Assembly: GCF_900176005.1 (NCBI RefSeq)
Contig: NZ_LT838272.1
Coordinates: forward strand, 2,065,587-2,129,586
Direction: 5' to 3'
Source of the DNA: Thermanaeromonas toyohensis ToBE
GTDB taxonomy: Bacteria > Bacillota > DSM-521 > Neomoorellales > Neomoorellaceae
DNA length: 64,000 bases
Part shown: positions 1-64,000 of the stretch, in pieces
How the letters are laid out: every line of letters starts with the position of its first letter
Position numbering within the stretch: position 1 is the first letter of the stretch
Made by a program: the position numbers and the translations under genes
Notes under the pieces: generated by a model
What the model was told of the DNA's origin: nothing
Database searches by the model: none
What the model saw: the letters and a program-made list of their open reading frames with translations, nothing else

Positions 1-422
1 ACTCGGCTCCAATCGCTAGCATTTTCGGTTAGAGTAGGCGGTTCTAATTCTAGGGATACTACTTCACATAAAGGCTGGAGGGTACAGGGGCTTTCTACAC
101 TCGCTCCCTGCTTATCATCGAGTAAGACCTGATGCTCATCCAGGCGTGAATCCTTGGGTACTTCCACCTGGACATCGCCCAGCACTTTGGTGCGGCAAGC
201 CAGGACATACCCTTCACCAGGTAGGGACAACTTCCGACGAGCGGGTTCACTGGCTACATGACCTTCTTTGACGCGTACTACACATCGGCCACAGCTTCCC
301 TGACCGCCACAGGTACTTTTTAGAGCGATACCTGCCTCGGCTGCGGCTTCCAGCAAAGTAGTTCCTGCAGGCACGCTAATTTCTATTCCTTCTGGCCAAA
401 ATGTAACCCTGTACTCCTCCAT
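1..422 (-). CDS. acsV: AcsV-like corrinoid protein reductive activator, N-terminal part
   Basis: Partial gene: it starts with ATG at 422 and runs off the window edge, so only about 140 residues are visible. They form a [2Fe-2S] ferredoxin domain with Cys38, Cys44, Cys47 and Cys76 (pattern C-x5-C-x2-C, then a distant C). In Moorella and Carboxydothermus the gene in this place (orf7, AcsV/RACo) is a ferredoxin fused to an ASKHA ATPase domain. It reactivates the inactive Co(II) state of the corrinoid iron-sulfur protein. The ATPase part lies outside the window, so the assignment rests on the ferredoxin motif and the position 37 bases after acsC in the same operon. Confidence 0.85.
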   Translation of the reverse strand, partial: MEEYRVTFWPEGIEISVPAGTTLLEAAAEAGIALKSTCGGQGSCGRCVVRVKEGHVASEPARRKLSLPGEGYVLACRTKVLGDVQVEVPKDSRLDEHQVLLDDKQGASVESPCTLQPLCEVVSLELEPPTLTENASDWSR

Positions 423-459
423 ACAGCAGCTCTTACCCCCTTACAGGCTCTAAAGGCCT

Positions 460-1797
460 TTAAGCAAAGTTATTACGGGCAAAGGAGGGGATACCAGAGG
501 ATTCCCGCGGTCCTACTAATACTTTCCAACCAGTCAAGTCTTCCAACTTCCCTTTAAGAACTGCTACTACTCCTGGAATAACTAGGGTACGGTGCTTAAC
601 TTTGTTTTCAATACCTAACTTCTTTATAACACTAGCAATTTTTTCTGCATCGAATTTGCCGTCAGCGTAGGCCGTCAGCACAGAAAGGCCATTGGTATCT
701 ACGGGAATAATATAGCCAGGGATCCTGCTGCTTTCCACTTCACCTTCCACCGAATAATAGGTAAGGGAGAAGTTAGTAGTGATATACACAGGAGAGTTTT
801 CGTTGACCTCGCCCACCTCGTAGATCTTTTCCTCCACCCGGATGGGAACCTGGGGATCAGTATAGAGGTTCTGCCTCCAGGAAAGGAGAGGTAAGAGATG
901 AGCCTTGGCTATGGTATTGAGCACTATCAAGCTGGCATACTTAGCAATATAGTTTACTGCTTCTAGGACTTCGGCCAAAGGATCGCTAGAAGTGGTTAAC
1001 GCTATAATGGGATAGCCAAAGGGGCGGAAGCGTTTCTTTATGGCCAGCCGCCGGATCTGGGTGAAGTCTGCCACCGCCCGGGAAAGGCTCCGGGCTCCTG
1101 GATCTAGGACCAATTGCTTATACCCTAAACCCGCAATCTTTTCCACCAGCCCTGCGAGTTCCTCTAGATCAGAGCCTCTAACGGCCAAGGGGCAGCCGTG
1201 CTCCTTAGCTAGGGAAACCATGGCTTCATAATTGCTGGCGTTAGCCGCATAGAGCAAAGGTTTGCGGGCCGCAACTTTCGGTAGCACTGGGCTTAATACA
1301 GCCGGGTCCTCGACCATCAAAACCAGATTTAGGTCGGTGTTAGCTGCTATCAGTTCCACTGCTCGTGCAAAGCTCCCCGGTTCTGGAGCCTCATGGGTGA
1401 TGGCTATAGCCTGGACCGTGTAATGCTGGCCGACACGATCAAAGGAAAGATCGTTGATGGCCTGCACCCGGGAGAGGATCTCCTCCTCAGATAAGGCATC
1501 GCTCACCCGCAAGGCTATGGCCGGTTCATGGTAAAAACGCTTATCATGACGGAAGAGTTCCGTTTCATCCCCCATCTCTACCGCTTTATCCCCAGTGCCT
1601 AAGATAACTTTGGCTATAGGGGGAGCAGCAGCAGACTCCAGCGCTTCTCGCGCTTCAGGAGAAACATAGGGGCAGGCATCTAAGCTCGCTTTACCTGCAG
1701 CCAGGTTCATGGCAAAGGCCAGGCAGGTAGGGGTACCGCACTCCCCGCAGTTCTTTTTGGGTAGTTGTTTGTAGATTTCTAACCCCGTCAAAGCCAT
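460..1797 (-). CDS. acsC: Corrinoid iron-sulfur protein large subunit (gamma)
   Basis: A 445-residue protein, the usual length for AcsC. The N-terminus carries the [4Fe-4S] motif Cys17-x2-Cys20-x4-Cys25-x16-Cys42 that passes electrons to the cobalamin. It is followed by a TIM-barrel domain and a C-terminal corrinoid-binding domain. With AcsD it carries the methyl group from methyl-tetrahydrofolate to the A-cluster of acetyl-CoA synthase. It lies between acsB and acsV on the same strand. A strong hairpin sits in the 96-base gap before it, so its expression may be set separately from acsA and acsB. AcsD and AcsE are not in the window and presumably lie beyond base 1. Confidence 0.95.
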   Translation of the reverse strand: MALTGLEIYKQLPKKNCGECGTPTCLAFAMNLAAGKASLDACPYVSPEAREALESAAAPPIAKVILGTGDKAVEMGDETELFRHDKRFYHEPAIALRVSDALSEEEILSRVQAINDLSFDRVGQHYTVQAIAITHEAPEPGSFARAVELIAANTDLNLVLMVEDPAVLSPVLPKVAARKPLLYAANASNYEAMVSLAKEHGCPLAVRGSDLEELAGLVEKIAGLGYKQLVLDPGARSLSRAVADFTQIRRLAIKKRFRPFGYPIIALTTSSDPLAEVLEAVNYIAKYASLIVLNTIAKAHLLPLLSWRQNLYTDPQVPIRVEEKIYEVGEVNENSPVYITTNFSLTYYSVEGEVESSRIPGYIIPVDTNGLSVLTAYADGKFDAEKIASVIKKLGIENKVKHRTLVIPGVVAVLKGKLEDLTGWKVLVGPRESSGIPSFARNNFA

Positions 1798-1844
1798 GCT
1801 CGATAACCCCTTTCTCCTAACGTGGTCTTCTGAAAAAGCCGAAC

Positions 1845-1883
1845 CCTTTCCCGGGGGAAGGGGGCTCCCCTTCCCCGGAAAGG
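1845..1883 (-). promoter_or_regulatory. Intercistronic hairpin between acsB and acsC
   Basis: A nearly perfect GC-rich inverted repeat with arms of 17 and about 19 bases and a very short loop fills much of the acsB-acsC gap. On the minus strand it is followed, after a few bases, by a CTTTTT run. It could be a leaky terminator, an mRNA processing site or a 3' stabilising stem that gives acsA/acsB and acsC different mRNA levels. Confidence 0.6.
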
Positions 1884-1893
1884 TAAGACCTAC

Positions 1894-4086
1894 CTACATC
1901 AGCGGGTCCATAGTTAAAGCAGGATGTCCTTTCTCCTCTAAGAAGGGAAGGATTTCTTCTACTGTGGTCCCTATGGTCTCATCGGCTATTTTATCTATGA
2001 AGTCCTCGCCCAAACCCTCTTCAATGCTACGTTGGATGAAGTCTTCTCGGAGGTATTCCTTTAAGGACTTTGGCATCCAGACGATACGGGCAATACCACC
2101 ATCGGCGGCTATGAATTTCTTACTAACAATGTACCGGCGGCCTATACCCATAAAGCCCGGCGTCTGTACACCACCACCTATCATACCTGCTAAAGTGGAG
2201 AAAGTCATCCCCGACGGTGTCATACCCGGATGATCGCGGGTAGTAATCATGATGCCGTTACATTCTGGTATCACAGCCATAATAGCTTCAAAACACCCAC
2301 AGGAAGTCATAGGATTCTCCATAAGGGTGTAAAGGCAGACCTGCTCCAAGTTACGGTTAGAGGCGATGTAGAGGTAATCATTAACGCTCTTCCAGATACC
2401 CTTAATGGGATCAATTTCACCTTCTTTAGGAATGGGCTGGTTAGGCCCTGCGGGGTTGATTTCATGGGAAGCCTTAGCGTCCAACCAAGTTACCGCTCCA
2501 CATAGGCCCAGCCTTTCTGGAGTAATTATGCATACATGGTTAGGAGCAAAGGACTGGCAGAGGACGCAGGAATAGAAAGTATCTACCGCTTCGTCCGTCA
2601 GGCCCCGCATACGGTCGTCACGCTGCTTATATTTCTCCAAAGCCTGGGCCATTTCCTTTTTTACCACTTCTTCGTCGGTAATAATGGTCACTTGTACCCG
2701 GTCTACTATGGCCGGGAACTCTTCCTTCATCTTAGCAATGAGGATGTCACCATAATGCTTGAAGCGGAAGCCTTTGGCCACAGCTTCTTTACTTACTCGC
2801 AGCCAGTTGATGGCGCGCTGGCCAGTATGCCACAGGCCCTCACCATAGTTAATAAAGTCGTGAATACGGCGTTCCAGCACTCCTTCAAAGTCTTCCTGCA
2901 TTTTACGCCCATAAATATCCACTATTATCCCTAAGGGGAGGACGCTTCCCTCAGGGACATCGGTAATGTCTGGACCTATAAGTTCAATCTTGCCGTCGGT
3001 AATTTGATCTTCAGGTACACTTCGCACGAGTTCAAACGCTGGACTGCGGGTGCCACCCATTTCCACATACATATCATGCTTACGGATGCTTTCGCCCTCG
3101 AAGGCCGGGCCGAAGTTGATGGGAAGATCAAGCTTAATTTTAGTAAGCTTGATACCCCGGACCTCCATGGCTATCTGGATCATCTTGTCATAATCCTGGA
3201 CGCTGAAGAACCAATCTGGTATTGTCTCATCCTCGTCCAGGGGTTGATCGGTTATAACCGGGAAGCCGGTGAAGATGGCACCAAAGGCTGCCGCCGTTTT
3301 GACCATATCCCGCTCCCCTAGGTACAGGACAAAGGCGCGGATGCGGCGGCGCTGGTAATCACGCTGCTCGTCCCGGGCTCCAGGGGGCACGTTACCAAAC
3401 ATCATACCAGCCCGCAGGGCATAATTGGCCGCGTGGACTATCTGGGTAAAGTTGCCTAAGGGATAGGCTATATAGTCTATGCCTAATTTTACGTTCTCCT
3501 CCAGGAGCTGTTCCACAGCCTCATCGCAGATGAAAAGCATAAAGCCCATGCCCATGAGTTCTTGAACCATCTTGGCCAAGGCTTTAGAATCCCTTGCTCG
3601 ACCCAGAATAATAGCCTCACCGGGGATGGTCCAGTCCACCATCTTGATGCCATAACGCCGGACCACAGGATCACCGATGAACCCTGTCCAAGGTTCGGGT
3701 GCCAGGGGTTCTTCTGGCTTGTATTTAAGGTAACGGAGGGCTTCTATAATTTCCGCCGCATACCAGGTGGCTTCCCCGGCCAGGCGGGCATTTTCGAAGG
3801 TTAACTCAGATTTAATTTGGGCCCGCTTACGATTGAGGATAGGCGGAAGATCACCTAGCTTGGTCACCTCTTCGCCGCTAAAACAGCGGATGACCGGTAG
3901 ATAATATGCTGTATCCGGATAACCCACTGGATGGTCCGGTCCATATTCCTTTATGGCCCGATTAAGCAGGATTTCCGCATAACTTACAGCCGTGATGGCG
4001 CCGTGATATACCTCTCGGAATAGTTTGACTGGGTTTTTCCCCTCCGGGATGGCCCCTTCGTAAATTTTATCGAAATCCACCGCCAT
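1894..4086 (-). CDS. acsB: Acetyl-CoA synthase (CODH/ACS alpha subunit)
   Basis: A 730-residue protein, within one residue of the Moorella enzyme. It joins CO (delivered from AcsA), a methyl group (from the corrinoid protein) and CoA to make acetyl-CoA. The A-cluster ligands are visible: CVLC and two later cysteines in the stretch at about residues 505-530, and the CGC motif near 596, which holds the proximal and distal nickel ions. The ribosome site GGGGGGAGAGG stands just before the ATG. It lies 14 bases after acsA, so the two subunits of the bifunctional complex are translated side by side. No odd residues seen. Confidence 0.97.
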   Translation of the reverse strand: MAVDFDKIYEGAIPEGKNPVKLFREVYHGAITAVSYAEILLNRAIKEYGPDHPVGYPDTAYYLPVIRCFSGEEVTKLGDLPPILNRKRAQIKSELTFENARLAGEATWYAAEIIEALRYLKYKPEEPLAPEPWTGFIGDPVVRRYGIKMVDWTIPGEAIILGRARDSKALAKMVQELMGMGFMLFICDEAVEQLLEENVKLGIDYIAYPLGNFTQIVHAANYALRAGMMFGNVPPGARDEQRDYQRRRIRAFVLYLGERDMVKTAAAFGAIFTGFPVITDQPLDEDETIPDWFFSVQDYDKMIQIAMEVRGIKLTKIKLDLPINFGPAFEGESIRKHDMYVEMGGTRSPAFELVRSVPEDQITDGKIELIGPDITDVPEGSVLPLGIIVDIYGRKMQEDFEGVLERRIHDFINYGEGLWHTGQRAINWLRVSKEAVAKGFRFKHYGDILIAKMKEEFPAIVDRVQVTIITDEEVVKKEMAQALEKYKQRDDRMRGLTDEAVDTFYSCVLCQSFAPNHVCIITPERLGLCGAVTWLDAKASHEINPAGPNQPIPKEGEIDPIKGIWKSVNDYLYIASNRNLEQVCLYTLMENPMTSCGCFEAIMAVIPECNGIMITTRDHPGMTPSGMTFSTLAGMIGGGVQTPGFMGIGRRYIVSKKFIAADGGIARIVWMPKSLKEYLREDFIQRSIEEGLGEDFIDKIADETIGTTVEEILPFLEEKGHPALTMDPLM

Positions 4087-4100
4087 TTTCCTCTCCCCCC

Positions 4101-6125
4101 TTAGTAACCCTGGTAAAGCTTAGTGCCGTAGCGCTCAGCCACCGCCCGGTGAACGCCCATTTTCCAAGTACGGTATTCCAAAGCGTTTAAAATCTTGCGC
4201 GCTGCTACCCGGGGATCCATCTCGAAAATAAAGTACCCGCCGTAGACATCGCTAGCTATTTGGGTAAGGAGGCTATAGATTAAGTCGCTGCCCTCTACTG
4301 GCGGCATGCATCCTACGTGGGTGGGGAGCCCTAAGGCCACACACCAGGTTCCTATGCTAGTAGCTTTGCCGCTCATAGCTTCCGGTGCTGAAGCGGCAAA
4401 GGGGACCTTAGGGGTATCTACGCCCAGGTCGTTGGCCATGGCCATAAGAAGATCCGAGGCCCTAGTATTGTCCACACAGGAACCCAGGTGGAAGACCGGC
4501 GGGAGGCCTATGCTTATGTCAGCCTTTTCAGCAACTCTATAAAGGAAGCGCTTGAGACCTTCACCACACAGCTCATCGACTTTAGCTGGGTCCATAAGCC
4601 CTAGCTTAGCTGCTGACTGGGCCGAGCAGCCCGTAGCTATGACAAAAACATTGTTCTTGAGAAGCTCCTGCATGATGGTCAAGTGGGAGGCGTCCTGGTA
4701 AACCTTAAGGTTATTGCAGCCGGCCATAAGGCAAACGCCGGCCAGTTCTCCTGAGAGAATGGCTTCGTTTAACACCCGTACAGGATTTTCAGGATTTATA
4801 GTAGCGAAGAGCTTAAAGAGGGCTTCCAGGCTCCAGCCTGCTACCACTGTATTTTTGATGGAGGGGATGTAGACCTCGCGTCCGCTCTCCTTTCTTTCTT
4901 TAAAGGCTTCGATCCCCAAACGCAGGGCTTGTTTGGCTTTCTCCAGGGCATTATGGGTATCAAATTCTAGGTGGTAGGATCCAGGAATTTTGGCGATATC
5001 CGAGGTGGTAATTATACGAGTATGGAAGCATTCGGCCACTGCCTGGAGACCAGGCATGATACATTGCACATCCACGCACATGGCGTCTACCGCTCCAGTG
5101 CAGATGGCTAGCTCTTGGGAGGCGTAGGAGGTTACCAGGGGAATACCCTGCCGCATAAGCACCTCGTTACCTGTACAGCATATACCTACCAAGTTAATGC
5201 CCTTGGCTCCTACAGCTTTAGCTTCCCCTTCTATCTCCTGGGCGGCTTGGACAATCATTTCGCTTAATAGAGGGTTATGCCCATGGACCACAAAATTAAC
5301 CTTGTCCGGGTCCAGGACCCCCATGTTAGATTGACTAACGATGGGAGACGGGGTACCGAAGAGAATATCGGAAATATCGGTGGCAATATGCATACCTGCG
5401 TAATCAGCCAGCCCTACACGGATGGCGCTAAAGACCAGGTTGACAGGATCATCATCATTACCTATATGGGCCTGGCTGGCGAGATCAGAGATGGTGGCAT
5501 GGATACCGTGGGGCATTACATTGTGGGTACGGAATTTTTCTACCCGGCCAGGAGTAACAGTGGTAGTGACCCAGGTGGAATCACCCATGCCCTTTAACCG
5601 GCTGAAATCTTCTAGGGCTTTCCAGGCGAGCTCCCGGACTAGCTCTTTTTCTGATTTTCCTTCTACAGTGATACCCACCCGGCGGCATACCTGGTAAAGC
5701 TTTTCCTTATCTTTGATGGTATAGTCCGACGCCTGGCCTTCGGCCACTTCCAGCAAAGTATGAGCTAAATGGTTACCGTGTTCAGAATGGGCAGCTGCAC
5801 CAGTTAGGATCATGAGACCTACGCTCCGGGCCACCACAGTCCAGGGAGAGGCTCCGCATATACCCCGGCTTCCGGGACCCGAATCGCTTTTTATACGGCA
5901 GGGACCAGCCATACAGAAGCGGCAGCAGACCCCTTCATATCCGAATTTGCACTGGGGTTGTTGGGCCACAAAACGGTCAAAGGCAGTTATAACATTGGTC
6001 TTTTTGCTGTATTCCAGCACCTCCAGCGCTGCGGGATCAATGGTCCGTTCCCGCTTTTTAGGATCGGGTACCCGGGGAGCACCTGAAGGTCGGCTGGTGT
6101 GGGTGACATCGCGAAACCTAGGCAT
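4101..6125 (-). CDS. acsA: Carbon monoxide dehydrogenase (CODH/ACS beta subunit)
   Basis: A 674-residue nickel-iron CO dehydrogenase. It reduces CO2 to CO for acetyl-CoA synthase or oxidises CO. Cys59 and Cys67 are the D-cluster ligands, and Cys68, Cys71 and Cys76, with a later Cys, are the B-cluster ligands. C-cluster motifs follow: HGHNP (His), GICCTG, MAGCNN, ATGCSA and GSCVDN, all with their cysteines. Spacing and length match the Moorella enzyme. A strong GAGGAGG ribosome site precedes the ATG. It is 25 bases after cooC, whose product inserts nickel into the C-cluster. Confidence 0.97.
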   Translation of the reverse strand: MPRFRDVTHTSRPSGAPRVPDPKKRERTIDPAALEVLEYSKKTNVITAFDRFVAQQPQCKFGYEGVCCRFCMAGPCRIKSDSGPGSRGICGASPWTVVARSVGLMILTGAAAHSEHGNHLAHTLLEVAEGQASDYTIKDKEKLYQVCRRVGITVEGKSEKELVRELAWKALEDFSRLKGMGDSTWVTTTVTPGRVEKFRTHNVMPHGIHATISDLASQAHIGNDDDPVNLVFSAIRVGLADYAGMHIATDISDILFGTPSPIVSQSNMGVLDPDKVNFVVHGHNPLLSEMIVQAAQEIEGEAKAVGAKGINLVGICCTGNEVLMRQGIPLVTSYASQELAICTGAVDAMCVDVQCIMPGLQAVAECFHTRIITTSDIAKIPGSYHLEFDTHNALEKAKQALRLGIEAFKERKESGREVYIPSIKNTVVAGWSLEALFKLFATINPENPVRVLNEAILSGELAGVCLMAGCNNLKVYQDASHLTIMQELLKNNVFVIATGCSAQSAAKLGLMDPAKVDELCGEGLKRFLYRVAEKADISIGLPPVFHLGSCVDNTRASDLLMAMANDLGVDTPKVPFAASAPEAMSGKATSIGTWCVALGLPTHVGCMPPVEGSDLIYSLLTQIASDVYGGYFIFEMDPRVAARKILNALEYRTWKMGVHRAVAERYGTKLYQGY

Positions 6126-6150
6126 TTTTTCTTACCTCCTCGGTAGGAGT

Positions 6151-6921
6151 TTAATAAGTATGGTTCAACTCTGTCTTCTGGACCATGGCCAGCAAATGGT
6201 GACCTACGGCTTCCAAGGCAAGGCTAAAGGCGGAGGGTTTTTCCAGATTTCCACCACTCCAGACTTGTTCTTCGAAGGGAAGTATCCCTAACAAATCTTC
6301 CTGGAACTCCTGACGGAAGAGTTCCTCTTCCTGGGGATACCGTACCTTATTGGCTATGAATTTTATCCGAGAGATGCCCAGCTCCCTGGCTAGTCCTTCT
6401 ACTACCCGAGCCGTCCGCAAACTTACTGGGGAAGGCTCGGTTACAACTAACATAACATCTACCCCTCGGGCTGTTCCCCGGGTAAGATGTTCGATACCCG
6501 CACTCATATCCAAAACCACCATTTCTTGGCGCCGAAGCAAAAGGGAGTTTATAAGAGCATTTAAGACTGCGTTTTCCCGGCAGTAACACGTGGTCCCTGC
6601 CTGCTTCACAGTTCCCATCTTAAAAAACAAGATGTTACCGTGTTCGAGGGTATAATCGGCAAGAAGATCATCTACGTTAGGGTTTAAGGAGAAAAAAGCG
6701 CCTTCTCCCCCTGTACGCTTAGCGATTACCTCCCGCATATCCACAATAGGCTTAAGAGATTCCACCTGTTCTTCGGGCAACCCCAAAACTATTCCAAGGC
6801 TTGCGTCCGGGTCTGCATCTACGGCGTAAACGCGTAAACCCTGGGAAGCGAAGAACTTAATTAACCCAGCAGCTATGGTGGTCTTACCTACCCCACCTTT
6901 ACCAGAGATGGCTAGCTTCAC
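6151..6921 (-). CDS. cooC: CooC-type nickel-insertion ATPase for CO dehydrogenase
   Basis: A 256-residue MinD/NifH-like P-loop ATPase with the deviant Walker A GKGGVGKTT at residues 7-15 and a CxC pair (CYC) near the middle that binds metal at the dimer interface in CooC. Members of this family mature the CODH C-cluster or load nickel into ACS (called CooC or AcsF). Translation starts with GTG, fixed by CTGGAGGAT a few bases upstream. It is the first gene of the acs operon. Downstream genes follow within 25 bases. Confidence 0.9.
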   Translation of the reverse strand: MKLAISGKGGVGKTTIAAGLIKFFASQGLRVYAVDADPDASLGIVLGLPEEQVESLKPIVDMREVIAKRTGGEGAFFSLNPNVDDLLADYTLEHGNILFFKMGTVKQAGTTCYCRENAVLNALINSLLLRRQEMVVLDMSAGIEHLTRGTARGVDVMLVVTEPSPVSLRTARVVEGLARELGISRIKFIANKVRYPQEEELFRQEFQEDLLGILPFEEQVWSGGNLEKPSAFSLALEAVGHHLLAMVQKTELNHTY

Positions 6922-6984
6922 CTTTAATATCCTCCAGCTAATTGTATAATCCGTTTAGATTTCCGAATACTATAAGCCGACACT

Positions 6985-7002
6985 TAGTGAAATTCGTCAC
7001 AA
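6985..7002 (-). promoter_or_regulatory. Rex- or CRP/FNR-like operator upstream of cooC-acs
   Basis: On the minus strand the site reads TTGTGA-N6-TCACTA. That is one base from the perfect TTGTGA-N6-TCACAA dyad shared by Rex (NADH-sensing) and CRP-type regulators. It sits about 65 bases before the cooC start. Control of the acs genes by NADH/NAD+ ratio or by a CRP-family sensor is an inference from this palindrome only. Confidence 0.45.
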
Positions 7003-7106
7003 CATCCGATTTTCCTGCTGCCCTAGGTTGAATTTCTGTTTAAGAATTTGCCTATTGTTCCAAAGGAAGCAAAACATTCAACCCCGCCTTTCATCCTTTC
7101 AGCCTA

Positions 7107-7112
7107 ATTATA
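7107..7112 (-). promoter_or_regulatory. Possible -10 box of the acs operon
   Basis: A perfect TATAAT on the minus strand, 185 bases before the cooC start. No good -35 box is seen 16-18 bases upstream, so this is weak. If used, the palindrome at 6985-7002 lies in the leader, about 100 bases downstream. Confidence 0.3.
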
Positions 7113-7345
7113 CTACATTTCAGGAAAAAGGGGATATAAATTTCGTTAATTGTTTAAATGGTGAAATGAATTGCAAACTAGTTACTCTGCTTTGACGACT
7201 TTGTTACCAGGAAGTACAGGTCCTGGAAGCCAGCTTGGCATTAATCATACCGTGCGGAATAGACTTTTGTCAATAGAAACTCGATTTGACCCATAAATAA
7301 GTACTGACGTAGAGCCAGCAGTACCTATCTCCCCCTTAACAGATT

Positions 7346-7375
7346 AGCCCGGCAATACAACCGGGCTCATGTTTT
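7346..7375 (+). terminator. Terminator-like hairpin used as group IIC intron target
   Basis: Stem AGCCCGG/CCGGGCT (7346-7352 with 7361-7367), 8-base loop, then CATGTTTT directly abutting the intron 5' end GTGTG. Group IIC introns are known to insert after such stem-loops, and the T-run serves as the intron-binding site. Before insertion this hairpin stood only a few bases beyond the stop of the minus-strand gene ending at 9265, so it probably ended that transcript. Confidence 0.75.
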
Positions 7376-9260
7376 GTGTGCCCGGCATGGGCGTTGGCTA
7401 TAGGGTGGAAGTCCCGAACGACGAAGGTAGCAGTAGTCGTTAGCTTAAGGCAAGGGTGTCCGCCGTGAGGCGGAATCCGAAGGAAGCCGGCGGCAAACCT
7501 CCGGTCCGACGAACAGGAACCGCATAGGAGGCTAACAGCAGTTGGATGAGCTTGCGAACCAAAGCGAAGTCCTTGCTACCGAAGGCTGCTGAGAGTATAT
7601 GCGGCGGATGGATGGAGGGAAAGTCAACGCTCTTACCCGGGGAGGCCTGCCAGGTATGCCAGGTAACCTGGTAACCTGCACTGGAAGGTGCGGTTGAACT
7701 GGCAGGAGTCAGCAGAGGTCATAGTACCTCTCTCAGACGTCAGAGGGAGGGAAGGACCGAACATAAGGACAGGGAGGCACTTTATGAGTTCGAGAGAAGG
7801 GCGAAGACAGCCGAAAATCCTGGAAGGGAGCTACCCACGGGAGGAAGCGGTGAATCTGCGGGGGACCGTGGGAGTGCCTAGTCCTTCTCCGGCACGAGTA
7901 GGGGAGCCACCCTGCGGGGACGGTACCGACCTGATGGAGAAGGTGGTAGAGCGGAGCAACATGCTTCGCGCCCTGCGCCGGGTAGAGAGCAACAAAGGAG
8001 CGGCTGGTGTAGACGGCATGGAGATAAAATCCCTTCGACCATACCTCAAGGAGCACTGGCTGAGGATAAGGGAAGAGTTGCTCAAGGGAACCTATAGGCC
8101 GCAGCCGGTACGGAGGGTCGAAATCCCGAAACCCGACGGAGGCGTAAGGCTATTAGGGATACCCACGGTGCTGGACCGCCTGATCCAACAGGCCCTTTTA
8201 CAAGCGTTAACGCCGATTTTTGACCCGGGTTTCTCAGAACATAGTTTTGGCTTTAGGCCGGGCAGGAACGCCCACCAGGCGGTAAAAGAAGCCCAGGGGT
8301 ATATTCGAGAGGGATACAGGTATGTGGTGGACCTGGACTTAGAGAAATTCTTTGACCGGGTAAACCACGACATTCTCATGGCCAGGGTAGCCCGGAAAGT
8401 TAAGGACAAGAGAGTACTGAAGCTTATCCGTGCTTACCTTAAGGCAGGGGTCATGGTGGGTGGTATCTGTATAACCTCAGAGGAAGGAACGCCGCAAGGA
8501 GGGCCGTTAAGCCCACTTTTAGCCAACATAATCCTTGACGATCTGGACAAGGAGTTAGAGAGACGGGGTCACAAATTTGTCCGTTATGCGGATGACTGCA
8601 ACATATACGTAAAGAGCCAAAGGGCAGGACTTCGCGTAATAGAGAGCGTGAAAAGGTTTGTAGAGGGGCGACTAAAGCTCAAAGTCAATATGGAGAAGAG
8701 TGCAGTAGACCGGCCATGGAGAAGGAAATTTTTAGGCTTCTCCTTCACCTGGGAACGGGAACCGAGGATAAGGCTAGCGCCCAAGACGATAAAGCGGTTT
8801 AAGGATAGGATACGGCAGATAACGAGGCGGAACTGGAGTATAGAGCTTAAGCAGCGCATAGAGCTTTTGAACACTTATCTTAAGGGATGGATAGGGTACT
8901 TTCGGCTAATAGACACGAGAAGCACTCTGGAAGCGTTGGATGAATGGATAAGGCGACGGCTCAGGATGTGTCTGTTAAAACAATGGAGGAAACCCCGCAC
9001 CAGGAGACGTAACTTAGTAGCGCTAGGGATACCTGAAGACTGGGCGAGCCTTATAAGCGAGTCCCGGAAAGGGTACTGGCGGCTGGCGAACACTCCCCAA
9101 GTGAATAAGGCCCTTGGCCTTAAATATTGGAAAGACCAAGGGCTGACGAGCTTAGTTGAACGGTACTTAGAACTTCGTAGCGCCTTATGAACCGCCGTAT
9201 ACCGAACGGTACGTACGGTGGTGTGGGGGGACGGGGGTTAGCCACCCCCTCCTACCCGAT
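7376..9260 (+). mobile_element. Group IIC (bacterial class C) intron
   Basis: The 5' end GTGTGCCCGGCATGGG and much of domain I closely resemble the Oceanobacillus iheyensis group IIC ribozyme. Domain V is seen at about 9188-9222 as the CCGCCGTATACC ... GGTACGTACGG hairpin. Domain VI is a CCCCC hairpin ending CTACCCGAT at 9260. The maturase lies in domain IV. The element sits right after a terminator-like hairpin, the hallmark target of this class. All ribozyme parts and the maturase look intact, so it may still be active. It is inserted antisense to the gene ending at 9265, without breaking it. Confidence 0.92.
7784..9190 (+). CDS. ltrA: Group IIC intron reverse transcriptase/maturase
   Basis: A 468-residue LtrA-type protein. 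Reverse transcriptase motifs are seen in order: LDLEKFFDRVNHD, GTPQGGPLSPLLANI and the YADD catalytic box. They are followed by a maturase (X) domain with WIGYFRL. No HNH endonuclease follows, as expected for class C. The ATG at 7784 is chosen because AGGGAGG lies 8 bases upstream. An open frame reaching back to 7688 overlaps ribozyme domain III and is probably not translated. It helps splicing and copies the intron into new terminator hairpins. Confidence 0.93.
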   Translation: MSSREGRRQPKILEGSYPREEAVNLRGTVGVPSPSPARVGEPPCGDGTDLMEKVVERSNMLRALRRVESNKGAAGVDGMEIKSLRPYLKEHWLRIREELLKGTYRPQPVRRVEIPKPDGGVRLLGIPTVLDRLIQQALLQALTPIFDPGFSEHSFGFRPGRNAHQAVKEAQGYIREGYRYVVDLDLEKFFDRVNHDILMARVARKVKDKRVLKLIRAYLKAGVMVGGICITSEEGTPQGGPLSPLLANIILDDLDKELERRGHKFVRYADDCNIYVKSQRAGLRVIESVKRFVEGRLKLKVNMEKSAVDRPWRRKFLGFSFTWEREPRIRLAPKTIKRFKDRIRQITRRNWSIELKQRIELLNTYLKGWIGYFRLIDTRSTLEALDEWIRRRLRMCLLKQWRKPRTRRRNLVALGIPEDWASLISESRKGYWRLANTPQVNKALGLKYWKDQGLTSLVERYLELRSAL

Positions 9261-9264
9261 AAGA

Positions 9265-9486
9265 TTAATCTACAATATCTTCAGCCACCATTTCGTAATA
9301 CATTCGTTTTTGAAACTGATCATCATCAAAATCATTTATGCTACTTTGGTTTCCAGTTAAGCCGTATATTACTTTTACCAAATCAGCTTTATTTAATCTC
9401 CTACCTACTTCTTGTAACTCGCTTACTTTAGCTTCCTTTAATATTTGTAATAACAATTCAACTTTGTTTATCATATAAAGCTTCAT
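9265..9486 (-). CDS. Small protein of unknown function (73 aa)
   Basis: Not recognised. The product is 73 residues, predicted mostly helical and acidic at the C-terminus (NDFDDDQF ... VAEDIVD). A good ribosome site (GGGAGG, 7 bases before the ATG) and the 12-base gap after the P-loop protein gene indicate it is real and co-transcribed with it. The helical first half (VELLLQILKEAKVSELQEVGRRL) may pack as a small adaptor. The group II intron ends 4 bases past its stop codon. A partner role for the P-loop protein is a guess from position only. Confidence 0.7.
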   Translation of the reverse strand: MKLYMINKVELLLQILKEAKVSELQEVGRRLNKADLVKVIYGLTGNQSSINDFDDDQFQKRMYYEMVAEDIVD

Positions 9487-9498
9487 TTTGTTACCTCC

Positions 9499-11253
9499 CT
9501 ACTTGCGAGTAATGAACTCAAACAGAGCTCTAGCAGCAGCTTCCGGACCTTTAAGTTCATATCCTCGCAATCCTAGCTGCGTTCTAATTTGACCGATTCT
9601 TACATTTGTAGCTAGCATTTGGCTAAAGTATTTCCTTGCTAACGCATCGTGCTGCTCGCGTTTTTGAGGAGCGCCAAAGGGATTCGCAAAGTACGTATGA
9701 GTTAGTCCTTCTTCGTCTGTGGTACCTTTGGATAGTCTTGCCCCCTCGCTGAAGATTTCCAGAGCAGTTTCTATATCATTAAACAACTCGATATAAGGAT
9801 GCTGTTCATCAACGGGTTCATAGTTATTTGCATAAAGGAAAAAGTCTACAGGATAACCCGCCACGATTTCTTGGTATTTTGTTATAGGTATTACTAACCG
9901 GGCGTTCTTCTTATGAGGATTCATGAATATACTTCTATCTATCTCTTCATAGGCAAAGCCTGGAGATAGATCATCCAAGCGAACAAATGCTCCTATTTCT
10001 GTTCCGATTGCTATTACTTGACCTTGGTCATTTAACCTGAGCGATCCCATATCATCGAAAATTATGGTTAACTTTCGCATATAAATGTCAGCCAGAACTC
10101 GGAAGGCTTCCAGAGTTTCTGATTTCCCAGCTCCGCTATCTCCAACTAGGATTATGTTAGCGCTTTCGCCTGTACGCATAACAATTCGGGCCATAGCGCC
10201 GTGGACAGGAAGATATCCGCGGTCTATAGCAATAATGTTGTGTAAGGTTAAAGCCATTTTCTTAAAATAACCAAAGTAGTCTACGTCATCGGTACGCCCA
10301 ATAAACCCAAGCACTATACCCGATTTTTTGTCTTCAAAATAACACGTTTGTTTCTTGCCTAAAGCTTCAGGTTCTACCCCGAAAACTAAAATACCATCTG
10401 GTCTCCGCCTAAAGATTTCCCCAGGTTCAGCTAGTTCAAAAAGGTTCGATAAACTAGACCCTAAGGGTAGGTAACGCTTATGGAAATAGATAAATATAAC
10501 AAGATCTCCAACTTTAGCAGGATAACAGAGCCAATCGTTAGGTTTAAGGGTTACACGAAACAGCGGATTCTCGGGTACTGGGAGGAAAACTCCTTTACGA
10601 TAATTGCGCTTAGGGTAATAGACGAGTGGAGGTTCGATCACTACGAGCCGTATAAAAGGTATTTCTTGTAAGGGTTCGTATTCTGGAGCCGGAACGTCCC
10701 AAACAATCTTTTCAGCTAAGATCTCCACCCCTGCCCCGCAAGGTAGCTGGCGGTAGACTCGGGGAAGTTTATCCATTAGGTTGGCGCAGATTTGTCGGTA
10801 TGTTTCCAACACTAGATTCTTAAACCTCTCGCTTAACTTGATAAACTTTCTGTGGTCGGTTCTCGTTTCGCCCATTTGGTATTGACCGCCGTCTAAAATT
10901 AAGAAACGAGCATGTTTTCTCCAGAAGTTGTAAAGTCCTTCAATAAAATCATAAAGAAGGACAGGGTTCGCCAGCACCAGAGCATATTTAGGGTACCTTC
11001 TTACGATTTCGGTAGGGCGGTACTCCGTTAGCAACAACAGCAGATCAGAAAAGGAGTCTATGTCATAGTTATCTTGTACTGTACATTGAAAGGATTTAAG
11101 GATTTCCAACTCAGGTGCCTTGCGTTCTTCCAGTTGGCTTAAGAATTTACGTAGAAGGCATTTAAAAGGCTGACTTTTTAACATATCGGCTGCTGTCTCA
11201 CATGGAACTGGCCCCAGGATTATAATGTTACTTTCTTTTGCTTCCTCTCCCAT
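9499..11253 (-). CDS. PEPCK/HPr-kinase-like P-loop protein of unknown function
   Basis: A 584-residue protein. The C-terminal half has a P-loop GDSGAGKSE, then IIFDDMG (likely metal-binding acids), FVRLDDL and a conserved NPHKKNAR stretch. This order recalls the kinase fold shared by phosphoenolpyruvate carboxykinase and HPr kinase. The N-terminal 300 residues match nothing I know. The open frame continues upstream to 11466, but AAGGAGGGG just before the ATG at 11253 fixes the start, and the extra codons lie inside a structured leader RNA. It is co-transcribed with the 73-aa gene behind it. Substrate unknown; a nucleotide-dependent kinase or sensor is the most I can infer. Confidence 0.75.
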   Translation of the reverse strand: MGEEAKESNIIILGPVPCETAADMLKSQPFKCLLRKFLSQLEERKAPELEILKSFQCTVQDNYDIDSFSDLLLLLTEYRPTEIVRRYPKYALVLANPVLLYDFIEGLYNFWRKHARFLILDGGQYQMGETRTDHRKFIKLSERFKNLVLETYRQICANLMDKLPRVYRQLPCGAGVEILAEKIVWDVPAPEYEPLQEIPFIRLVVIEPPLVYYPKRNYRKGVFLPVPENPLFRVTLKPNDWLCYPAKVGDLVIFIYFHKRYLPLGSSLSNLFELAEPGEIFRRRPDGILVFGVEPEALGKKQTCYFEDKKSGIVLGFIGRTDDVDYFGYFKKMALTLHNIIAIDRGYLPVHGAMARIVMRTGESANIILVGDSGAGKSETLEAFRVLADIYMRKLTIIFDDMGSLRLNDQGQVIAIGTEIGAFVRLDDLSPGFAYEEIDRSIFMNPHKKNARLVIPITKYQEIVAGYPVDFFLYANNYEPVDEQHPYIELFNDIETALEIFSEGARLSKGTTDEEGLTHTYFANPFGAPQKREQHDALARKYFSQMLATNVRIGQIRTQLGLRGYELKGPEAAARALFEFITRK

Positions 11254-11275
11254 TGATAACCCCTCCTTATGGAAT

Positions 11276-11431
11276 AAAAAAAGGTCAACATGCCCGCCTT
11301 CTGTAGCTAAAGGCAAAGCTGTTGACCCGCTATCCGGTAGTTCTTCTGTTTCCAGACCAACTACCGGCAAGCAGACCTTTATGCTTGACGTTGCACCATC
11401 TCGGCGAACACCGAAAATGGTTCCCCGTCCC
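11276..11431 (-). promoter_or_regulatory. Structured leader RNA with terminator (possible riboswitch or attenuator)
   Basis: Between the promoter and the ribosome site of the P-loop protein gene the minus strand shows four hairpins in a row: AACACCG/CGGTGTT (11407-11437), CAAGCA/TGCTTG (11368-11387), a 9-bp stem CCGGTAGTT/AACTACCGG capped by TCTG-GAAA-CAGA (11334-11367), and an intrinsic terminator GGTCAACA/TGTTGACC followed by seven T (11276-11327). A terminator inside the leader, before the start codon, implies control by premature termination. It does not match the consensus of the riboswitch classes I can recall. Confidence 0.6.
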
Positions 11432-11437
11432 GGTGTT

Positions 11438-11466
11438 ATTATAACCGCTACATAGCAAAGGGGCAA
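11438..11466 (-). promoter_or_regulatory. Promoter of the P-loop protein gene
   Basis: TTGCCC (-35, 11461-11466) and a perfect TATAAT (-10, 11438-11443) are 17 bases apart on the minus strand. The predicted start is near 11431, giving a leader of about 178 bases. Confidence 0.65.
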
Positions 11467-11503
11467 TATGTATAAGTTTTCTCCACAGCTGGGGTAGAAA
11501 ATC

Positions 11504-11869
11504 TTAGCTAAACCTTGCCTCCAGGTTATCCGCTAAGGTGAAGACTATTATTCTTTCTCCAGTAATAGTACTGATATCGGTATGCAAACTTATTACTTTT
11601 TGACCAGTAATTTCTTCAATCATATCCTCTAATACGGACCTTAAGTTTTCTAATAACTGGGTCCTTACCCTTTTCACTAGAAGCTTACCTTCATGGGTTT
11701 GGGCAAGATGCTGTTCCGCTAGAGTTAATACTCCTTTTAGACGTACGTATATTTGATCTTCGAGAATAAAAGTCTTAACTTCTTGTGGACCTCTACCTAG
11801 ATATTCCTTTTCAAATTTCATTAAAGCTTTGCTGATTTCATCTTCCAATTGGCCTTTCTTGAGAACCAT
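11504..11869 (-). CDS. DUF2294 family protein
   Basis: A 121-residue protein with the DUF2294 pattern: GRGPQEVK near residue 25, then VRLKGVLTLAEQHL and a basic LVKRVRTQLL. The family is common in Firmicutes and cyanobacteria and has no proven function. Its stop lies 37 bases before the -35 box of the P-loop protein gene, on the same strand. The two may share a task, but the internal promoter argues they can be expressed apart. Confidence 0.8.
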   Translation of the reverse strand: MVLKKGQLEDEISKALMKFEKEYLGRGPQEVKTFILEDQIYVRLKGVLTLAEQHLAQTHEGKLLVKRVRTQLLENLRSVLEDMIEEITGQKVISLHTDISTITGERIIVFTLADNLEARFS

Positions 11870-11903
11870 CCCTATATGCTCCTGACCGGAATTTACTCTA
11901 ATG

Positions 11904-11946
11904 AAACAAAAGCCCCCTCTTAACCATGTAATAATTACTTGGGGGC
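11904..11946 (-). terminator. Intrinsic terminator after the tRNA-Thr gene
   Basis: On the minus strand GCCCCC and GGGGGC pair across a loop of 23 bases, followed by TTTTGTTT. It lies 40 bases after tRNA-Thr and would end the tRNA transcript before the DUF2294 gene. Confidence 0.6.
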
Positions 11947-11985
11947 AGAGTGGTAAGTAAGAAACCTATAGAATTTATTTTTTGC

Positions 11986-12061
11986 TGGAGCCGGCGACCG
12001 GACTCGAACCGGTGACCTGCTGATTACAAGTCAGCTGCTCTACCAGCTGAGCTACGCCGGC
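11986..12061 (-). tRNA. tRNA-Thr (anticodon TGT)
   Basis: A full cloverleaf is readable on the minus strand: acceptor GCCGGCG/CGCCGGC, D-arm, anticodon loop CTTGTAA (TGT), T-arm GGTTCGAGTCC and an encoded CCA end. Confidence 0.97.
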
Positions 12062-12068
12062 AAAGCCT

Positions 12069-12145
12069 TGGTCGGGATGACAGGATTCGAACCTGCGACC
12101 CCCTGCTCCCAAAGCAGGTGCTCTCCCAAGCTGAGCTACATCCCG
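12069..12145 (-). tRNA. tRNA-Pro (anticodon TGG)
   Basis: Cloverleaf on the minus strand with acceptor CGGGATG/CATCCCG, anticodon loop TTTGGGA (TGG), T-arm with GGTTCGAATCC and an encoded CCA. It lies 7 bases before tRNA-Thr and is probably transcribed with it. Confidence 0.97.
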
Positions 12146-12267
12146 GACTGCCTTAATTTTAGCACGGCTTCTCGCTTATGGCAAGAACCAGGTTATCTAT
12201 AATACTTTGTTGTGTTGCTCCAGCCTTCAAACTAAATGGACCACGGTAGCGTCCCTTAAGCCTCTAG

Positions 12268-13176
12268 TTATCCTTGAACCACAGCCCCTGCCCTCTCCCG
12301 TAGACGGCATATAGCGCATATACCTTCAGTAGTCACCTGGCCGCAGAGGGTGCACTCTCTAAGTTTTACATCCTCTTCAACAACCCGGAAAATATCTTTA
12401 TGCTTTAAAAATCCCTTCATAAAGGCTAGCTTAGTACCGGGAGAGGCTTCCTCGATATGGTTTAGGGCCTCCTTATATAAGATCGTGGTAGCTCCCTCAG
12501 CATGAGGGCATTCCTCAGCCAGGAAAGGTATTCGCTGGATAAGGGCATACGCTAAGCATTCTCGCTCAGTCAAGGTATATAAAGGCTTAACCCTCTTGGC
12601 TAGTTTAGGATGGGTAGAGGGAAGATGCGGGTGCTGACGGGCGAGATATCCTGTCTGCCAGTGGAGGAGGTTGCCCAAGAGGGCTGCTACCTCATCGTCT
12701 AAATTATGGCCGGTAACTACGGTTGTGAAGCCACCTTCCACAGCGTAACGGTTAAAAAGATATCGTTTTACGCGGCCACATACCGCGCAGGGTACTCGCC
12801 TAGTTCTTTTCGCCAGCTCAGGAATACTTACTCCGAACTCTTCCTTTACAGAGATGATACGCAGATCCGCACCTTTTTCGGTGGCAAAGGCACTGCAAGC
12901 ATCCCGGGAACGGTCGGAATACCCCGGAATACCCAAGTCCAAGTGCAGGGCTGTAACATTATACCCCAGGTGCAAGAGGGCATCCCACAGGCTCAAACTA
13001 TCCTTGCCCCCAGAGACTACCAGGAGCAGCGGCTCGCTAGAAGAGAACATCTTATGGGCCTGGATATTACGCTTTACCTGCTTTAGAAAGTACTGCACAA
13101 AACAAAGAGGACAAAAGGCTGCATGGTGCTGGCGAACCTCTACAGAAGCCTTACCCCGGCAAATTTGGCAGCGCAT
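12268..13176 (-). CDS. ttuA: TtuA-type tRNA 2-thiouridine-54 synthase
   Basis: A 302-residue TtcA/TtuA family protein. The N-terminal zinc knuckle (CQIC ... CPLC) is followed by a PP-loop VSGGKDSLS that adenylates the tRNA, the PCAVCG cysteines that hold an iron-sulfur cluster, GHNLDDE, and a C-terminal zinc knuckle (CTLCG ... CAIC). TtuA thiolates T54 of tRNAs, which stiffens tRNA in thermophiles. The next gene upstream, 3 bases away, encodes the sulfur carrier TtuB, which strengthens this call over the related TtcA (C32 thiolation). Confidence 0.85.
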   Translation of the reverse strand: MRCQICRGKASVEVRQHHAAFCPLCFVQYFLKQVKRNIQAHKMFSSSEPLLLVVSGGKDSLSLWDALLHLGYNVTALHLDLGIPGYSDRSRDACSAFATEKGADLRIISVKEEFGVSIPELAKRTRRVPCAVCGRVKRYLFNRYAVEGGFTTVVTGHNLDDEVAALLGNLLHWQTGYLARQHPHLPSTHPKLAKRVKPLYTLTERECLAYALIQRIPFLAEECPHAEGATTILYKEALNHIEEASPGTKLAFMKGFLKHKDIFRVVEEDVKLRECTLCGQVTTEGICAICRLRERAGAVVQG

Positions 13177-13179
13177 ACC

Positions 13180-13377
13180 TTACCCTCCTGAAACAGCCGG
13201 AAAAACCTCGATAACTTCATCATCCCGAATAAATTCGTCCCGAGTGAGGATAGTATTATTACGCACTACCAGATGGGACTCTAAGTTAATGTTAAGTTCC
13301 CTAGCGATTTCTATAAGTTTTCTTCCCCCTGGTATTTCAATCTCCTTCCTCTGCGGGCGGTGGAGTATAACCTTCAT
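13180..13377 (-). CDS. ttuB: TtuB/ThiS-like sulfur carrier protein
   Basis: A 65-residue ubiquitin-fold protein ending in SGG. The C-terminal Gly-Gly is activated and thiocarboxylated to deliver sulfur. Length and ending fit ThiS, MoaD and TtuB. The 3-base spacing to ttuA makes TtuB the best name. The E1-like activator is probably the ThiF/MoeB-type gene 366 bases upstream. Confidence 0.82.
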   Translation of the reverse strand: MKVILHRPQRKEIEIPGGRKLIEIARELNINLESHLVVRNNTILTRDEFIRDDEVIEVFPAVSGG

Positions 13378-13445
13378 ACTTACTTAATCTCCTTCCTTCG
13401 TAATCTGCTTTAGATATTTTGCCCCTGGAATAAGAACTGTAAAAC

Positions 13446-13475
13446 CTTGACGCTGGAACCTTTAGCCTACTAAAA
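13446..13475 (+). promoter_or_regulatory. Promoter of the small rubredoxin-like gene
   Basis: TTGACG (13446-13451) and TAAAAT (13470-13475) with an 18-base spacer, about 45 bases before the ATG at 13523. Confidence 0.55.
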
Positions 13476-13522
13476 TAGTAACAGCTATGGTTTAAATTTT
13501 GAGAGAACAGGGGGCGTACTTA

Positions 13523-13633
13523 ATGGCCGTTTGGAAATGTAGCCATTGCGGGTATGAAAAAGAAACCAGATGTAAACCTCGGAAATGCCCCGAATGTGGC
13601 CAGAAAGATACCTTTACCAAAAAAGAAAGCTAA
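13523..13633 (+). CDS. RCKP-type rubredoxin-like zinc ribbon (36 aa)
   Basis: A short gene of 36 codons with two CxxC knuckles: CSHC near residues 6-9 and CPEC near 22-25, and the RCKP signature between them. AGGGGG precedes the ATG and a promoter lies upstream. These tiny proteins are widespread in anaerobes and bind iron or zinc; the function is unknown. It stands alone on the plus strand between the thiolation genes, which run the other way. Confidence 0.8.
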   Translation: MAVWKCSHCGYEKETRCKPRKCPECGQKDTFTKKES

Positions 13634-13660
13634 CTTTATCCCCAAGCTAAATGTGGCTAT

Positions 13661-13684
13661 AAGGCCTTCTTAAGGGAAGGCCTT
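13661..13684. terminator. Hairpin between converging genes
   Basis: A 9-bp stem AAGGCCTTC/GAAGGCCTT with a 6-base loop, followed by CCTTCTTT. It lies 28 bases after the rubredoxin-like gene and could stop its transcript. Confidence 0.45.
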
Positions 13685-13742
13685 CCTTCTTTAAAGTATA
13701 AAGGCTTTCTTTCTGGCCTGTCTCTGTTGCTCTTTTTTATTA

Positions 13743-14546
13743 CTACCTTGTTTCGCAAGCGAAGGTATATTCCTCAAGGGTACGGATACGGGGATTCTCC
13801 CCACACACTGGGCAAGCCGGGTTGCGCTCTGCTCGCACTTCCCGGAACCGCATCTCCAGGCCGTTATAAATCAGCAGGCGACCGATAAGCCCTTCCCCTA
13901 TTCCTAGCAGAAGCTTAAGAACTTCTGTAGCCTGGATAGCCCCGATAACCCCCGGTACCACTCCTATGATGCCCGCTTCCCGGCAAGTAGGCACTGCCCC
14001 CGGTGGAGGCGGTTCAGGGAAGATGCAGCGATAGCAAGGGCCTTCCCGGGGCTTGATGGTCATCACCAGGCCATCCCATTGAAGCACCCCCGCTTCTACT
14101 AAGGGCTTTCCAGCCATGACGCAGGCATCGTTTAAAAGATAACGGGCTGGGAAATTATCGACTGCATCTACAATAACTTCATACCCGGTAATAAGTTCCA
14201 AGACATTATCTTTACTCAGGCGTAGTTGGTGCACATTTACAGTTATATGGGGATTTAAAGCAAGCAAAGTTTCCCGGGCCGATTCAGCTTTGGGTAGGCC
14301 CACCCGCTTAGTGTTATGAAGGATCTGTCGTTGTAAATTGGATAATTCCACCGCGTCCCCGTCAACAATACCGATAGTGCCCACCCCGGCCGCTGCGAGA
14401 TAATAGGCTGCTGGCGAGCCCAATCCCCCGGCGCCTACCACCAGTACTTTACTCTGTTTCAATTTTTTTTGTCCTTTCCCGCCTATGTTAGGCAGGATGA
14501 TCTGCCGGCTGTAACGTTCAATTTCCACGTTGGATAGCTCCACCAA
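13743..14546 (-). CDS. ThiF/MoeB/TtuC-type E1-like adenylyltransferase
   Basis: A 267-residue E1-like enzyme. GAGGLGSP near residue 38 and SNLQRQ mark the ATP site. The zinc cysteines are CYRC and, near the end, CPVC. VPTCREAG holds a conserved cysteine. It adenylates the C-terminal glycine of a ubiquitin-like carrier. TtuB, encoded downstream, is the obvious client, so it may act as TtuC. ThiF (thiamine) and MoeB (molybdopterin) functions are also possible, since some thermophiles use one E1 for all. Confidence 0.8.
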   Translation of the reverse strand: MVELSNVEIERYSRQIILPNIGGKGQKKLKQSKVLVVGAGGLGSPAAYYLAAAGVGTIGIVDGDAVELSNLQRQILHNTKRVGLPKAESARETLLALNPHITVNVHQLRLSKDNVLELITGYEVIVDAVDNFPARYLLNDACVMAGKPLVEAGVLQWDGLVMTIKPREGPCYRCIFPEPPPPGAVPTCREAGIIGVVPGVIGAIQATEVLKLLLGIGEGLIGRLLIYNGLEMRFREVRAERNPACPVCGENPRIRTLEEYTFACETR

Positions 14547-14564
14547 AGGAGCCCCCTCCTCTTA

Positions 14565-15446
14565 TTAAAATCTTATTCCTATGCCTAAATCTAGGGCTGT
14601 AAAAATAAACATAAGAACGCTTAAATACCCGTTCATTTGTAAAAAAGCCATATCTAGTCGGGAAAGGTCTTCTGGTGATACCAGACGATGTTCGTGAATT
14701 AAAATTAGGCCGGCTACAACAACCCCTACAAAATAAAGGATACCTAGTTGCAGAAGGAAGCCCAGGCTGGCCAAGAACCCCAAAGAGGCAGCGTGCAGAA
14801 TCTTGGCTATCAGTAGTCCCTTCTCCTTGCCAAACCGGGCAGGAATAGAATGTATTCCATACTTCCGGTCGAAGTCATAATCCTGGCAGGCATAGATAAT
14901 GTCGAAGCCAGCTACCCACAAACCCATTCCTATGCCCAAGACCCAGGCTGGAAGATCAAAACTAGCCCTTACCGCGACCCAGGCACCCATGGGTGCAAGA
15001 GAATCGGCCAGGCCGAGTACGAAGTGGCAGGCCCAGGTCCAGCGCTTAGTGTAGGAGTAGATTACCAGGATAAAAACGGCTAAGGGTAAAAGCTTTACGC
15101 AGAGCTCGTTTAACTGCCAAGCAGAGATAAAGAGAAGCCCAAAGGAAAAAAGGGTATAAATCCACACCTCCGCAATAGAAATCAACCCCCGGGGTATAGC
15201 CCGGTTGGCCGTCCTAGGATTTAAGGCATCGATATGCCTGTCTATCAAACGGTTTAAGGACATGGCAGCCGTCCGGGCGCCGACCATGGCCAGGGTGATC
15301 CAGAATAGATGGTGAGGAGTAGGTACCCCTCCTGCTGCTAGCCACGCACCTAAATAAGCAAAGGGGAGCGCAAAGATTGTATGCTCGAATTTAATCATCT
15401 CCAAAAAGATGCCTAGTTTCCTTAAGAAGGCTTGGGGATAACCCAT
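14565..15446 (-). CDS. UbiA-family prenyltransferase (MqnP-like) for menaquinone
   Basis: A 293-residue membrane protein with about eight hydrophobic segments. The two UbiA acid motifs are present: NRLIDRHIDALN near residue 65 and CQDYDFDRKYG near 187. It attaches the polyprenyl tail to the aromatic head group. Its start overlaps the end of the UbiD-type gene by 56 bases; an ATG at 15398 overlapping the UbiD stop is an alternative. Position beside UbiD and MenG-type genes points to menaquinone. With UbiD it suggests the futalosine route (MqnP/MqnL), but none of the early futalosine genes is in the window. Confidence 0.83.
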   Translation of the reverse strand: MGYPQAFLRKLGIFLEMIKFEHTIFALPFAYLGAWLAAGGVPTPHHLFWITLAMVGARTAAMSLNRLIDRHIDALNPRTANRAIPRGLISIAEVWIYTLFSFGLLFISAWQLNELCVKLLPLAVFILVIYSYTKRWTWACHFVLGLADSLAPMGAWVAVRASFDLPAWVLGIGMGLWVAGFDIIYACQDYDFDRKYGIHSIPARFGKEKGLLIAKILHAASLGFLASLGFLLQLGILYFVGVVVAGLILIHEHRLVSPEDLSRLDMAFLQMNGYLSVLMFIFTALDLGIGIRF

Positions 15447-16866
15447 ACTCTTCCCACCTTTTTACTATTAGACGGCTTATCTCCGGGCTCGTTCGCACCT
15501 CTTCCGGCCAGGGACGAGGATGTCCTTCTTCTGGAAATTTGCGGGTCGCATCTATTCCCATTTTACTACCGTATCCCACCTGGGGGGAAGCATGATCTAA
15601 GATATCGACGGGCCCTTCTACTATAACTGTATCCCGGCGGGGATCCACGTTTCCCAGCACCCGCCAGAGTACCTCACTCAGATCATGTACATTGACCTCG
15701 GCATCCACTACAATCAAGAATTTGGTGAACATCATTTGCCCCATACCCCACAGGCCGTACATGACTTTCCGCGCCTGGCCAGGGTAGCGTTTTTCTATAG
15801 CTACAATAGCGCAGTTATGGAAGACCCCCTCTACTGGAAAGTGGATATCCCGCACCTCCGGGAGCTGTAGCTGGATGAGGGGTAGGAAAAGCCGTTCAGT
15901 TAACTTACCCAGAAAGGCGTCCTCCATGGGCGGCCTTCCTACTACCGCAGCCGGGTATATAGCATCGCGGCGCCGGGTGAGACACGTAAGATGGAAGACC
16001 GGGTAATAATCCACAGGAGAATAGTAGCCTGTATGGTCACCGAAGGGTCCTTCTAGCCGCCTTTCTTTCAGATCCACGTACCCTTCTAGAATGATTTCGG
16101 CTTGGGCTGGGACCTCCAGGTCCACCGTCAGGGCCGGGACCAGCTCCACCGGCTCCCTCCTTAAGAAACCGGCTAGGATCACTTCATCTACCCCGCGCGG
16201 AAGGGGTGCTGTGGCTGCATAAATGAGAGCCGGATCTCCTCCTAGGGCCACAGCCACTTCTAATCGTTGGCTAGATCGCCGGAAATGTTCGGCGGCATCT
16301 TTATGGAGATGCCAATGCATACCAGTAGTTTTCTCATCAAAGATCTGCATCCGGTACATACCCACATTCCGCTGGCCGGTTAAGGGATCCCGTGTAAAAA
16401 TTAGGGGGAGAGTAATAAAAGGCCCGCCGTCGCCCGGCCATAGCTTAAGCACCGGTAGCTCTTTTAAGGAAGGGGGTTCCACCACTACCTCCTGGCAGGG
16501 TGCTTTCTTGACCCGCCGGGGGAAATACTTCTTGAGTTCTAAGAGGCGGGGTATATTTTCTAGCTTGGCTCGCCAGCTAGATACGTCAGGCAATTTTAGT
16601 AGCTCGGCTAAACGCCGCGCCGGCTCATCCAAATCTGTAACTTCAAAGGCGGTTTTAAGCAGCTCTTCGCTACCGAAAAGGTTAGTAACTACAGGAATAG
16701 AATAGCCCTTAACTCGCTCAAATAAAAGGGCCGGACCTCTGGCTTTGACCACCCGTTCGGTTATGGCCGCAATCTCCAGTACCGGGTCTACCTCAGCTCT
16801 AATACGTTGGAGAAGGCCTTTCCTTTCCAACGCCTCAAGGTAAGCCCGTAGATCTTTATAAGCCAA
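15391..16866 (-). CDS. UbiD-family (MqnL-like) decarboxylase
   Basis: A 491-residue member of the UbiD family, which removes the carboxyl group of aromatic acids using prenylated FMN made by UbiX. Seen are the family stretches VGMYRMQ and TGMHWHLHKDA, an EGPFGDHTGYY motif with the catalytic Glu/Asp region, and DATRKFPEEG near the end. Between MenG and UbiA-type genes it most likely decarboxylates a menaquinone precursor. UbiX is not in the window. The gene is 66 bases downstream of the MenG-type gene. Confidence 0.87.
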   Translation of the reverse strand: MAYKDLRAYLEALERKGLLQRIRAEVDPVLEIAAITERVVKARGPALLFERVKGYSIPVVTNLFGSEELLKTAFEVTDLDEPARRLAELLKLPDVSSWRAKLENIPRLLELKKYFPRRVKKAPCQEVVVEPPSLKELPVLKLWPGDGGPFITLPLIFTRDPLTGQRNVGMYRMQIFDEKTTGMHWHLHKDAAEHFRRSSQRLEVAVALGGDPALIYAATAPLPRGVDEVILAGFLRREPVELVPALTVDLEVPAQAEIILEGYVDLKERRLEGPFGDHTGYYSPVDYYPVFHLTCLTRRRDAIYPAAVVGRPPMEDAFLGKLTERLFLPLIQLQLPEVRDIHFPVEGVFHNCAIVAIEKRYPGQARKVMYGLWGMGQMMFTKFLIVVDAEVNVHDLSEVLWRVLGNVDPRRDTVIVEGPVDILDHASPQVGYGSKMGIDATRKFPEEGHPRPWPEEVRTSPEISRLIVKRWEEYGLSPSLLKETRHLFGDD

Positions 16867-16932
16867 GGTACGGTCACCACTTTCTCTTACGTGGCACTGT
16901 CAATTTACCTCGTCTTAATTTATGCCTTAGGC

Positions 16933-17652
16933 CTATATTTTAACTCCGACATGGATGGCCACAATACCACCGGTGAGCTCACGGTAGTTAACCTGTTTTA
17001 GGCCTATCCTGGTAAAAAGCTTAAGGATTTCTTCTTGATGGGGGAAATCCTTAAGCGAGCGCGGTAAGTAGCTGTAAGGATCCTTATCTCCTACCGCCAG
17101 GCGTCCAATTAAGGGTACCAGGTAATTAAAGTAAAGGTAATAAAGCTGTTTGAAAAAGCGACCCGAAGGTTTGGCCAGTTCTAAAGAAATTACTCGCCCC
17201 CCTGGCCGGACCACCCGCTGCATCTCCCGCAAGGTTTTTTCGATATCGGGTACGTTCCGCAGGGCGAAGGCTATGGTAGCGCAGTCGAAGGTGTTATCCT
17301 CAAAGGGCAGCGCTACAGCATTACCTTCCACTAGCTCTATTATCCGGCCGTAAGGGCTGCGGGCCAAATTGACCTTCGCTACTTCCAGCATTTCCGGGCA
17401 GAAGTCCAGCCCTACCACCTTGCCGTGGGGATAAACAGCCTGCGCCAGGCCTAAGGTTAGCATGCCGGTACCGCAGCAGACATCCAGGGCCTGGTCTCCT
17501 TTTTTTAGCCTCGCTTCCTCCACAGCCACCCGACGCCAGTACTTGTCCAGGTTAAAGCTTAAAAGGGTATTCATAAGGTCGTAGCGACGGGCAATTCTGC
17601 TAAATAGCCGCCGCACATATACTTCTTTTTCAGTAACCATTTTAGTAGCCAT
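16933..17652 (-). CDS. menG: Demethylmenaquinone methyltransferase (MenG/UbiE)
   Basis: A 239-residue class I SAM methyltransferase. The SAM-binding GxGxG-type loop DVCCGTGML lies near residue 57, followed by GLDFCPEML, and the UbiE signatures YDLMN and ALRNVPD are present. It performs the last methylation of menaquinone. It lies 8 bases after queT and heads the menaquinone gene group. Confidence 0.92.
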   Translation of the reverse strand: MATKMVTEKEVYVRRLFSRIARRYDLMNTLLSFNLDKYWRRVAVEEARLKKGDQALDVCCGTGMLTLGLAQAVYPHGKVVGLDFCPEMLEVAKVNLARSPYGRIIELVEGNAVALPFEDNTFDCATIAFALRNVPDIEKTLREMQRVVRPGGRVISLELAKPSGRFFKQLYYLYFNYLVPLIGRLAVGDKDPYSYLPRSLKDFPHQEEILKLFTRIGLKQVNYRELTGGIVAIHVGVKI

Positions 17653-17660
17653 ACCAGCTT

Positions 17661-18125
17661 CTAATAATTAACTTTTAATTTACGCAACTGGCGCAGCAAG
17701 GGTATCCCTAATACTAAAACGGCTATCGCTTCCCCAGCGGCTACGCTGAAGATGGAAAGAAGGATGTTAACTTTAAGCAAAAAGGAAAGATAAGTCCCCA
17801 CAATTAAACCATTAAGTATTATGGGTGGCATATAAGCCAAAGGAGAATGGCGGAGCCTATAGGTCAGCCAGGCAGCTACTAAAGTAGTAAGGCTTCCTAG
17901 AAAAATATCAATGGGGCCCAGCCCACCGTAAATGTTGCTAACTAGACACCCTACAAACAGGCCCCATATAGCTTCCGGGAAGAGGATGGGCAAAAGGGTC
18001 AGGGCTTCAGCGACCCGGATTTGAAATACCCCGAAGCTTATTGGCGCCAGTATAATGGTAACTATCGCATAGATCGCAGCAATGAAAGCACCCCGCGCTA
18101 TCTGGGGTGTGACTAGCCTCGCCAA
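17661..18125 (-). CDS. queT: QueT-family transporter (queuosine precursor)
   Basis: A hydrophobic protein of about 154 residues with five or six membrane segments, matching QueT (DUF988), the substrate-binding S component of an ECF transporter for queuosine precursors. The frame is open to an ATG at 18143, but AGGAGGG lies inside that extension, 7 bases before an in-frame TTG at 18125, which is the better start. No preQ1 riboswitch was found upstream. A TATAAT at about 18175-18180 with TTTCAT 17 bases upstream may be the promoter. It needs ECF energising subunits from elsewhere. Confidence 0.8.
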   Translation of the reverse strand: MARLVTPQIARGAFIAAIYAIVTIILAPISFGVFQIRVAEALTLLPILFPEAIWGLFVGCLVSNIYGGLGPIDIFLGSLTTLVAAWLTYRLRHSPLAYMPPIILNGLIVGTYLSFLLKVNILLSIFSVAAGEAIAVLVLGIPLLRQLRKLKVNY

Positions 18126-18263
18126 AAAGAACCCTCCTCGCATTTTTTAAAGTATAATCCCAGGTAACAGGAATATTATATCCAATCACCCCGCCAAATG
18201 AAAGATACATAATAAAACCTCCCTCGCCGCTGGCCGGTAAGACCACGGCTTGGGAGGCCACGC

Positions 18264-18351
18264 TGGTGCGGCAGAAGGGATTTGAACCCCCACGGTCGCA
18301 GTGACCACTAGACCCTGAATCTAGCGCGTCTGCCAGTTCCGCCACTGCCGC
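18264..18351 (-). tRNA. tRNA-Leu (anticodon CAG)
   Basis: Class II tRNA with a long variable arm on the minus strand. Acceptor GCGGCAG/CTGCCGC, anticodon stem CTAGA/TCTAG around TTCAGGG (CAG), GGTTCAAATCC T-arm and encoded CCA. Confidence 0.96.
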
Positions 18352-18402
18352 ACGTCTGAGTATAAGTTTAGCACTTGAAATCTAAGGAGTCAAGGGGATT
18401 TC

Positions 18403-19794
18403 GGCTCTATGTCAATAGTTGTGGGATCAGATTTTGGGGGAACATCCTAGGAAGATTTTTTTGATGAAATGAATGCGATTTCTGAAGCCGAAACTTAAGC
18501 GTTTAAGCATTTTGCTTAAGGTATTTTTACCTTCTATATAGCCATTAGTGTACCGGCGACCTTGCTGGGTATATCTTACCAGGTTTAATATTTCTGACCT
18601 CCAAGACTTGATAGTACGGGCCCATATCCGTCCCTCTGCATTTTCAGCGCATTCTGCATTTATAAACCAACGGCTCAAAGCAGCTTTTGCCTCTTCTACC
18701 CGGTCCATCCTTAGAATTTGCCTTAAGTCTTCCTTTAGCTGGTATAATTCATAGAGGGACGGGTATTTATCTTTAATTTTTTCTAATGCCTCTTGCTGTC
18801 TGGGAGTAAGTCTCTCTTTAGCTTTAATCAAAGGAAACCGGGGTATCTTCTCTTTGCTCGCTTCTTGCTCTATCCTTCTTGCCTCATCTAAACGACGGTT
18901 AGCATCCTGGATCACATGAAAAGGGTCTACTATTATCTTGGCTGAAGGAAATATTGCTTTGATTAACTTACGCCAAGAGTCTTTCATGTCAATTACTACC
19001 GCCTCTACTTTGACCCCAGCTTTCTTGAGCTCTTCTAGGTAAGCCTTTATAGTTGCCGTCCTCACATCCTCTAAAATAGTCAAAGGCCTCTTGTCCGGTT
19101 CCAACCTCCCTACCACGCATACAAAATCGTTCCCAGTAAAGGATAGCTCATCTAAGGTTAACACTATAGGTTCTTGAGTATCATCAAAAGGAAGATTAGG
19201 CTGGACATACTTGTCCACTAATCTTATAACCCTAGTGGGGGTAAGGTTTAACATTTGAGCCGCATAAGTAAAGCTCATCCTCTGGGCATAATAAACTACT
19301 GTCTGCACCCCTAATTTTGTAAATCTGGCCCAGGGGTTGGTACCCGGAGGACGAAGGGTATAAGTCTTACCACAACGGTAACACTTATACCGTACGGGAA
19401 CCCAGGACAGAATAACCCATCTCCCATATAAGAAAGCATGATGAATTCTTCTTTCTTTTGGCTTCTGGTTTTCCTTTAAGAAGCCATGCCTGTGTAATTT
19501 GCCTTCGTTGCATACAGGACATACCTCTGGAGGGTCTACGGTTACCTTTAACACAATATCTCCTGGGTCTTGGGGTTCTTCTAAAATGGGCTGTAGTATT
19601 TTCTCAAAATTCTCTTGCTCTTCGAGGGTGAACGTGTTAATCTTGTGCATGGGGGCACTCCTTTCTTGAAGGGGTTTGTGTTTGCTAACATTCAATTTGG
19701 ATGTGCCCCCGTCCTTTTCCTCCTACAACCAAAATCTACCTTCCCACTCGCTTAATCCCATCTACCCTATCCCACACTTTTTATTATAGAGCCG
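18403..19794 (-). mobile_element. ISL3-family insertion sequence, intact
   Basis: The element is about 1.39 kb. Its ends are imperfect inverted repeats: GGCTCTAT ... GTGGGAT at the left (18403 on) and the same pattern read inward from 19793 at the right. It is flanked by an 8-9 bp direct repeat (GGGGATTTC at 18394-18402 and 19794-19802), the expected ISL3 target duplication. An intact transposase and intact duplication indicate a recent insertion, between tRNA-Leu and the PAP2 gene. Confidence 0.9.
18427..19650 (-). CDS. ISL3-family transposase
   Basis: A 407-residue transposase. An N-terminal zinc ribbon (CPVC ... CYRC) and helix-turn-helix region precede the DDE domain, with LDELSF, VVIDMKDSWRK, DPFHVIQ and a late IEGKN glutamate. 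The ATG at 19650 is preferred over one at 19695 because AAAGGAG lies just before it. It fills the ISL3 element. No frameshift is seen, so it should be functional. Confidence 0.93.
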   Translation of the reverse strand: MHKINTFTLEEQENFEKILQPILEEPQDPGDIVLKVTVDPPEVCPVCNEGKLHRHGFLKENQKPKERRIHHAFLYGRWVILSWVPVRYKCYRCGKTYTLRPPGTNPWARFTKLGVQTVVYYAQRMSFTYAAQMLNLTPTRVIRLVDKYVQPNLPFDDTQEPIVLTLDELSFTGNDFVCVVGRLEPDKRPLTILEDVRTATIKAYLEELKKAGVKVEAVVIDMKDSWRKLIKAIFPSAKIIVDPFHVIQDANRRLDEARRIEQEASKEKIPRFPLIKAKERLTPRQQEALEKIKDKYPSLYELYQLKEDLRQILRMDRVEEAKAALSRWFINAECAENAEGRIWARTIKSWRSEILNLVRYTQQGRRYTNGYIEGKNTLSKMLKRLSFGFRNRIHFIKKIFLGCSPKI

Positions 19795-19973
19795 GGGATT
19801 TCCTGCTTCTGTTACCGGACTGTGATATTGTCATAGTGTAAGCGGACTAAAGAATGTCAGTATCAATATAAGAGGGGGAAACTTTTTTGAGGAAAAAGAA
19901 GCTAAAAGAGTTTTACATGATAAAATATCATACGATCAAGAACTCATAAGAAAACCTCTCCGGGGAGGATAAT

Positions 19974-20627
19974 ATGCCCAAGAGATTCCATATAACTTGG
20001 ACCTCAGTCGCTATCTTAGCTTTACTTTTTACTTTGTTGGGCATTTATTACGCCAGGCTTAACCTTTGGGATCAAGCCATTATTAATTTTGTGGGCAAAG
20101 CTACTCTGCAACAAGGGAATAGCTTTTATTTCATCTTTGTCTTCCTTAATTGGTGGGGCACAAAGGGAGGTATGTTTTTTACCTCAGCCGCCGGAGTTGT
20201 GGTCTTAACTATCCTTTATCGGCGCGTCCATGAGGGCTTATCTTTAGCAGGGGGGATGTTCAGTGGATGGGGATTCCTTGAGTTAAGCAAGATTTTCTTC
20301 CGGCGGGGGCGGCCAGAGGGAGTCTATCTCTTTCCTGCCTCCGGGTATAGTTTCCCCAGCGGCCACGCCTTTATAACTCTTCTGTTTACAGCATTATTTA
20401 TTTCTCTGTCCCTGCCTATGCTAAACCGCTTCGGACATAGCCAAAGGCTGGGCTGGCTCAAGGTTACTTTCCTCATACTTTATGTGGTTCTAGGCGCCCT
20501 TACCCTAGCTACTGGGTGGAGCCGGATCTATTTTGGGATGCATTATCCTACTGATGTGCTAGGTGGCTGGTTGGCTGGTGCCTTCTGGGCCACCTTATGG
20601 CGTTTAACTACTTCTTCTGCTAATTAG
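19974..20627 (+). CDS. PAP2-family membrane phosphatase
   Basis: A 217-residue membrane protein with about six hydrophobic segments. All three PAP2 catalytic motifs are present: KIFFRRGRP, PSGH and SRIYFGMHYPTD. Such enzymes dephosphorylate undecaprenyl pyrophosphate or phosphatidate at the outer face of the membrane. GGGGAGG lies 6 bases before the ATG. It is alone on the plus strand, beside the ISL3 insertion, which may have separated it from its old neighbour. Substrate cannot be told from the sequence. Confidence 0.88.
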   Translation: MPKRFHITWTSVAILALLFTLLGIYYARLNLWDQAIINFVGKATLQQGNSFYFIFVFLNWWGTKGGMFFTSAAGVVVLTILYRRVHEGLSLAGGMFSGWGFLELSKIFFRRGRPEGVYLFPASGYSFPSGHAFITLLFTALFISLSLPMLNRFGHSQRLGWLKVTFLILYVVLGALTLATGWSRIYFGMHYPTDVLGGWLAGAFWATLWRLTTSSAN

Positions 20628-20730
20628 CCTACTCTAAAGTACGGGCCAGGCACCTTCTTCAGGGCTCACGTGTTTAAAGAAAAAGCTACCTTCCTTACGG
20701 CCGTTCGCTCCTTTTAAAAGGCCGCGGGCG

Positions 20731-22674
20731 TCATACCCATTCTAGAATTACTCGGTCTCCTTCTTTCAAGGGGGTGGTGAACTCTGCCGGCTGGCCGTTC
20801 ACTTCCATCTTTAGGCTCTTCTTACCAGGGGGCGGGGTGGGTTCCATATCTAAATAAGTGAACAGATCCGCAAAAATTACTTGGCTGGTTTCCACTACTA
20901 ATTCTACTTCCCGGCCATTTAAATTTATCCTCACCCTATGCTTAGTAATTTGCGGTCCAGTTTCTAAGACATCTCCGTCTTTAATGGGAGCCTCTGGTCG
21001 TACTCGTGCGCCGTTTAAAAGCACTGGTTGGTCGACAGGTTCTCCTAAGTACCTAAGAACATCGGCTACTGTTTCCAAGGGATTAAATTCGATCTTGGCC
21101 TGATCGGGTACCTCAGCCTCGTGGGATACTGCACACCCGTTTAAAAGGATTAAAGGTTCCAGGGTAATTTTTTTCCCGTTATAGATTATGGTTTTGCGGG
21201 TTAGAGCAGGGATCAGGTCTCCCACTACAGCCCGGGCATCTTCTCCCTTTTCTCCTGGGATAAACTCTATCTTATCCCCCCTTTGCACAATAGTATCTAG
21301 GGAGGCGGGTTTCCCGTTTACTAGGATCTGCCCTGGCTTACCCGGTTGGCCCTTTACAAAATAAAGTCGACCGTTGATCTCTACCCCTATACCCCTGCCT
21401 GGCCGTCCGTAAAGTTCTCGTATCGGAAGCCCGGCTGCCAGTAAAGCCTGCGTTACGGTTAACTTACGGGAAATCAGGGTCTGGATGGGCCGGCCATTAA
21501 CCTCAATTTGTGACAAAACTAAACCCTCCTGGCGCCAGGCTGTTACTGCTATCCCCAGAGGTGTGATGGCTTGGGGACCGGTAAAGCTAGGACTACCCAC
21601 GATATCTGGTAAAACTTCCCGCCCCCGTACAGCTACCCTTTCTTCTGGTAGCTCTAGGCAACGGGCTAGGGCGGCAACAAGGCCAGGGGTTAAACTACCA
21701 CCTCCGATAAGGAGTACGGCCTGGGGTGGACGGCCATTGAGGAGTAAGATTTGTTCTGCGATTTGACGGGCTAGCTCCATGACTGCCGGTTGTAAGAGCC
21801 CTATAAGATCCTCTGCAGGCAGGGTCCTCTGCTGGCCTACAATATCCACAAAAGAAACCTTTCCTCCATTAATTAACTGTCGCTTTACTTTTTCTGCTGT
21901 GGTAAAATCTAACAACAACTGATTGGCGAGGCTTTCAGTGATCTCATCTCCTGCTGAGGGAACCATGGCATATCCTACAATGCTACCCTCGCGCGCCAGG
22001 GCTATGTCCGAAGTACCTGCGCCGATGTCTACTAGGGCTAGGTTCAAACCGCGCATGGCCGGAGGTACAGCTACAGCCGCAGCGGCAATGGGCTCTAGGG
22101 TGAGGGAGCTTATTTCCAACCCTGCCCGCCAGAGAGCCGAAACTAAGGAATCTACTACTACCCGAGGCAGAAAAGTGGCAACGATTTCCACCCCCATCCT
22201 GTAACCACGCTGGCCTACCAGAGAACCTATACTGGAACCATCCAAAAGGTACTTGAGCACGCTATAACCCACACAATGATATTCCCTGGCTGCTTTGTCT
22301 CGGCTGCTTAGTAAGAGGGTTTCCGCTTCTTGTACAGCATCGGCCTCCAGGGCTAGGACTTCTTCCCTTTCGATCTCTTTAGCAGGGGAAATTTCCTTTT
22401 CGGCAGTTGCCCTTTGGGTTTTTAAAGCCCTCCCTGCTGCAGCTACCGCTACTTTAGTGAGGGTAGTCCGGGCTTTACGTTCGAGCTTTTCCTTTACCTC
22501 GCGTATTATGTTAGCTACTTGTGGTATGTTGTGGATCTGGCCGTCCAGCATAGCCCGCTCCCTGTGTTCCTGGACGACAGCCGCCTTTACCCGAAATTTC
22601 GATCCTTCCGGAGCCAGGATTACACCAGCAACCTTCCGCGTGCCTACATCTAGGGCGAAGATAGCTTCCTCCAC
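20731..22674 (-). CDS. FtsA-like ATPase with C-terminal beta-grasp-like repeats
   Basis: About 647 residues. The first 380 form an actin-like ATPase of the FtsA/PilM group: ALDVGTRKVAG (phosphate 1), VDIGAGTSDIA (phosphate 2) and LLIGGGSLTPG (adenosine). The last 260 residues, absent from ordinary FtsA (about 410-420 residues), hold four or five copies of a short module with NG(R/K) turns and phrases such as VQRGDKIEF and IKDGDVLE, like SLBB or ThiS-type domains. The GTG at 22674 is chosen because GGAGGT lies 6 bases upstream; the frame is open to 22698. Role unknown; cell division, envelope or pilus assembly are possible. Confidence 0.75.
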   Translation of the reverse strand: MEEAIFALDVGTRKVAGVILAPEGSKFRVKAAVVQEHRERAMLDGQIHNIPQVANIIREVKEKLERKARTTLTKVAVAAAGRALKTQRATAEKEISPAKEIEREEVLALEADAVQEAETLLLSSRDKAAREYHCVGYSVLKYLLDGSSIGSLVGQRGYRMGVEIVATFLPRVVVDSLVSALWRAGLEISSLTLEPIAAAAVAVPPAMRGLNLALVDIGAGTSDIALAREGSIVGYAMVPSAGDEITESLANQLLLDFTTAEKVKRQLINGGKVSFVDIVGQQRTLPAEDLIGLLQPAVMELARQIAEQILLLNGRPPQAVLLIGGGSLTPGLVAALARCLELPEERVAVRGREVLPDIVGSPSFTGPQAITPLGIAVTAWRQEGLVLSQIEVNGRPIQTLISRKLTVTQALLAAGLPIRELYGRPGRGIGVEINGRLYFVKGQPGKPGQILVNGKPASLDTIVQRGDKIEFIPGEKGEDARAVVGDLIPALTRKTIIYNGKKITLEPLILLNGCAVSHEAEVPDQAKIEFNPLETVADVLRYLGEPVDQPVLLNGARVRPEAPIKDGDVLETGPQITKHRVRINLNGREVELVVETSQVIFADLFTYLDMEPTPPPGKKSLKMEVNGQPAEFTTPLKEGDRVILEWV

Positions 22675-22754
22675 ATCAACACCTCCAAAAAGCGCCATTT
22701 TTCTGGAATTCGCCCTAGAAGTAAAAATTCCTCCCTATTTCCCGGTAATAAGCG

Positions 22755-22784
22755 TTAAGCCCCTCCCTAAGCGGGAAGGGCTTT
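22755..22784 (-). terminator. Terminator after the small gene 22853-23049
   Basis: AAGCCC-TCCC/GGGA-GGGCTT near-palindrome with a short loop, about 70 bases after the corrected stop. Only weak T-runs flank it, so it may work in both directions. Confidence 0.5.
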
Positions 22785-22852
22785 CTATGCAGACTACCTA
22801 GAGCATTCTTTATATATGTGGTTAAATATCTACCTAGGCTCCTCTAGGTTCT

Positions 22853-23049
22853 CTAATACGTGGGGTCCATATAACCGTGCTTACGGAGAAGTTCGCGGAG
22901 CTCTTCCCTATCTTTTTTTGGTTCTCCATCATAGCCTGCATAAGGTTGCGCATACTCTCACGCGGTTCTGCCGCCGCAATCTTAGACCATAAGGCCAGTT
23001 CCTCTTCATCAAGCTCCAGTACTTTGCGTACTTTTTCCATCCAGTGCAT
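22853..23049 (-). CDS. Small helical protein of unknown function (one-base frameshift)
   Basis: As it stands the frame runs to 22834 with an unnatural tail. Adding one A to the A7 run at about 22913-22919 restores a lysine/arginine-rich helical end (DREELRELLRKHGY) stopping at 22855-22853, giving 65 residues. The start is ATG at 23049 with AGGAGGG 5 bases upstream. I do not recognise the family. An IS110-family element is inserted inside its Shine-Dalgarno sequence, so it has lost its native promoter unless the IS drives it. The His/Pro-rich gene on the far side of the IS may have been its operon partner. Confidence 0.55.
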
Positions 23050-23193
23050 AAGATCCCTCCTATCTCAATTTTTTGCTTAAATCTCCCTCTATCTCTCGCT
23101 CTCTTAGATTTTCAAGTTTTTCATCCTCCATCTAAGAAACGAGAGAGAAGGGTTAAAAATTACCATGGGTATTTTTGAGTATTTTTTATCCTA

Positions 23194-23369
23194 AGGTTTT
23201 GGGTGGACCCTCACCTTAAAATTCGCCCCCAGGCTACCCTATCATTTCTCGCAGGGTCTTGCCCTTTCATTCCTTCGTCCTGCCTTAAGGGGGCGGGTGG
23301 GGCCTGCCTTTACTTAATTACAGGGTCTATGCCCTTATGGAGGGATTTGGCTTCCCCCACCCAAAACCT
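23194..23369 (-). ncRNA. Candidate bridge RNA region of IS110 copy 1
   Basis: The region is bounded by a perfect 13-base inverted repeat (AGGTTTTGGGTGG at 23194-23206 with its complement at 23357-23369), in the non-coding stretch downstream of the transposase. It is conserved base for base in copy 2. IS110/IS1111 elements are known to encode a guiding bridge (seek) RNA in such a region. No expression evidence. Confidence 0.55.
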
Positions 23370-23379
23370 CCCTAGCTCT

Positions 23380-24658
23380 TTAAGCTACTTTCTTTAGTTG
23401 TTCTTCCCGGTATTTCCCTAATACTTTGCTGGCATCATATTCCTTCTTCTGGGTAATAAGGGTAAACATCACCCGCACTAGCTTTAAAGCCACAGCTACT
23501 AGAGCCTGCTTCCTCGTTAAAGGATTTTCCGGCCTCTTTAGGAATAGTGATATAGCGCTTTAAATTCTTTGTTCTTAGCCACTAGAATAAGGCTCACCTG
23601 GTAAAGTAGATTCCTTAGCCCCGGCCGACCCCTCTTGGATATGGTGGTCTTGGCCTTCTGTTTCTTCCCCGATTTCTGGGCCGTTAGGTTATAACCAGCT
23701 AGTTTCCGTATCTGTCTCCAGTGCTGGTATTTCGCTGGGTCACCTATCTCCCCTAAAAAGCCTGCCGCTGTTACTACCCCTACCCCAGGAATGCTTAAAA
23801 GATAATTCGCTAAACCTGTCTCCTCTAGGTATCGCCCCATGGCTTCCTCTGTCTTCCTTATTTGACCTTGGTAAAACTCGATTTCTTCCAAGCAGGCTTG
23901 AAGTTTGACTTTAGCCCCTTCTAGCCCTTCTTTAACACCTATGCTCTTTTCTGCTGCTTGCCTTAGAGCAAGAGCCCTCTTTATCCCTACTCTACTGTTC
24001 GAGGCCTGTTTTAGCCCTTCTTCTAGTTCTTCTAACTTTAGGCTTAATATGTCCTTAGGAAAGGGACAGTTCCTTAAGACCCACTGGGCTGCCTTGCCTA
24101 AAAGACTCTTAAATACTTCCATTAGCTCGGGAAAATATTCATCTACTATGGCTTTAAGCTGGCAGAGGGCAGCGTTAAGTTTTTGTGTTCCTGCTGCCGG
24201 GTAATATAAAGGGTCCTCAGTTCTGCATATATCCCTTCCGGTAAGATGCAGTGCAAGAATTTGCCCTCTTTTACCAGTTGGGCTATAAGGCCTGCATCCT
24301 TGCGGTCGTTCTTGTCTTGGCTATTGTCTTCCATCTCTTTGCTGTTTTTAACGTGATAAGGATTTACAATTACTACAGTGTAACCTGCCTCTTTTAGGAA
24401 ATAGGCTAGAGGTTTCCAGTAGTGTCCTGTGGGTTCCATGCCTATAATGATACGTTCCGCCTTCTCTTTCTCCTTGGCTTCGCTTATTTTCCCTAGTAGA
24501 CGGCAGAAACCTTCTCTGCTATTATGAAAGTAGAACGGTTTTACTACGTCGATACCCATGCTGTTATATATCCGGGCGTAATGGTTTTTCTTAGCTACAT
24601 CCACTCCCACGATCAGCACGTTGCCATAAACTAAGGCTTTCTTTTCGGCCTTTTGCAT
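23380..24658 (-). pseudogene. IS110-family transposase, frameshifted
   Basis: Same protein as the intact 426-aa transposase at 41150-42430 but broken twice. A T is missing from the run at 24180-24185 (five against six), which splits the frame after about 165 codons. An A is missing near 23552 (GGAATAG against GGAAATAG), which cuts the C-terminus. The DEDD domain (VGVDVAKKNHYA, EPTGHYW, DKNDRKDA) is in the first fragment and the serine-bearing Transposase_20 domain (IPGVGVVTAAGFLGEIGD) in the second. Both losses are in homopolymers, so sequencing error is possible. Confidence 0.85.
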
Positions 24659-24814
24659 CGCTTGCTCGCCTCCTGGTATCTGAGGTTTTGTCGTTCAATT
24701 CCTTTCTACCAGGAGGCTTTCTTATTGGCAACGGCTATCCTAAATCATTACAGGAATGCTTTTTCTAAAGTTCCTTTGTTCTTAGGCAACTTCACCCTCT
24801 TAATGTTAAAGCGC

Positions 24815-25102
24815 TTACTTTCCGTCTCCAGGTTTTTCCTGCATAGTGAACGGGTCGCCATAGGGCGGGTGGTAAGGAGGCGAATAAGGGGGTGGCATAT
24901 GGTCCATATGAGCTAAGTGATGATTCCAGAACATAGCTTCGTGTACCTCACTGCATATATGTTTAAGAAGTGTATGGCGTATACCAGGGGAGTTAACCAT
25001 ACCTGCCGCTTCGGCAAGATACTTTATTTGTTCCAGGTCGATCTGCAAAGCCCTTCGTACCTCATGATGTAAACTACCGTTCACCCGTACTTCCCTCCTC
25101 AA
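24815..25102 (-). CDS. Small His/Pro-rich protein of unknown function (95 aa)
   Basis: Not recognised. The first 60 residues look helical (LQIDLEQIKYLAEAAGM, then LLKHICSEVHEAMFWNHHLAHMDHM), rich in His and Met. The last 30 residues are Pro/Tyr-rich (PPYSPPYHPPYGDPF), as in some spore-coat proteins. The histidines could bind metal. Its ATG at 25102 has GAGGAGGGAAG upstream but rather far. IS110 copy 1 begins about 50 bases after its stop. A spore or metal role is only a guess. Confidence 0.6.
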   Translation of the reverse strand: MRREVRVNGSLHHEVRRALQIDLEQIKYLAEAAGMVNSPGIRHTLLKHICSEVHEAMFWNHHLAHMDHMPPPYSPPYHPPYGDPFTMQEKPGDGK

Positions 25103-25171
25103 ACAAACTTAACTATAAATTTCAATATAGCTTATGCCAAAATTTACTATGGGTGACATAATAAAAAATTT

Positions 25172-25207
25172 AAAGGGGTCAAGGTTTTAAAACCTTAACC
25201 CCTTCCT
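25172..25207 (-). terminator. Terminator of the haem operon
   Basis: A near-perfect 16-bp inverted repeat, AAGGGGTTAAGGTTTT and its partner, about 55 bases after the hemL stop. On the minus strand it is followed by TAAATTTTTTA. It is probably the end of the long haem operon. Confidence 0.8.
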
Positions 25208-25261
25208 TATCAGTGTATGAGCAGCACCCTTCAAAAGCCACTTTCTATGTAGTATAAAAAT

Positions 25262-26557
25262 CTATAACACAGCCTTAAAGGCCAAAGCTGCGGCTGCGAT
25301 GGTTTTTTCTACATCTTGGGTAGTATGGGCTAAAGAAATAAAGGCGGCTTCAAATTGGGAGGGCGGGAGGTAGATACCCTGTTCTAGCATGGAACGGAAG
25401 TATCTGGCGAAGCGATCCACATCCGAGGTCAGGGCGGTTTCGTAGTCTACAACTTCGCAAGAAGTAAAGAACACAGTAAACATGGACCCTACCCTGTTGA
25501 TACTTACCTTCAGGCCGACATCATAGGCTTTTTCCCTTAAGCCCTTTTCTAAGAGAGCACCTTTTTCCTCCAAAGCCTCGTATACGCCAGGATGCTGCAA
25601 GATTTTTAAGGTGATGAGCCCAGCTGTAACGGCTAAAGGATTACCTGACAAAGTACCAGCTTGGTACACCGGGCCAGAAGGAGCTACCTGTTCCATTATA
25701 TCTCTTCTTCCGCCATAAGCGCCTACGGGCAAACCACCGCCGATAATCTTTCCCAGACAAGTAAGGTCGGGCTGTACCCTATAAACTTCTTGCGCACCTC
25801 CATAGGCTACACGGAACCCGGTCATAACCTCATCAAAAATGAGAAGGGCGCCGTACTTACGAGTAATCTCGCGTAAGCCCTCTAAAAAGCCAGGACGGGG
25901 AGGTACACACCCCATGTTTCCGGCCACCGGCTCCACTATTACAGCAGCGATCTCTTCTCCCACCTGCTGGAAAATTTTTTCTACGCTCTCCAGATCGTTA
26001 TACCTGGCCACCAGGGAATTGCTGGCCGTACCAGCCGGTACACCGGGGCTGGTAGGGACGCCGAAGGTGAGAGCCCCTGAGCCAGCTTGGATCAAAAAAT
26101 AATCGGCGTGGCCGTGATAACACCCAGCGAATTTAACGATCTTCTCTCTCCCGGTGAAGGCCCGGGCTACCCTGATGGCGCTCATGGTCGCCTCCGTACC
26201 GGAATTTACTAACCGTACCATCTCTATAGAAGGTACTGCTTGCGTAATCATCTTAGCCAGCTCATTTTCTAGTTCTGTAGGTGCACCGAAACTGGTACCC
26301 ATTTCTTTTAAGGTTTTTTCTAGGGCAGCCACTACCTCTGGGTGGCGATGTCCCAGGATGAGGGGACCCCAGGAACCCACATAATCTATGTACTCGTACC
26401 CATCGATATCATAGATCCGTGAACCGTCCCCTCTCGCTATAAAGGGCGGGGTCATACCTACTGCCCGGAAGGCACGCACAGGGCTATTCACGCCACCCGG
26501 CATAAGCTGCACTGCCTCGGTATACGCCTGGGCGGAACGTGGCCATTGTTTGGGCAA
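25262..26557 (-). CDS. hemL: Glutamate-1-semialdehyde 2,1-aminomutase
   Basis: A 431-residue PLP enzyme that turns glutamate-1-semialdehyde into 5-aminolevulinate. Seen are the GVNSPVRAF start, [21 protein letters not shown], the DEVMTGFR aspartate and the [17 protein letters not shown] lysine that binds PLP. Full length. It is the last gene of the haem operon, with HemA (the preceding enzyme) near the operon's beginning. The gap to ahbB is 93 bases. Confidence 0.95.
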
Positions 26558-26650
26558 GGGTTCTTTCCTCCTCTCTTTTTCTTCTGATTACAACATTTTC
26601 CAATTATTTCTAAGAAAACTCCTGTAGAACAACTACGGTTATGGCCCTCG

Positions 26651-27148
26651 TTATTCCTCCTCAGCAAAGTAGCGCATACTTTCTTTTTTTAACTCCGCAG
26701 TGCTGAAAATAACCCGGTACTCATAATGCCCGATGGCCTGGGCTAGCTTAAAGGCTAAAGCCTCACACTCCCCACGGGTTCGCCCGTGGATCATGGCAAA
26801 GAGATTATAAGGCCAGCCTGGCTTGGTCTTCCGCTGGTAACAATGGGTTACCTCTCTAAAAGAAGCCAGCTTACGACCGGCGGCTTCTACCTCCTCTTCT
26901 GGCACCCGCCACACCACCATGGCATTGGCCGTAATCCCAGCCTGCCAGTGGCGTATAGCTGCTCCAAAACGCCGGATAAGGCCTTCCTGCTGGAAGGTCT
27001 TAAGATAGGCCAGGATCTCTTCCTCATCTAGCCCCAATGCTTCTGCTGCTTTCTTAAAAGGGCGAGGTTCCAAGGGAAGATCTCCCTGAAAGAAACGCAC
27101 TATATTTTTTTCCACTTCAGATAACTGGCGAGCCACTATCTTCCCCAT
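26651..27148 (-). CDS. ahbB: Siroheme decarboxylase subunit AhbB
   Basis: An Lrp/AsnC-fold protein of about 165 residues. The signature RHWQAGITANAMVVW, VTHCYQR and WPYNLFAMIHG marks AhbB. With AhbA it removes two carboxyl groups of siroheme to give 12,18-didecarboxysiroheme. The start is uncertain: ATG at 27148, a GTG at 27136 with GGGGA before it, or a TTG at 27160. All overlap the end of ahbA, suggesting coupled translation. Confidence 0.88.
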   Translation of the reverse strand: MGKIVARQLSEVEKNIVRFFQGDLPLEPRPFKKAAEALGLDEEEILAYLKTFQQEGLIRRFGAAIRHWQAGITANAMVVWRVPEEEVEAAGRKLASFREVTHCYQRKTKPGWPYNLFAMIHGRTRGECEALAFKLAQAIGHYEYRVIFSTAELKKESMRYFAEEE

Positions 27149-27596
27149 CCTTAAACTCAAAGTTTACGCGTATCTTGAAGGGGCGTTCTGCGGGAAGCTC
27201 TAAAAGATCCGTCAAGCCTGTTCTTATCTTAATCTCATTCATCACCTGTTCTAGGTGTTGCCGACTAGGCCCGATCAAGGTAAACCACATATTGTATTCA
27301 TCCTCCCGCAGGTAATTATGGGTTATTCCCGGGAAGGAATTCACGATTCTGGCTACCTCCTCCAGGCGTTCAAGCGGTACTTTAAGGGCGCATAAAGTAC
27401 TAACATACCCTAGTTTCCGGAGATTGAAGACAGCTCCGATACGCCGGATTATACCCTTTTTCTTAAGTTCCTTTAGCCTAGCAATTACTTCGCCTTCGCT
27501 TATACCCAAGCGCTGGGCTATTTCCAGGTAAGGCCTCGGGGTTAGAGGGAATTGTTCCTGGATTATATTAAGAAGCTGGCGATCAAGCTCATCCAA
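27117..27596 (-). CDS. ahbA: Siroheme decarboxylase subunit AhbA
   Basis: An Lrp/AsnC-fold protein of about 159 residues with a winged helix (LDRQLLNIIQ) and the AhbA signature GAVFNLRKLGY and ITHNYLREDEYNMWFTL. It forms the heterodimeric siroheme decarboxylase with AhbB. I choose TTG at 27596, because GGGAGG lies 9 bases before it. The frame is open to an ATG at 27623. The start overlaps the last codons of the radical SAM gene. Confidence 0.88.
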   Translation of the reverse strand: MDELDRQLLNIIQEQFPLTPRPYLEIAQRLGISEGEVIARLKELKKKGIIRRIGAVFNLRKLGYVSTLCALKVPLERLEEVARIVNSFPGITHNYLREDEYNMWFTLIGPSRQHLEQVMNEIKIRTGLTDLLELPAERPFKIRVNFEFKDGEDSGSPVI

Positions 27597-28617
27597 CTTT
27601 TTCTTCCTCCCGCGGTATCCCATCTACTTGTTCTGTGCCCCGGTTGTAACGGCACCAAGGGTCTTCCGCCATATAATCCCCCAAGAAGCAGTAAGCCCTG
27701 GCCCGACAGCCGCCGCAGAGGGTTCGGTACCGGCAGCGGCCGCAAACACCTGTGTAGCTTTGGCTCCGTAACCTTTTTAAAACCTCACTTTCGCGCCACA
27801 GATGGTCTAGGGGAACTTCCCGTATATTACCCACTTTGAGATTAAGGTAGGCACAGGGTTGGAGATCCCCCCGCGGTCCCACCAGACAGTAAGCTATACC
27901 CGCTAGACACCCCCGCTGATAAGGCAACTTAAGGCCCATCTCCTGCCCTAAACGCATAAATTGGGGAGCGCAGGTAGGCTTAAGCTCAATGGAGACTTGC
28001 TGCTGTTTAACTAATATAGTTCTGATAGTTTCTTCATACTGTGCCGCCCGGAAGGCCTCTTCCTCTAAGGTGGCTGCCCGTCCTGTAGGGACCAGGAAGA
28101 AGAAATGATGGGCCTTGGCTCCTACGGATACGGCAAGATCAGTGAGCTTTGTCAACTCTTCTCTATTCCAATCGAAGACGGTGGTATGCACCTGGAAGGG
28201 AAGCCCCGCGCTTCGGCAGGCCTCCATTCCGGCCAGGGCCTTCTCCCAGGCCCCTTCCTTCCGGCGGAGCCGGTCATGCTTAATAGGCTCGCAGCTATCC
28301 AGCGAAATGCCTACTGCCGCCACCCCGGCTTTTTTTAGCTCCCGGGCCAGTTCCGGCGTAAGAAGCGTCCCGTTGCTACCCAACACTACCCGCAAGCCTT
28401 GACTTACAGCATAAGCTACCACATCCAAGAGGTCGGGGCGTAGCAAAGGTTCACCGCCGCTAAAGATAAAAAGACGGAAACCGGCTCGCACTGCTCCCTT
28501 TATAAGTTCCTTGGCTTCACCATAAGAAAGCTCCTCTTCCAACTTAGCACCGGAATCCCGGTAGCAGTGGTCGCAGTATAAATTGCATTGATTGGTAGTA
28601 TTCCACGAGATAAGCAT
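27589..28617 (-). CDS. ahbD: Radical SAM haem biosynthesis protein (AhbD/NirJ2-like)
   Basis: A 342-residue radical SAM protein. The SAM cluster CNLYCDHCY is near residue 12, with GGEPLLRPD after it. The SPASM-like C-terminus has CGRCRYRTLCGGC and a final C, able to hold a second [4Fe-4S] cluster. The family (NirJ2) most likely acts as AhbD, converting iron-coproporphyrin III to protohaem by oxidative decarboxylation of two propionates. It lies between hemB and ahbA with almost no gaps. Assignment of AhbC and AhbD between the two radical SAM genes is from similarity. Confidence 0.82.
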   Translation of the reverse strand: MLISWNTTNQCNLYCDHCYRDSGAKLEEELSYGEAKELIKGAVRAGFRLFIFSGGEPLLRPDLLDVVAYAVSQGLRVVLGSNGTLLTPELARELKKAGVAAVGISLDSCEPIKHDRLRRKEGAWEKALAGMEACRSAGLPFQVHTTVFDWNREELTKLTDLAVSVGAKAHHFFFLVPTGRAATLEEEAFRAAQYEETIRTILVKQQQVSIELKPTCAPQFMRLGQEMGLKLPYQRGCLAGIAYCLVGPRGDLQPCAYLNLKVGNIREVPLDHLWRESEVLKRLRSQSYTGVCGRCRYRTLCGGCRARAYCFLGDYMAEDPWCRYNRGTEQVDGIPREEEKVG

Positions 28618-28620
28618 CCC

Positions 28621-29598
28621 TCATAACCACCTGGCTACATCCTTAGCGAAATAAGTTATGATAAGATCGGCACCGGCTCGCTTAATGGCAGTTAACACTT
28701 CCAACACCACTGGGCGCTCTGCCAGCCACCCTTTTTCGGCTGCTGCCTTTATCATAGCATACTCCCCGCTCACATTGTAGGCAGCCACGGGGCAGTTAAA
28801 ATTTTCTTTAACCAGACGAATGACGTCCAGGTAAGCCAGGGCAGGTTTCACCATAATAATATCTGCCCCTTCTTCCAGGTCTTGGGCCACTTCCCGCAGG
28901 GCTTCGCGGCTGTTGGCCGGGTCCATCTGGTAGCTTCGCCTGTCCCCGAATTGGGGAGCAGAACCTGCTGCTTCCCGGAAGGGACCATAGAAGGAAGAAG
29001 CGTATTTGGCTGCATAGGAAAGGATGGGAATGTAAGTGAAACCGTGGGCGTCAAGCTTCCCTCGTATGGCCGCTACCCTGCCGTCCATCATATCCGAAGG
29101 AGCTACCATGTCCGCCCCGGCCTCCACATGGGAAAGGGCAGTCCGGGCTAAAAGCTCCAAGGTGGGATCGTTAAGGATTATCCCGTTATCTACTACCCCG
29201 CAGTGGCCATGGCTAGTGTACTCGCATAGGCAGACATCGGTGATGACCAAAAGATGGGGAAATTCCTTCTTTAAAGCCCGGACAGCTTTCTGGACTATTC
29301 CATCGGGGGCATAGGCGGGGGAACCCACTTCATCTTTCTCCCCTGGCTCTGGGATACCGAAAAGGAGGACGGCTGGGATCCCTAACTTTACTACCTCCTC
29401 CGCTTCCCTAACCAAGTTATCTACCGAAACCTGGTAAACCCCGGGCATGGAGGCCACCGGGTTTTTTATCCCCTTTCCGGCTATTACAAAAAGAGGATAT
29501 ATCAAGTCTTTAAGCGATAGCTCCGTCTCTCGGACCATTTCCCTTAGGACCGGGTTCTCCCGCAACCTGCGCGGTCGTACCACAGGAAAACCAGACAT
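28621..29598 (-). CDS. hemB: Porphobilinogen synthase (ALA dehydratase)
   Basis: A 325-residue enzyme that joins two 5-aminolevulinates into porphobilinogen. The [14 protein letters not shown] stretch carries three cysteines, the zinc-site pattern. Active-site lysines are in [14 protein letters not shown] and [10 protein letters not shown]. Normal length. Three bases separate its stop from the next gene, so it is tightly in the operon. Confidence 0.96.
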
Positions 29599-29613
29599 TG
29601 ACCAAACCTCCTT

Positions 29614-30792
29614 TTAAGCTTTTTCCCTAATTTCCTCCTCCGTCAAATAACAGGCAGGGTCGGCCTCCCAGAAATCCCCTGTGACCGCTTCGGCCCGGGC
29701 CCGACAATTACCGTTACAGATATCTAGCCAAGAGCACTGCTGGCAGCGGCCCTTAAGGAGCGGCTTCCGGTCTCGCAGTCCCGAAAGAATTGGGTGTTTG
29801 GCCTCTGACCAGATCCGGCTGAAGGGTTCTTCCCGGATATGACCCACTGTGTGGTGGAGGGTAAACTGGTCCGGATGTACCCCGCCCTCCCAATCGATGG
29901 CTGCTATGGCCATACCGCTCCGGTTTCCTCCATTTAGACGTAAGAGTTCTAAAGCTTGAGCTGCCCGTTCTGGGTTTTCCTTCTTAAGGTACAGGTATAG
30001 ATAAGGTCCATCGGCATGGTTGTCTACAGTTAACATCTCTACTTTCTTACCTTTCCTTTGCCACCGGTATACCCTTTCTATAAGAAGATCCATTACTTCC
30101 CTAGTTTCTTCGTGGCTCAGATCCCGCTCGGCCAGGCGGCTTCCCCGCCCAGTGTATACTAGGTGATAGAAGCAGACCCGGGGTATGCCTTCCTCTTCTA
30201 CCAGGTACAGAATATCGGGGACCTGTTTTACGGTATCCTTACTTAAGGTAAACCGCAGTCCTACCCTCTGACCAGCTGTCAGGCAGTGCCGGATTCCCTC
30301 CAGGGCTTGAACGAAGGCGCCCTTTTGTCCCCGGAAACTGTCGTGGGCGCTGTCCACACCATCTAGGCTTATCCCTACGTAGCTTACCCCTAAGATCTTT
30401 AACTTGCGGGCTGTGCTGGCATCGATCAGGGTACCGTTGGTGGAAAGGACTACCCTTATATCCCGGTTGGCGGCATAAGCTATAAGGTCAAAAATATCCC
30501 GCCTGAGCAGTGGTTCACCCCCGGAAAGGAGCAGCACCGGGACACGGAAAGAGGCCAGATCATCTACCAGAGCCTTAGCTTCCGCTGTAGTGAGCTCCCC
30601 AGGTTCAGGTTCCCTGGTGGCCTCCGCATAGCAGTGACGGCATTTCAAATTGCAGGCCCGCGTGCAGTTCCAGACTACCACAGGCCCGCTATCTTCCCGG
30701 GCTCCGGCTCGGGCGGTGTGGCTAGAAGGAGCATAACGCAAGGTATCGCCGTAAAAGCTGTCTCCGCAAAGAAGCTTGGTTAGACTAATCAA
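29614..30792 (-). CDS. ahbC: Radical SAM haem biosynthesis protein (AhbC/NirJ1-like)
   Basis: A 392-residue radical SAM protein. The N-terminal ISLTKLLCGD ... LRYAP segment is typical of AhbC/NirJ1. It is followed by CTRACNLKCRHCY (SAM cluster) and a C-terminal CQQCSWLDICNGNC with later Cys (second cluster). AhbC removes the two acetate side chains of didecarboxysiroheme to give iron-coproporphyrin III. It lies upstream of hemB in the operon. Confidence 0.84.
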   Translation of the reverse strand: MISLTKLLCGDSFYGDTLRYAPSSHTARAGAREDSGPVVVWNCTRACNLKCRHCYAEATREPEPGELTTAEAKALVDDLASFRVPVLLLSGGEPLLRRDIFDLIAYAANRDIRVVLSTNGTLIDASTARKLKILGVSYVGISLDGVDSAHDSFRGQKGAFVQALEGIRHCLTAGQRVGLRFTLSKDTVKQVPDILYLVEEEGIPRVCFYHLVYTGRGSRLAERDLSHEETREVMDLLIERVYRWQRKGKKVEMLTVDNHADGPYLYLYLKKENPERAAQALELLRLNGGNRSGMAIAAIDWEGGVHPDQFTLHHTVGHIREEPFSRIWSEAKHPILSGLRDRKPLLKGRCQQCSWLDICNGNCRARAEAVTGDFWEADPACYLTEEEIREKA

Positions 30793-30822
30793 GGGTTCCC
30801 TTTCACCTGCCTTAAGGTATAT

Positions 30823-32394
30823 TTAATCATGGAGCTCCCCAGAATCAACCTCGGGCTTCTTTTCCGGTTTCGTTCTCCCAGTGAAATATTCCACCAGGGC
30901 TTGGATAAGGCCCTCTTCAGTATACTCCCTAGCCTCTATAATTACTTCTAGGCCTGCCTCCTGGGCGGCAGAGCTGGTTACCGGACCTAGACACGCTACA
31001 ACCGTTTGTTTTAAAAGCTCTACTGCCCTAATTCCCAGTATTTCTAAGAAAAAGCGTACTGTGGAGGCACTGGTGAAGGTGATGGCATCTATCCTCCCTT
31101 GGGATAACCACTCCTGCAACATACTGGCCTCACCATCTGCCTTTCCCGTCTTATAAGCAGCTACTTCCACTACTTCAGCGCCCCACCGCCTTAGTTCCTC
31201 GGCTAAGACCGGCCTGGCTATATCAGCCCGGGGAAGGAGTATCCTTTTTCCCTTTACTTGAGGGCCTAAGCCTGAAGCAACCGCCTCCGCTATATACTCT
31301 GCTGGTTGATAATCCACCAAGATACCTCGTTCCGCGAGGGCTTGAGAGGTAGCTGGCCCTATGGCTGCTATTTTTACCTTGGCCAGGCTCCTTACATCAA
31401 GGCCCTGGGCCTTAAGGCGCCGCCAAAACCAATCTACCCCATTTACGCTGGTAAATATAATCCAGTCAAAACTTGGAGCTTCTCTTACTAATCTGTCCAG
31501 GGCTTTAAGATCAGCAGGAGGGCTAATTTTTATGGCCGGGAACTGGAGGATTTCGGCCCCTAATTCCGAAAGCTTCTTAGCCATTCTTTCTCCTTGGGGC
31601 CACGGCCGGGTGATCACAATCCTCCGGCCGGCCAGGGGTTTATTATCCCACCAGGCTAACTTCTCCCGCAGGCGAACTACCTCTCCTACCACTATAACGG
31701 CCGGGTTGCGGAAGGAAGCTGCTTGGGCTTTAGCCTCAATATCTAGCAAGGTCCCCACCAGGGTTTCTTGCTCCGCGCGGCTCCCCCAGCGGATGAGGGC
31801 TACAGGAGTAGAGGGAGAGCGTCCGTGGAGGAGTAGCTGCCCTACGATGTGGGAGAGATTACCTACTCCCATCAAGAAGACCAGGGTATCAGCGCTACGG
31901 GCCAGTTCCCGCCAGTTTATTCGGCTGCCTTCTTTGCCAGGATCTTCGTTGCCAGTCACCATGGCTACCGTAGAGGCCAACCCCCGATGGGTAACCGGGA
32001 TACCGGCGTAAGCCGGTACGGCTACAGCCGAAGTTACTCCTGGGACTATTTCGAAGGGGATTCCTGCCTCTTTAAGGGCCAGGGCTTCCTCCCCACCCCG
32101 GCCGAAGAGGAAGGGGTCTCCACCCTTAAGGCGCACCACTTTCTTGCCTTCCCTGGCTAGCCTTATGAGGAGATTATTTATCTCTTCCTGGGATAAAGCG
32201 TGCTGTCCTGGAGCTTTACCCACATAGATTTTTTCGCAGTCCTCACGGGTAAAATGGAGGAGCTCAGGGTTTATAAGCCGATCATAAACTACAACATCTG
32301 CTTCCGCTAAGCAATCTTTCCCCCTTAAAGTTAAAAGCCCCACATCCCCCGGCCCAGCACCTACCAGATATACTTTACCTTTGCCTTCCACCAT
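30823..32394 (-). CDS. cobA-hemD: CobA-HemD fusion: uroporphyrinogen-III methyltransferase and synthase
   Basis: A 523-residue two-domain enzyme. Residues 1-245 are the SAM-dependent methyltransferase (VGAGPGDVGLLTLRG, GGDPFLFGRGGEE), making precorrin-2. Residues 255-505 are uroporphyrinogen-III synthase, starting with RIVITRPWPQG. This fusion is common in Firmicutes and clostridia and commits the product to siroheme and cobalamin. Its start overlaps hemC by 20 bases. Confidence 0.94.
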   Translation of the reverse strand: MVEGKGKVYLVGAGPGDVGLLTLRGKDCLAEADVVVYDRLINPELLHFTREDCEKIYVGKAPGQHALSQEEINNLLIRLAREGKKVVRLKGGDPFLFGRGGEEALALKEAGIPFEIVPGVTSAVAVPAYAGIPVTHRGLASTVAMVTGNEDPGKEGSRINWRELARSADTLVFLMGVGNLSHIVGQLLLHGRSPSTPVALIRWGSRAEQETLVGTLLDIEAKAQAASFRNPAVIVVGEVVRLREKLAWWDNKPLAGRRIVITRPWPQGERMAKKLSELGAEILQFPAIKISPPADLKALDRLVREAPSFDWIIFTSVNGVDWFWRRLKAQGLDVRSLAKVKIAAIGPATSQALAERGILVDYQPAEYIAEAVASGLGPQVKGKRILLPRADIARPVLAEELRRWGAEVVEVAAYKTGKADGEASMLQEWLSQGRIDAITFTSASTVRFFLEILGIRAVELLKQTVVACLGPVTSSAAQEAGLEVIIEAREYTEEGLIQALVEYFTGRTKPEKKPEVDSGELHD

Positions 32395-33319
32395 GGCTCT
32401 TCCGCACCCCTTCCAGGATGGCCCCGGCCCCTCGTTTAAGAAGTTTAGCTGCCAGACGCTTACCTGCCTCTTCCGGCTGGCTTACCGAGCCAGTTTCCAA
32501 ATCCCGCAGGAGCTCTTGGCCGTCCAGGCTGGCCACCATCCCCTCCAGGATAAGGCAATTCCCTTCCGCCCGCCCCAAAGCGGCTATAGGCACCTGGCAT
32601 CCGCCTTCCAATTCTCTAAGGAAAGCCCTTTCTGCCTGCACACAAGCGAAGGAGGGTAAGTGATTCAAAGGCTTAATGATCTCCAGCACCCGGCCATCGT
32701 CCTTCCTGGCCTCTACCCCTATCGCTCCCTGACCTACGGCAGGAAGACAAATATCATAAGGTAGCTCCTCACTCACCCAGTGGCTCATCCGGAGACGTTT
32801 AAGTCCTGCAGCGGCAAGAATAACACCATCCAGCCCTTCCTTCTCCATCTTGGCCAGCCGTGTGGGTACGTTCCCCCTCAGATCTACTAGTTCCAGGTCG
32901 GGACGCCAGTGCCAGAGCTGGGCCTTCCTCCGCAGGCTGCTGGTGCCCAAACGGGCCTTGGCCGGAAGACTGCTTAAAGTGTGGCCGCGGCGGGAAACGA
33001 GGACATCCCGGGGGTCCTCCCGGCGCCCTATGGCTGCTATAGTTAAACTGGGAGGCAGTACCGTAGGGACATCCTTCATACTATGTACAGCTATATCTAT
33101 GCGGCCTTCTTCCAAAGCCAGCTCCAATTCCTTAGTAAAAAGGCCCTTGTCGCCGATGCGGGCCAGGGCCACATCCAGTATCTTATCTCCCTTGGTCTTT
33201 AAGGTAACCAGCTCACATTTAAGCTCGGGATAAGCTCGCTTTAAGGTAGCTATAACCCACTGGGCCTGCCACCTGGCCAACTCACTCTCACGGGACCCTA
33301 CTACCAGTTTAAGCTCCAT
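32375..33319 (-). CDS. hemC: Hydroxymethylbilane synthase
   Basis: A 314-residue enzyme that links four porphobilinogens. VGSRESELARWQ opens the protein, DVALARIGDKGLFTKELE follows, and LEGGCQVPIAA holds the cysteine that anchors the dipyrromethane cofactor. GGGGAGG lies 10 bases before the ATG. A short unexplained open frame (33301-33423) lies between it and hemA. Confidence 0.96.
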   Translation of the reverse strand: MELKLVVGSRESELARWQAQWVIATLKRAYPELKCELVTLKTKGDKILDVALARIGDKGLFTKELELALEEGRIDIAVHSMKDVPTVLPPSLTIAAIGRREDPRDVLVSRRGHTLSSLPAKARLGTSSLRRKAQLWHWRPDLELVDLRGNVPTRLAKMEKEGLDGVILAAAGLKRLRMSHWVSEELPYDICLPAVGQGAIGVEARKDDGRVLEIIKPLNHLPSFACVQAERAFLRELEGGCQVPIAALGRAEGNCLILEGMVASLDGQELLRDLETGSVSQPEEAGKRLAAKLLKRGAGAILEGVRKSHGGRQR

Positions 33320-33412
33320 CCCTTAAGCCTCCCCGGTACATCCTGCTTTTCTACCTTAGCCTGCTCAGGTTCCCGCTCGCTTTCAATCCTTAAGGTTCTC
33401 TCTTCGGTTACT

Positions 33413-34729
33413 CTACCTTCCATCTGCCTGGCGGCTCAAGGTAGACCCAACATCAGAAGTTTCTTTTACCTTAAGCCCAAAAAGCTCCTGTAGAGCTTCT
33501 ACATATAAATGACCCTGTGGCTTTACAGCAGCCTGCTTAAGATTCACCACCACATCATGTAACAACTGGTTTACAATGGAATTAGCCAAGGTGCCGATAA
33601 CCTTCTTTTCCCGGGGTGAAGGCGAACCCAAGCGGTTAAAGGCTTTCTTTAACTCGGCTTCTTTTATAGCTTCCGCCTTTTCTTTAAGAGCCACAATGGT
33701 GGGTATCACAGAGAGGGAACCCAACCACTGGAAAAAGCTTTCCACCTCTTCGGCGATAATATCTTCCGCTTTCTGGGCTGCCTTTTGTCGCTCTTCTAAA
33801 TTATTTAATACTACCTGTTGCAGGTCATCGATATCGAATAGTTTAACCCCTGGGAGTTCCCCCACCGCGGGATCGATATCCCGGGGTACAGCGATATCAA
33901 TGAGCATAAGGGGTATATCCTCCCGGCCCTTTCTGGCCCGGGCTACTTGCTCGGGATGCAAAATATAATGGCTGGCCGCAGTGCAACTTATAACTATATC
34001 CGCCTGGGGTAAAATATCCTCTAGATAATCCAAACGTACAGCTTGACCGCCAATAGCCTGGGCTAGAGCTGCCGCCCGCTCATATGACCTGTTGGAGACC
34101 AGAATAGTAGTAACCCCGTTATCCCTTAAATAACGGGCAGCCAGGGTACTCATTTTCCCTGCCCCGATAACCAGTACTGTACGGCCGGCGAGGCTCCCGA
34201 AGATCTGCCTGGCCAGCTCTACCGCTGCGTAGCTTACAGATACTGTATTATGATTGATACGGGTTTCTGTCCGTACCCGTTTCCCAGTAGAGATGGCCTG
34301 CTGGAAAAGATTATTCAATACAGGATGGGTCGCCCCATTTGACCTGGCTATTTCATAGGCTTCGGCTACTTGACCTAGGACTTGGGCCTCTCCTAGGATC
34401 ATAGAATCAAGGCCTGCCGCCACCCGAAAGAGATGCCTTACAGCTTCATATACGCTATACGTATATAGATATTTTTCTAAAAGGGAAGGGGTCAATTCAC
34501 AACGCTTGCTTAAAAAACCTTTGGTTTCCGCGAGAGCCTGTTCAGGTTCTGGGGTGGCCAAGTATACTTCTGTGCGGTTACAGGTACTCAAGATAACAAC
34601 CCCGGCGATGCCTGGCAGTTCCTTTAAAGCCTTTAAAGCTCCTGGTAGGACATACCGGGGAAAAGCCAACTTTTCCCTGATCTCCACTGGAGCTGTGCGG
34701 TGATTTAAGCCTACCACCCAGATAACCAC
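33413..34729 (-). CDS. hemA: Glutamyl-tRNA reductase
   Basis: A 438-residue enzyme that reduces glutamyl-tRNA to glutamate-1-semialdehyde, the first step of the pathway. The catalytic cysteine is in STCNRTEVY, GEAQVLGQV follows, and VIGAGKMS binds NADPH. A long helical dimerisation tail ends the protein. It starts with GTG and overlaps the Met8-like gene by 19 bases. The very end may be altered by an indel (see the 40-codon frame at 33301-33423). Confidence 0.95.
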   Translation of the reverse strand: MVIWVVGLNHRTAPVEIREKLAFPRYVLPGALKALKELPGIAGVVILSTCNRTEVYLATPEPEQALAETKGFLSKRCELTPSLLEKYLYTYSVYEAVRHLFRVAAGLDSMILGEAQVLGQVAEAYEIARSNGATHPVLNNLFQQAISTGKRVRTETRINHNTVSVSYAAVELARQIFGSLAGRTVLVIGAGKMSTLAARYLRDNGVTTILVSNRSYERAAALAQAIGGQAVRLDYLEDILPQADIVISCTAASHYILHPEQVARARKGREDIPLMLIDIAVPRDIDPAVGELPGVKLFDIDDLQQVVLNNLEERQKAAQKAEDIIAEEVESFFQWLGSLSVIPTIVALKEKAEAIKEAELKKAFNRLGSPSPREKKVIGTLANSIVNQLLHDVVVNLKQAAVKPQGHLYVEALQELFGLKVKETSDVGSTLSRQADGR

Positions 34730-35349
34730 TGGTCAACCCGCTCCCTCGCGGCCTTTTTTTCTCCTCGGGCAATTAAATTTAAGAGCTTCGTGTCCCTAGC
34801 CAGCTTACGGAGGATCCGGGCCCTTTTTTTCTGATCCTCCGGGAATTTTTGTTTTAGAATCGGCCGCAGTTCTCCTAAAAACTGGACAAAAGCGCTATAC
34901 TCTTTCCTTAAGATTTTTTCCAAACGCTTTTTAAGCAGGGCGGCCAAAGCCGGGCTCTGCCCGCCTGTAGAGACAGCCACCTGCAGACTACCTTTGCGTA
35001 CTACAGCTGGTACCAGGAAAGTGCTCTCTTTAGGTGCATCTGCCACATTGACCCAGATACCTACGGCCTGGCAATCCCGGGCCACCTGGGCATTGAGGAG
35101 CCTATCCTGGGTAGCCACAAAGACTAACACTTTTCCCTTCAGGTCAGCCGGCTCATACTTCCGCGGCTGCCACTCGATACAACCCTCCTGGGCCAGGCCA
35201 GCCAGGTGAGGGGTTACTTCTGGGCTGACCACTGTGACCCGGGCCCCTACTTTAAGTAGCCCCTCTACCTTGCGCTCTCCCACCTGGCCACCACCAACTA
35301 CCAAGCAGGGCTGATCCTTTAGCTGTAGAAATATAGGGTAATAGACCAC
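34711..35349 (-). CDS. Precorrin-2 dehydrogenase / sirohydrochlorin ferrochelatase-like (Met8/CysG N-terminal type)
   Basis: A 212-residue protein with the NAD-binding GGGQVGERKVEGLL near residue 18, then VNVADAPKESTFLVPA. It oxidises precorrin-2 to sirohydrochlorin and may also insert iron. Length fits the short Met8/SirC group. No other ferrochelatase is in the window, so a dual role is likely if the pathway here is complete. It overlaps the polyprenyl synthase stop by one base and hemA by 19 bases. Confidence 0.87.
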   Translation of the reverse strand: MVYYPIFLQLKDQPCLVVGGGQVGERKVEGLLKVGARVTVVSPEVTPHLAGLAQEGCIEWQPRKYEPADLKGKVLVFVATQDRLLNAQVARDCQAVGIWVNVADAPKESTFLVPAVVRKGSLQVAVSTGGQSPALAALLKKRLEKILRKEYSAFVQFLGELRPILKQKFPEDQKKRARILRKLARDTKLLNLIARGEKKAARERVDQWLSGW

Positions 35350-36317
35350 TAAAATTCCCGCACCCTTATAAAGGTAGTTAATTCCTCCAGGATATCCCGG
35401 GGTCGTCCGGGAGGAAGGAAACGGAGTTGGGTTCTGGCCTTGTTGAGATACTTCTCGGCCAGCTCCAAAGTAAAATCGATGCCCCCAGAGTTACGAATAA
35501 GTTCCAAAGCTTCGGCTACCTCAGCTTCGCTCTTACGGGGTTTAGCCAAAAGGAGGCTTAAGCGCCGCTGTTGGGGGGAGCTTCTTAAAGCATAAATAGC
35601 TGGCAAAGTTATAACCCCTTGGCGTAGGTCGCTGCCTATCGGTTTACCCAGGCTACGGGGATCAGCTATCATATCCAGCACATCATCCGTCAACTGGAAA
35701 GCCATGCCCAAATAGCGGCCGTAGAGGCGTAGCGCCCTTATATTTTCCAGCGCTCCCCCTGCTGCCACAGCTCCCAGCTCACAACTTGCAGAAATAAGAA
35801 GCGCGGTCTTTCGGCGAATACGTTCCAGGTACTCCCGGGCAGTTATTTCCAAAGCGAAGGCGGAATCTAATTGCTCCAGCTCTCCCTGGACCATTTTTAC
35901 GCTGACCCGCGCAAGTAAAGAAGGTATACGCGGGTCATCATAGGTGGCCACCAGCAATAAAGCCCGAGCGAAAAGATAATCACCAGCGTGGAGGGATACT
36001 TTTTCCCCCCACCTGGCCCATACTGTGGGCTTTCCCCGCCTCAAAGGGGAGGCATCGATTACGTCGTCATGGATGAGGGTAGCCATATGGATCATTTCCA
36101 GGGCCACAGCTAAAGGCAAGAGCTGCTCTAAAGACCCGCCACAGCACCTACCAGCCAAAAGGGCAAAAGCAGGGCGTAGGCGCTTTCCTCCGGCCATAAC
36201 CATCTGACGCGCCGCCTGAGCTAGAACTGGATCGGGGGCCTCGGCCTGTCTTAGCAGCTCTTCTTCCACCGCTTCTAAATCTTGGCGTACTTCGGTCAAA
36301 CAAGTGAGGTCAATCAT
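35349..36317 (-). CDS. Polyprenyl diphosphate synthase (catalytic subunit)
   Basis: A 322-residue trans-isoprenyl diphosphate synthase. The first acid motif is LIHDDVIDAS, and the second is FQLTDDVLD. GGKRLRP opens the fold. It builds the long tail, here presumably for menaquinone. The frame is open to 36401, but an extended -10 (TGGTATAAT) lies 6 bases before ATG 36317 with no ribosome site, so the mRNA appears leaderless. It heads the haem operon and may share its transcript. A second, degenerate relative lies at 47705-48397. Confidence 0.9.
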   Translation of the reverse strand: MIDLTCLTEVRQDLEAVEEELLRQAEAPDPVLAQAARQMVMAGGKRLRPAFALLAGRCCGGSLEQLLPLAVALEMIHMATLIHDDVIDASPLRRGKPTVWARWGEKVSLHAGDYLFARALLLVATYDDPRIPSLLARVSVKMVQGELEQLDSAFALEITAREYLERIRRKTALLISASCELGAVAAGGALENIRALRLYGRYLGMAFQLTDDVLDMIADPRSLGKPIGSDLRQGVITLPAIYALRSSPQQRRLSLLLAKPRKSEAEVAEALELIRNSGGIDFTLELAEKYLNKARTQLRFLPPGRPRDILEELTTFIRVREF

Positions 36318-36323
36318 ATTTTT

Positions 36324-36332
36324 ATTATACCA
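36324..36332 (-). promoter_or_regulatory. Extended -10 promoter for a leaderless transcript
   Basis: On the minus strand TGG-TATAAT-AAAAAT-ATG. With the usual 6-base spacing to +1, transcription would start on the A of the start codon at 36317. No -35 box is visible, consistent with an extended -10. Confidence 0.6.
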
Positions 36333-36342
36333 CGTTAATATG

Positions 36343-38862
36343 TTAATATCGTACAGTTTGCAATCCAGGGAGCCTCTGTATCTGGGTAAACTGGGCCGCA
36401 AGTTCTGGATTACTTTTTTGAAGTTCCTCTAATAACCGGTTTGCTGTCGCACTTTGACCCTGCTGGGTTAATACCAAGGCCTTCCATAACTTAACTTCAG
36501 GTTCTAGATCCTTCCTTTGAGCAGCTAGCGTGAGATTCTCCATGGCCTCCTTCCCTTGCCCTAAGAAATACTGGGCCTTGCCCACTTCTAAGTGTAAGGC
36601 GGGCGTAAAGTTTAAACCTCCCGGTTTTTCGTTATGTAGCTTTTCTAGATCACCCAGGAGCTTAAGACGCTGTTCGATTTCTGGCGGCATAGCTAAAACC
36701 TCAGAGAAGAATTCCTTGGCCTTCCCTAGTTGGTTTTGCTGCAGAAACCATATCCCGCCAGCTACGTATCCCCGGGCCAGATTTTCCCAGGTGCTAGCTA
36801 CCCAGGGAGCCAGGTCCCGAGCCTTCTTTAGGGCGGCCACCGCTTCCTCCACTTCGCCTAAAGCCCAGTAAACTTCAGCCAACCGCATCCTTAAGAGGTA
36901 ATTGTAGGGCTCCTGCTTGATGGCCTGTAAGGCGAGCTTTAAAGCCTCTGCGTTTCTTCCTTCTCTTAAATATATAGAGGCCAGATCGGCTGCATAGGAG
37001 GCCATAAAGGGGTCGTACTTTAAAGCCTCTTCCAGCTTGGATGCCGCTACCCGAAGGTTGCCCCTTTGATAGGCCTGTAATCCTTCCTGGGCAGAAGCAG
37101 TACCCGCCAGGAAGGAGGCACTAAAAACAAGGATAAAAAGGGCGGCCAAGGCTACTGCGCTAATATATTTTACTTGTACCCGGGAGAACTCGCGCGGGGA
37201 AAGTAAGGTTTCTTCTTGGCGCCTCCAGCGTTCTAGGCTCCGCATTAAGCCCCAGAAGGACCATAACAAGATAGATACTGCCCCCAGGGCGAGATCAAAA
37301 TCTAACGCTGCGTGCAATCCAAGGCTTAAAGCTCCTGCCAGGAGGGAGGCGATCAAAAGGCGGTGTTCGCCTTGATAGAAGAGATAATTTTTTACGGCCG
37401 TGAACAAGAAAAATAACCATAAAGCTGCTATAACCGTTATCCCCACCAGGCCGGTTTCCACAGCCAGCTGGGCGTAATAATTATGCACCTGGGTAGAATT
37501 GTAAAAGTAGCGCTGGTATTGGCGGTAGGCCGCCTCCCAACCCCCACCACCATAACCTAAGAGGGGGCGTTCCTTTAGCATACGGAGGGCGTCCAAGGTC
37601 CATTCCATCCTTTCCCGGCTGCTTTTGGTCTCCAGGTTAATATCCTTTATCCGTTGGGTTATCTGGGAAGGAAGGAACTTTTCCCATACTACTACCTGGC
37701 TCCCTCCTTGGACGGAGGCGGCTGGGGTTAAGACGGTAGAATAGGCGTAAATCCCGGCTACAAGCACTAATATAGATAGGGCTGCAAGCTTTACTAAATA
37801 GGCCCGGGTCGAGGAAAGCACCCTTACTGCTCCCAGGCCAAGCACCTGGAGGCCTACGGCTAGGGCTAACCCTAAGAAAAACCACTTCCAGGCTCCAGTA
37901 AATTTTTGGGCTACAGCTAAACTTAAGAAGCGATTACCAACTAAAGCGCAAACCGAAGTAGCCACAAGATGGGCCAGAAAACCTAAACGGGAACCTTTGG
38001 GGGTGAGGAGGAAATAAAGGGTGAGGGTTGAAGGATATACTAAATAGGCGCCCCGGGAGCCCGTCCCTAAGAAAACCATAAGGAGAAGATAATTTCCGGC
38101 AGCATAAAAGAGGCGCGGTAAGTTCCCCGCCCTGCCCCAGAGGTAAAATCCCAGGAAGCTTATTCCCATTAAATAAGCCGCTAGGGCATTAGGATATTGG
38201 AGGGTGGAATATATCCGGCCCCCCACAAACCCATCTTTAATGTATATTATCCCAGTGGCTGTGAGGAGTCCTGCTAGAGATACCCCTATCCCTGCTCCAT
38301 AAAGACTATGGAGGATCCAGGATGTGGTGAGCTGATTGCGGTTTAGCTGGACTATTAACCAAAAAACCAGGAAATAAAGGGTTACTTTACTTACCTCAGC
38401 CAGGGCGAGATGGCGGCTAGCCGGTTGAAGGCTGCTTAATATATATACCATGACCATGGCTAGGGTCGCATAATCTAGGGGGGATTTGAGGAACCCCACT
38501 TCCCGGCGAGAAAATTTCCAAAGCCAGGTTAGTACAAAAGCTAAAGTAGCGAGGATGAGCGTCCAGCGCTGCTCTACCGGGAAGAAAAGACCGCGGAAAA
38601 AGGGTGGGTAAAAAAGCAAAAGCAAAAGGGCACTAAAACTTAAATACCATAGGAGGCTATTACCCTCGAAGACTAGCCCATGATACCCAGCACCTCGGTT
38701 TTCTTTTTTGGGCGTTCGGCCTCCTTTAGTTAAAACTCGACTTTCTTTCCCTCGAGGTTGTTTTTCTTTGGCCCGTTGGGTCCACTCTTCTTTACCGGTA
38801 AGCTTTATTATTACTTTTCTGGTTCCTGCCTTACCCGACATAGTTTCTTTTTTATCCGGCAT
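36343..38862 (-). CDS. O-antigen-ligase-like membrane protein with C-terminal TPR
   Basis: An 839-residue protein. Residues 1-60 are basic and low in complexity. About 12 membrane segments follow between residues 65 and 555. They include the YGGGGWEAAYRQYQ and VHNYYAQLAVETG(L) motifs of the Wzy_C/O-antigen ligase family in the large outer loop. The last 260 residues hold TPR-like repeats (LAQVY, AEVYWALGEVEEAVAAL, and so on). Such proteins join polysaccharide to lipid or to pilin. The TPR part probably faces outside. Its substrate and partners are not in the window. Confidence 0.8.
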   Translation of the reverse strand: MPDKKETMSGKAGTRKVIIKLTGKEEWTQRAKEKQPRGKESRVLTKGGRTPKKENRGAGYHGLVFEGNSLLWYLSFSALLLLLFYPPFFRGLFFPVEQRWTLILATLAFVLTWLWKFSRREVGFLKSPLDYATLAMVMVYILSSLQPASRHLALAEVSKVTLYFLVFWLIVQLNRNQLTTSWILHSLYGAGIGVSLAGLLTATGIIYIKDGFVGGRIYSTLQYPNALAAYLMGISFLGFYLWGRAGNLPRLFYAAGNYLLLMVFLGTGSRGAYLVYPSTLTLYFLLTPKGSRLGFLAHLVATSVCALVGNRFLSLAVAQKFTGAWKWFFLGLALAVGLQVLGLGAVRVLSSTRAYLVKLAALSILVLVAGIYAYSTVLTPAASVQGGSQVVVWEKFLPSQITQRIKDINLETKSSRERMEWTLDALRMLKERPLLGYGGGGWEAAYRQYQRYFYNSTQVHNYYAQLAVETGLVGITVIAALWLFFLFTAVKNYLFYQGEHRLLIASLLAGALSLGLHAALDFDLALGAVSILLWSFWGLMRSLERWRRQEETLLSPREFSRVQVKYISAVALAALFILVFSASFLAGTASAQEGLQAYQRGNLRVAASKLEEALKYDPFMASYAADLASIYLREGRNAEALKLALQAIKQEPYNYLLRMRLAEVYWALGEVEEAVAALKKARDLAPWVASTWENLARGYVAGGIWFLQQNQLGKAKEFFSEVLAMPPEIEQRLKLLGDLEKLHNEKPGGLNFTPALHLEVGKAQYFLGQGKEAMENLTLAAQRKDLEPEVKLWKALVLTQQGQSATANRLLEELQKSNPELAAQFTQIQRLPGLQTVRY

Positions 38863-38998
38863 ATTTCCTTTTATTCCCTCCCACCTGGGGTAACCCCGTA
38901 AACATTCGCCACTTCCTACTTTTTTTCCTGCTACTTGGAAGCTAGATTTTTTCGGGGTTTAAAGGGTATAATCAAACAGGAGGGATAACAAAGTAGAA

Positions 38999-39196
38999 AT
39001 GCTAAAAAAACAACCGCCCTTGATCATAGAGCGGCTAGATGAAGACCAGGCTTTTATAAGATTTAACGGCCAAACCTTTTCCCTTCCCCGTGTTCTTCTT
39101 CCCCGGGCGGCCCGGGAAGGCGATGCCTTAAAAATAGCCATCGCCCTTTTATCTCCCCACCACCTTCCCACCAGGAAGGGTTCTACCCGTTCTTAG
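38999..39196 (+). CDS. DUF3006 domain protein
   Basis: A 65-residue protein with the DUF3006 pattern: IIERLDEDQAFIRF near the start and LPRAAREGDALKI near the end, a small beta-barrel. Function unknown; such genes often lie near cell-wall or metallo-hydrolase genes. Its TATAAT is at 38968-38973 and AGGAGGG lies about 14 bases before the ATG, rather far. The 3' end overlaps the converging aminopeptidase gene by 14 bases. Confidence 0.7.
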   Translation: MLKKQPPLIIERLDEDQAFIRFNGQTFSLPRVLLPRAAREGDALKIAIALLSPHHLPTRKGSTRS

Positions 39197-39998
39197 CCAA
39201 GGCAGCCATGGCGCGGAAGGCGCGGTAGGCTTCTAAATAATCTTTTGTTTCATAGATAACCGTCCGGGGCCCCCGGCGCTTGCTCCGGGGTAGTAGAGAG
39301 GCTGCTTCGGCCTGGGACACCTCCTTAAATTCCATCTCCAAAGTCACTGGAGAGGGGGGCTTAAAGGGGGTATAAGATTTTAAATCTCCCAGGGCCTCCA
39401 CCACAGCGGCTCTTATTTTCTCCCTGGCCACCATCGGATTAAGACTATAAGCTGAATGGTAGCCACGCGCTTCCTTTACCACCACTGTTTTTATTTTACC
39501 CAAAAGCTCCCGGGCCTCGGTACAAGCCACGTTATCCCCAGATAATACTACCACAGGTACCCCATAGAACCCGGCCACCCAGGCGTTAAGCCCTATCTCT
39601 CCTACCTCTTGGCCATTAACCCGGCAGGATAATATGGCTGCCGTGTAGGTGTGGGCAAGATTGCCTGGGCTACCAGCCCGGGCATGATACCCTAGGAAAA
39701 AGGCAGCACTAAAGCCTGGGCCTATCCCTTCCATCATTCCTAGAGGCTTGGGGGCGCCCGTGATCAGACAAGCCCTAAAGGATAGGGCTTCACCTTCGAG
39801 GTTATGCATCCGGTTATGGGCATCATTCACCACAATACGTATAGCCCCGGCGGCTAAGGCCCCGCGTATAGCCGCGTTAACCTCTCCGGTAAATAAGCGA
39901 CAGGCCCGCTGGTACGCGGTACCTCCGGATGATTCCACTTCTTCCCAGGTTGTTACTCCCGCTACACCTTCCATGTCGGCCGAAATATAAATGCGCAA
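39183..39998 (-). CDS. M55 family D-aminopeptidase (DppA-like)
   Basis: About 271 residues. YISADMEGVAG opens the protein and carries the zinc-binding Asp and Glu of DppA. NDAHNRM, GYHARAG and GIGP follow with the conserved histidines. These zinc enzymes remove N-terminal D-amino acids, probably from cell-wall peptides. I prefer the TTG start at 39998 because GGGGAGGAG lies 6 bases upstream; the frame is open to ATG 40019, where AGGAGGA is too close. It lies 280 bases after the LysM gene. Confidence 0.88.
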   Translation of the reverse strand: MRIYISADMEGVAGVTTWEEVESSGGTAYQRACRLFTGEVNAAIRGALAAGAIRIVVNDAHNRMHNLEGEALSFRACLITGAPKPLGMMEGIGPGFSAAFFLGYHARAGSPGNLAHTYTAAILSCRVNGQEVGEIGLNAWVAGFYGVPVVVLSGDNVACTEARELLGKIKTVVVKEARGYHSAYSLNPMVAREKIRAAVVEALGDLKSYTPFKPPSPVTLEMEFKEVSQAEAASLLPRSKRRGPRTVIYETKDYLEAYRAFRAMAALAKNG

Positions 39999-40101
39999 AA
40001 TTTTCTCCTCCCCTACCATTCCTCCTTCATTACTCTTTTTATGCTCTTTAACCTAAGATATTACCCTCTATATTAGGCAAAGGTAGTAGCCCCACACAGC
40101 T

Positions 40102-40818
40102 TTACCACCATACGGGTAGGAGCCCACCCAGGACTACGGGACCGAAAAACAAAGGTAACCGGACTCCCACTACTAGGAAGGGGAGGACTCCCCAAGGGCT
40201 GGGATCTGGTCTTAAACGATGATGGCAGATGAGCATACCATGTCCGACAGTATGCATGTCTTCCGTAACAAAATCATCTTCCTCTCTATAACGCACCCAC
40301 AACATATATTTATCCATACCTAAGGTATGAGGATCAGGTAAGTCCCAGGCTACCACAGTGACCATCCTTTGGTCCCCATCCAGTAGTCCCATGCCCTTAG
40401 CCTGGGGCGCGTGCTCTGTTCCGAATAAGGCGAAGGCTAACCGTCGTAAAAGTAAGGGGCGGAACACGGGTATACACAGGCGCTGGCCAGGATAAATGAG
40501 GTTGGGATCCGTTATCTGGGGATTGGCTTCTACTATTCTTTCTACTGTGGTACCGAAGCGGCGGGCAATTTCAAAGAGGGTATCTCCGCGCCTAACCACG
40601 TAAATAAAGCCCCCAGGGCAGAAAAACCTTTCCTTAAAAGGAACACATATTACCTGCCCGGGAAATATATGATCGGGATCGGCTATATGGGGGTTAGCTG
40701 CTATCAGTTCATCTAAAGGGATATTGAAACGCTGGGCGATCAGGAACATGGTATCGCCACGCTGGACTATATAGGGAAAGCCGCCAGGGCAGAATGGTAT
40801 ATGTTGACTTTTAGCCAT
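40102..40818 (-). CDS. LysM-repeat protein (cell-wall or spore-associated)
   Basis: A 238-residue protein with two LysM domains (about residues 15-59 and 71-117), each opening with a PGGF(I/P)Y(V/I)V-RGDT phrase. A middle domain of unknown type follows, and the C-terminus is hydrophobic (LPLFFGPVVLGGLLPVWW). No signal peptide is seen, so it may be a spore-coat protein of the SafA or YhdR type. The ATG has AGGAGGG 6 bases upstream, and IS110 copy 2 lies inside that ribosome site. Confidence 0.82.
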   Translation of the reverse strand: MAKSQHIPFCPGGFPYIVQRGDTMFLIAQRFNIPLDELIAANPHIADPDHIFPGQVICVPFKERFFCPGGFIYVVRRGDTLFEIARRFGTTVERIVEANPQITDPNLIYPGQRLCIPVFRPLLLRRLAFALFGTEHAPQAKGMGLLDGDQRMVTVVAWDLPDPHTLGMDKYMLWVRYREEDDFVTEDMHTVGHGMLICHHRLRPDPSPWGVLPFLVVGVRLPLFFGPVVLGGLLPVWW

Positions 40819-40963
40819 GGGTAACCCTCCTATCTCAATTTTTTGCTTAAATCTCCCTCTATCTCTCGCTCTCTTAGATTTTCAAGTTTTTCATCCTCCA
40901 TCTAAGAAACGAGAGAGAAGGGTTAAAAATTACCATGGGTATTTTTGAGTATTTTTTATCCTA

Positions 40964-41139
40964 AGGTTTTGGGTGGACCCTCACCTTAAAATTCGCCCCC
41001 AGGCTACCCTATCATTTCTCGCAGGGTCTTGCCCTTTCATTCCTTCGTCCTGCCTTAAGGGGGCGGGTGGGGCCTGCCTTTACTTAATTACAGGGTCTAT
41101 GCCCTTATGGAGGGATTTGGCTTCCCCCACCCAAAACCT
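40964..41139 (-). ncRNA. Candidate bridge RNA of IS110 copy 2
   Basis: Downstream of the transposase stop (minus strand) 323 non-coding bases remain. A perfect 13-bp repeat (41127-41139 with 40964-40976) encloses 150 bases. Beyond it a second stem, TCTTAGAT/ATCTAAGA with CTCTCG/CGAGAG, forms at about 40861-40920. In minus-strand sense the enclosed part contains CCCUCC (complement of 41109-41114), which can pair with the GGAGGG of both target sites. This fits a target guide, by analogy with known IS110 bridge RNAs. No expression evidence. Confidence 0.6.
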
Positions 41140-41149
41140 CCCTAGCTCT

Positions 41150-42430
41150 TTAAGCTACTTTCTTTAGTTGTTCTTCCCGGTATTTCCCTAATACTTTGCT
41201 GGCATCATATTCCTTCTTCTGGGTAATAAGGGTAAACATCACCCGCACTAGCTTTAAAGCCACAGCTACTAGAGCCTGCTTCCTCGTTAAAGGATTTTCC
41301 GGCCTCTTTAGGAAATAGTGATATAGCGCTTTAAATTCTTTGTTCTTAGCCACTAGAATAAGGCTCGCCTGGTAAAGTAGATTCCTTAGCCCCGGCCGAC
41401 CCCTCTTGGATATGGTGGTCTTGGCCTTCTGTTTCTTCCCCGATTTCTGGGCCGTTAGGTTATAACCAGCTAGTTTCCGTATCTGTCTCCAGTGCTGGTA
41501 TTTCGCTGGGTCACCTATCTCCCCTAAAAAGCCTGCCGCTGTTACTACCCCTACCCCAGGAATGCTTAAAAGATAATTCGCTAAACCTGTCTCCTCTAGG
41601 TATCGCCCCATGGCTTCCTCTGTCTTCCTTATTTGACCTTGGTAAAACTCGATTTCTTCCAAGCAGGCTTGAAGTTTGACTTTAGCCCCTTCTAGCCCTT
41701 CTTTAACACCTATGCTCTTTTCTGCTGCTTGCCTTAGAGCAAGAGCCCTCTTTATCCCTACTCTACTGTTCGAGGCCTGTTTTAGCCCTTCTTCTAGTTC
41801 TTCTAACTTTAGGCTTAATATGTCCTTAGGAAAGGGACAGTTCCTTAAGACCCACTGGGCTGCCTTGCCTAAAAGACTCTTAAATACTTCCATTAGCTCG
41901 GGAAAATATTCATCTACTATGGCTTTAAGCTGGCAGAGGGCAGCGTTAAGTTTTTTGTGTTCCTGCTGCCGGGTAATATAAAGGGTCCTCAGTTCTGCAT
42001 ATATCCCTTCCGGTAAGATGCAGTGCAAGAATTTGCCCTCTTTTACCAGTTGGGCTATAAGGCCTGCATCCTTGCGGTCGTTCTTGTCTTGGCTATTGTC
42101 TTCCATCTCTTTGCTGTTTTTAACGTGATAAGGATTTACAATTACTACAGTGTAACCTGCCTCTTTTAGGAAATAGGCTAGAGGTTTCCAGTAGTGTCCT
42201 GTGGGTTCCATGCCTATAATGATACGTTCCGCCTTCTCTTTCTCCTTGGCTTCGCTTATTTTCCCTAGTAGACGGCAGAAACCTTCTCTGCTATTATGAA
42301 AGTAGAACGGTTTTACTACGTCGATACCCATGCTGTTATATATCCGGGCGTAATGGTTTTTCTTAGCTACATCCACTCCCACGATCAGCACGTTGCCATA
42401 AACTAAGGCTTTCTTTTCGGCCTTTTGCAT
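41150..42430 (-). CDS. IS110-family transposase (DEDD recombinase)
   Basis: A 426-residue recombinase. The N-terminal RuvC-like DEDD domain shows IVGVDVAKKNHYA, GMEPTGHYW and DKNDRKDA. The C-terminal Transposase_20 domain has SIPGVGVVTAAGFLGEIGD with the conserved serine-bearing region, and RGRPGLRNLLY. The ribosome site AGGAGGC, 9 bases before the ATG, is inside an 11-bp hairpin (42440-42450 with 42479-42489), so translation from read-through mRNA should be damped. Non-coding DNA is longer 3' than 5', as in the IS1111 branch. Confidence 0.93.
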   Translation of the reverse strand: MQKAEKKALVYGNVLIVGVDVAKKNHYARIYNSMGIDVVKPFYFHNSREGFCRLLGKISEAKEKEKAERIIIGMEPTGHYWKPLAYFLKEAGYTVVIVNPYHVKNSKEMEDNSQDKNDRKDAGLIAQLVKEGKFLHCILPEGIYAELRTLYITRQQEHKKLNAALCQLKAIVDEYFPELMEVFKSLLGKAAQWVLRNCPFPKDILSLKLEELEEGLKQASNSRVGIKRALALRQAAEKSIGVKEGLEGAKVKLQACLEEIEFYQGQIRKTEEAMGRYLEETGLANYLLSIPGVGVVTAAGFLGEIGDPAKYQHWRQIRKLAGYNLTAQKSGKKQKAKTTISKRGRPGLRNLLYQASLILVAKNKEFKALYHYFLKRPENPLTRKQALVAVALKLVRVMFTLITQKKEYDASKVLGKYREEQLKKVA

Positions 42431-42439
42431 CGCTTGCTC

Positions 42440-42489
42440 GCCTCCTGGTATCTGAGGTTTTGTCGTTCAATTCCTTTCTACCAGGAGGC
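42440..42489 (-). promoter_or_regulatory. Hairpin hiding the transposase ribosome site
   Basis: GCCTCCTGGTA and TACCAGGAGGC, 11 bp and perfect, separated by 28 bases. On the transposase mRNA the second arm holds the Shine-Dalgarno AGGAGG. The same hairpin is in copy 1 at 24668-24717. Such anti-ribosome-site stems are known in other IS elements to prevent expression from outside promoters. Confidence 0.7.
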
Positions 42490-42633
42490 TTTCTTATTGG
42501 CAACGGCTATCCTAAATCATTACAGGAATGCTTTATTTTTATTAGGAAGAATTTGCTATTTTAAAATATGCAGGGTTACCCTGGCTGGTGAAGAAAACCA
42601 TAAAAGAATAAATGCCCGGGATATAAAGGCCTA

Positions 42634-44073
42634 TTAGGCTTCAAATTGTTGTCTACCTTTAAGCCTTTTCTTAAGGATTTTTTCTCCCGCTATCCCAGGT
42701 TTTACCATTTCCTCGGGCGAAAGGATAATATTTAGCTCCTCTGGGGACAGGAGGCCGCGGCTTAAGACCACCTCGCGAATGCTCATACCCTTAGCCGCTG
42801 CCTCTTGGGCTACTTGGGTAGCCTGGTCGTAACCCAGGTAAGGTACCAAGGCGGTGACCAGTACCGAGCTCTTCTCCAGGAGCTCCCGGCAGCGCTCCGG
42901 CCGAGCAGAAATTCCACTGATGCAGCGCTCACGGAAAATAAGGGCGGCCTGGGCCAGTATCTCCATAGATTCTAGAAGAGCGTGGGCGATAAGGGGAGCG
43001 AAGGGGTTAAGTTCCAGCTGTCCCCGGCTGGCAGCCATGGTTATTATCAGGTCATTGCCCATTACTTGCAGGGCCACCTGGTTCACCATTTCCGGGATCA
43101 CCGGATTGATTTTACCTGGCATAATGGAGGAACCTGCCTGCACCTCAGGTAAACGTATCTCTGCTGGTCCTCCGTAAGGGCCGGAAGATAAAAAACGCAG
43201 ATCGTCAGCTATCTTGCTTAAAGTGACCGCCGCGGCTTTAACCAGGCCTGAAACCTCTACGAAGACATCCATATTTTGCGTGACATCCATCATATTCTCC
43301 GCCCGGGCTAAACCAAAGCCCGTCAGCCGGCGCAAGTGCTCTACTACCAGGTAAATATACTTTAAAGGCGCATTTAGCCCTGTCCCTACGGCCGTACCTC
43401 CCAGGTTTACTTGGCGGAGCCGCTCCTCCACCTTATAAAGCCGCCACCGGTCTCGAGCTACAGCCTGGGCGTAAGCGCTGAATTCCTGCCCCAGGGTAAC
43501 GGGAACCGCATCCTGGAGCTCCGTCCTCCCTATCTTTAAGATACCAGCAAACTCCCGCTCCTTTTCCTGTAGGGCTTCCTGTAGCTCGGCTAGCCGGGTG
43601 GCCAGGGGTTCAAGTAACCTTAGGGCCGCCACGCGCATGGCTGTAGGGTAAACATCGTTGGTGGATTGGTGAAGATTTACATGGTCGTTAGGATGAATAT
43701 AAGCGTAATCTCCCCGGGGCCGGCCCAGGATCTCTAGAGCCCGGTTAGCGATTACCTCGTTCACGTTCATGTTGGTTGAGGTACCAGCCCCTCCTTGGAA
43801 GGCGTCCAGGATGAATTCTCCCTCTAGCTCGCCTTGCGCCACCTCCCGACAGGCGGCGATAATGGCCTGGGCGCGTTCGGCGTCCAGGTATCCCAACTCC
43901 CAGTTAGCCCGGGCCGCTGCCTCTTTTACCGTGGCCAGGGCCTTGATCAATTCCGGGTGCACCCGATGGCGGCTTACCCGGAAGTTTTCCGCCGCCCTTA
44001 AGGTATGGATACCGTAATAGGCCGTAGCCGGTACCTCCCGTTCTCCCAGGAGGTCGTGTTCCACCCGTACCAT
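42634..44073 (-). CDS. aspA: Aspartate ammonia-lyase
   Basis: A 479-residue member of the fumarase/aspartase family. The signature loop GSSIMPGKINPVIPE is present, and the starting phrase RVEHDLLGEREVPATAYYGIHT is that of aspartase rather than fumarase C. It releases ammonia from aspartate to give fumarate, or the reverse. It overlaps the methylglyoxal synthase stop by one base. IS110 copy 2 ends about 100 bases after its stop. Confidence 0.9.
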   Translation of the reverse strand: MVRVEHDLLGEREVPATAYYGIHTLRAAENFRVSRHRVHPELIKALATVKEAAARANWELGYLDAERAQAIIAACREVAQGELEGEFILDAFQGGAGTSTNMNVNEVIANRALEILGRPRGDYAYIHPNDHVNLHQSTNDVYPTAMRVAALRLLEPLATRLAELQEALQEKEREFAGILKIGRTELQDAVPVTLGQEFSAYAQAVARDRWRLYKVEERLRQVNLGGTAVGTGLNAPLKYIYLVVEHLRRLTGFGLARAENMMDVTQNMDVFVEVSGLVKAAAVTLSKIADDLRFLSSGPYGGPAEIRLPEVQAGSSIMPGKINPVIPEMVNQVALQVMGNDLIITMAASRGQLELNPFAPLIAHALLESMEILAQAALIFRERCISGISARPERCRELLEKSSVLVTALVPYLGYDQATQVAQEAAAKGMSIREVVLSRGLLSPEELNIILSPEEMVKPGIAGEKILKKRLKGRQQFEA

Positions 44074-44534
44074 TACTTGCGCTCCTCCCCATTAACACTA
44101 TCGAGGAAGCCTAATGAAGCCCGACGGCTCCAGGATGAAGGATCGCACTCCTTCCCAGTATCCTCCTCGAGGCGCCGCAGATGTTTAAGAAAAATAGAAG
44201 CCGTAGCGAGATTGGTAGCCGCAGGGATGTTATGTACATCACATATACGCAGGAGAGCATTGATGTCCGGCTCGTGGGGCTGGGGGGTCAAAGGGTCGCG
44301 TAAGAAAATTACCATATCCAGGCGGCCCTTAGCTACTAGGGCCCCCATCTGCTGGTCTCCACCTAGAGGCCCGGACAACAAGCGGTGTACTTTTAAACCC
44401 GTACGGGCCATGATTTGCGCTCCAGTGGTTCCTGTGGCGATAAGCCGGTGCCGGGCAAAGATATCGCGGTGCTGGTACACGAATTCCACTAGCTCCTCCT
44501 TCTTACGGTCATGGGCGATAAGGGCGATACGCAT
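44073..44534 (-). CDS. mgsA: Methylglyoxal synthase
   Basis: A 153-residue enzyme turning dihydroxyacetone phosphate into methylglyoxal, a bypass when phosphate is short. [10 protein letters not shown] (His), [21 protein letters not shown] and [15 protein letters not shown] (Asp) are the family active-site stretches. CTAGGAGGAAG lies 4-9 bases before the ATG. It is followed without a gap by aspA. Confidence 0.95.
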
Positions 44535-44546
44535 GAAGCCTTCCTC

Positions 44547-45172
44547 CTAGTTAATTTTTTCCATAATGCGGGCGAGCATATATCTCGCAAATATAAACTG
44601 GGCAGCCGGAGCTTCCCCCGTTCCCAATAGAAACCAAGCTCATCTTGCCCCCGGTTTACAATGGCCGAGCGCAGAGCCAGGCTCCGGTAAGTGGCTGGAC
44701 AACAATAATAGGTGCGGCATACCAAAGGGCGATAAGGATAAAGACGGCAGAGGTGGCTGCCGGGGGTAAGGAATATACAATATCCTTCGGCATCAGTACT
44801 TAGGGTGATATCCCAGGCTGGTCCTATTTTGCGTACCTGGCAATATTTGGATAGCACTTCCCGGAGGGGCATATCCCGGCCGGTAAGGGCCTTAAGGCCC
44901 TGACGCAGGAGAAACACATCGGCCAGGGTTAAGGGTAGGCGGTCCCGGCAACAATGGGGGCACCCATAGCAACTTCCACCGGGCCGGAAAGCCCTGTAGA
45001 GTTCAAAACCTTCTACCTTCTTTAGGGCTTGCAAGTAATCCTCTACCGTAGCTTCAGGTGAAGCAACTGCTAAATCGTATCCTCCTTTTCCGTTTACATA
45101 CCATGGCCTTACCACAATCGGCTCCATATCCATCTTCCCCATAACTTTATTGTTATCCTTCACCCAGGCCAA
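44547..45172 (-). CDS. YkgJ-family cysteine-cluster protein, apparently frameshifted near its end
   Basis: About 208 residues after correction. Cysteine groups GSCYGCPHCC (near residue 67) and CRLYPYRPLVCRTYYCC (near 148) are those of the YkgJ (zinc/iron-chelating) domain. As read, the frame ends at 44489 inside mgsA with an unlikely tail. Adding one base to the C5 run at 44615-44619 gives a natural end (QFIFARYMLARIMEKIN) stopping at 44547, just before the mgsA ribosome site. Start is uncertain; GGGGAAG precedes an internal ATG (residue 16). Function unknown. Confidence 0.75.
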
Positions 45173-45222
45173 CGCTAACCCCTAGGTCCCTTCCCTCCTC
45201 TAGCCTTCTTCTTTCACCTTCA

Positions 45223-46443
45223 TCAAGAATCTTCCTCCCACTCCATTTTGGCCAAGGGGAAAGGTTCTAAGGCGCGATCCAGTATACCGTGGACATAAGC
45301 CAGGAAAATGCCGTAGTTCACTATGGGTACCCCGGCCGCTTTGGCGGCCTGGATGCGGTAGAGCATCTCTCGGCGGGTGATCATGCATCCCCCGCAATGG
45401 ATAATAAGCTGATAAGGGGATAAATCTTCCGGGAAGCTCCCGCCGGAGACCCACTGGAAGTTAAGCTCTCCTCCTACATACTGGCGGAGCCAGCGGGGTA
45501 TCTGTACCTTTCCTATATCATCGGGCTGGCGGTGGTGGGTGCAGGCTTCGGCTATGAGTACCCGGTCGCCGGGTTTTAAATGCTTTATGGCCTTGGCCCC
45601 CCTCACCAGCTCCAGGAGATCTCCTTTATACCGGGCCATAAGAATGGAAAAAGAGGTCATCCAGACCTCCCGGGGTGTATCGGCAGCTACCTTTAAAAAA
45701 GCCTGGGAATCCGTGATCACTATCTTAGGCCGCGGGATCTTAGCCAAAGCGGCCTTAAGTTCCCTCTCCTTTACCACCAAGCCCATAGCATCATTGTCCA
45801 GGAGGTCGCGCAGGACCTGCACTTGAGGTAGGATCAAACGGCCCTTCGGGGCGGCCGTATCGATGGGCACCACCAGCACAGCTAGATCCCCTGGTTCCAC
45901 CAGGTCGCCCACCAGGTAAGGAGCCTCGAAATCCGCGGGTGCCGCCTTTATCAGCTCTCTTTTTAGCTCCTCTATGCCCTGGCGGGTCTTAGCGCTTACC
46001 GGGAGTACCTTTTGCCCCAGGGATTGCTCTAGTTCAGCAAGGTTTGCCCTCCCGGCTACATCGATCTTGTTAAGCACAGCTACTACCGGAATCCTTGCCT
46101 CAGCCAAGCGGGCCTTAAGCTCAAGCTCATAGTCTCCTACTCCGTACCCGGGATCCAGGACCAAAATAGCTAGATCAGTCTTACGGAGCACCTCCAACGT
46201 CTTCTTGATCCTCAGCGCACCCAGCTCACCGATATCATCGATGCCGGCCGTATCTATGAGGACCACCGGGCCTAAGGGGAGAATTTCCATGGATTTAAAT
46301 ACGGGGTCTGTAGTAGTACCTGGTATGCTGGAGACCACAGCCAGCTCTTGGTTGGTCAGAGCGTTTATCAGGCTAGACTTACCCGCATTACGCCGGCCAA
46401 AAAGGGCTATGTGGAGCCGGTTACCCCTGGGAGTATCTAACAT
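45223..46443 (-). CDS. hydF: [FeFe]-hydrogenase maturation GTPase HydF
   Basis: A 406-residue HydF. The GTPase domain has GRRNAGKSSLINAL, SIPGTTTDPV, DTAGIDD and LNKID. The C-terminal domain has the cluster ligands in ACTHHRQPDDIG and HCGGCM. It is the scaffold on which the H-cluster subsite is built and then handed to hydrogenase. HydE and HydG are not seen, so they must lie elsewhere. It implies an [FeFe]-hydrogenase in this organism. Confidence 0.95.
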   Translation of the reverse strand: MLDTPRGNRLHIALFGRRNAGKSSLINALTNQELAVVSSIPGTTTDPVFKSMEILPLGPVVLIDTAGIDDIGELGALRIKKTLEVLRKTDLAILVLDPGYGVGDYELELKARLAEARIPVVAVLNKIDVAGRANLAELEQSLGQKVLPVSAKTRQGIEELKRELIKAAPADFEAPYLVGDLVEPGDLAVLVVPIDTAAPKGRLILPQVQVLRDLLDNDAMGLVVKERELKAALAKIPRPKIVITDSQAFLKVAADTPREVWMTSFSILMARYKGDLLELVRGAKAIKHLKPGDRVLIAEACTHHRQPDDIGKVQIPRWLRQYVGGELNFQWVSGGSFPEDLSPYQLIIHCGGCMITRREMLYRIQAAKAAGVPIVNYGIFLAYVHGILDRALEPFPLAKMEWEEDS

Positions 46444-46561
46444 ATCCCTTCACCTCCTTTCCCCATCCGCAGAAAAAGGAGCCGCTTAAATTTCTAGCGA
46501 CTCCCTTCCCCGTGAACTACTCCTCCCTTACAGAAGGGCTTCCTGTTTCCCTACGGGAAAA

Positions 46562-46798
46562 TTAAACCTTCCCTTCTTTTTCCCTAACCTCCGCCTTACC
46601 TTCCATCTTACTTTGCGTTTTGATTTCCTCCAACTTTGCAGCCTCTTCTAGCTCCTCAGTTAAGGAAGAGGTGGCTTTCTTGAATTCCCGTATCCCCTTG
46701 CCCAGAGCCCGGCCTACCTCTGGAAGTTTACCTGGTCCAAAGAGGATCAAGGCCAGGACCAAAATAAGGAGGAGCTCAGGGACTCCCAAGTTAAACAT
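46562..46798 (-). CDS. tatA: Twin-arginine translocase TatA
   Basis: A 78-residue protein: one N-terminal membrane segment ([17 protein letters not shown]), the [14 protein letters not shown] hinge, then an amphipathic helix and a charged tail. It forms the pore that exports folded Tat substrates. It sits 58 bases downstream of tatC. No TatB is present, as in most Gram-positive bacteria. Confidence 0.95.
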
Positions 46799-46856
46799 AA
46801 TTTTTTCCTCCTCTCTCTACTAAAAAAGTTTTACTAAAAACCTCCTAAACCTCCTT

Positions 46857-47612
46857 TTATACTTCCTCGCTCTCCACCTTTTCCTGCCGCCGGCGTACCA
46901 GGTAAGAGAGCCAAACACTGCTTTCATAAAGGAGTACCATAGGCAATCCCAGAAGAAGCTGGGAAACAACATCCGGCGTGGGGGTTATCACCCCAGCTAT
47001 GACCATGATAACCAGCACCGCTAGTTTACGATTCCTGGCCAGGAACTGAGGCGAAACCAAGCCCAGCCTGGTCAAGAGCATGATTACCAGAGGTAGCTGG
47101 AAAACCAGCCCGAAGGGCAGCACGAAGGTGGTAAGAAACCCCAAATACTTGGATATGGTGATCAACGGCTGGAACCCCTCGCTCGCTGTGACTAGGAAGA
47201 ACCGCAAGGCAACAGGAAAGACTACCAAATAACCGAAGATTATCCCGCTAAAAAAGAGTAAAAGAGAAAATGGCATCACTATATAAACCCAGCGACGCTC
47301 ATGGGGGTGCAGCGCTGGAAGGATAAAACTCCAAACTTCCCACAGAATAACAGGCAAGGCCAGGAAAATAGCAGCTAAAAAAGATATCTTTATAGATGTA
47401 AAAAATGCCTCTCCCGGCGTAATATATACCAGGGTAACCCCCAGGTCCCTTACCGGCCGCGTAAGCAAAGCTAGAAGCTGGCTCCGGAACCCGAAATAAG
47501 TTATCACCGTAGCCACGGCCAGGGCGGCTAAGGAGACAAGCAAAACCTTCCGTAATTCTTCTAGATGCTCAGTAATGGTCATGGACTTGTCCTCCACCGC
47601 TCCCACCCCCAA
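46857..47612 (-). CDS. tatC: Twin-arginine translocase TatC
   Basis: A 251-residue membrane protein with six segments and the TatC signatures HLEELRKVL near the start, the first-loop TPGEAFFTSIK, and FGYLVVFPVALRFF. It recognises the RR signal peptides. With TatA it forms the minimal Tat system, needed for export of folded redox proteins. Confidence 0.95.
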   Translation of the reverse strand: MGVGAVEDKSMTITEHLEELRKVLLVSLAALAVATVITYFGFRSQLLALLTRPVRDLGVTLVYITPGEAFFTSIKISFLAAIFLALPVILWEVWSFILPALHPHERRWVYIVMPFSLLLFFSGIIFGYLVVFPVALRFFLVTASEGFQPLITISKYLGFLTTFVLPFGLVFQLPLVIMLLTRLGLVSPQFLARNRKLAVLVIMVIAGVITPTPDVVSQLLLGLPMVLLYESSVWLSYLVRRRQEKVESEEV

Positions 47613-47704
47613 CCTATTATATCGCTAATTTGTGTGTTGCGGCAACCTCGGGAATCCCTTGGGGGTAAAAGCCCCTTGCCCGTCCAACACCTACGCTTTT
47701 GCCC

Positions 47705-48397
47705 TTAGGTGGCTAGCTTCCGGGCTTCCATGGGTGCACACATCGCCCGGAATATCTCCCAGGCCCGGCTTCTTTCAGGGTTATCCGGGATTCTTTTAAG
47801 GGTTGCCTCGGCTTCCCGGAGCAGGACGGTTGGGACTGACTGCCCCGCAGACCGTTCCCACCAGATAGCCCCCAAGGTACGACCAACTTCATACCAAAGG
47901 GACGCCTCTTCCAGGTCGGCCCCACCCAGGAGTGCCCCGAGCTTAGCTGCGTTGCCCCCTAGGAGGGCCCTTACCTCCCGGATGATCTCGTCAGTGTCTT
48001 TAGCTTCTTGGGCTTCCCGCATCTTGATCAGGAGGAGGTGTATTTGGCATATCATGTTCGCCAAGGTGGGCAGAAATTCAAGATTGCCATCCCGGCAGAG
48101 AAGTTCGAAAAACTTGGTGTAGAAATAGTCCCCCCATAAGGTAGGCCGGGCGGCCTCTTTACCAGCGCTGGTATGGATGAAAGAAGCCAGGAAGATAAAC
48201 TGAAAAACCGCAGCCAGTGATATTAGGCGTGGACCCTGAAACCTGTAAAATTGCCCGCTTATAATAACCATGGCAGGTAAAAATTCCCAATCCAACCTGC
48301 TTAAAGCCGGCCAGGTTACCCTTCCCTTTTCCCTTTCTAAATGCTGCTGAACAGCCGAAAGCTCCCTAGTTAGTTCCGGACATAAACATATGGTCAT
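47705..48397 (-). CDS. Polyprenyl-synthase-like protein lacking the DDxxD motif
   Basis: About 230 residues. The helical core resembles an isoprenyl diphosphate synthase: FLASFIHTSAG stands where LIHDD(I/V)xD is expected, followed by PTLWGDYFYTKFFELLC. Both acid motifs are lost, so catalysis is unlikely. It may be the regulatory partner of a two-part synthase such as HepS/HepT, perhaps of the synthase at 35349-36317. ATG 48397 is chosen, since AAGGAG lies 10 bases upstream; the frame is open to 48430. A TorD-type chaperone was considered but fits less well. Confidence 0.55.
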   Translation of the reverse strand: MTICLCPELTRELSAVQQHLEREKGRVTWPALSRLDWEFLPAMVIISGQFYRFQGPRLISLAAVFQFIFLASFIHTSAGKEAARPTLWGDYFYTKFFELLCRDGNLEFLPTLANMICQIHLLLIKMREAQEAKDTDEIIREVRALLGGNAAKLGALLGGADLEEASLWYEVGRTLGAIWWERSAGQSVPTVLLREAEATLKRIPDNPERSRAWEIFRAMCAPMEARKLAT

Positions 48398-48598
48398 TTT
48401 CGAGTACTCCTTGAGGAATACTGGAGTCATAATTCGCCTTAAGAAGCGCCTTTCCTGCCTCTTTTCTTCATTTAAGTCTTAAAACATTGTTTGCGAAGGG
48501 ACATTTATCCCTTGTTTTTGGGACAAATGCCTCCTGCAATGTTCTGTGATTAATGAAAAAATTATAGTGTAAACAAGTACAATACCTAGAAGGAGGGA

Positions 48599-49087
48599 AT
48601 GTGTGTGCTACAACAGTTTATCGGCACCAGTCCTTGGCACTGGAAAGCCGCCTTTCATGGTTTATTTGCATTTATTTTGTTGATTTCTTTTGTCTGGTCT
48701 TTTGAAGCTATTATTGGGATCAGTCCTGCTTCCATCCGCCGTTTAAAGATAGGTACCATAGTGATGTCCGCGGCTTCGTTTTTAACTATTGTATGGGGTA
48801 CCTGGCTTTACATCGGCTATCGCTTGCCGGATAATGCGCGGGCCTGGCTAATTAAGAATGCGCCTTATGTCCATAAGTTTGGTATGGAATTTAAGGAATT
48901 TATAGCCTTGTTTTCCTTACCTCTAGCAGTGACAGCTGCCTACATTGTCTGGACCATGGGAGAAGAACTGATAGAAAATAAGTACGCCAGATATGCCCTG
49001 TTGGTGTGTGTGACCTTAGGTTTTATCTATATCGCCGCAGCCTTCGGCCTCGGGGCCGCTATTACTAAAGTAAAGGCGGTGAGCTAG
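48599..49087 (+). CDS. Four-helix membrane protein, possibly haem-binding
   Basis: Not firmly recognised. It is 162 residues with four hydrophobic segments. Histidines lie at the edge of segment 1 (WHWKAAFHGLF) and before segment 3 (YVHKFGMEF), a layout like small b-type cytochromes. AGGAGGG is only two bases from the ATG, so GTG at 48605 is a possible start. The next gene follows after 2 bases and encodes another membrane protein, so the two probably form a complex. Confidence 0.6.
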   Translation: MCVLQQFIGTSPWHWKAAFHGLFAFILLISFVWSFEAIIGISPASIRRLKIGTIVMSAASFLTIVWGTWLYIGYRLPDNARAWLIKNAPYVHKFGMEFKEFIALFSLPLAVTAAYIVWTMGEELIENKYARYALLVCVTLGFIYIAAAFGLGAAITKVKAVS

Positions 49088-49089
49088 GT

Positions 49090-49407
49090 ATGGGAACTGC
49101 AAAAGAAACTAAGATCGCGGCTGCCCTCGTTGGCACCGGGCTGGGGATGCTAGCCCTGGCTTTAGCCCATATGATATCGGAGCTGAATAAAGCTTTTAGC
49201 GACGCCATTACGTTGCACAAAGGAATTGGACCCTATTCGGGCAAAATGTTAATTGCAGCGGTAGTCTGGCTGGTTAGCTGGGCTATTTTGTCGGCAACCT
49301 TAAAACCCACCTTCTCCTTAAGGAACGCCCTGATCACTTTACTGGTACTGGCGGCGTTGGCCACCCTTATCCTCTATCCACCTTTCCTGTGGCTTCTGGA
49401 GGGATAA
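49090..49407 (+). CDS. Small membrane protein (105 aa), partner of the preceding gene
   Basis: Unknown function. It has three hydrophobic stretches (ALVGTGLGMLALALAHM, MLIAAVVWLVSWAIL and LITLLVLAALATLIL) and a histidine in the first and between the first and second. It directly follows the four-helix protein, with the same strong hydrophobic nature. A terminator follows at 49435. Confidence 0.6.
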   Translation: MGTAKETKIAAALVGTGLGMLALALAHMISELNKAFSDAITLHKGIGPYSGKMLIAAVVWLVSWAILSATLKPTFSLRNALITLLVLAALATLILYPPFLWLLEG

Positions 49408-49434
49408 TTAAAAAGAGCAATTTTCCCCCAAACC

Positions 49435-49470
49435 AAAGGGTATCGCAGAAGAGCGATACCCTTTCTTGAC
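49435..49470 (+). terminator. Intrinsic terminator after the membrane-protein pair
   Basis: A perfect 12-bp stem AAAGGGTATCGC/GCGATACCCTTT with loop AGAAGA, followed by CTTGACTTTT. Confidence 0.85.
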
Positions 49471-49559
49471 TTTTCCTAGAGGGAAAAGCAATTTATCCGC
49501 CGAAGTATTAAGTATAATTTGAAGTATATCTTACCAAGGTATTCCGGGTTGCTAGTGAG

Positions 49560-51023
49560 GTGTTTTTTCTGAATCTGGCCCTTTACGGTTTTTTCCGCGA
49601 TAACTACATCCAGCTTTATTTTGTTTATGGCTTGTCTTTTTTCCTGATGGGCTTCGGTATAGCCCTGCAGGCCCACGCTTTTCGGTCCAGCCAATTTACC
49701 CTGGCGGGGAGCCTTTGGCTTCTGGCCGCCTTTGGATTAACCCATGGGCTGGTGGAGTGGGGGTTTATCTTTATACCTTTACATGCCCAAAAATTGTCTG
49801 AAGGGATTATATTGTATTTAAGAGCCTGGCAGATGTTTTTGACGGCCCTTTCTTATTACTTTCTTTTCCTATTTGGCTCTCGCCTCCTAGAACGGGCTAA
49901 AGGAAATTTGTTATGGTTGAGGTGGATTCCCACAGTAATTTTCGGGGTTTGGTTTATTAACTTTATTCTCTTCCGCTTGATTATAGCTAGAACAGATGGT
50001 GAGTGGTGGTTGACAGCCAGCGATATTTGGGCGAGGTACCTGCTGGCTTTACCCGGTTCTGTTTTAAGTTCTTATGCCCTTTTCCAGCAAATACGCGAGG
50101 TGGAGAAGCTGCGGATGCCTCATGTGGTTAAAAATCTGGTGCTGGCGGCAACCTCCTTTGCCATTTATGCCTTAGCAGGCGGACTTATAGTTCCCCGCGC
50201 TAGCTTCTTGCCCGCCGCCGTTGTCAATATGGAGAATTTCTTCCGGATCACTGGCATACCTGTCCAGGTTTTCCGGGCGGTTTCCGGCTCTATCATGGCC
50301 TATTCCATTATACGTACCCTGGAGATTTTTGACTTAGAAAACCGCCGTCGCTTGGAAGAAGCCGAAAAATACCAAGCTGTTTTGCAAGAAAGGACCAGGA
50401 TAGCCCAGGACCTTCACGATACTATTATCCAATCCATTTACGCCATAGGTCTTAATCTGGAAAACTGCCTCTACTTGGTGGACGAAGATAAGGGCCGGGC
50501 AAAACAGTATATTAGAGAGACCCTGGGCAGGCTCAACGCGATAATTGCTGAATTACGGAACTATATCATGAATTTGAAGCCTGTTAAGGCCGGCGGAGTG
50601 GATATCGTGGATGAGATTTCCCAACTAGTGAATCATTTTATCAGCTCATCTTCCCTGGCGGTAACTCTAAACTTTACCGGTATTCCCCCTGTTAGTTTCG
50701 ATCCCTCTTATGCCCAGAATTTGTGCCAAATTATTCGCGAGGCGCTAAACAATACTCTGCGCCATGCCCAGGCCACAGAGGTACGGGTTCACGTGCAATT
50801 TCAGGAGCGGGGAATTTGTGTTATCATAAATGATAACGGCATCGGTTTTGATCCGGTCAAGGTACGACTGGCCCAACAAACCGGAACCAAGCATGGACTG
50901 CTCAACATGACGGAGCGGGCCGCCTGGTGCGGCGGTAGCTTGCACATTAACAGCCGGCCGGGTAGGGGCACCATGGTCACGGTGACTATTCCTTACGGGG
51001 CTGAGGAAAATGGAACGGATTAA
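49560..51023 (+). CDS. Sensor histidine kinase, NarL-type partner (HisKA_3)
   Basis: A 487-residue kinase. Six or seven membrane segments fill residues 1-245. A HisKA_3 domain follows with the phosphorylated His in [14 protein letters not shown], then a HATPase domain with [20 protein letters not shown] and [11 protein letters not shown]. No separate sensing domain is seen, so the membrane part probably senses. GTG start at 49560. TATAAT (49513-49518) lies upstream. The gene overlaps its response regulator by 14 bases. Confidence 0.9.
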
Positions 51024-51654
51024 AGTTTTGATAGTGGACGATCACGAGGTGGTGCGCCTGGGGCTCTCTACGCTTTTGTCCCGGCAACAAGAACTGGAGA
51101 TCGTGGGGGAAGCCGGGACGGCCAGAGAGGCTGTAGAAAAGGCCCGGCTGCTTTTGCCCCATGTAGTGATTATGGATATAAGAATGCCGGACAAAAGCGG
51201 CATCGAGGCGTGCCGGGAGATTAGGGAAATTGACCCCCAGATTAAAGTTATCATGCTTACCTCCTATGCCGACGAGGAGGCGCTATTCGCTTCCATTTTG
51301 GCTGGAGCCTCGGGTTATGTTTTGAAAGAGATAGGTTGCCGGGCTTTGGTCGAGGCTATCATAACAGTGGGCCGGGGTGGATCGCTTCTGGACCCGGCAG
51401 TCACAGGCAAAGTCCTCGATAAGATGAGGGCGCTAGCCAAGGGCACGGTGTCCCACGAGAGATTAAATGAGCAAGAAAAAAAGATCCTGGCCCTTATAGG
51501 TGAAGGCAAGACCAACCGGGAGATCGCTAAAGAACTCTACCTTAGCGAGAAAACAGTAAGGAATTATGTTAGCAGCATCCTGGCTAAGCTAAACTTAAGC
51601 AACCGGGCCCAGGCTGCGGCTTATGCGGCCAAGCAACGCTTTATGGGGTTATGA
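51010..51654 (+). CDS. NarL/FixJ-family response regulator
   Basis: A 214-residue regulator. The receiver domain has [11 protein letters not shown], the phosphorylated Asp in [13 protein letters not shown], and a lysine in VLKEIG. The LuxR-type helix-turn-helix ([27 protein letters not shown]) is C-terminal. It is controlled by the kinase just upstream. Its targets are unknown; the two membrane-protein genes 600 bases before the kinase are candidates. Confidence 0.93.
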
Positions 51655-51667
51655 TTTCAATATAAAG

Positions 51668-51711
51668 CTAACAGGCCTTGCCGTTTCTTTTTTATCGGCA
51701 AGGCCTGTTAG
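51668..51711. terminator. Bidirectional terminator between converging genes
   Basis: A perfect 16-bp inverted repeat, CTAACAGGCCTTGCCG with its complement, around a T-rich loop. It lies between the response regulator (plus) and speD (minus). No long T-run follows either arm. Confidence 0.7.
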
Positions 51712-51750
51712 CCAAATTGCACTATAGGTACTAAAATAAAAATCCCCCTC

Positions 51751-52128
51751 CTAGAAATTCACCGCCGCCGCCCGCCGGGGTTCAATTATGCCCCGCTGTA
51801 TTTCGGTAGCATGAACCTCCTCAGCTTGAAATTTGTCGGTGAGGTATTTACAGGCCTCCCAGGGGTTAACCCTTTCCCCACAAGTAAAGACATCTACGGC
51901 GGCATAACCTAATTCTGGCCAGGTATGGATTGCCAGATGTGATTCGGAGATGACCACCACTCCGCTCACGCCTTGGGGGCTGAACTTATGGAAGCAGACT
52001 TCGCGTATTTCGGCTCCAGCCGCTAGGGCTGCGTTAACCATGATCTCTTCTACCTTTTTAATATCATTGAGAAGCTCGAAGCTGCAACCATAAATTTCAG
52101 CCAGTATATGGCGACCCAATGCGCGCAA
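51751..52128 (-). CDS. speD: S-adenosylmethionine decarboxylase proenzyme
   Basis: A 125-residue bacterial type 1b enzyme. The self-cleavage serine lies in VISESHLAIHTWPE, and FTCG holds the catalytic cysteine region. It cleaves itself to make the pyruvoyl group and supplies aminopropyl groups for spermidine or longer, branched polyamines typical of thermophiles. It has its own strong promoter. Spermidine synthase is not in the window. Confidence 0.96.
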   Translation of the reverse strand: MRALGRHILAEIYGCSFELLNDIKKVEEIMVNAALAAGAEIREVCFHKFSPQGVSGVVVISESHLAIHTWPELGYAAVDVFTCGERVNPWEACKYLTDKFQAEEVHATEIQRGIIEPRRAAAVNF

Positions 52129-52183
52129 TTATCATTCCCCCTTTACCTTTATGTTTTTTAAAAGAGGCCTTCAATCAAATCCA

Positions 52184-52212
52184 ATTGTACCCTGAGACCC
52201 CCCCCTTGTCAA
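52184..52212 (-). promoter_or_regulatory. Strong promoter of speD
   Basis: TTGACA (52207-52212) and TACAAT (52184-52189), 17 bases apart, on the minus strand. The spacer contains an unusual run of eight G. Confidence 0.75.
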
Positions 52213-52225
52213 CAAAATTCTTCAC

Positions 52226-54148
52226 CTATTTCCTTTCTCCAAGATATGCACATAGCCTCTCAGTAGCATAATAGGCTTCTGCATAAGTTAAGTTAGCGCT
52301 GGGTTCACGCCCTGTATACTGGAGGGGTAAAAGCCCCTCCTGCCCAGCCCGCAAGACAGCCGTTTGAGGGTCCAGGCGGGAGATATCCTCTCCTAAATAG
52401 GCCAGGAGAAGCTTAGCCGCTTCCCCGCGGGTTAGCGGCCGAGCTTCCAGATAGGGCTTAAGTATTTCTGCTCTAGCCTGGACAAGAACGGCCTTCTCCG
52501 GCACAGCCCGTTTTATGGCGTTGGCCGTCATGTAGTAAAAGCTCATCCTCGAGATGGGCTCTTCCAGCCTCCAGTTATTGTCGTACCCGGCTACCACCAG
52601 CCCCCAATGGTTTACGAACTTAAGAGCAGGGTAAGCCCAGTGGCCTTCAAGGGGATTAGGAATCTCAAAGGCTTTAAGATAAGCCCCCTGCTGAAGCAAG
52701 ATCTCCTGGATTTTTTGTACATCCGGTAAGCTTCTGGCGATTTCCCGGAAGCTCTTACCTGTATGTAAGGAATAGGCGGCCGCCACCCCGGCCGCATCAC
52801 CGGTGGCCATCCCCACAGGTACTACCCGGGTGCTCCCAGAGGCCAGATGGGTATAACCTGCTGAGCGACCTACTACTAAGAGATTTTCTACTTTAAGAGG
52901 TACTAACGAACGGAAAGGTATGCTATACATGACCGGCCGGCCATAAACATACCCTGTATCCTGAGGTGAGGTAGCTTGGACATCCACTGGATAAGAGCCG
53001 TGGGCGATGCGATCGGGAAAATCCCGGTTAAACACTACATCGTTAATATCTAACTGGTATTCGGCTTTTATGTGCCGGGTTTCCCGGACGTAAAGCTCCG
53101 GAGCCCACCCGTCTAGCTCCGCCGTTTTAAAGCCAGGAAGTTTTTCCTGCAAAAAAGCCACAATAGCAGGCAACTCCTTCCGGGCGAGCTCCATACCTTC
53201 CCTTTTAGAAGCCTCATTTAGCCCGTCCACCCCGAATATCTGCAGGGCATTGATAAGTACTGTACCGTCCTTCTGGCGGCCTATATTTAAACCCCGAAGC
53301 CTTAAGCGAGGCGTGGAGGGCTGGTACTGTTTGGTCACCGAGCTAAACCCCCAGGCAGCCCGGCTGGATATTTTAGCATCCTTGATCTGACCTTTTTTTA
53401 CAGCTTGCCCCAGGGCCTCCCAATCCACCCCCTTAATACGGAAGATAAGGGTCACCGATTGCCGCCGTTCCTTTTCCCCTATATCCTCTGCCCCAACGGT
53501 GTAAGGAACCCCAGCTGCGGCAGCCACGTCAGCATCTTGGGTGGCATCGATCACCCGCTGGCCGTAAAACTTGATTACCTCTCCTCCTTTAACGGCCTCT
53601 ATCCCTACTATTTTGTTTCCTTCCATCAAGGGAGCGCGAAAGATGGTATTTAAACTCACGGCCAGGTTAGGATACCGTCCTACCATACGGCTGAAGATCT
53701 CCTTAGCCTCTTCTACATCAAAAACTTCTCCCTTTACTTGTTGGTAAAACTCCTGAAAAGTCCCCCGGGTTAAAAGCTCCCAGCGCGGGCCAAAGTTCAT
53801 ATCAATAAAATTAAGCCACCCATATGTAAACAGCCCTCCCAAACCGTCCCTTTTATCTACCAAAAGGACTTTAACGCCCTGCCGGGCGGCAGATACAGCA
53901 GCAGCTATCCCTTCCGGTTCCCCACCCACTACCAACACATCATAGCTGCTACCGGTAACTGGTGCAGGCGCTGGTGGGAAAGTAGAAGGATCTGGGTTGG
54001 CCAGCTTAAACTTGCTTAAACCCATCCTGGCCAGTAGAAGATTATGATACCCCAACCAATAGAGGGTTCCCAACAGTAGTAATAAAAGAACCCCTATTAG
54101 TACACCATATAGCCTTCTACCTTTGCTCACTATTTCTTTAGCCCCCAT
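52226..54148 (-). CDS. Membrane-anchored FAD-dependent oxidoreductase with an SLH-like tail
   Basis: About 640 residues. A membrane anchor (VLIGVLLLLLLGTLYWL) near the N-terminus is followed by an FAD_oxidored domain: VLVVGGEPEGIAAAVSAARQG (FAD), then ATQDADVAAAAGVPY. The last 130 residues resemble SLH repeats (GHWAYPALKFVNHWGLVVAGYD). The enzyme thus seems to sit outside the membrane, bound to the wall. ATG 54148 is chosen; an upstream TTG at 54181 lies within the tRNA terminator. Substrate unknown. Confidence 0.8.
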   Translation of the reverse strand: MGAKEIVSKGRRLYGVLIGVLLLLLLGTLYWLGYHNLLLARMGLSKFKLANPDPSTFPPAPAPVTGSSYDVLVVGGEPEGIAAAVSAARQGVKVLLVDKRDGLGGLFTYGWLNFIDMNFGPRWELLTRGTFQEFYQQVKGEVFDVEEAKEIFSRMVGRYPNLAVSLNTIFRAPLMEGNKIVGIEAVKGGEVIKFYGQRVIDATQDADVAAAAGVPYTVGAEDIGEKERRQSVTLIFRIKGVDWEALGQAVKKGQIKDAKISSRAAWGFSSVTKQYQPSTPRLRLRGLNIGRQKDGTVLINALQIFGVDGLNEASKREGMELARKELPAIVAFLQEKLPGFKTAELDGWAPELYVRETRHIKAEYQLDINDVVFNRDFPDRIAHGSYPVDVQATSPQDTGYVYGRPVMYSIPFRSLVPLKVENLLVVGRSAGYTHLASGSTRVVPVGMATGDAAGVAAAYSLHTGKSFREIARSLPDVQKIQEILLQQGAYLKAFEIPNPLEGHWAYPALKFVNHWGLVVAGYDNNWRLEEPISRMSFYYMTANAIKRAVPEKAVLVQARAEILKPYLEARPLTRGEAAKLLLAYLGEDISRLDPQTAVLRAGQEGLLPLQYTGREPSANLTYAEAYYATERLCAYLGERK

Positions 54149-54160
54149 TATCGTTACTAA

Positions 54161-54192
54161 AAAAGAAAACCTACCCGGCAATCCCGGGCAGG
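54161..54192 (-). terminator. Terminator of tRNA-Pro(GGG)
   Basis: On the minus strand CCTGCCCGG and CCGGGTAGG form a 9-bp stem (one G-U), followed by TTTTCTTTTTT, 8 bases after the tRNA. Confidence 0.85.
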
Positions 54193-54199
54193 CCGTCTT

Positions 54200-54277
54200 T
54201 GGTCGGAGCGACTGGACTCGAACCAGCGACCCCTACCACCCCAAGGTAGTGCTCTAGCCAAACTGAGCTACGCCCCG
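54200..54277 (-). tRNA. tRNA-Pro (anticodon GGG)
   Basis: Cloverleaf on the minus strand. Acceptor CGGGGCG/CGCTCCG (one G-U), anticodon loop TTGGGGT (GGG), GGTTCGAGTCC T-arm, and encoded CCA. Confidence 0.96.
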
Positions 54278-54358
54278 ACACTTGTTGTTGCAAGATAAAG
54301 TATAACACCAGCCAACAACCCTTGTCAAGGCCATGGAGTAAAACCTTTCCACTTGTCC

Positions 54359-55456
54359 CTAGGCTACCGCTTTTCCGGATTCCTTCTCAAAGAAGTGGGC
54401 CCGATCTAGATTAAAAACTAGAGGGACTGTATCTCCTACCCTAGGGAGGCTTGCTCCTGGTAGCCTGGCGGTGACGGATTGCTGGCCTACACTAAAGTAG
54501 AGCAGCCCTTCCGCCCCTAAAGGTTCCACTACTTCGGCCTTGACTGTAAAGACCCACTCGGGCTTTTTCTCCCGTAAAGCCTGATCTACCGTTATATCCT
54601 CTGGCCGTAGGCCTAAAATCAATTCCTTTCCAGGAGCCTTAAGCTTCTTTTCTATACCTTGCGGGAGGGGGAAGCTGAAACCGTCTCCCTTAACTTTTAG
54701 AGTCCCCTGATCCTGCTCGACCACTACAGGTAAGAAATTCATGGGCGGAGAGCCAATAAATCCAGCTACAAACATGTTAGCTGGCCGCTCGTATAAGCCC
54801 ATGGGTGTGTCTATTTGCTGGATGACACCGTCCTTCATGACAACTATCCGGTGGCCCATGGTCATGGCTTCTACCTGGTCATGGGTAACATATATAGTTG
54901 TTACCCCCAACCTCTGCTGGAGCCGGGTGAGCTCCGCCCTCATCTGCACCCGGAGTTTGGCATCCAAGTTGGAAAGGGGCTCATCCATCAAGAACACTTT
55001 GGGCTCCCGTACTATAGCCCGGCCTAAAGCCACCCTCTGCCGCTGACCACCAGACAACTCCTTAGGCTTACGGTGCAAGAGGTGTTCTATTCCTAAAAGC
55101 TTGGCTACTTCTTCCACCCTTCTCTTTATCTCCGGTTTGGGAACCTTCCTCATCTTGAGGCCGAAGGCCATATTATCAAACACGTTCATATGGGGATATA
55201 AAGCGTAATTCTGGAAGACCATGGCGATATCCCGGTCTTTAGGTGGGACATCATTTACTAACCGTTCTCCAATGTATATCTCGCCTTGGGTTATATCTTC
55301 CAGGCCAGCCACCATGCGCAAAGTGGTAGTCTTACCGCATCCTGAAGGACCTACCAAGACCACAAACTCGCCGTCCTGAATCTCGAGATTAAAATCCTTG
55401 ACGGCTACCACTTGGCCAAATTTCTTCCAGACATTCTTAAGCACTACATTAGCCAT
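54359..55456 (-). CDS. ABC transporter ATP-binding protein, MalK/UgpC type
   Basis: About 365 residues. GPSGCGKTT (Walker A), LSGGQRQRVALGRA (signature) and VFLMDEPLSNLDA (Walker B) are followed by a C-terminal OB/TOBE domain. This type energises importers of sugars, glycerol-3-phosphate or polyamines, and one copy can serve several. ATG 55456 is chosen; an in-frame codon at 55477 precedes GGAGGG. No permease is next to it; those at 63061 onward are 8 kb away. The remnant epimerase lies upstream. Confidence 0.9.
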   Translation of the reverse strand: MANVVLKNVWKKFGQVVAVKDFNLEIQDGEFVVLVGPSGCGKTTTLRMVAGLEDITQGEIYIGERLVNDVPPKDRDIAMVFQNYALYPHMNVFDNMAFGLKMRKVPKPEIKRRVEEVAKLLGIEHLLHRKPKELSGGQRQRVALGRAIVREPKVFLMDEPLSNLDAKLRVQMRAELTRLQQRLGVTTIYVTHDQVEAMTMGHRIVVMKDGVIQQIDTPMGLYERPANMFVAGFIGSPPMNFLPVVVEQDQGTLKVKGDGFSFPLPQGIEKKLKAPGKELILGLRPEDITVDQALREKKPEWVFTVKAEVVEPLGAEGLLYFSVGQQSVTARLPGASLPRVGDTVPLVFNLDRAHFFEKESGKAVA

Positions 55457-55524
55457 TCTTAACTCTTCCCTCCGCAAAATCTTTATTCGACAAAACCCTA
55501 AAAAATCCTTTATATTCCTTTAAC

Positions 55525-55727
55525 CTATTTCGTTTTTAGACTTTGGACCGTGTATTTAAGACCTTCTTCAAGGTTCACCTCCGCCCGCCAGCCCAGCTCC
55601 CGCCAGGCTTTACTACAATCGCACCTGCGCGAAACAGTAAAGATAGTAACTTCATGCCCCTGGGCAACTAAAGTATACTATATTGGGATCCGATAAACCC
55701 GGCACCACCAGTAACAAGAATACGCAA
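55525..55727 (-). pseudogene. Remnant of an NAD-dependent epimerase (GalE-like)
   Basis: Reading the minus strand from a TTG at 55727 gives RILVTGGAGFIGS, the start of a sugar-nucleotide epimerase. After a frameshift LVAQGHEVTIF follows. This is joined directly to a C-terminal epimerase end (CDCSKAWRELGWRAEV, then LEEGLKYTVQSLK). The middle, about 250 residues in the usual protein, is gone. So it is a pseudogene formed by an internal deletion and at least one indel. It fills most of the gap between the ABC ATPase and the FliD-like gene. Confidence 0.8.
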
Positions 55728-55818
55728 AACAATATCCTTCCTTTCTTAGTCTGATTTTGATATGATTCTCCTTCTTTTGCTATTCTCCTTCCAAACTTAA
55801 AAGCACCCAAGGAAAATC

Positions 55819-55848
55819 TTTACTTTAGATGTTTATAGGCGATATAAT
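55819..55848 (+). promoter_or_regulatory. Promoter of the FliD-like gene
   Basis: TTTACT (55819-55824) and a perfect TATAAT (55843-55848), 18 bases apart, about 40 bases before the start codon at 55891. Confidence 0.6.
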
Positions 55849-55890
55849 AATCTTGAAGCAATTCTTTAATAAATTTAAGGAGAAATCCGT

Positions 55891-57174
55891 ATGGTAAACC
55901 CAATATATGGCAGCTATTGGTATCCTAATTATTGGCTAGCAGGTTATCTTTTAAATCCGCTGGCTCCCTCTTATCCTTACCAGGCAATAAACCCTATCCC
56001 TGTAGGCCAAGAAGCCTTATGGGTAAATAACTGGACCCGGCAGCAGTCTTCCCTTTTAGCTAGTACTCTAACTTCTCTAAGCAACTATGCCCGCCAACTT
56101 TGGGAGGCTTCCCAACCCTTGCAGCTTAGCACCAACAATAATGTCTTCTTGCAGAGAGCTGCCACCTCATCCGCTCCCAATGCCGTTACCGCCCAGGCTG
56201 AACCGGGCGCCACTCTAGCTACCTATGCTATAAGTATAAGCCAGATCGCCACCGCCCAGCAAAACTTAGGCCTAAGTTTATCCAGCACGTCGGCTGCTGG
56301 GCTGGCGGCAGGCACCTATACCTTTACCCTTCAGGTAGGTGGGAAGACCTACACCATATCCTTTACCGTTAACGCAGGGGATACCAACCAGACTGTCCTC
56401 AACAATATGGCCCAGGCCATAAATGCCTCGGGCGCTCCAGTTACCGCCCAAGTAGCTACCGATATTGTAGCTGGTACCAGCCGCCTGGTTTTAACCGCTA
56501 ATAATACTGGTACTAGTAATGCCTTTACCTTAACCGATGTGACCGGCAACGCAGTAGCTTATACCGGGGCTAACACGGTTTCCGTTGCCGCCGCCAATGC
56601 CAGCTACACTCTTAATGGTGTACCCTATACCTCTCAAAGCAACACCATATACCTGGACAATCGAAAACTGCGCTTAAATCTCTTGGGCACGGTAACTAAC
56701 GCCACTATTACAGTTACTCCTAATATCCAAGCCATAAGCAACGCCATTAATAATTTCGTGACAGCCTATAACAACTTGGTAACCTTTACAGCGCAAAATT
56801 CGCAGTATATAAATCCTGAGCTTCTTTTTAGCTTAAAACAAAGCTACAGCTATCAGGCCGCGAACCTCACTGCCATAGGCATTACCCAGAATCCGGACGG
56901 CACTCTAGCTGTAAACCAGACTGCCCTTACCAGCGCCCTCCAGAATAACTTGGGACTGGTAGAAACTGCCTTCAGTGGTATCAACGGCTTAGCTGTGACA
57001 GCTGGACTTAAAGCCCACCAGGTCTTCACCAGCCCTTTAAGTAGCTTTGCTAATCCTTTGCCGCAGCTTAATACCACCTATCTTTCCTCTTACAATTGGT
57101 GGGGCCTCTTAAACACTACCAGCCTCTGGGCTCTCCTACTACCGCCAGGTCAACTCTTAAACCGGTTGGTTTAA
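55891..57174 (+). CDS. FliD-like secreted or surface protein
   Basis: A 427-residue protein rich in Asn, Thr, Ala and Ser, with few charges. Residues about 105-200 match the flagellin hook-IN pattern (YAISISQIATAQQN, GTYTFTLQVGGKTYTISF, AINASGAPVTAQV), and the later part resembles FliD (NNFVTAYNNLV, IGITQNPDGTLAVNQTAL). The N-terminus is Tyr/Trp/Pro-rich (NPIYGSYWYPNYWLAGYL) rather than the coiled coil of true FliD. No other flagellar gene is near. It may be an adhesin or a spore/filament cap. It stands alone on the plus strand. Confidence 0.65.
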   Translation: MVNPIYGSYWYPNYWLAGYLLNPLAPSYPYQAINPIPVGQEALWVNNWTRQQSSLLASTLTSLSNYARQLWEASQPLQLSTNNNVFLQRAATSSAPNAVTAQAEPGATLATYAISISQIATAQQNLGLSLSSTSAAGLAAGTYTFTLQVGGKTYTISFTVNAGDTNQTVLNNMAQAINASGAPVTAQVATDIVAGTSRLVLTANNTGTSNAFTLTDVTGNAVAYTGANTVSVAAANASYTLNGVPYTSQSNTIYLDNRKLRLNLLGTVTNATITVTPNIQAISNAINNFVTAYNNLVTFTAQNSQYINPELLFSLKQSYSYQAANLTAIGITQNPDGTLAVNQTALTSALQNNLGLVETAFSGINGLAVTAGLKAHQVFTSPLSSFANPLPQLNTTYLSSYNWWGLLNTTSLWALLLPPGQLLNRLV

Positions 57175-57201
57175 CGATTTAGTTAAGCTAAGAAAAAAGC
57201 C

Positions 57202-57232
57202 GAAGCGGTAAGGCATAGGGCCTCACCGCTTC
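57202..57232. terminator. Bidirectional terminator
   Basis: Stem GAAGCGGT/ACCGCTTC with extra inner pairs. On the plus strand it follows the FliD-like gene; on the minus strand it is followed by GGCTTTTTTCT and would end the Na/Pi cotransporter transcript. Confidence 0.75.
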
Positions 57233-57404
57233 CTTATTGAACCTTCCAGGCGGTTTTTTTTAACTACTTTTCCGGGGAAAGGTAACCCAAGCCCTTTTAA
57301 AAAGTTATCCTGCTAACGCCTCCAACTATTTTCTTCCGTGTCAGTGTCAGGTTCACAAAAAGCCAAACGTTATGGAACATCTACACTAAGGAGCCCGAGA
57401 TCCC

Positions 57405-59012
57405 TTAAATAATACCCATCACTGCCTCGGCAATACTTACACTATGCATGTTGAGGCGTAAAAACTGATTAATGAGCTCCATATGGACAGAAGTAGTCTC
57501 CAAGCTAAAGCGATTTTCTTGTTGCAACCTCTGAAAATGGGAACATCGCAAGTCTTTTTCTAGTCGTAAGATCTCAGGACGGCGGCGAATAATCTGCGCT
57601 GCCGCCACCTCGTCATTAGCGGCAAAAGCTTCCATTGCCCCAACAAAATTTTCCTGGACCTTTTTAAACATCTCTTGTAGTTCCGCCTGGCCCTCCGGTG
57701 AAAATTCCACTCCACTGGCCTCTATTTTCTGCCACTGGTGCGCCATCTCTACCAGCACATCCCCTATGTGTTCCAGGTCGTTAGCTATATAAAGCAGTTT
57801 AATTTTGGATATTAATTGGTCTTCCCCCAGGTTCTCCTCGGGTATGCGCACCAAGTACCGGGCTATCGCTTGGTATAAGTAATCCAAAATATTGTCCAGC
57901 CGTTTAAGTTTCAATAATAAATCAACTTCTCGCTCAGCTAAAGGCCGCATGACACGAGGAAACATTTCTTGCTTTATAATATTAGCCATGCGTAAAAGTT
58001 CCCGGGAAACGTTGGCTAACGCTATTTCTGGTACCTCTACAACTGAAGGATCAAGATATTTAGCTACTTTCTCTTCTTCTGGCGCGTCAGGTAGTAGCTT
58101 TATTGTCAGTTGCCCTACCCAGGTAGTAAAAGGAAGGAAGATAAGCATATTAATCACGTTAAACAAAGTATGGCCATTGGCAACTTGCCGGGCTATGTCC
58201 GGCGAGGTTGCTTGCGCCAGCCAGGTATAAAGTCTTAAAAAGGTCAGAAAAATAATTACTCCCCCTAGCTTAAATAGGAAATGGGCTACTGCTACACGCT
58301 TTGCTTCCCGCGATAGGGCCAAGCTAGATATAAGGGCAGTGGCAGTAGTCCCCAGATTAGCGCCCAGTACTACGGCTAATGCTCCATATAGGGGCAAAAC
58401 CCCTTGGGCCGCCAGCGTCATAGCTACTACTACAGTAGCCGCACTTACTTGTACAAAAGCGGTAAAAAGGGTAGCAACTATAGTCATGAGCCAGGGATGA
58501 GAAGCTAAATGGTCTAAAAGGTGGATAAAGCCTGGCATAGAACGCAATGGTATAGCAGCCTCGCCCATAACTGCTGCCCCGTAAAAGATAAGGCCGAAGC
58601 CTATCAGAGCTTCTCCCAAATGTCTCCACCGAAAACGCTGGGAAAAGAGATAAGGTATAAGTCCAACAACTACAGCCCATAAAGCATAGTCACTCAACCG
58701 AAAGGCTATAAGTTGGGCTGTTAAAGTAGAACCTATAGCTGCCCCTAATATCACTCCCAGTGCCTGGCCCAAGCTCATGAGGCCGGCATTGACAAAGCTA
58801 ACTAAGAGTACTGTAGTAACAGCACTGGTCTGCAGAAAAATGGTAACCAGTAGCCCTGCCAGCATACCATAAACTCGATTTTTAGTTACCCTCCCCAGGA
58901 TATACTGTACTTGGCGGGATGCTGCTTTCTGAAGGCCCCCACTAATCATGTGCATACCAAAGAGGAAAAGGGCCAGTCCCCCTGTTAAACTGGTGACCGC
59001 ATTAAATAACAT
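57405..59012 (-). CDS. Na/Pi cotransporter family protein with PhoU-like domain
   Basis: About 535 residues. Two repeats of the NptA/PNaS membrane domain are seen, with QTSAVTTVLLVSFVNAG and QVSAATVVVAMTLAAQG and GANLGTTATALI. The last 200 residues form a PhoU-like helical domain. It takes up phosphate with sodium, or has a related ion role. ATG 59012 follows GGGAGG by 7 bases; an in-frame TTG at 59027 is less likely. It lies 43 bases after glpC. Confidence 0.9.
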   Translation of the reverse strand: MLFNAVTSLTGGLALFLFGMHMISGGLQKAASRQVQYILGRVTKNRVYGMLAGLLVTIFLQTSAVTTVLLVSFVNAGLMSLGQALGVILGAAIGSTLTAQLIAFRLSDYALWAVVVGLIPYLFSQRFRWRHLGEALIGFGLIFYGAAVMGEAAIPLRSMPGFIHLLDHLASHPWLMTIVATLFTAFVQVSAATVVVAMTLAAQGVLPLYGALAVVLGANLGTTATALISSLALSREAKRVAVAHFLFKLGGVIIFLTFLRLYTWLAQATSPDIARQVANGHTLFNVINMLIFLPFTTWVGQLTIKLLPDAPEEEKVAKYLDPSVVEVPEIALANVSRELLRMANIIKQEMFPRVMRPLAEREVDLLLKLKRLDNILDYLYQAIARYLVRIPEENLGEDQLISKIKLLYIANDLEHIGDVLVEMAHQWQKIEASGVEFSPEGQAELQEMFKKVQENFVGAMEAFAANDEVAAAQIIRRRPEILRLEKDLRCSHFQRLQQENRFSLETTSVHMELINQFLRLNMHSVSIAEAVMGII

Positions 59013-59055
59013 ACTCTGACCTCCCAAAATTTTTCTGCCTTTTAAGCCATTAGGG

Positions 59056-60243
59056 TTAATTCTTCTTTTGGACTGAACCCCAAATGATCATCAGGGGATG
59101 TTGCACTCTCTGGCCAGTTCCAAAACTGATTTGCATAGCACAGGAGCCACAATCAGTAACCACTCCCTCAGGTGCCAGTTGACCAATGGCGTTAAATAGA
59201 GAATTGCCAATGGCCATTGAAAGATAATGTTTCTCTTTCTTAAAGCCAAAGGTACCAGAAAGGCCACAGCACCCGCTATCTATCAGCTTTACCTTAAGTC
59301 CCGGAATAAGGCTTACTAAAGAATAACTGGGAGTCCCTATACCCTGAGCCATAGTGTGGCAAGGTGTATGGTAAGCTAATCTTTGAGGTAAAGGATGTAA
59401 GAAATGGTGTAACCGTGAGCTATACGCTTCCAGATATTCCGCATAATCATAAGTTGCCTTAGCTACCAGTTCAGCTTCTTGGGTTCCTAATTCGTCCAAA
59501 TAGACTTTTTTAAAGGCCAGACCGCACGTAGGACAGGTGCAGATGACTTTAAATCCAGCCTGCACTAAAGGTAAAAGGTTTTCTATATTCTTTCTAAACA
59601 GCCTGTGAGCCTGTGCGCGGAAACCGTTAGTCAAAAGTGGTATGCCACAGCACACCTGTTGAGGAACTATGACACTTATTCCGAGAAGCTCCATCAAATT
59701 AACCAGGGCTTTACCAATACTAGGCTCATAATAATTCGCATAGCAACCTACAAAATATGCCACTTTTTCCTTGTTTAGTGACTTGAGTGAACGGCTCCAG
59801 TGTAAAAAGGACTGGCGGGAGTAGTGTGGAAATGGGCGTTCAGGCGAAATTGCTAGTACCTTATCTAAAAGCTTTTTCCCTAATCTACTTGTCAACAAGG
59901 TATTAGCTAGTCCTGCAAAAGCAGTACCCCAAAAACCTGAAAGGTGGGGATAGCCTAATATTAGGTCGCGCCAGTAATGGTTTTTGGCTTTTACGCTTGC
60001 TTCTTTGACTTTTATTATTAGCTGGGTTATCTCTACTCCGTTAGGGCACTTTAGCTCGCATCTTTTACAATTAAGACACCAGTCCACTGTATCTTCGACC
60101 ATTCCTGGCCTTAATAACCGAGCTACCTCAGGGCCAGCATATTTGGGCCCTGGAAAGATCTTTGTGTGCTGTACGACCGGACAGACTTCTAAGCATGCGC
60201 TGCATTTAAGGCACCGGTCAATTAGATTAACTAAATAACTCAT
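59056..60243 (-). CDS. glpC: Anaerobic glycerol-3-phosphate dehydrogenase subunit C
   Basis: A 395-residue membrane-linked iron-sulfur protein. Two [4Fe-4S] motifs (CLKCSACLEVCPV and CLNCKRCELKCP) precede two CCG domains (CCGIPLL, CCGLSGTFG) that bind clusters or haem-like cofactors. It passes electrons from GlpAB to menaquinone. Its start overlaps the end of glpB. Confidence 0.93.
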   Translation of the reverse strand: MSYLVNLIDRCLKCSACLEVCPVVQHTKIFPGPKYAGPEVARLLRPGMVEDTVDWCLNCKRCELKCPNGVEITQLIIKVKEASVKAKNHYWRDLILGYPHLSGFWGTAFAGLANTLLTSRLGKKLLDKVLAISPERPFPHYSRQSFLHWSRSLKSLNKEKVAYFVGCYANYYEPSIGKALVNLMELLGISVIVPQQVCCGIPLLTNGFRAQAHRLFRKNIENLLPLVQAGFKVICTCPTCGLAFKKVYLDELGTQEAELVAKATYDYAEYLEAYSSRLHHFLHPLPQRLAYHTPCHTMAQGIGTPSYSLVSLIPGLKVKLIDSGCCGLSGTFGFKKEKHYLSMAIGNSLFNAIGQLAPEGVVTDCGSCAMQISFGTGQRVQHPLMIIWGSVQKKN

Positions 60244-61466
60244 CTTTTATTCGCCCTTCCAGCTTCTAAGGCTGCTTTGTATCCTGTAGCAATGGCTACT
60301 CCTCCACCATTTGCTTCAACAAAGGGGTCGTACCCCGCCAGTATTCTGCCAGCACAAAAAACGTTTCTTAGAAGCACTTCTCCGTTCGAGCTTAAAGGTT
60401 GTAACTTATTATTTACCCTTATCCCACATTTAGCAAACCCGTGACTTGTATATCCTAGACACCGCTCGTTAGTCCAATTACCTGGGTTTTGAGTAACTGG
60501 AAATCCAAAGATCACCTCTTTTACCCTGGTTTGTTCTAATAAAAGACCACCACCTGCAATACCTCCAGTAGCTAGAACATAACTTTCTCCCTGTATGAGC
60601 CGCGGCCTACCGGGAGTATTAACCAACACGCCATAGCAATAATCTCCTGCCACTTTAGCTTCTTCTACAGGAAAGCCTAAAAGAATTTCTCCCCCCAGTT
60701 GGCGCAATCGCGTAAAAAGGGCCTCTCTCAAGCGGACTCCGGGGACAGACGGCGGAAGGGTGGGAACTTCGAATATTGGAACCCTAAGAATTTCTTCCAT
60801 TTTACGTTTTATAAATAGGTGGTGACGCAACCCTAATACTGCAGGGAAAGCAACGCTGGTAATTTTATTATTAATAAATGGTTTTACCTGCTTTAGTAGC
60901 TCTGGCCATTCTTTGTCCAGATATACAGCCAGGTCGAGACTGCTAAAATTGTTTTTGCCATAGCCTATTTCTACTTCGGCTACTTGCCATTGATAACCCC
61001 TCGTATTTATTCCTGTTACCATTAGCTGAGCACTAAAATCCCGAAAACCTTTAAAATCTATTGCCAGTACCCGGTAATCTCTTTTAGCTCCTACCTCTTG
61101 ACTTTCAGGTAATAGGTAAGTAGGACGGAAATCTCCTGTAGCAGTAGGTACCCAGGAGTTTCGGCTGCCCGAAGGGTTATTATATGGGCACTCATTCCTA
61201 ATCTCCTGAACAAAAAATTTAAGTGCCTCGCGTATATCTTCCTCGCTTACTAAAGAATAGGGATGATCTGGTCTTTCTTGGACTAGTCTTTTTATTGCTT
61301 TCCATGGGTCATCATCTAGCCCGCAAAGATCAATACAACCTGTCTGCCAAAAAAGGGCACTTTCTCCCGCAGAAATAACTATTGTTTTTTTACCTTGACG
61401 TAAGCTCCATAGGGCAGCCGTCATACCCGCTAGGCCACTACCAATTACAACTATGTCGTATCTCAT
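60240..61466 (-). CDS. glpB: Anaerobic glycerol-3-phosphate dehydrogenase subunit B
   Basis: A 408-residue flavoprotein with the FAD site DIVVIGSGLAGMTAALW and the C-terminal NPGNWTN, AGRILAGYDPFVEANGGGVAIATG. It works with GlpA as the soluble catalytic pair. It lies 2 bases after the end of glpA. Confidence 0.92.
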   Translation of the reverse strand: MRYDIVVIGSGLAGMTAALWSLRQGKKTIVISAGESALFWQTGCIDLCGLDDDPWKAIKRLVQERPDHPYSLVSEEDIREALKFFVQEIRNECPYNNPSGSRNSWVPTATGDFRPTYLLPESQEVGAKRDYRVLAIDFKGFRDFSAQLMVTGINTRGYQWQVAEVEIGYGKNNFSSLDLAVYLDKEWPELLKQVKPFINNKITSVAFPAVLGLRHHLFIKRKMEEILRVPIFEVPTLPPSVPGVRLREALFTRLRQLGGEILLGFPVEEAKVAGDYCYGVLVNTPGRPRLIQGESYVLATGGIAGGGLLLEQTRVKEVIFGFPVTQNPGNWTNERCLGYTSHGFAKCGIRVNNKLQPLSSNGEVLLRNVFCAGRILAGYDPFVEANGGGVAIATGYKAALEAGRANKR

Positions 61467-61468
61467 TA

Positions 61469-62991
61469 CTACTCTCCACCCAATCTAAAATTACCCCCGT
61501 AAATACCCCGCATTATTTCTATTTGCCTAGCTTGGTCACCCCATAGCACATATTTGTTCCCCTTCCAGCGCTCTTCTATCGTTCTTTCGATAAAATTCAA
61601 GCATGCCTCATAATTGACTACTTGTTGACGGTAAAGATGAAGTGCCCCACGCCAGATGCAAAATGTTCCTTGACAGGGCCCCATCCCTAACCGTGTCCTT
61701 TTTCTTACGTTACCAGGCGTAATATCGATCTCTTTAATAGCTTTTTGGAAGTTTTCTTCCGTAACTGTTCACACTCACAGATTAAGGAAGAATCCCCCAT
61801 TGGAAGGTGTGGTAAAGTAATTACTGGTTCTGGTAATGGCTCTTCCATTGTAGTACAAGGCTTGGAAATCCCTAGTTCACGCGCTATCAAATCGACCGCC
61901 TGTTCTGCCATAAGCCTGTAAGTAGTTAATTTCCCCCCCACTATGGAGAAAAAGCCCTTCAGATGGTCAATTCTCCCGTGATCCAGCACTGCAAATTCCC
62001 GAGGAACTTCTCTTCCTGAAATGTCGCTATTTATACCACTATATAGTGGCCGTATACCAGCATAGGCCCGCAAAATTCTTCTTTGCGTTAAGCCAGGTAT
62101 CAGGTCGTCCCCCAGAGCGAGGAGATATTTTATTTCTTCTGCAGTAGGACACAGATCGTCAGGATCGCTCGTGGGAACATCAGTAGTACCAAATAAGCTA
62201 ATAGAACCTGCCGGGACCAAGATGTCCCCGTCTCCTGGATAGCGCAAACGGTTAATCACTCTCGCAGTTAATCGCTGGGCGAATACCAATATGGTCCCTC
62301 TACCATAAGCCATATTAAGGTGAATACCTGCCATAGCAGCAATCTTGGCAGCCCAGCTTCCAGCTGCATTTACAACAATTTGAGCTTCAACCTTGTATTT
62401 CTCGCCAGTTTGTGTATTTTCAAGTATGGCACCTCTAACCCTTTCGCCTTCGATAACTAACTGAATGACCCGGGTTTGATTGAGTACTCTGGCCCCTCTT
62501 TGCACAGCACCTCGGATATTCATCCATACTAGTTCGAAAGGATCAACAACCGCATCGGGGACCCAGAACACTCTACTGATGCGTTCCGAAAGTAAAGGCT
62601 CCTTCTGCCTGGCTTCATGAACCCCTATCTCTTCAACGGGTATTTTAAGGCGTCTGGCAACTTTTACCCACTGTTTTAGGTATTCATAATCGTCACCGGG
62701 AAGATATACAAAATAGCCCCCGGTATTTTCAATCGCCTTCCCCGCAATCCGCCGTAAAATTTGGTTCTCACGGTAACACTCTAAGGCTACGTCACTATCC
62801 TGAATCAGATAGCGGCACCCGCTATGTAAGAGGCCATGACACCGGCCAGTTGCTCCATAGGCAGGATCATACTGCTCGACTAAAATTGCATCTATACCTC
62901 TAAGAGAGAGATCCCATAAGATGCCAGCACCAGTAATGCCACTTCCAATTACCAGCACTTCAGTCGTAAGTTTCATGTTTTCTAGTTCCAC
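61469..62991 (-). pseudogene. glpA: Anaerobic glycerol-3-phosphate dehydrogenase subunit A, one-base frameshift
   Basis: The first 400 residues are a normal GlpA: VLVIGSGITGAGILWDL (FAD), HGLLHSGCRYL, and GIRPLYSG. After ICECEQ the frame is lost and stops at 61705. The rest lies in another frame: VTEENFQKAIKEID, then RTRLGMGPCQGTFC, the end of GlpA that closes at 61469. Adding one base near 61765 joins both into 507 residues, the expected length. It is probably a sequencing error or recent mutation, since the rest is well kept. Confidence 0.85.
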
Positions 62992-63060
62992 TCCTTACAT
63001 CTTTTGCTAATTACTTTTTATAGGGACGTTATGTAAAAGAGAGGGGTTACTTAATTTTAT

Positions 63061-63846
63061 TTAAGTCGAGCTTTTAATCTTGCTGCTAATGTAGTTAATC
63101 AACAAAAATGAGGCCACTGAAATATAAACTAGGATTGCTGAAACAGCACTAGCTATTCTCATATCATTGCGGAGCTGTTGGAATAAGACTAGAGGAAAGG
63201 TTTGGGCTTTAAACCCCGCTACCATACTGGTTACTTCAAATTCTCCCATCGATATAGCAAATACTAATAGGGAACCACTCAGAATACCGGGCATCACATT
63301 AGGAATCACCACATACCATAATCGCTGCCAAAGTGAAGCGCCCAAACTGGCAGCTGCTTCCGACAAAATGCGCTCATCTATAGTCCTGAAGCTAGCAAGA
63401 ACACTTCGAAACATAAATGGAAACCCTAAAAGCGTATGAGCTATAATTACTATATAAACTGTACCCGTAAGGGCTAAAGGTTCTCTAGTGAAAGACTGGA
63501 GCAAAGCTAACCCAACAATTAACGGTGGAATCACTAATGGAAGAACCTGAAAAGTGGTATCGATAAAATTACCTAAGAACCCTTTAAGGCGGGTAACAGT
63601 ATAAGCAGCTGGAACTGAAATAAATATATTAAGAAGAACAGCAGAACTAGCTACAATCAAAGAAACTATTGCTGCTGGTTTATATTTAGGATCACTCAAT
63701 ATCAATTGATACCATTTTAGAGTAAATCCTTCTGGCCAGAGCCCCTGCCAAAAGAGACTAAATGAATATATTACTGGGACTACCAAAGGGATAATAATAA
63801 ATGCTAGGAGAAGAAAGAAAATGGCTTGGTTTAATCGTCTTTGCAT
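63061..63846 (-). CDS. ABC transporter permease, PotC/ModB-like
   Basis: A 261-residue binding-protein-dependent permease with six membrane segments. The EAA loop (EAAASLGASLWQRLWYVVIPNVMPGI) that contacts the ATPase is present. This type serves polyamine, phosphonate, thiamine or iron importers. It lies upstream of glpABC and is coupled (TAATG) to the preceding permease. Its substrate might be glycerol-3-phosphate or a related phosphate ester, from context only. Confidence 0.88.
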   Translation of the reverse strand: MQRRLNQAIFFLLLAFIIIPLVVPVIYSFSLFWQGLWPEGFTLKWYQLILSDPKYKPAAIVSLIVASSAVLLNIFISVPAAYTVTRLKGFLGNFIDTTFQVLPLVIPPLIVGLALLQSFTREPLALTGTVYIVIIAHTLLGFPFMFRSVLASFRTIDERILSEAAASLGASLWQRLWYVVIPNVMPGILSGSLLVFAISMGEFEVTSMVAGFKAQTFPLVLFQQLRNDMRIASAVSAILVYISVASFLLINYISSKIKSST

Positions 63847-64000
63847 TAAGATTTACCCCTCCCTGGCTGCAAACGACGTTCTAAACTCGAAATAAGAATT
63901 AGAATAACGGCTATAAATATTGCTAACACTACAGCTAAAGCATCTGCCTGGGGAATATTAAAATTACTTTCCGAAGTATGGGAATAAATTTGTAAAGATA
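63846..64000 (-). CDS. ABC transporter permease, C-terminal part
   Basis: Only the last 50 codons are in the window. They form one membrane segment (ADALAVVLAIFIAVILILIS) and a short basic tail (LERRLQPGRGKS). The stop overlaps the start of the next permease (TAATG). Companion permease of the same importer. Confidence 0.75.
   Translation of the reverse strand, partial: SLQIYSHTSESNFNIPQADALAVVLAIFIAVILILISSLERRLQPGRGKS

Follow-up and report, generated by a model that had tools for sequence, protein, structure and literature searches.

What decides whether the PEPCK-like gene of Thermanaeromonas toyohensis that starts at 11253 is transcribed? In the 64,000-nt stretch of DNA that we analysed (hereafter the window), the gene is preceded by a leader on the minus strand, running from 11466 to 11254, with about 178 nt from the promoter to the ATG at 11253. 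The leader is most likely an undescribed RNA switch outside Rfam, in which a choice between two hairpins decides transcription of the gene. Its parts and neighbours, as compared between the window, Moorella and G313, the last being a genome from a different family, are as follows.

11504..11869, minus strand: upstream neighbour MpsC (PF10057), adjoining the leader in Moorella too and divergent in G313
11438..11466, minus strand: promoter TTGCCC-17-TATAAT, with the same TTGCNN-17-TATAAT ahead of the leader in Moorella and G313
11387..11429, minus strand: 5' hairpin P-a, with a GACG/CGTC stem, a purine-rich internal loop (GG/AA) and a variable upper hairpin
11378..11386, minus strand: linker from P-a to P1, AAGCAUAAA, from the three-lineage alignment
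11370..11377, minus strand: P1 5' strand GGUCUGCU, base of the antiterminator, from folding and alignment
11334..11367, minus strand: Pb, a 9-bp stem, GG/AG internal loop, UCUG/CAGA inner stem and GAAA loop
11324..11331, minus strand: P1 3' strand AGCGGGUC, ending in the four bases GGUC, with which the terminator 5' arm begins
11276..11327, minus strand: intrinsic terminator GGUCAACA...UGUUGACC, then U7
11260..11268, minus strand: Shine-Dalgarno sequence AAGGAGGGG
9499..11253, minus strand: first gene under the presumed control, encoding a 584-aa PEPCK-fold protein with an HprK-like Walker A motif, GDSGAGKSE
9265..9486, minus strand: second such gene, encoding a 73-aa protein with the C-terminus ...EDIVD

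The promoter had been proposed in the initial annotation with its strand unstated; it is present at 11466..11438 on the minus strand. The form TTGCNN-17-TATAAT occurs a single time in the window, against 0.18 occurrences expected by chance, and transcription is expected to start near 11431. The leader strand folds at -89.4 kcal/mol, compared with -61.6 +/- 4.2 for shuffled sequences (z = -6.6; none of 200 shuffles is as low).

Promoter, 5' hairpin and a single long, imperfect helix (P1-Pb) are common to the three lineages. Their consensus reads, in order: P-a ending in AACRUC; the linker; P1, GGUCYGCU/AGYRGGYY; a 2x2 loop; the Pb stem; GK/AG; UCU/AGA; and a variable loop. P-a is found separately in the window fold and in the Moorella fold. 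Its stem pairs 11429..11426 with 11390..11387 and is conserved across genera, the third pair being C-G, U-A or U-G depending on the lineage. The general layout of hairpins proposed earlier therefore stands, but not its choice of the first hairpin, as GACG/CGTC is the pairing kept across genera and the AACACCG/CGGTGTT alternative is not. The 9-bp stem with the inner GAAA hairpin (11367..11334), the terminator (11327..11283) and the seven U (11282..11276) are as first described. A role of the GAAA hairpin as a tertiary-contact element finds no such backing: the stem with its GAAA is there, but the loop is not conserved, being GAAA in the window, GUA in Moorella and a long insert in G313. The terminator hairpin has a computed energy of -22.6 kcal/mol in the window and -27.7 kcal/mol in Moorella, and the U7 tract stops 8 nt ahead of the Shine-Dalgarno sequence.

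Base identity between the window and Moorella is about 71% in the leader and 71-72% in the neighbouring genes; the leader being no higher, the case rests on pairing and not on raw conservation. Non-coding DNA of these two genera is otherwise not expected to align at all. Over the three lineages, six pairs change on both sides with pairing kept, and 94% of the cells are paired; when the partners are slid by 1 to 3 columns, at most one double change appears and 48% of the cells are paired. Five of Pb's pairs are altered on both sides across the three lineages. Between the window and Moorella there are 4 double changes (permutation test, p about 0.001). At P1 position 57/102, the window has a U.G wobble and the two other lineages have C.A; U.G and C.A wobbles can share geometry. 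The covariation statistics are modest, as they come from three independent lineages only (five genomes), and these sequences also served to derive the structure. For Pb and P-a, however, the folds in the window and in Moorella were each predicted from one sequence by itself.

Three Moorella genomes (G008, G014 and G016) carry the leader ahead of their ortholog. A more diverged copy lies directly before the ortholog, and in the right orientation, in G313 (L118 3625..3474, minus strand), where it was detected at 30.4 bits (E about 1e-5) with a covariance model built from the window and Moorella only; it has the same promoter form, and the 5' arm of its terminator is again the P1 3' strand. The collection of homologous leaders suggested in the initial annotation thus exists, and its helices covary. 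Within the family, gene and leader occur in the same four genomes. A two-lineage model run on the 18 family genomes finds one copy in each leader genome and none before any other gene; likewise, searches of 398 phylum genomes with both covariance models place no copy ahead of a different gene. The three-sequence model gives no further copy in these 398 genomes, in 17 genomes of the class of G313 or near other homologs of the gene. A lack of conserved leader structure at homologous genes, which would have weighed against the original proposal, is not what Moorella and G313 show, but it is the situation of most distant homologs. Such a leader or terminator is missing from most homologous genes, among them some whose proteins are 57-63% identical.

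Several other matches were set aside. The model also gave weak matches (17-24 bits) in G255, G346, G006 and G013, from which the conserved parts are missing, and plus-strand matches at the leader's own place (about 30 bits) are a palindromic echo of its hairpins. Matches of the pattern GGTCTGG..CAGAAG away from the gene in family genomes are due to chance or, in G011, to CRISPR repeats (L091 1100-1900 is a CRISPR array with the repeat GTTTCAATCCCTTCCAGGGATTTATGGGGTCTGGCAC); those of the same short pattern in viral contigs are due to chance. At two loci of the family f18 (L006 and L113), about 100 nt before the ortholog, we noticed another kind of leader hairpin, GGGGCGAG...ACTCCGACC...GGTCGGAGT...GGCCCC, which two species of one genus share downstream of a promoter-like TTGACT/TAAGAT. 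It does not match the covariance model and has no clear terminator, and was rejected as the same element; this gene family may thus have a second regulatory RNA.

As the P1 3' strand is also the terminator 5' strand, P1 and the terminator exclude each other in thermodynamic folding. Folding of partial transcripts gives the same course in all three lineages: the P1 base stays paired up to the synthesis of the terminator's 3' arm, whereupon the terminator displaces it. At 37 °C, the P1 base in Moorella and G313 is paired to near 0.6-1.0 before the terminator and 0 after it. In the window, at 37 °C, the paired fraction fluctuates between 0.02 and 0.8 with transcript length before the terminator and is about 0 afterwards; at 60 °C the pairing is weaker still. 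An alternative antiterminator, in which GUCAA of P-a pairs with the 3' arm of the terminator, is possible in the window and, judged by eye, is not kept in Moorella. Promoter, leader, terminator before the coding region and an exclusive alternative helix together make an intrinsic-terminator transcription attenuator, and all are found here, the exclusion by computation. This agrees with the attenuator-type layout first proposed.

In our view, this leader probably works in cis as a transcription attenuator specific to its gene, closed by default and opened by a signal that stabilises P1-Pb. RNA polymerase would start at about 11431 and make P-a, followed by the long imperfect helix P1-Pb. Left unheld, P1-Pb would lose its 3' strand to the terminator hairpin, and transcription would stop at U7, 8 nt short of the Shine-Dalgarno sequence. 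A metabolite or an RNA-binding protein could instead act on the conserved internal loops and the wobble pair of P1-Pb and so stabilise this helix; the base of the terminator could then not close, and the PEPCK-like gene and the small protein gene would be transcribed. Termination is the default predicted by folding, and whatever holds P1-Pb would switch the gene on. We infer termination in the cell and a signal acting in trans, and take the direction of control from an equilibrium folding calculation.

The same promoter and terminator could also delimit a stable RNA of about 155 nt. The terminator would then be constitutive, either producing a terminated small RNA that acts in trans or ending mpsC transcription, with the helices kept for that purpose. 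We regard this as unlikely: in the window and in Moorella there is no room for a second promoter between the terminator and the Shine-Dalgarno sequence, so the gene needs read-through, and all lineages retain the P1 strand that the terminator shares. Moreover, mpsC is divergent in G313, so the terminator there cannot serve it. Control by a translated leader peptide, with the position of the ribosome picking the hairpin, is highly improbable. Short frames do occur in the leader (MVQRQA in the window, for example), but none has a Shine-Dalgarno sequence, and neither frames nor peptides are common to the three leaders.

Which signal, then, would hold P1-Pb in a regulated attenuator? Rfam 15 offers no family for the window leader, either at a gathering score or at E values up to 5, and the Moorella and G313 leaders give chance matches only, far below gathering scores; the initial annotation, too, had recognised no familiar class in the leader. 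A literature search returned nothing on the leader or on DUF2294. It resembles transcription-attenuation riboswitches in that the terminator takes its 5' strand from the 3' strand of P1, the terminator comes just before the ribosome site, the promoter is its own and there is no leader peptide. It differs from them in matching no Rfam class, in being specific to one gene and confined to three lineages, and in having a conserved core that is mostly one helix. A small-molecule riboswitch outside Rfam, with P-a, the linker and P1-Pb forming a ligand pocket and binding stabilising P1, is a possibility that falls short of probable. The expression-platform layout, with the P1 strand common to the terminator, the conservation of the internal loops and linker, the single regulated gene and the fact that no protein partner was identified are consistent with it. 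However, riboswitch classes usually precede several genes in many genomes, whereas this leader precedes one gene in three lineages, and its conserved core is small, Pb being a nearly continuous helix. With more reserve still, we raise the idea of a new riboswitch class, for a ligand that has no known RNA sensor so far, which would turn on a PEPCK-fold enzyme and its small partner in anaerobic thermophiles.

An RNA-binding protein could equally hold the imperfect hairpin, as known antiterminator proteins do; we put this forward tentatively, and it appears about as likely as a small-molecule riboswitch. P1-Pb is one long hairpin with small internal loops that overlaps the terminator, the small protein co-occurs with the leader, and mpsC adjoins it in Moorella and G313. 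The partner could come from the same locus: the small protein, MpsC or, by autoregulation, the PEPCK-like protein itself, although none of them has a known RNA-binding domain. The RAT hairpins of BglG/SacY/LicT antiterminators are also imperfect hairpins with internal loops that overlap and compete with a terminator, but the controlled gene here is not a sugar PTS operon. The bglG-cis-reg family, whose cut-off is 80 bits, scores 16 on the Moorella terminator, which is no meaningful match. The CAT_RBD domain, the RNA-binding domain of LicT/BglG, is absent from G008, G014, G016 and G313 and is found in one protein of the window's genome; with four of the five leader genomes lacking it, BglG/LicT-type control is disfavoured.

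Targets of ANTAR proteins (AmiR/NasR/EutV) likewise consist of two hairpins, the second of which overlaps the terminator, and both of their loops carry A1 and G4 (PMC3369936). ANTAR-domain proteins are encoded in five of five leader genomes, a count that covers the leader-bearing genomes and is not specific. But the Pb loops are GAAA, GUA or a long insert, and in the folds of the three lineages the A1/G4 pattern appears in the loops of neither P-a nor Pb, which disfavours ANTAR-type recognition.

The gene downstream had been annotated as coding for an uncharacterised PEPCK/HPr-kinase-like protein, and structure prediction bears this out. The AlphaFold model of the 584-aa protein (pLDDT 89) has a Foldseek match to PEPCK at E 2.5e-16, and in a VIA comparison with PEPCK 2pc9 it reaches a Z of 24.0 over 352 residues, with an rmsd of 3.3. 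It has the PEPCK fold with a P-loop that characterises the PEPCK superfamily. At the level of families, no Pfam or NCBIfam entry scores above cut-off: for PF01293 the window protein reaches 10 bits against a gathering cut-off of 26.5, and the best E value among 37 members is 2.4e-4. The protein resembles PEPCK (PF01293) in its fold and in a P-loop plus KK / H / DD pattern that, by eye, is in line with the metal site; it differs in an identity of about 15-18% and in its Walker A motif GDSGAGKSE, which is closer to that of HPr kinase. The N-terminal ~180 residues lie outside the ATP-PEPCK match. Judged from the model, the protein is a relative of phosphoenolpyruvate carboxykinase by fold, with a putative enzyme activity.

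Its homologs occur in Moorella, other Bacillota, Nitrospirota, Nitrospinota, Armatimonadetes-type and Erysipelotrichaceae genomes. The window protein and 36 homologs share the strongly conserved motifs YFGYFKKM, VHGAM, GDSGAGKSE and FDDMGSL. The leader is thus an undescribed attenuator RNA with covariation support, attached to a PEPCK-fold family that lies outside Pfam and is spread over several phyla. Through it, the conditions of the protein's expression, and by way of these its function, become approachable; the signal, if found, would be the first clue to both.

In the window, Moorella and G313, the PEPCK-like gene is followed by that of a short protein with the C-terminus AEDIVD, GEDIVD or AEDLTD; at the other loci tested, no such protein follows it. 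The leader thus forms something like a module with the PEPCK-like gene, the small protein and mpsC. In L071, mpsC also precedes the PEPCK-like gene, without such a leader. In one Moorella genome (G014, L004 1234-1483) the small downstream protein is apparently frameshifted, its match being split over two frames. A remnant of the PEPCK-like gene, about its last 45 residues, is seen in G022 (L007 1380-1660), fused to the sequence found downstream of mpsC in G313 and followed by a short frame ending in FAEDLAD. In some Nitrospirota (L014 6717-8573 and L017 6719-8599), the protein of the next gene has a ferredoxin-like start, CGGKGVCGKC, and resembles corrinoid-protein reactivators. In the window, a group II intron (7459-9260, plus strand), with its reverse transcriptase at 7688-9190, is inserted just downstream of the 73-aa gene, separating it from the CooC-like and CO dehydrogenase genes.
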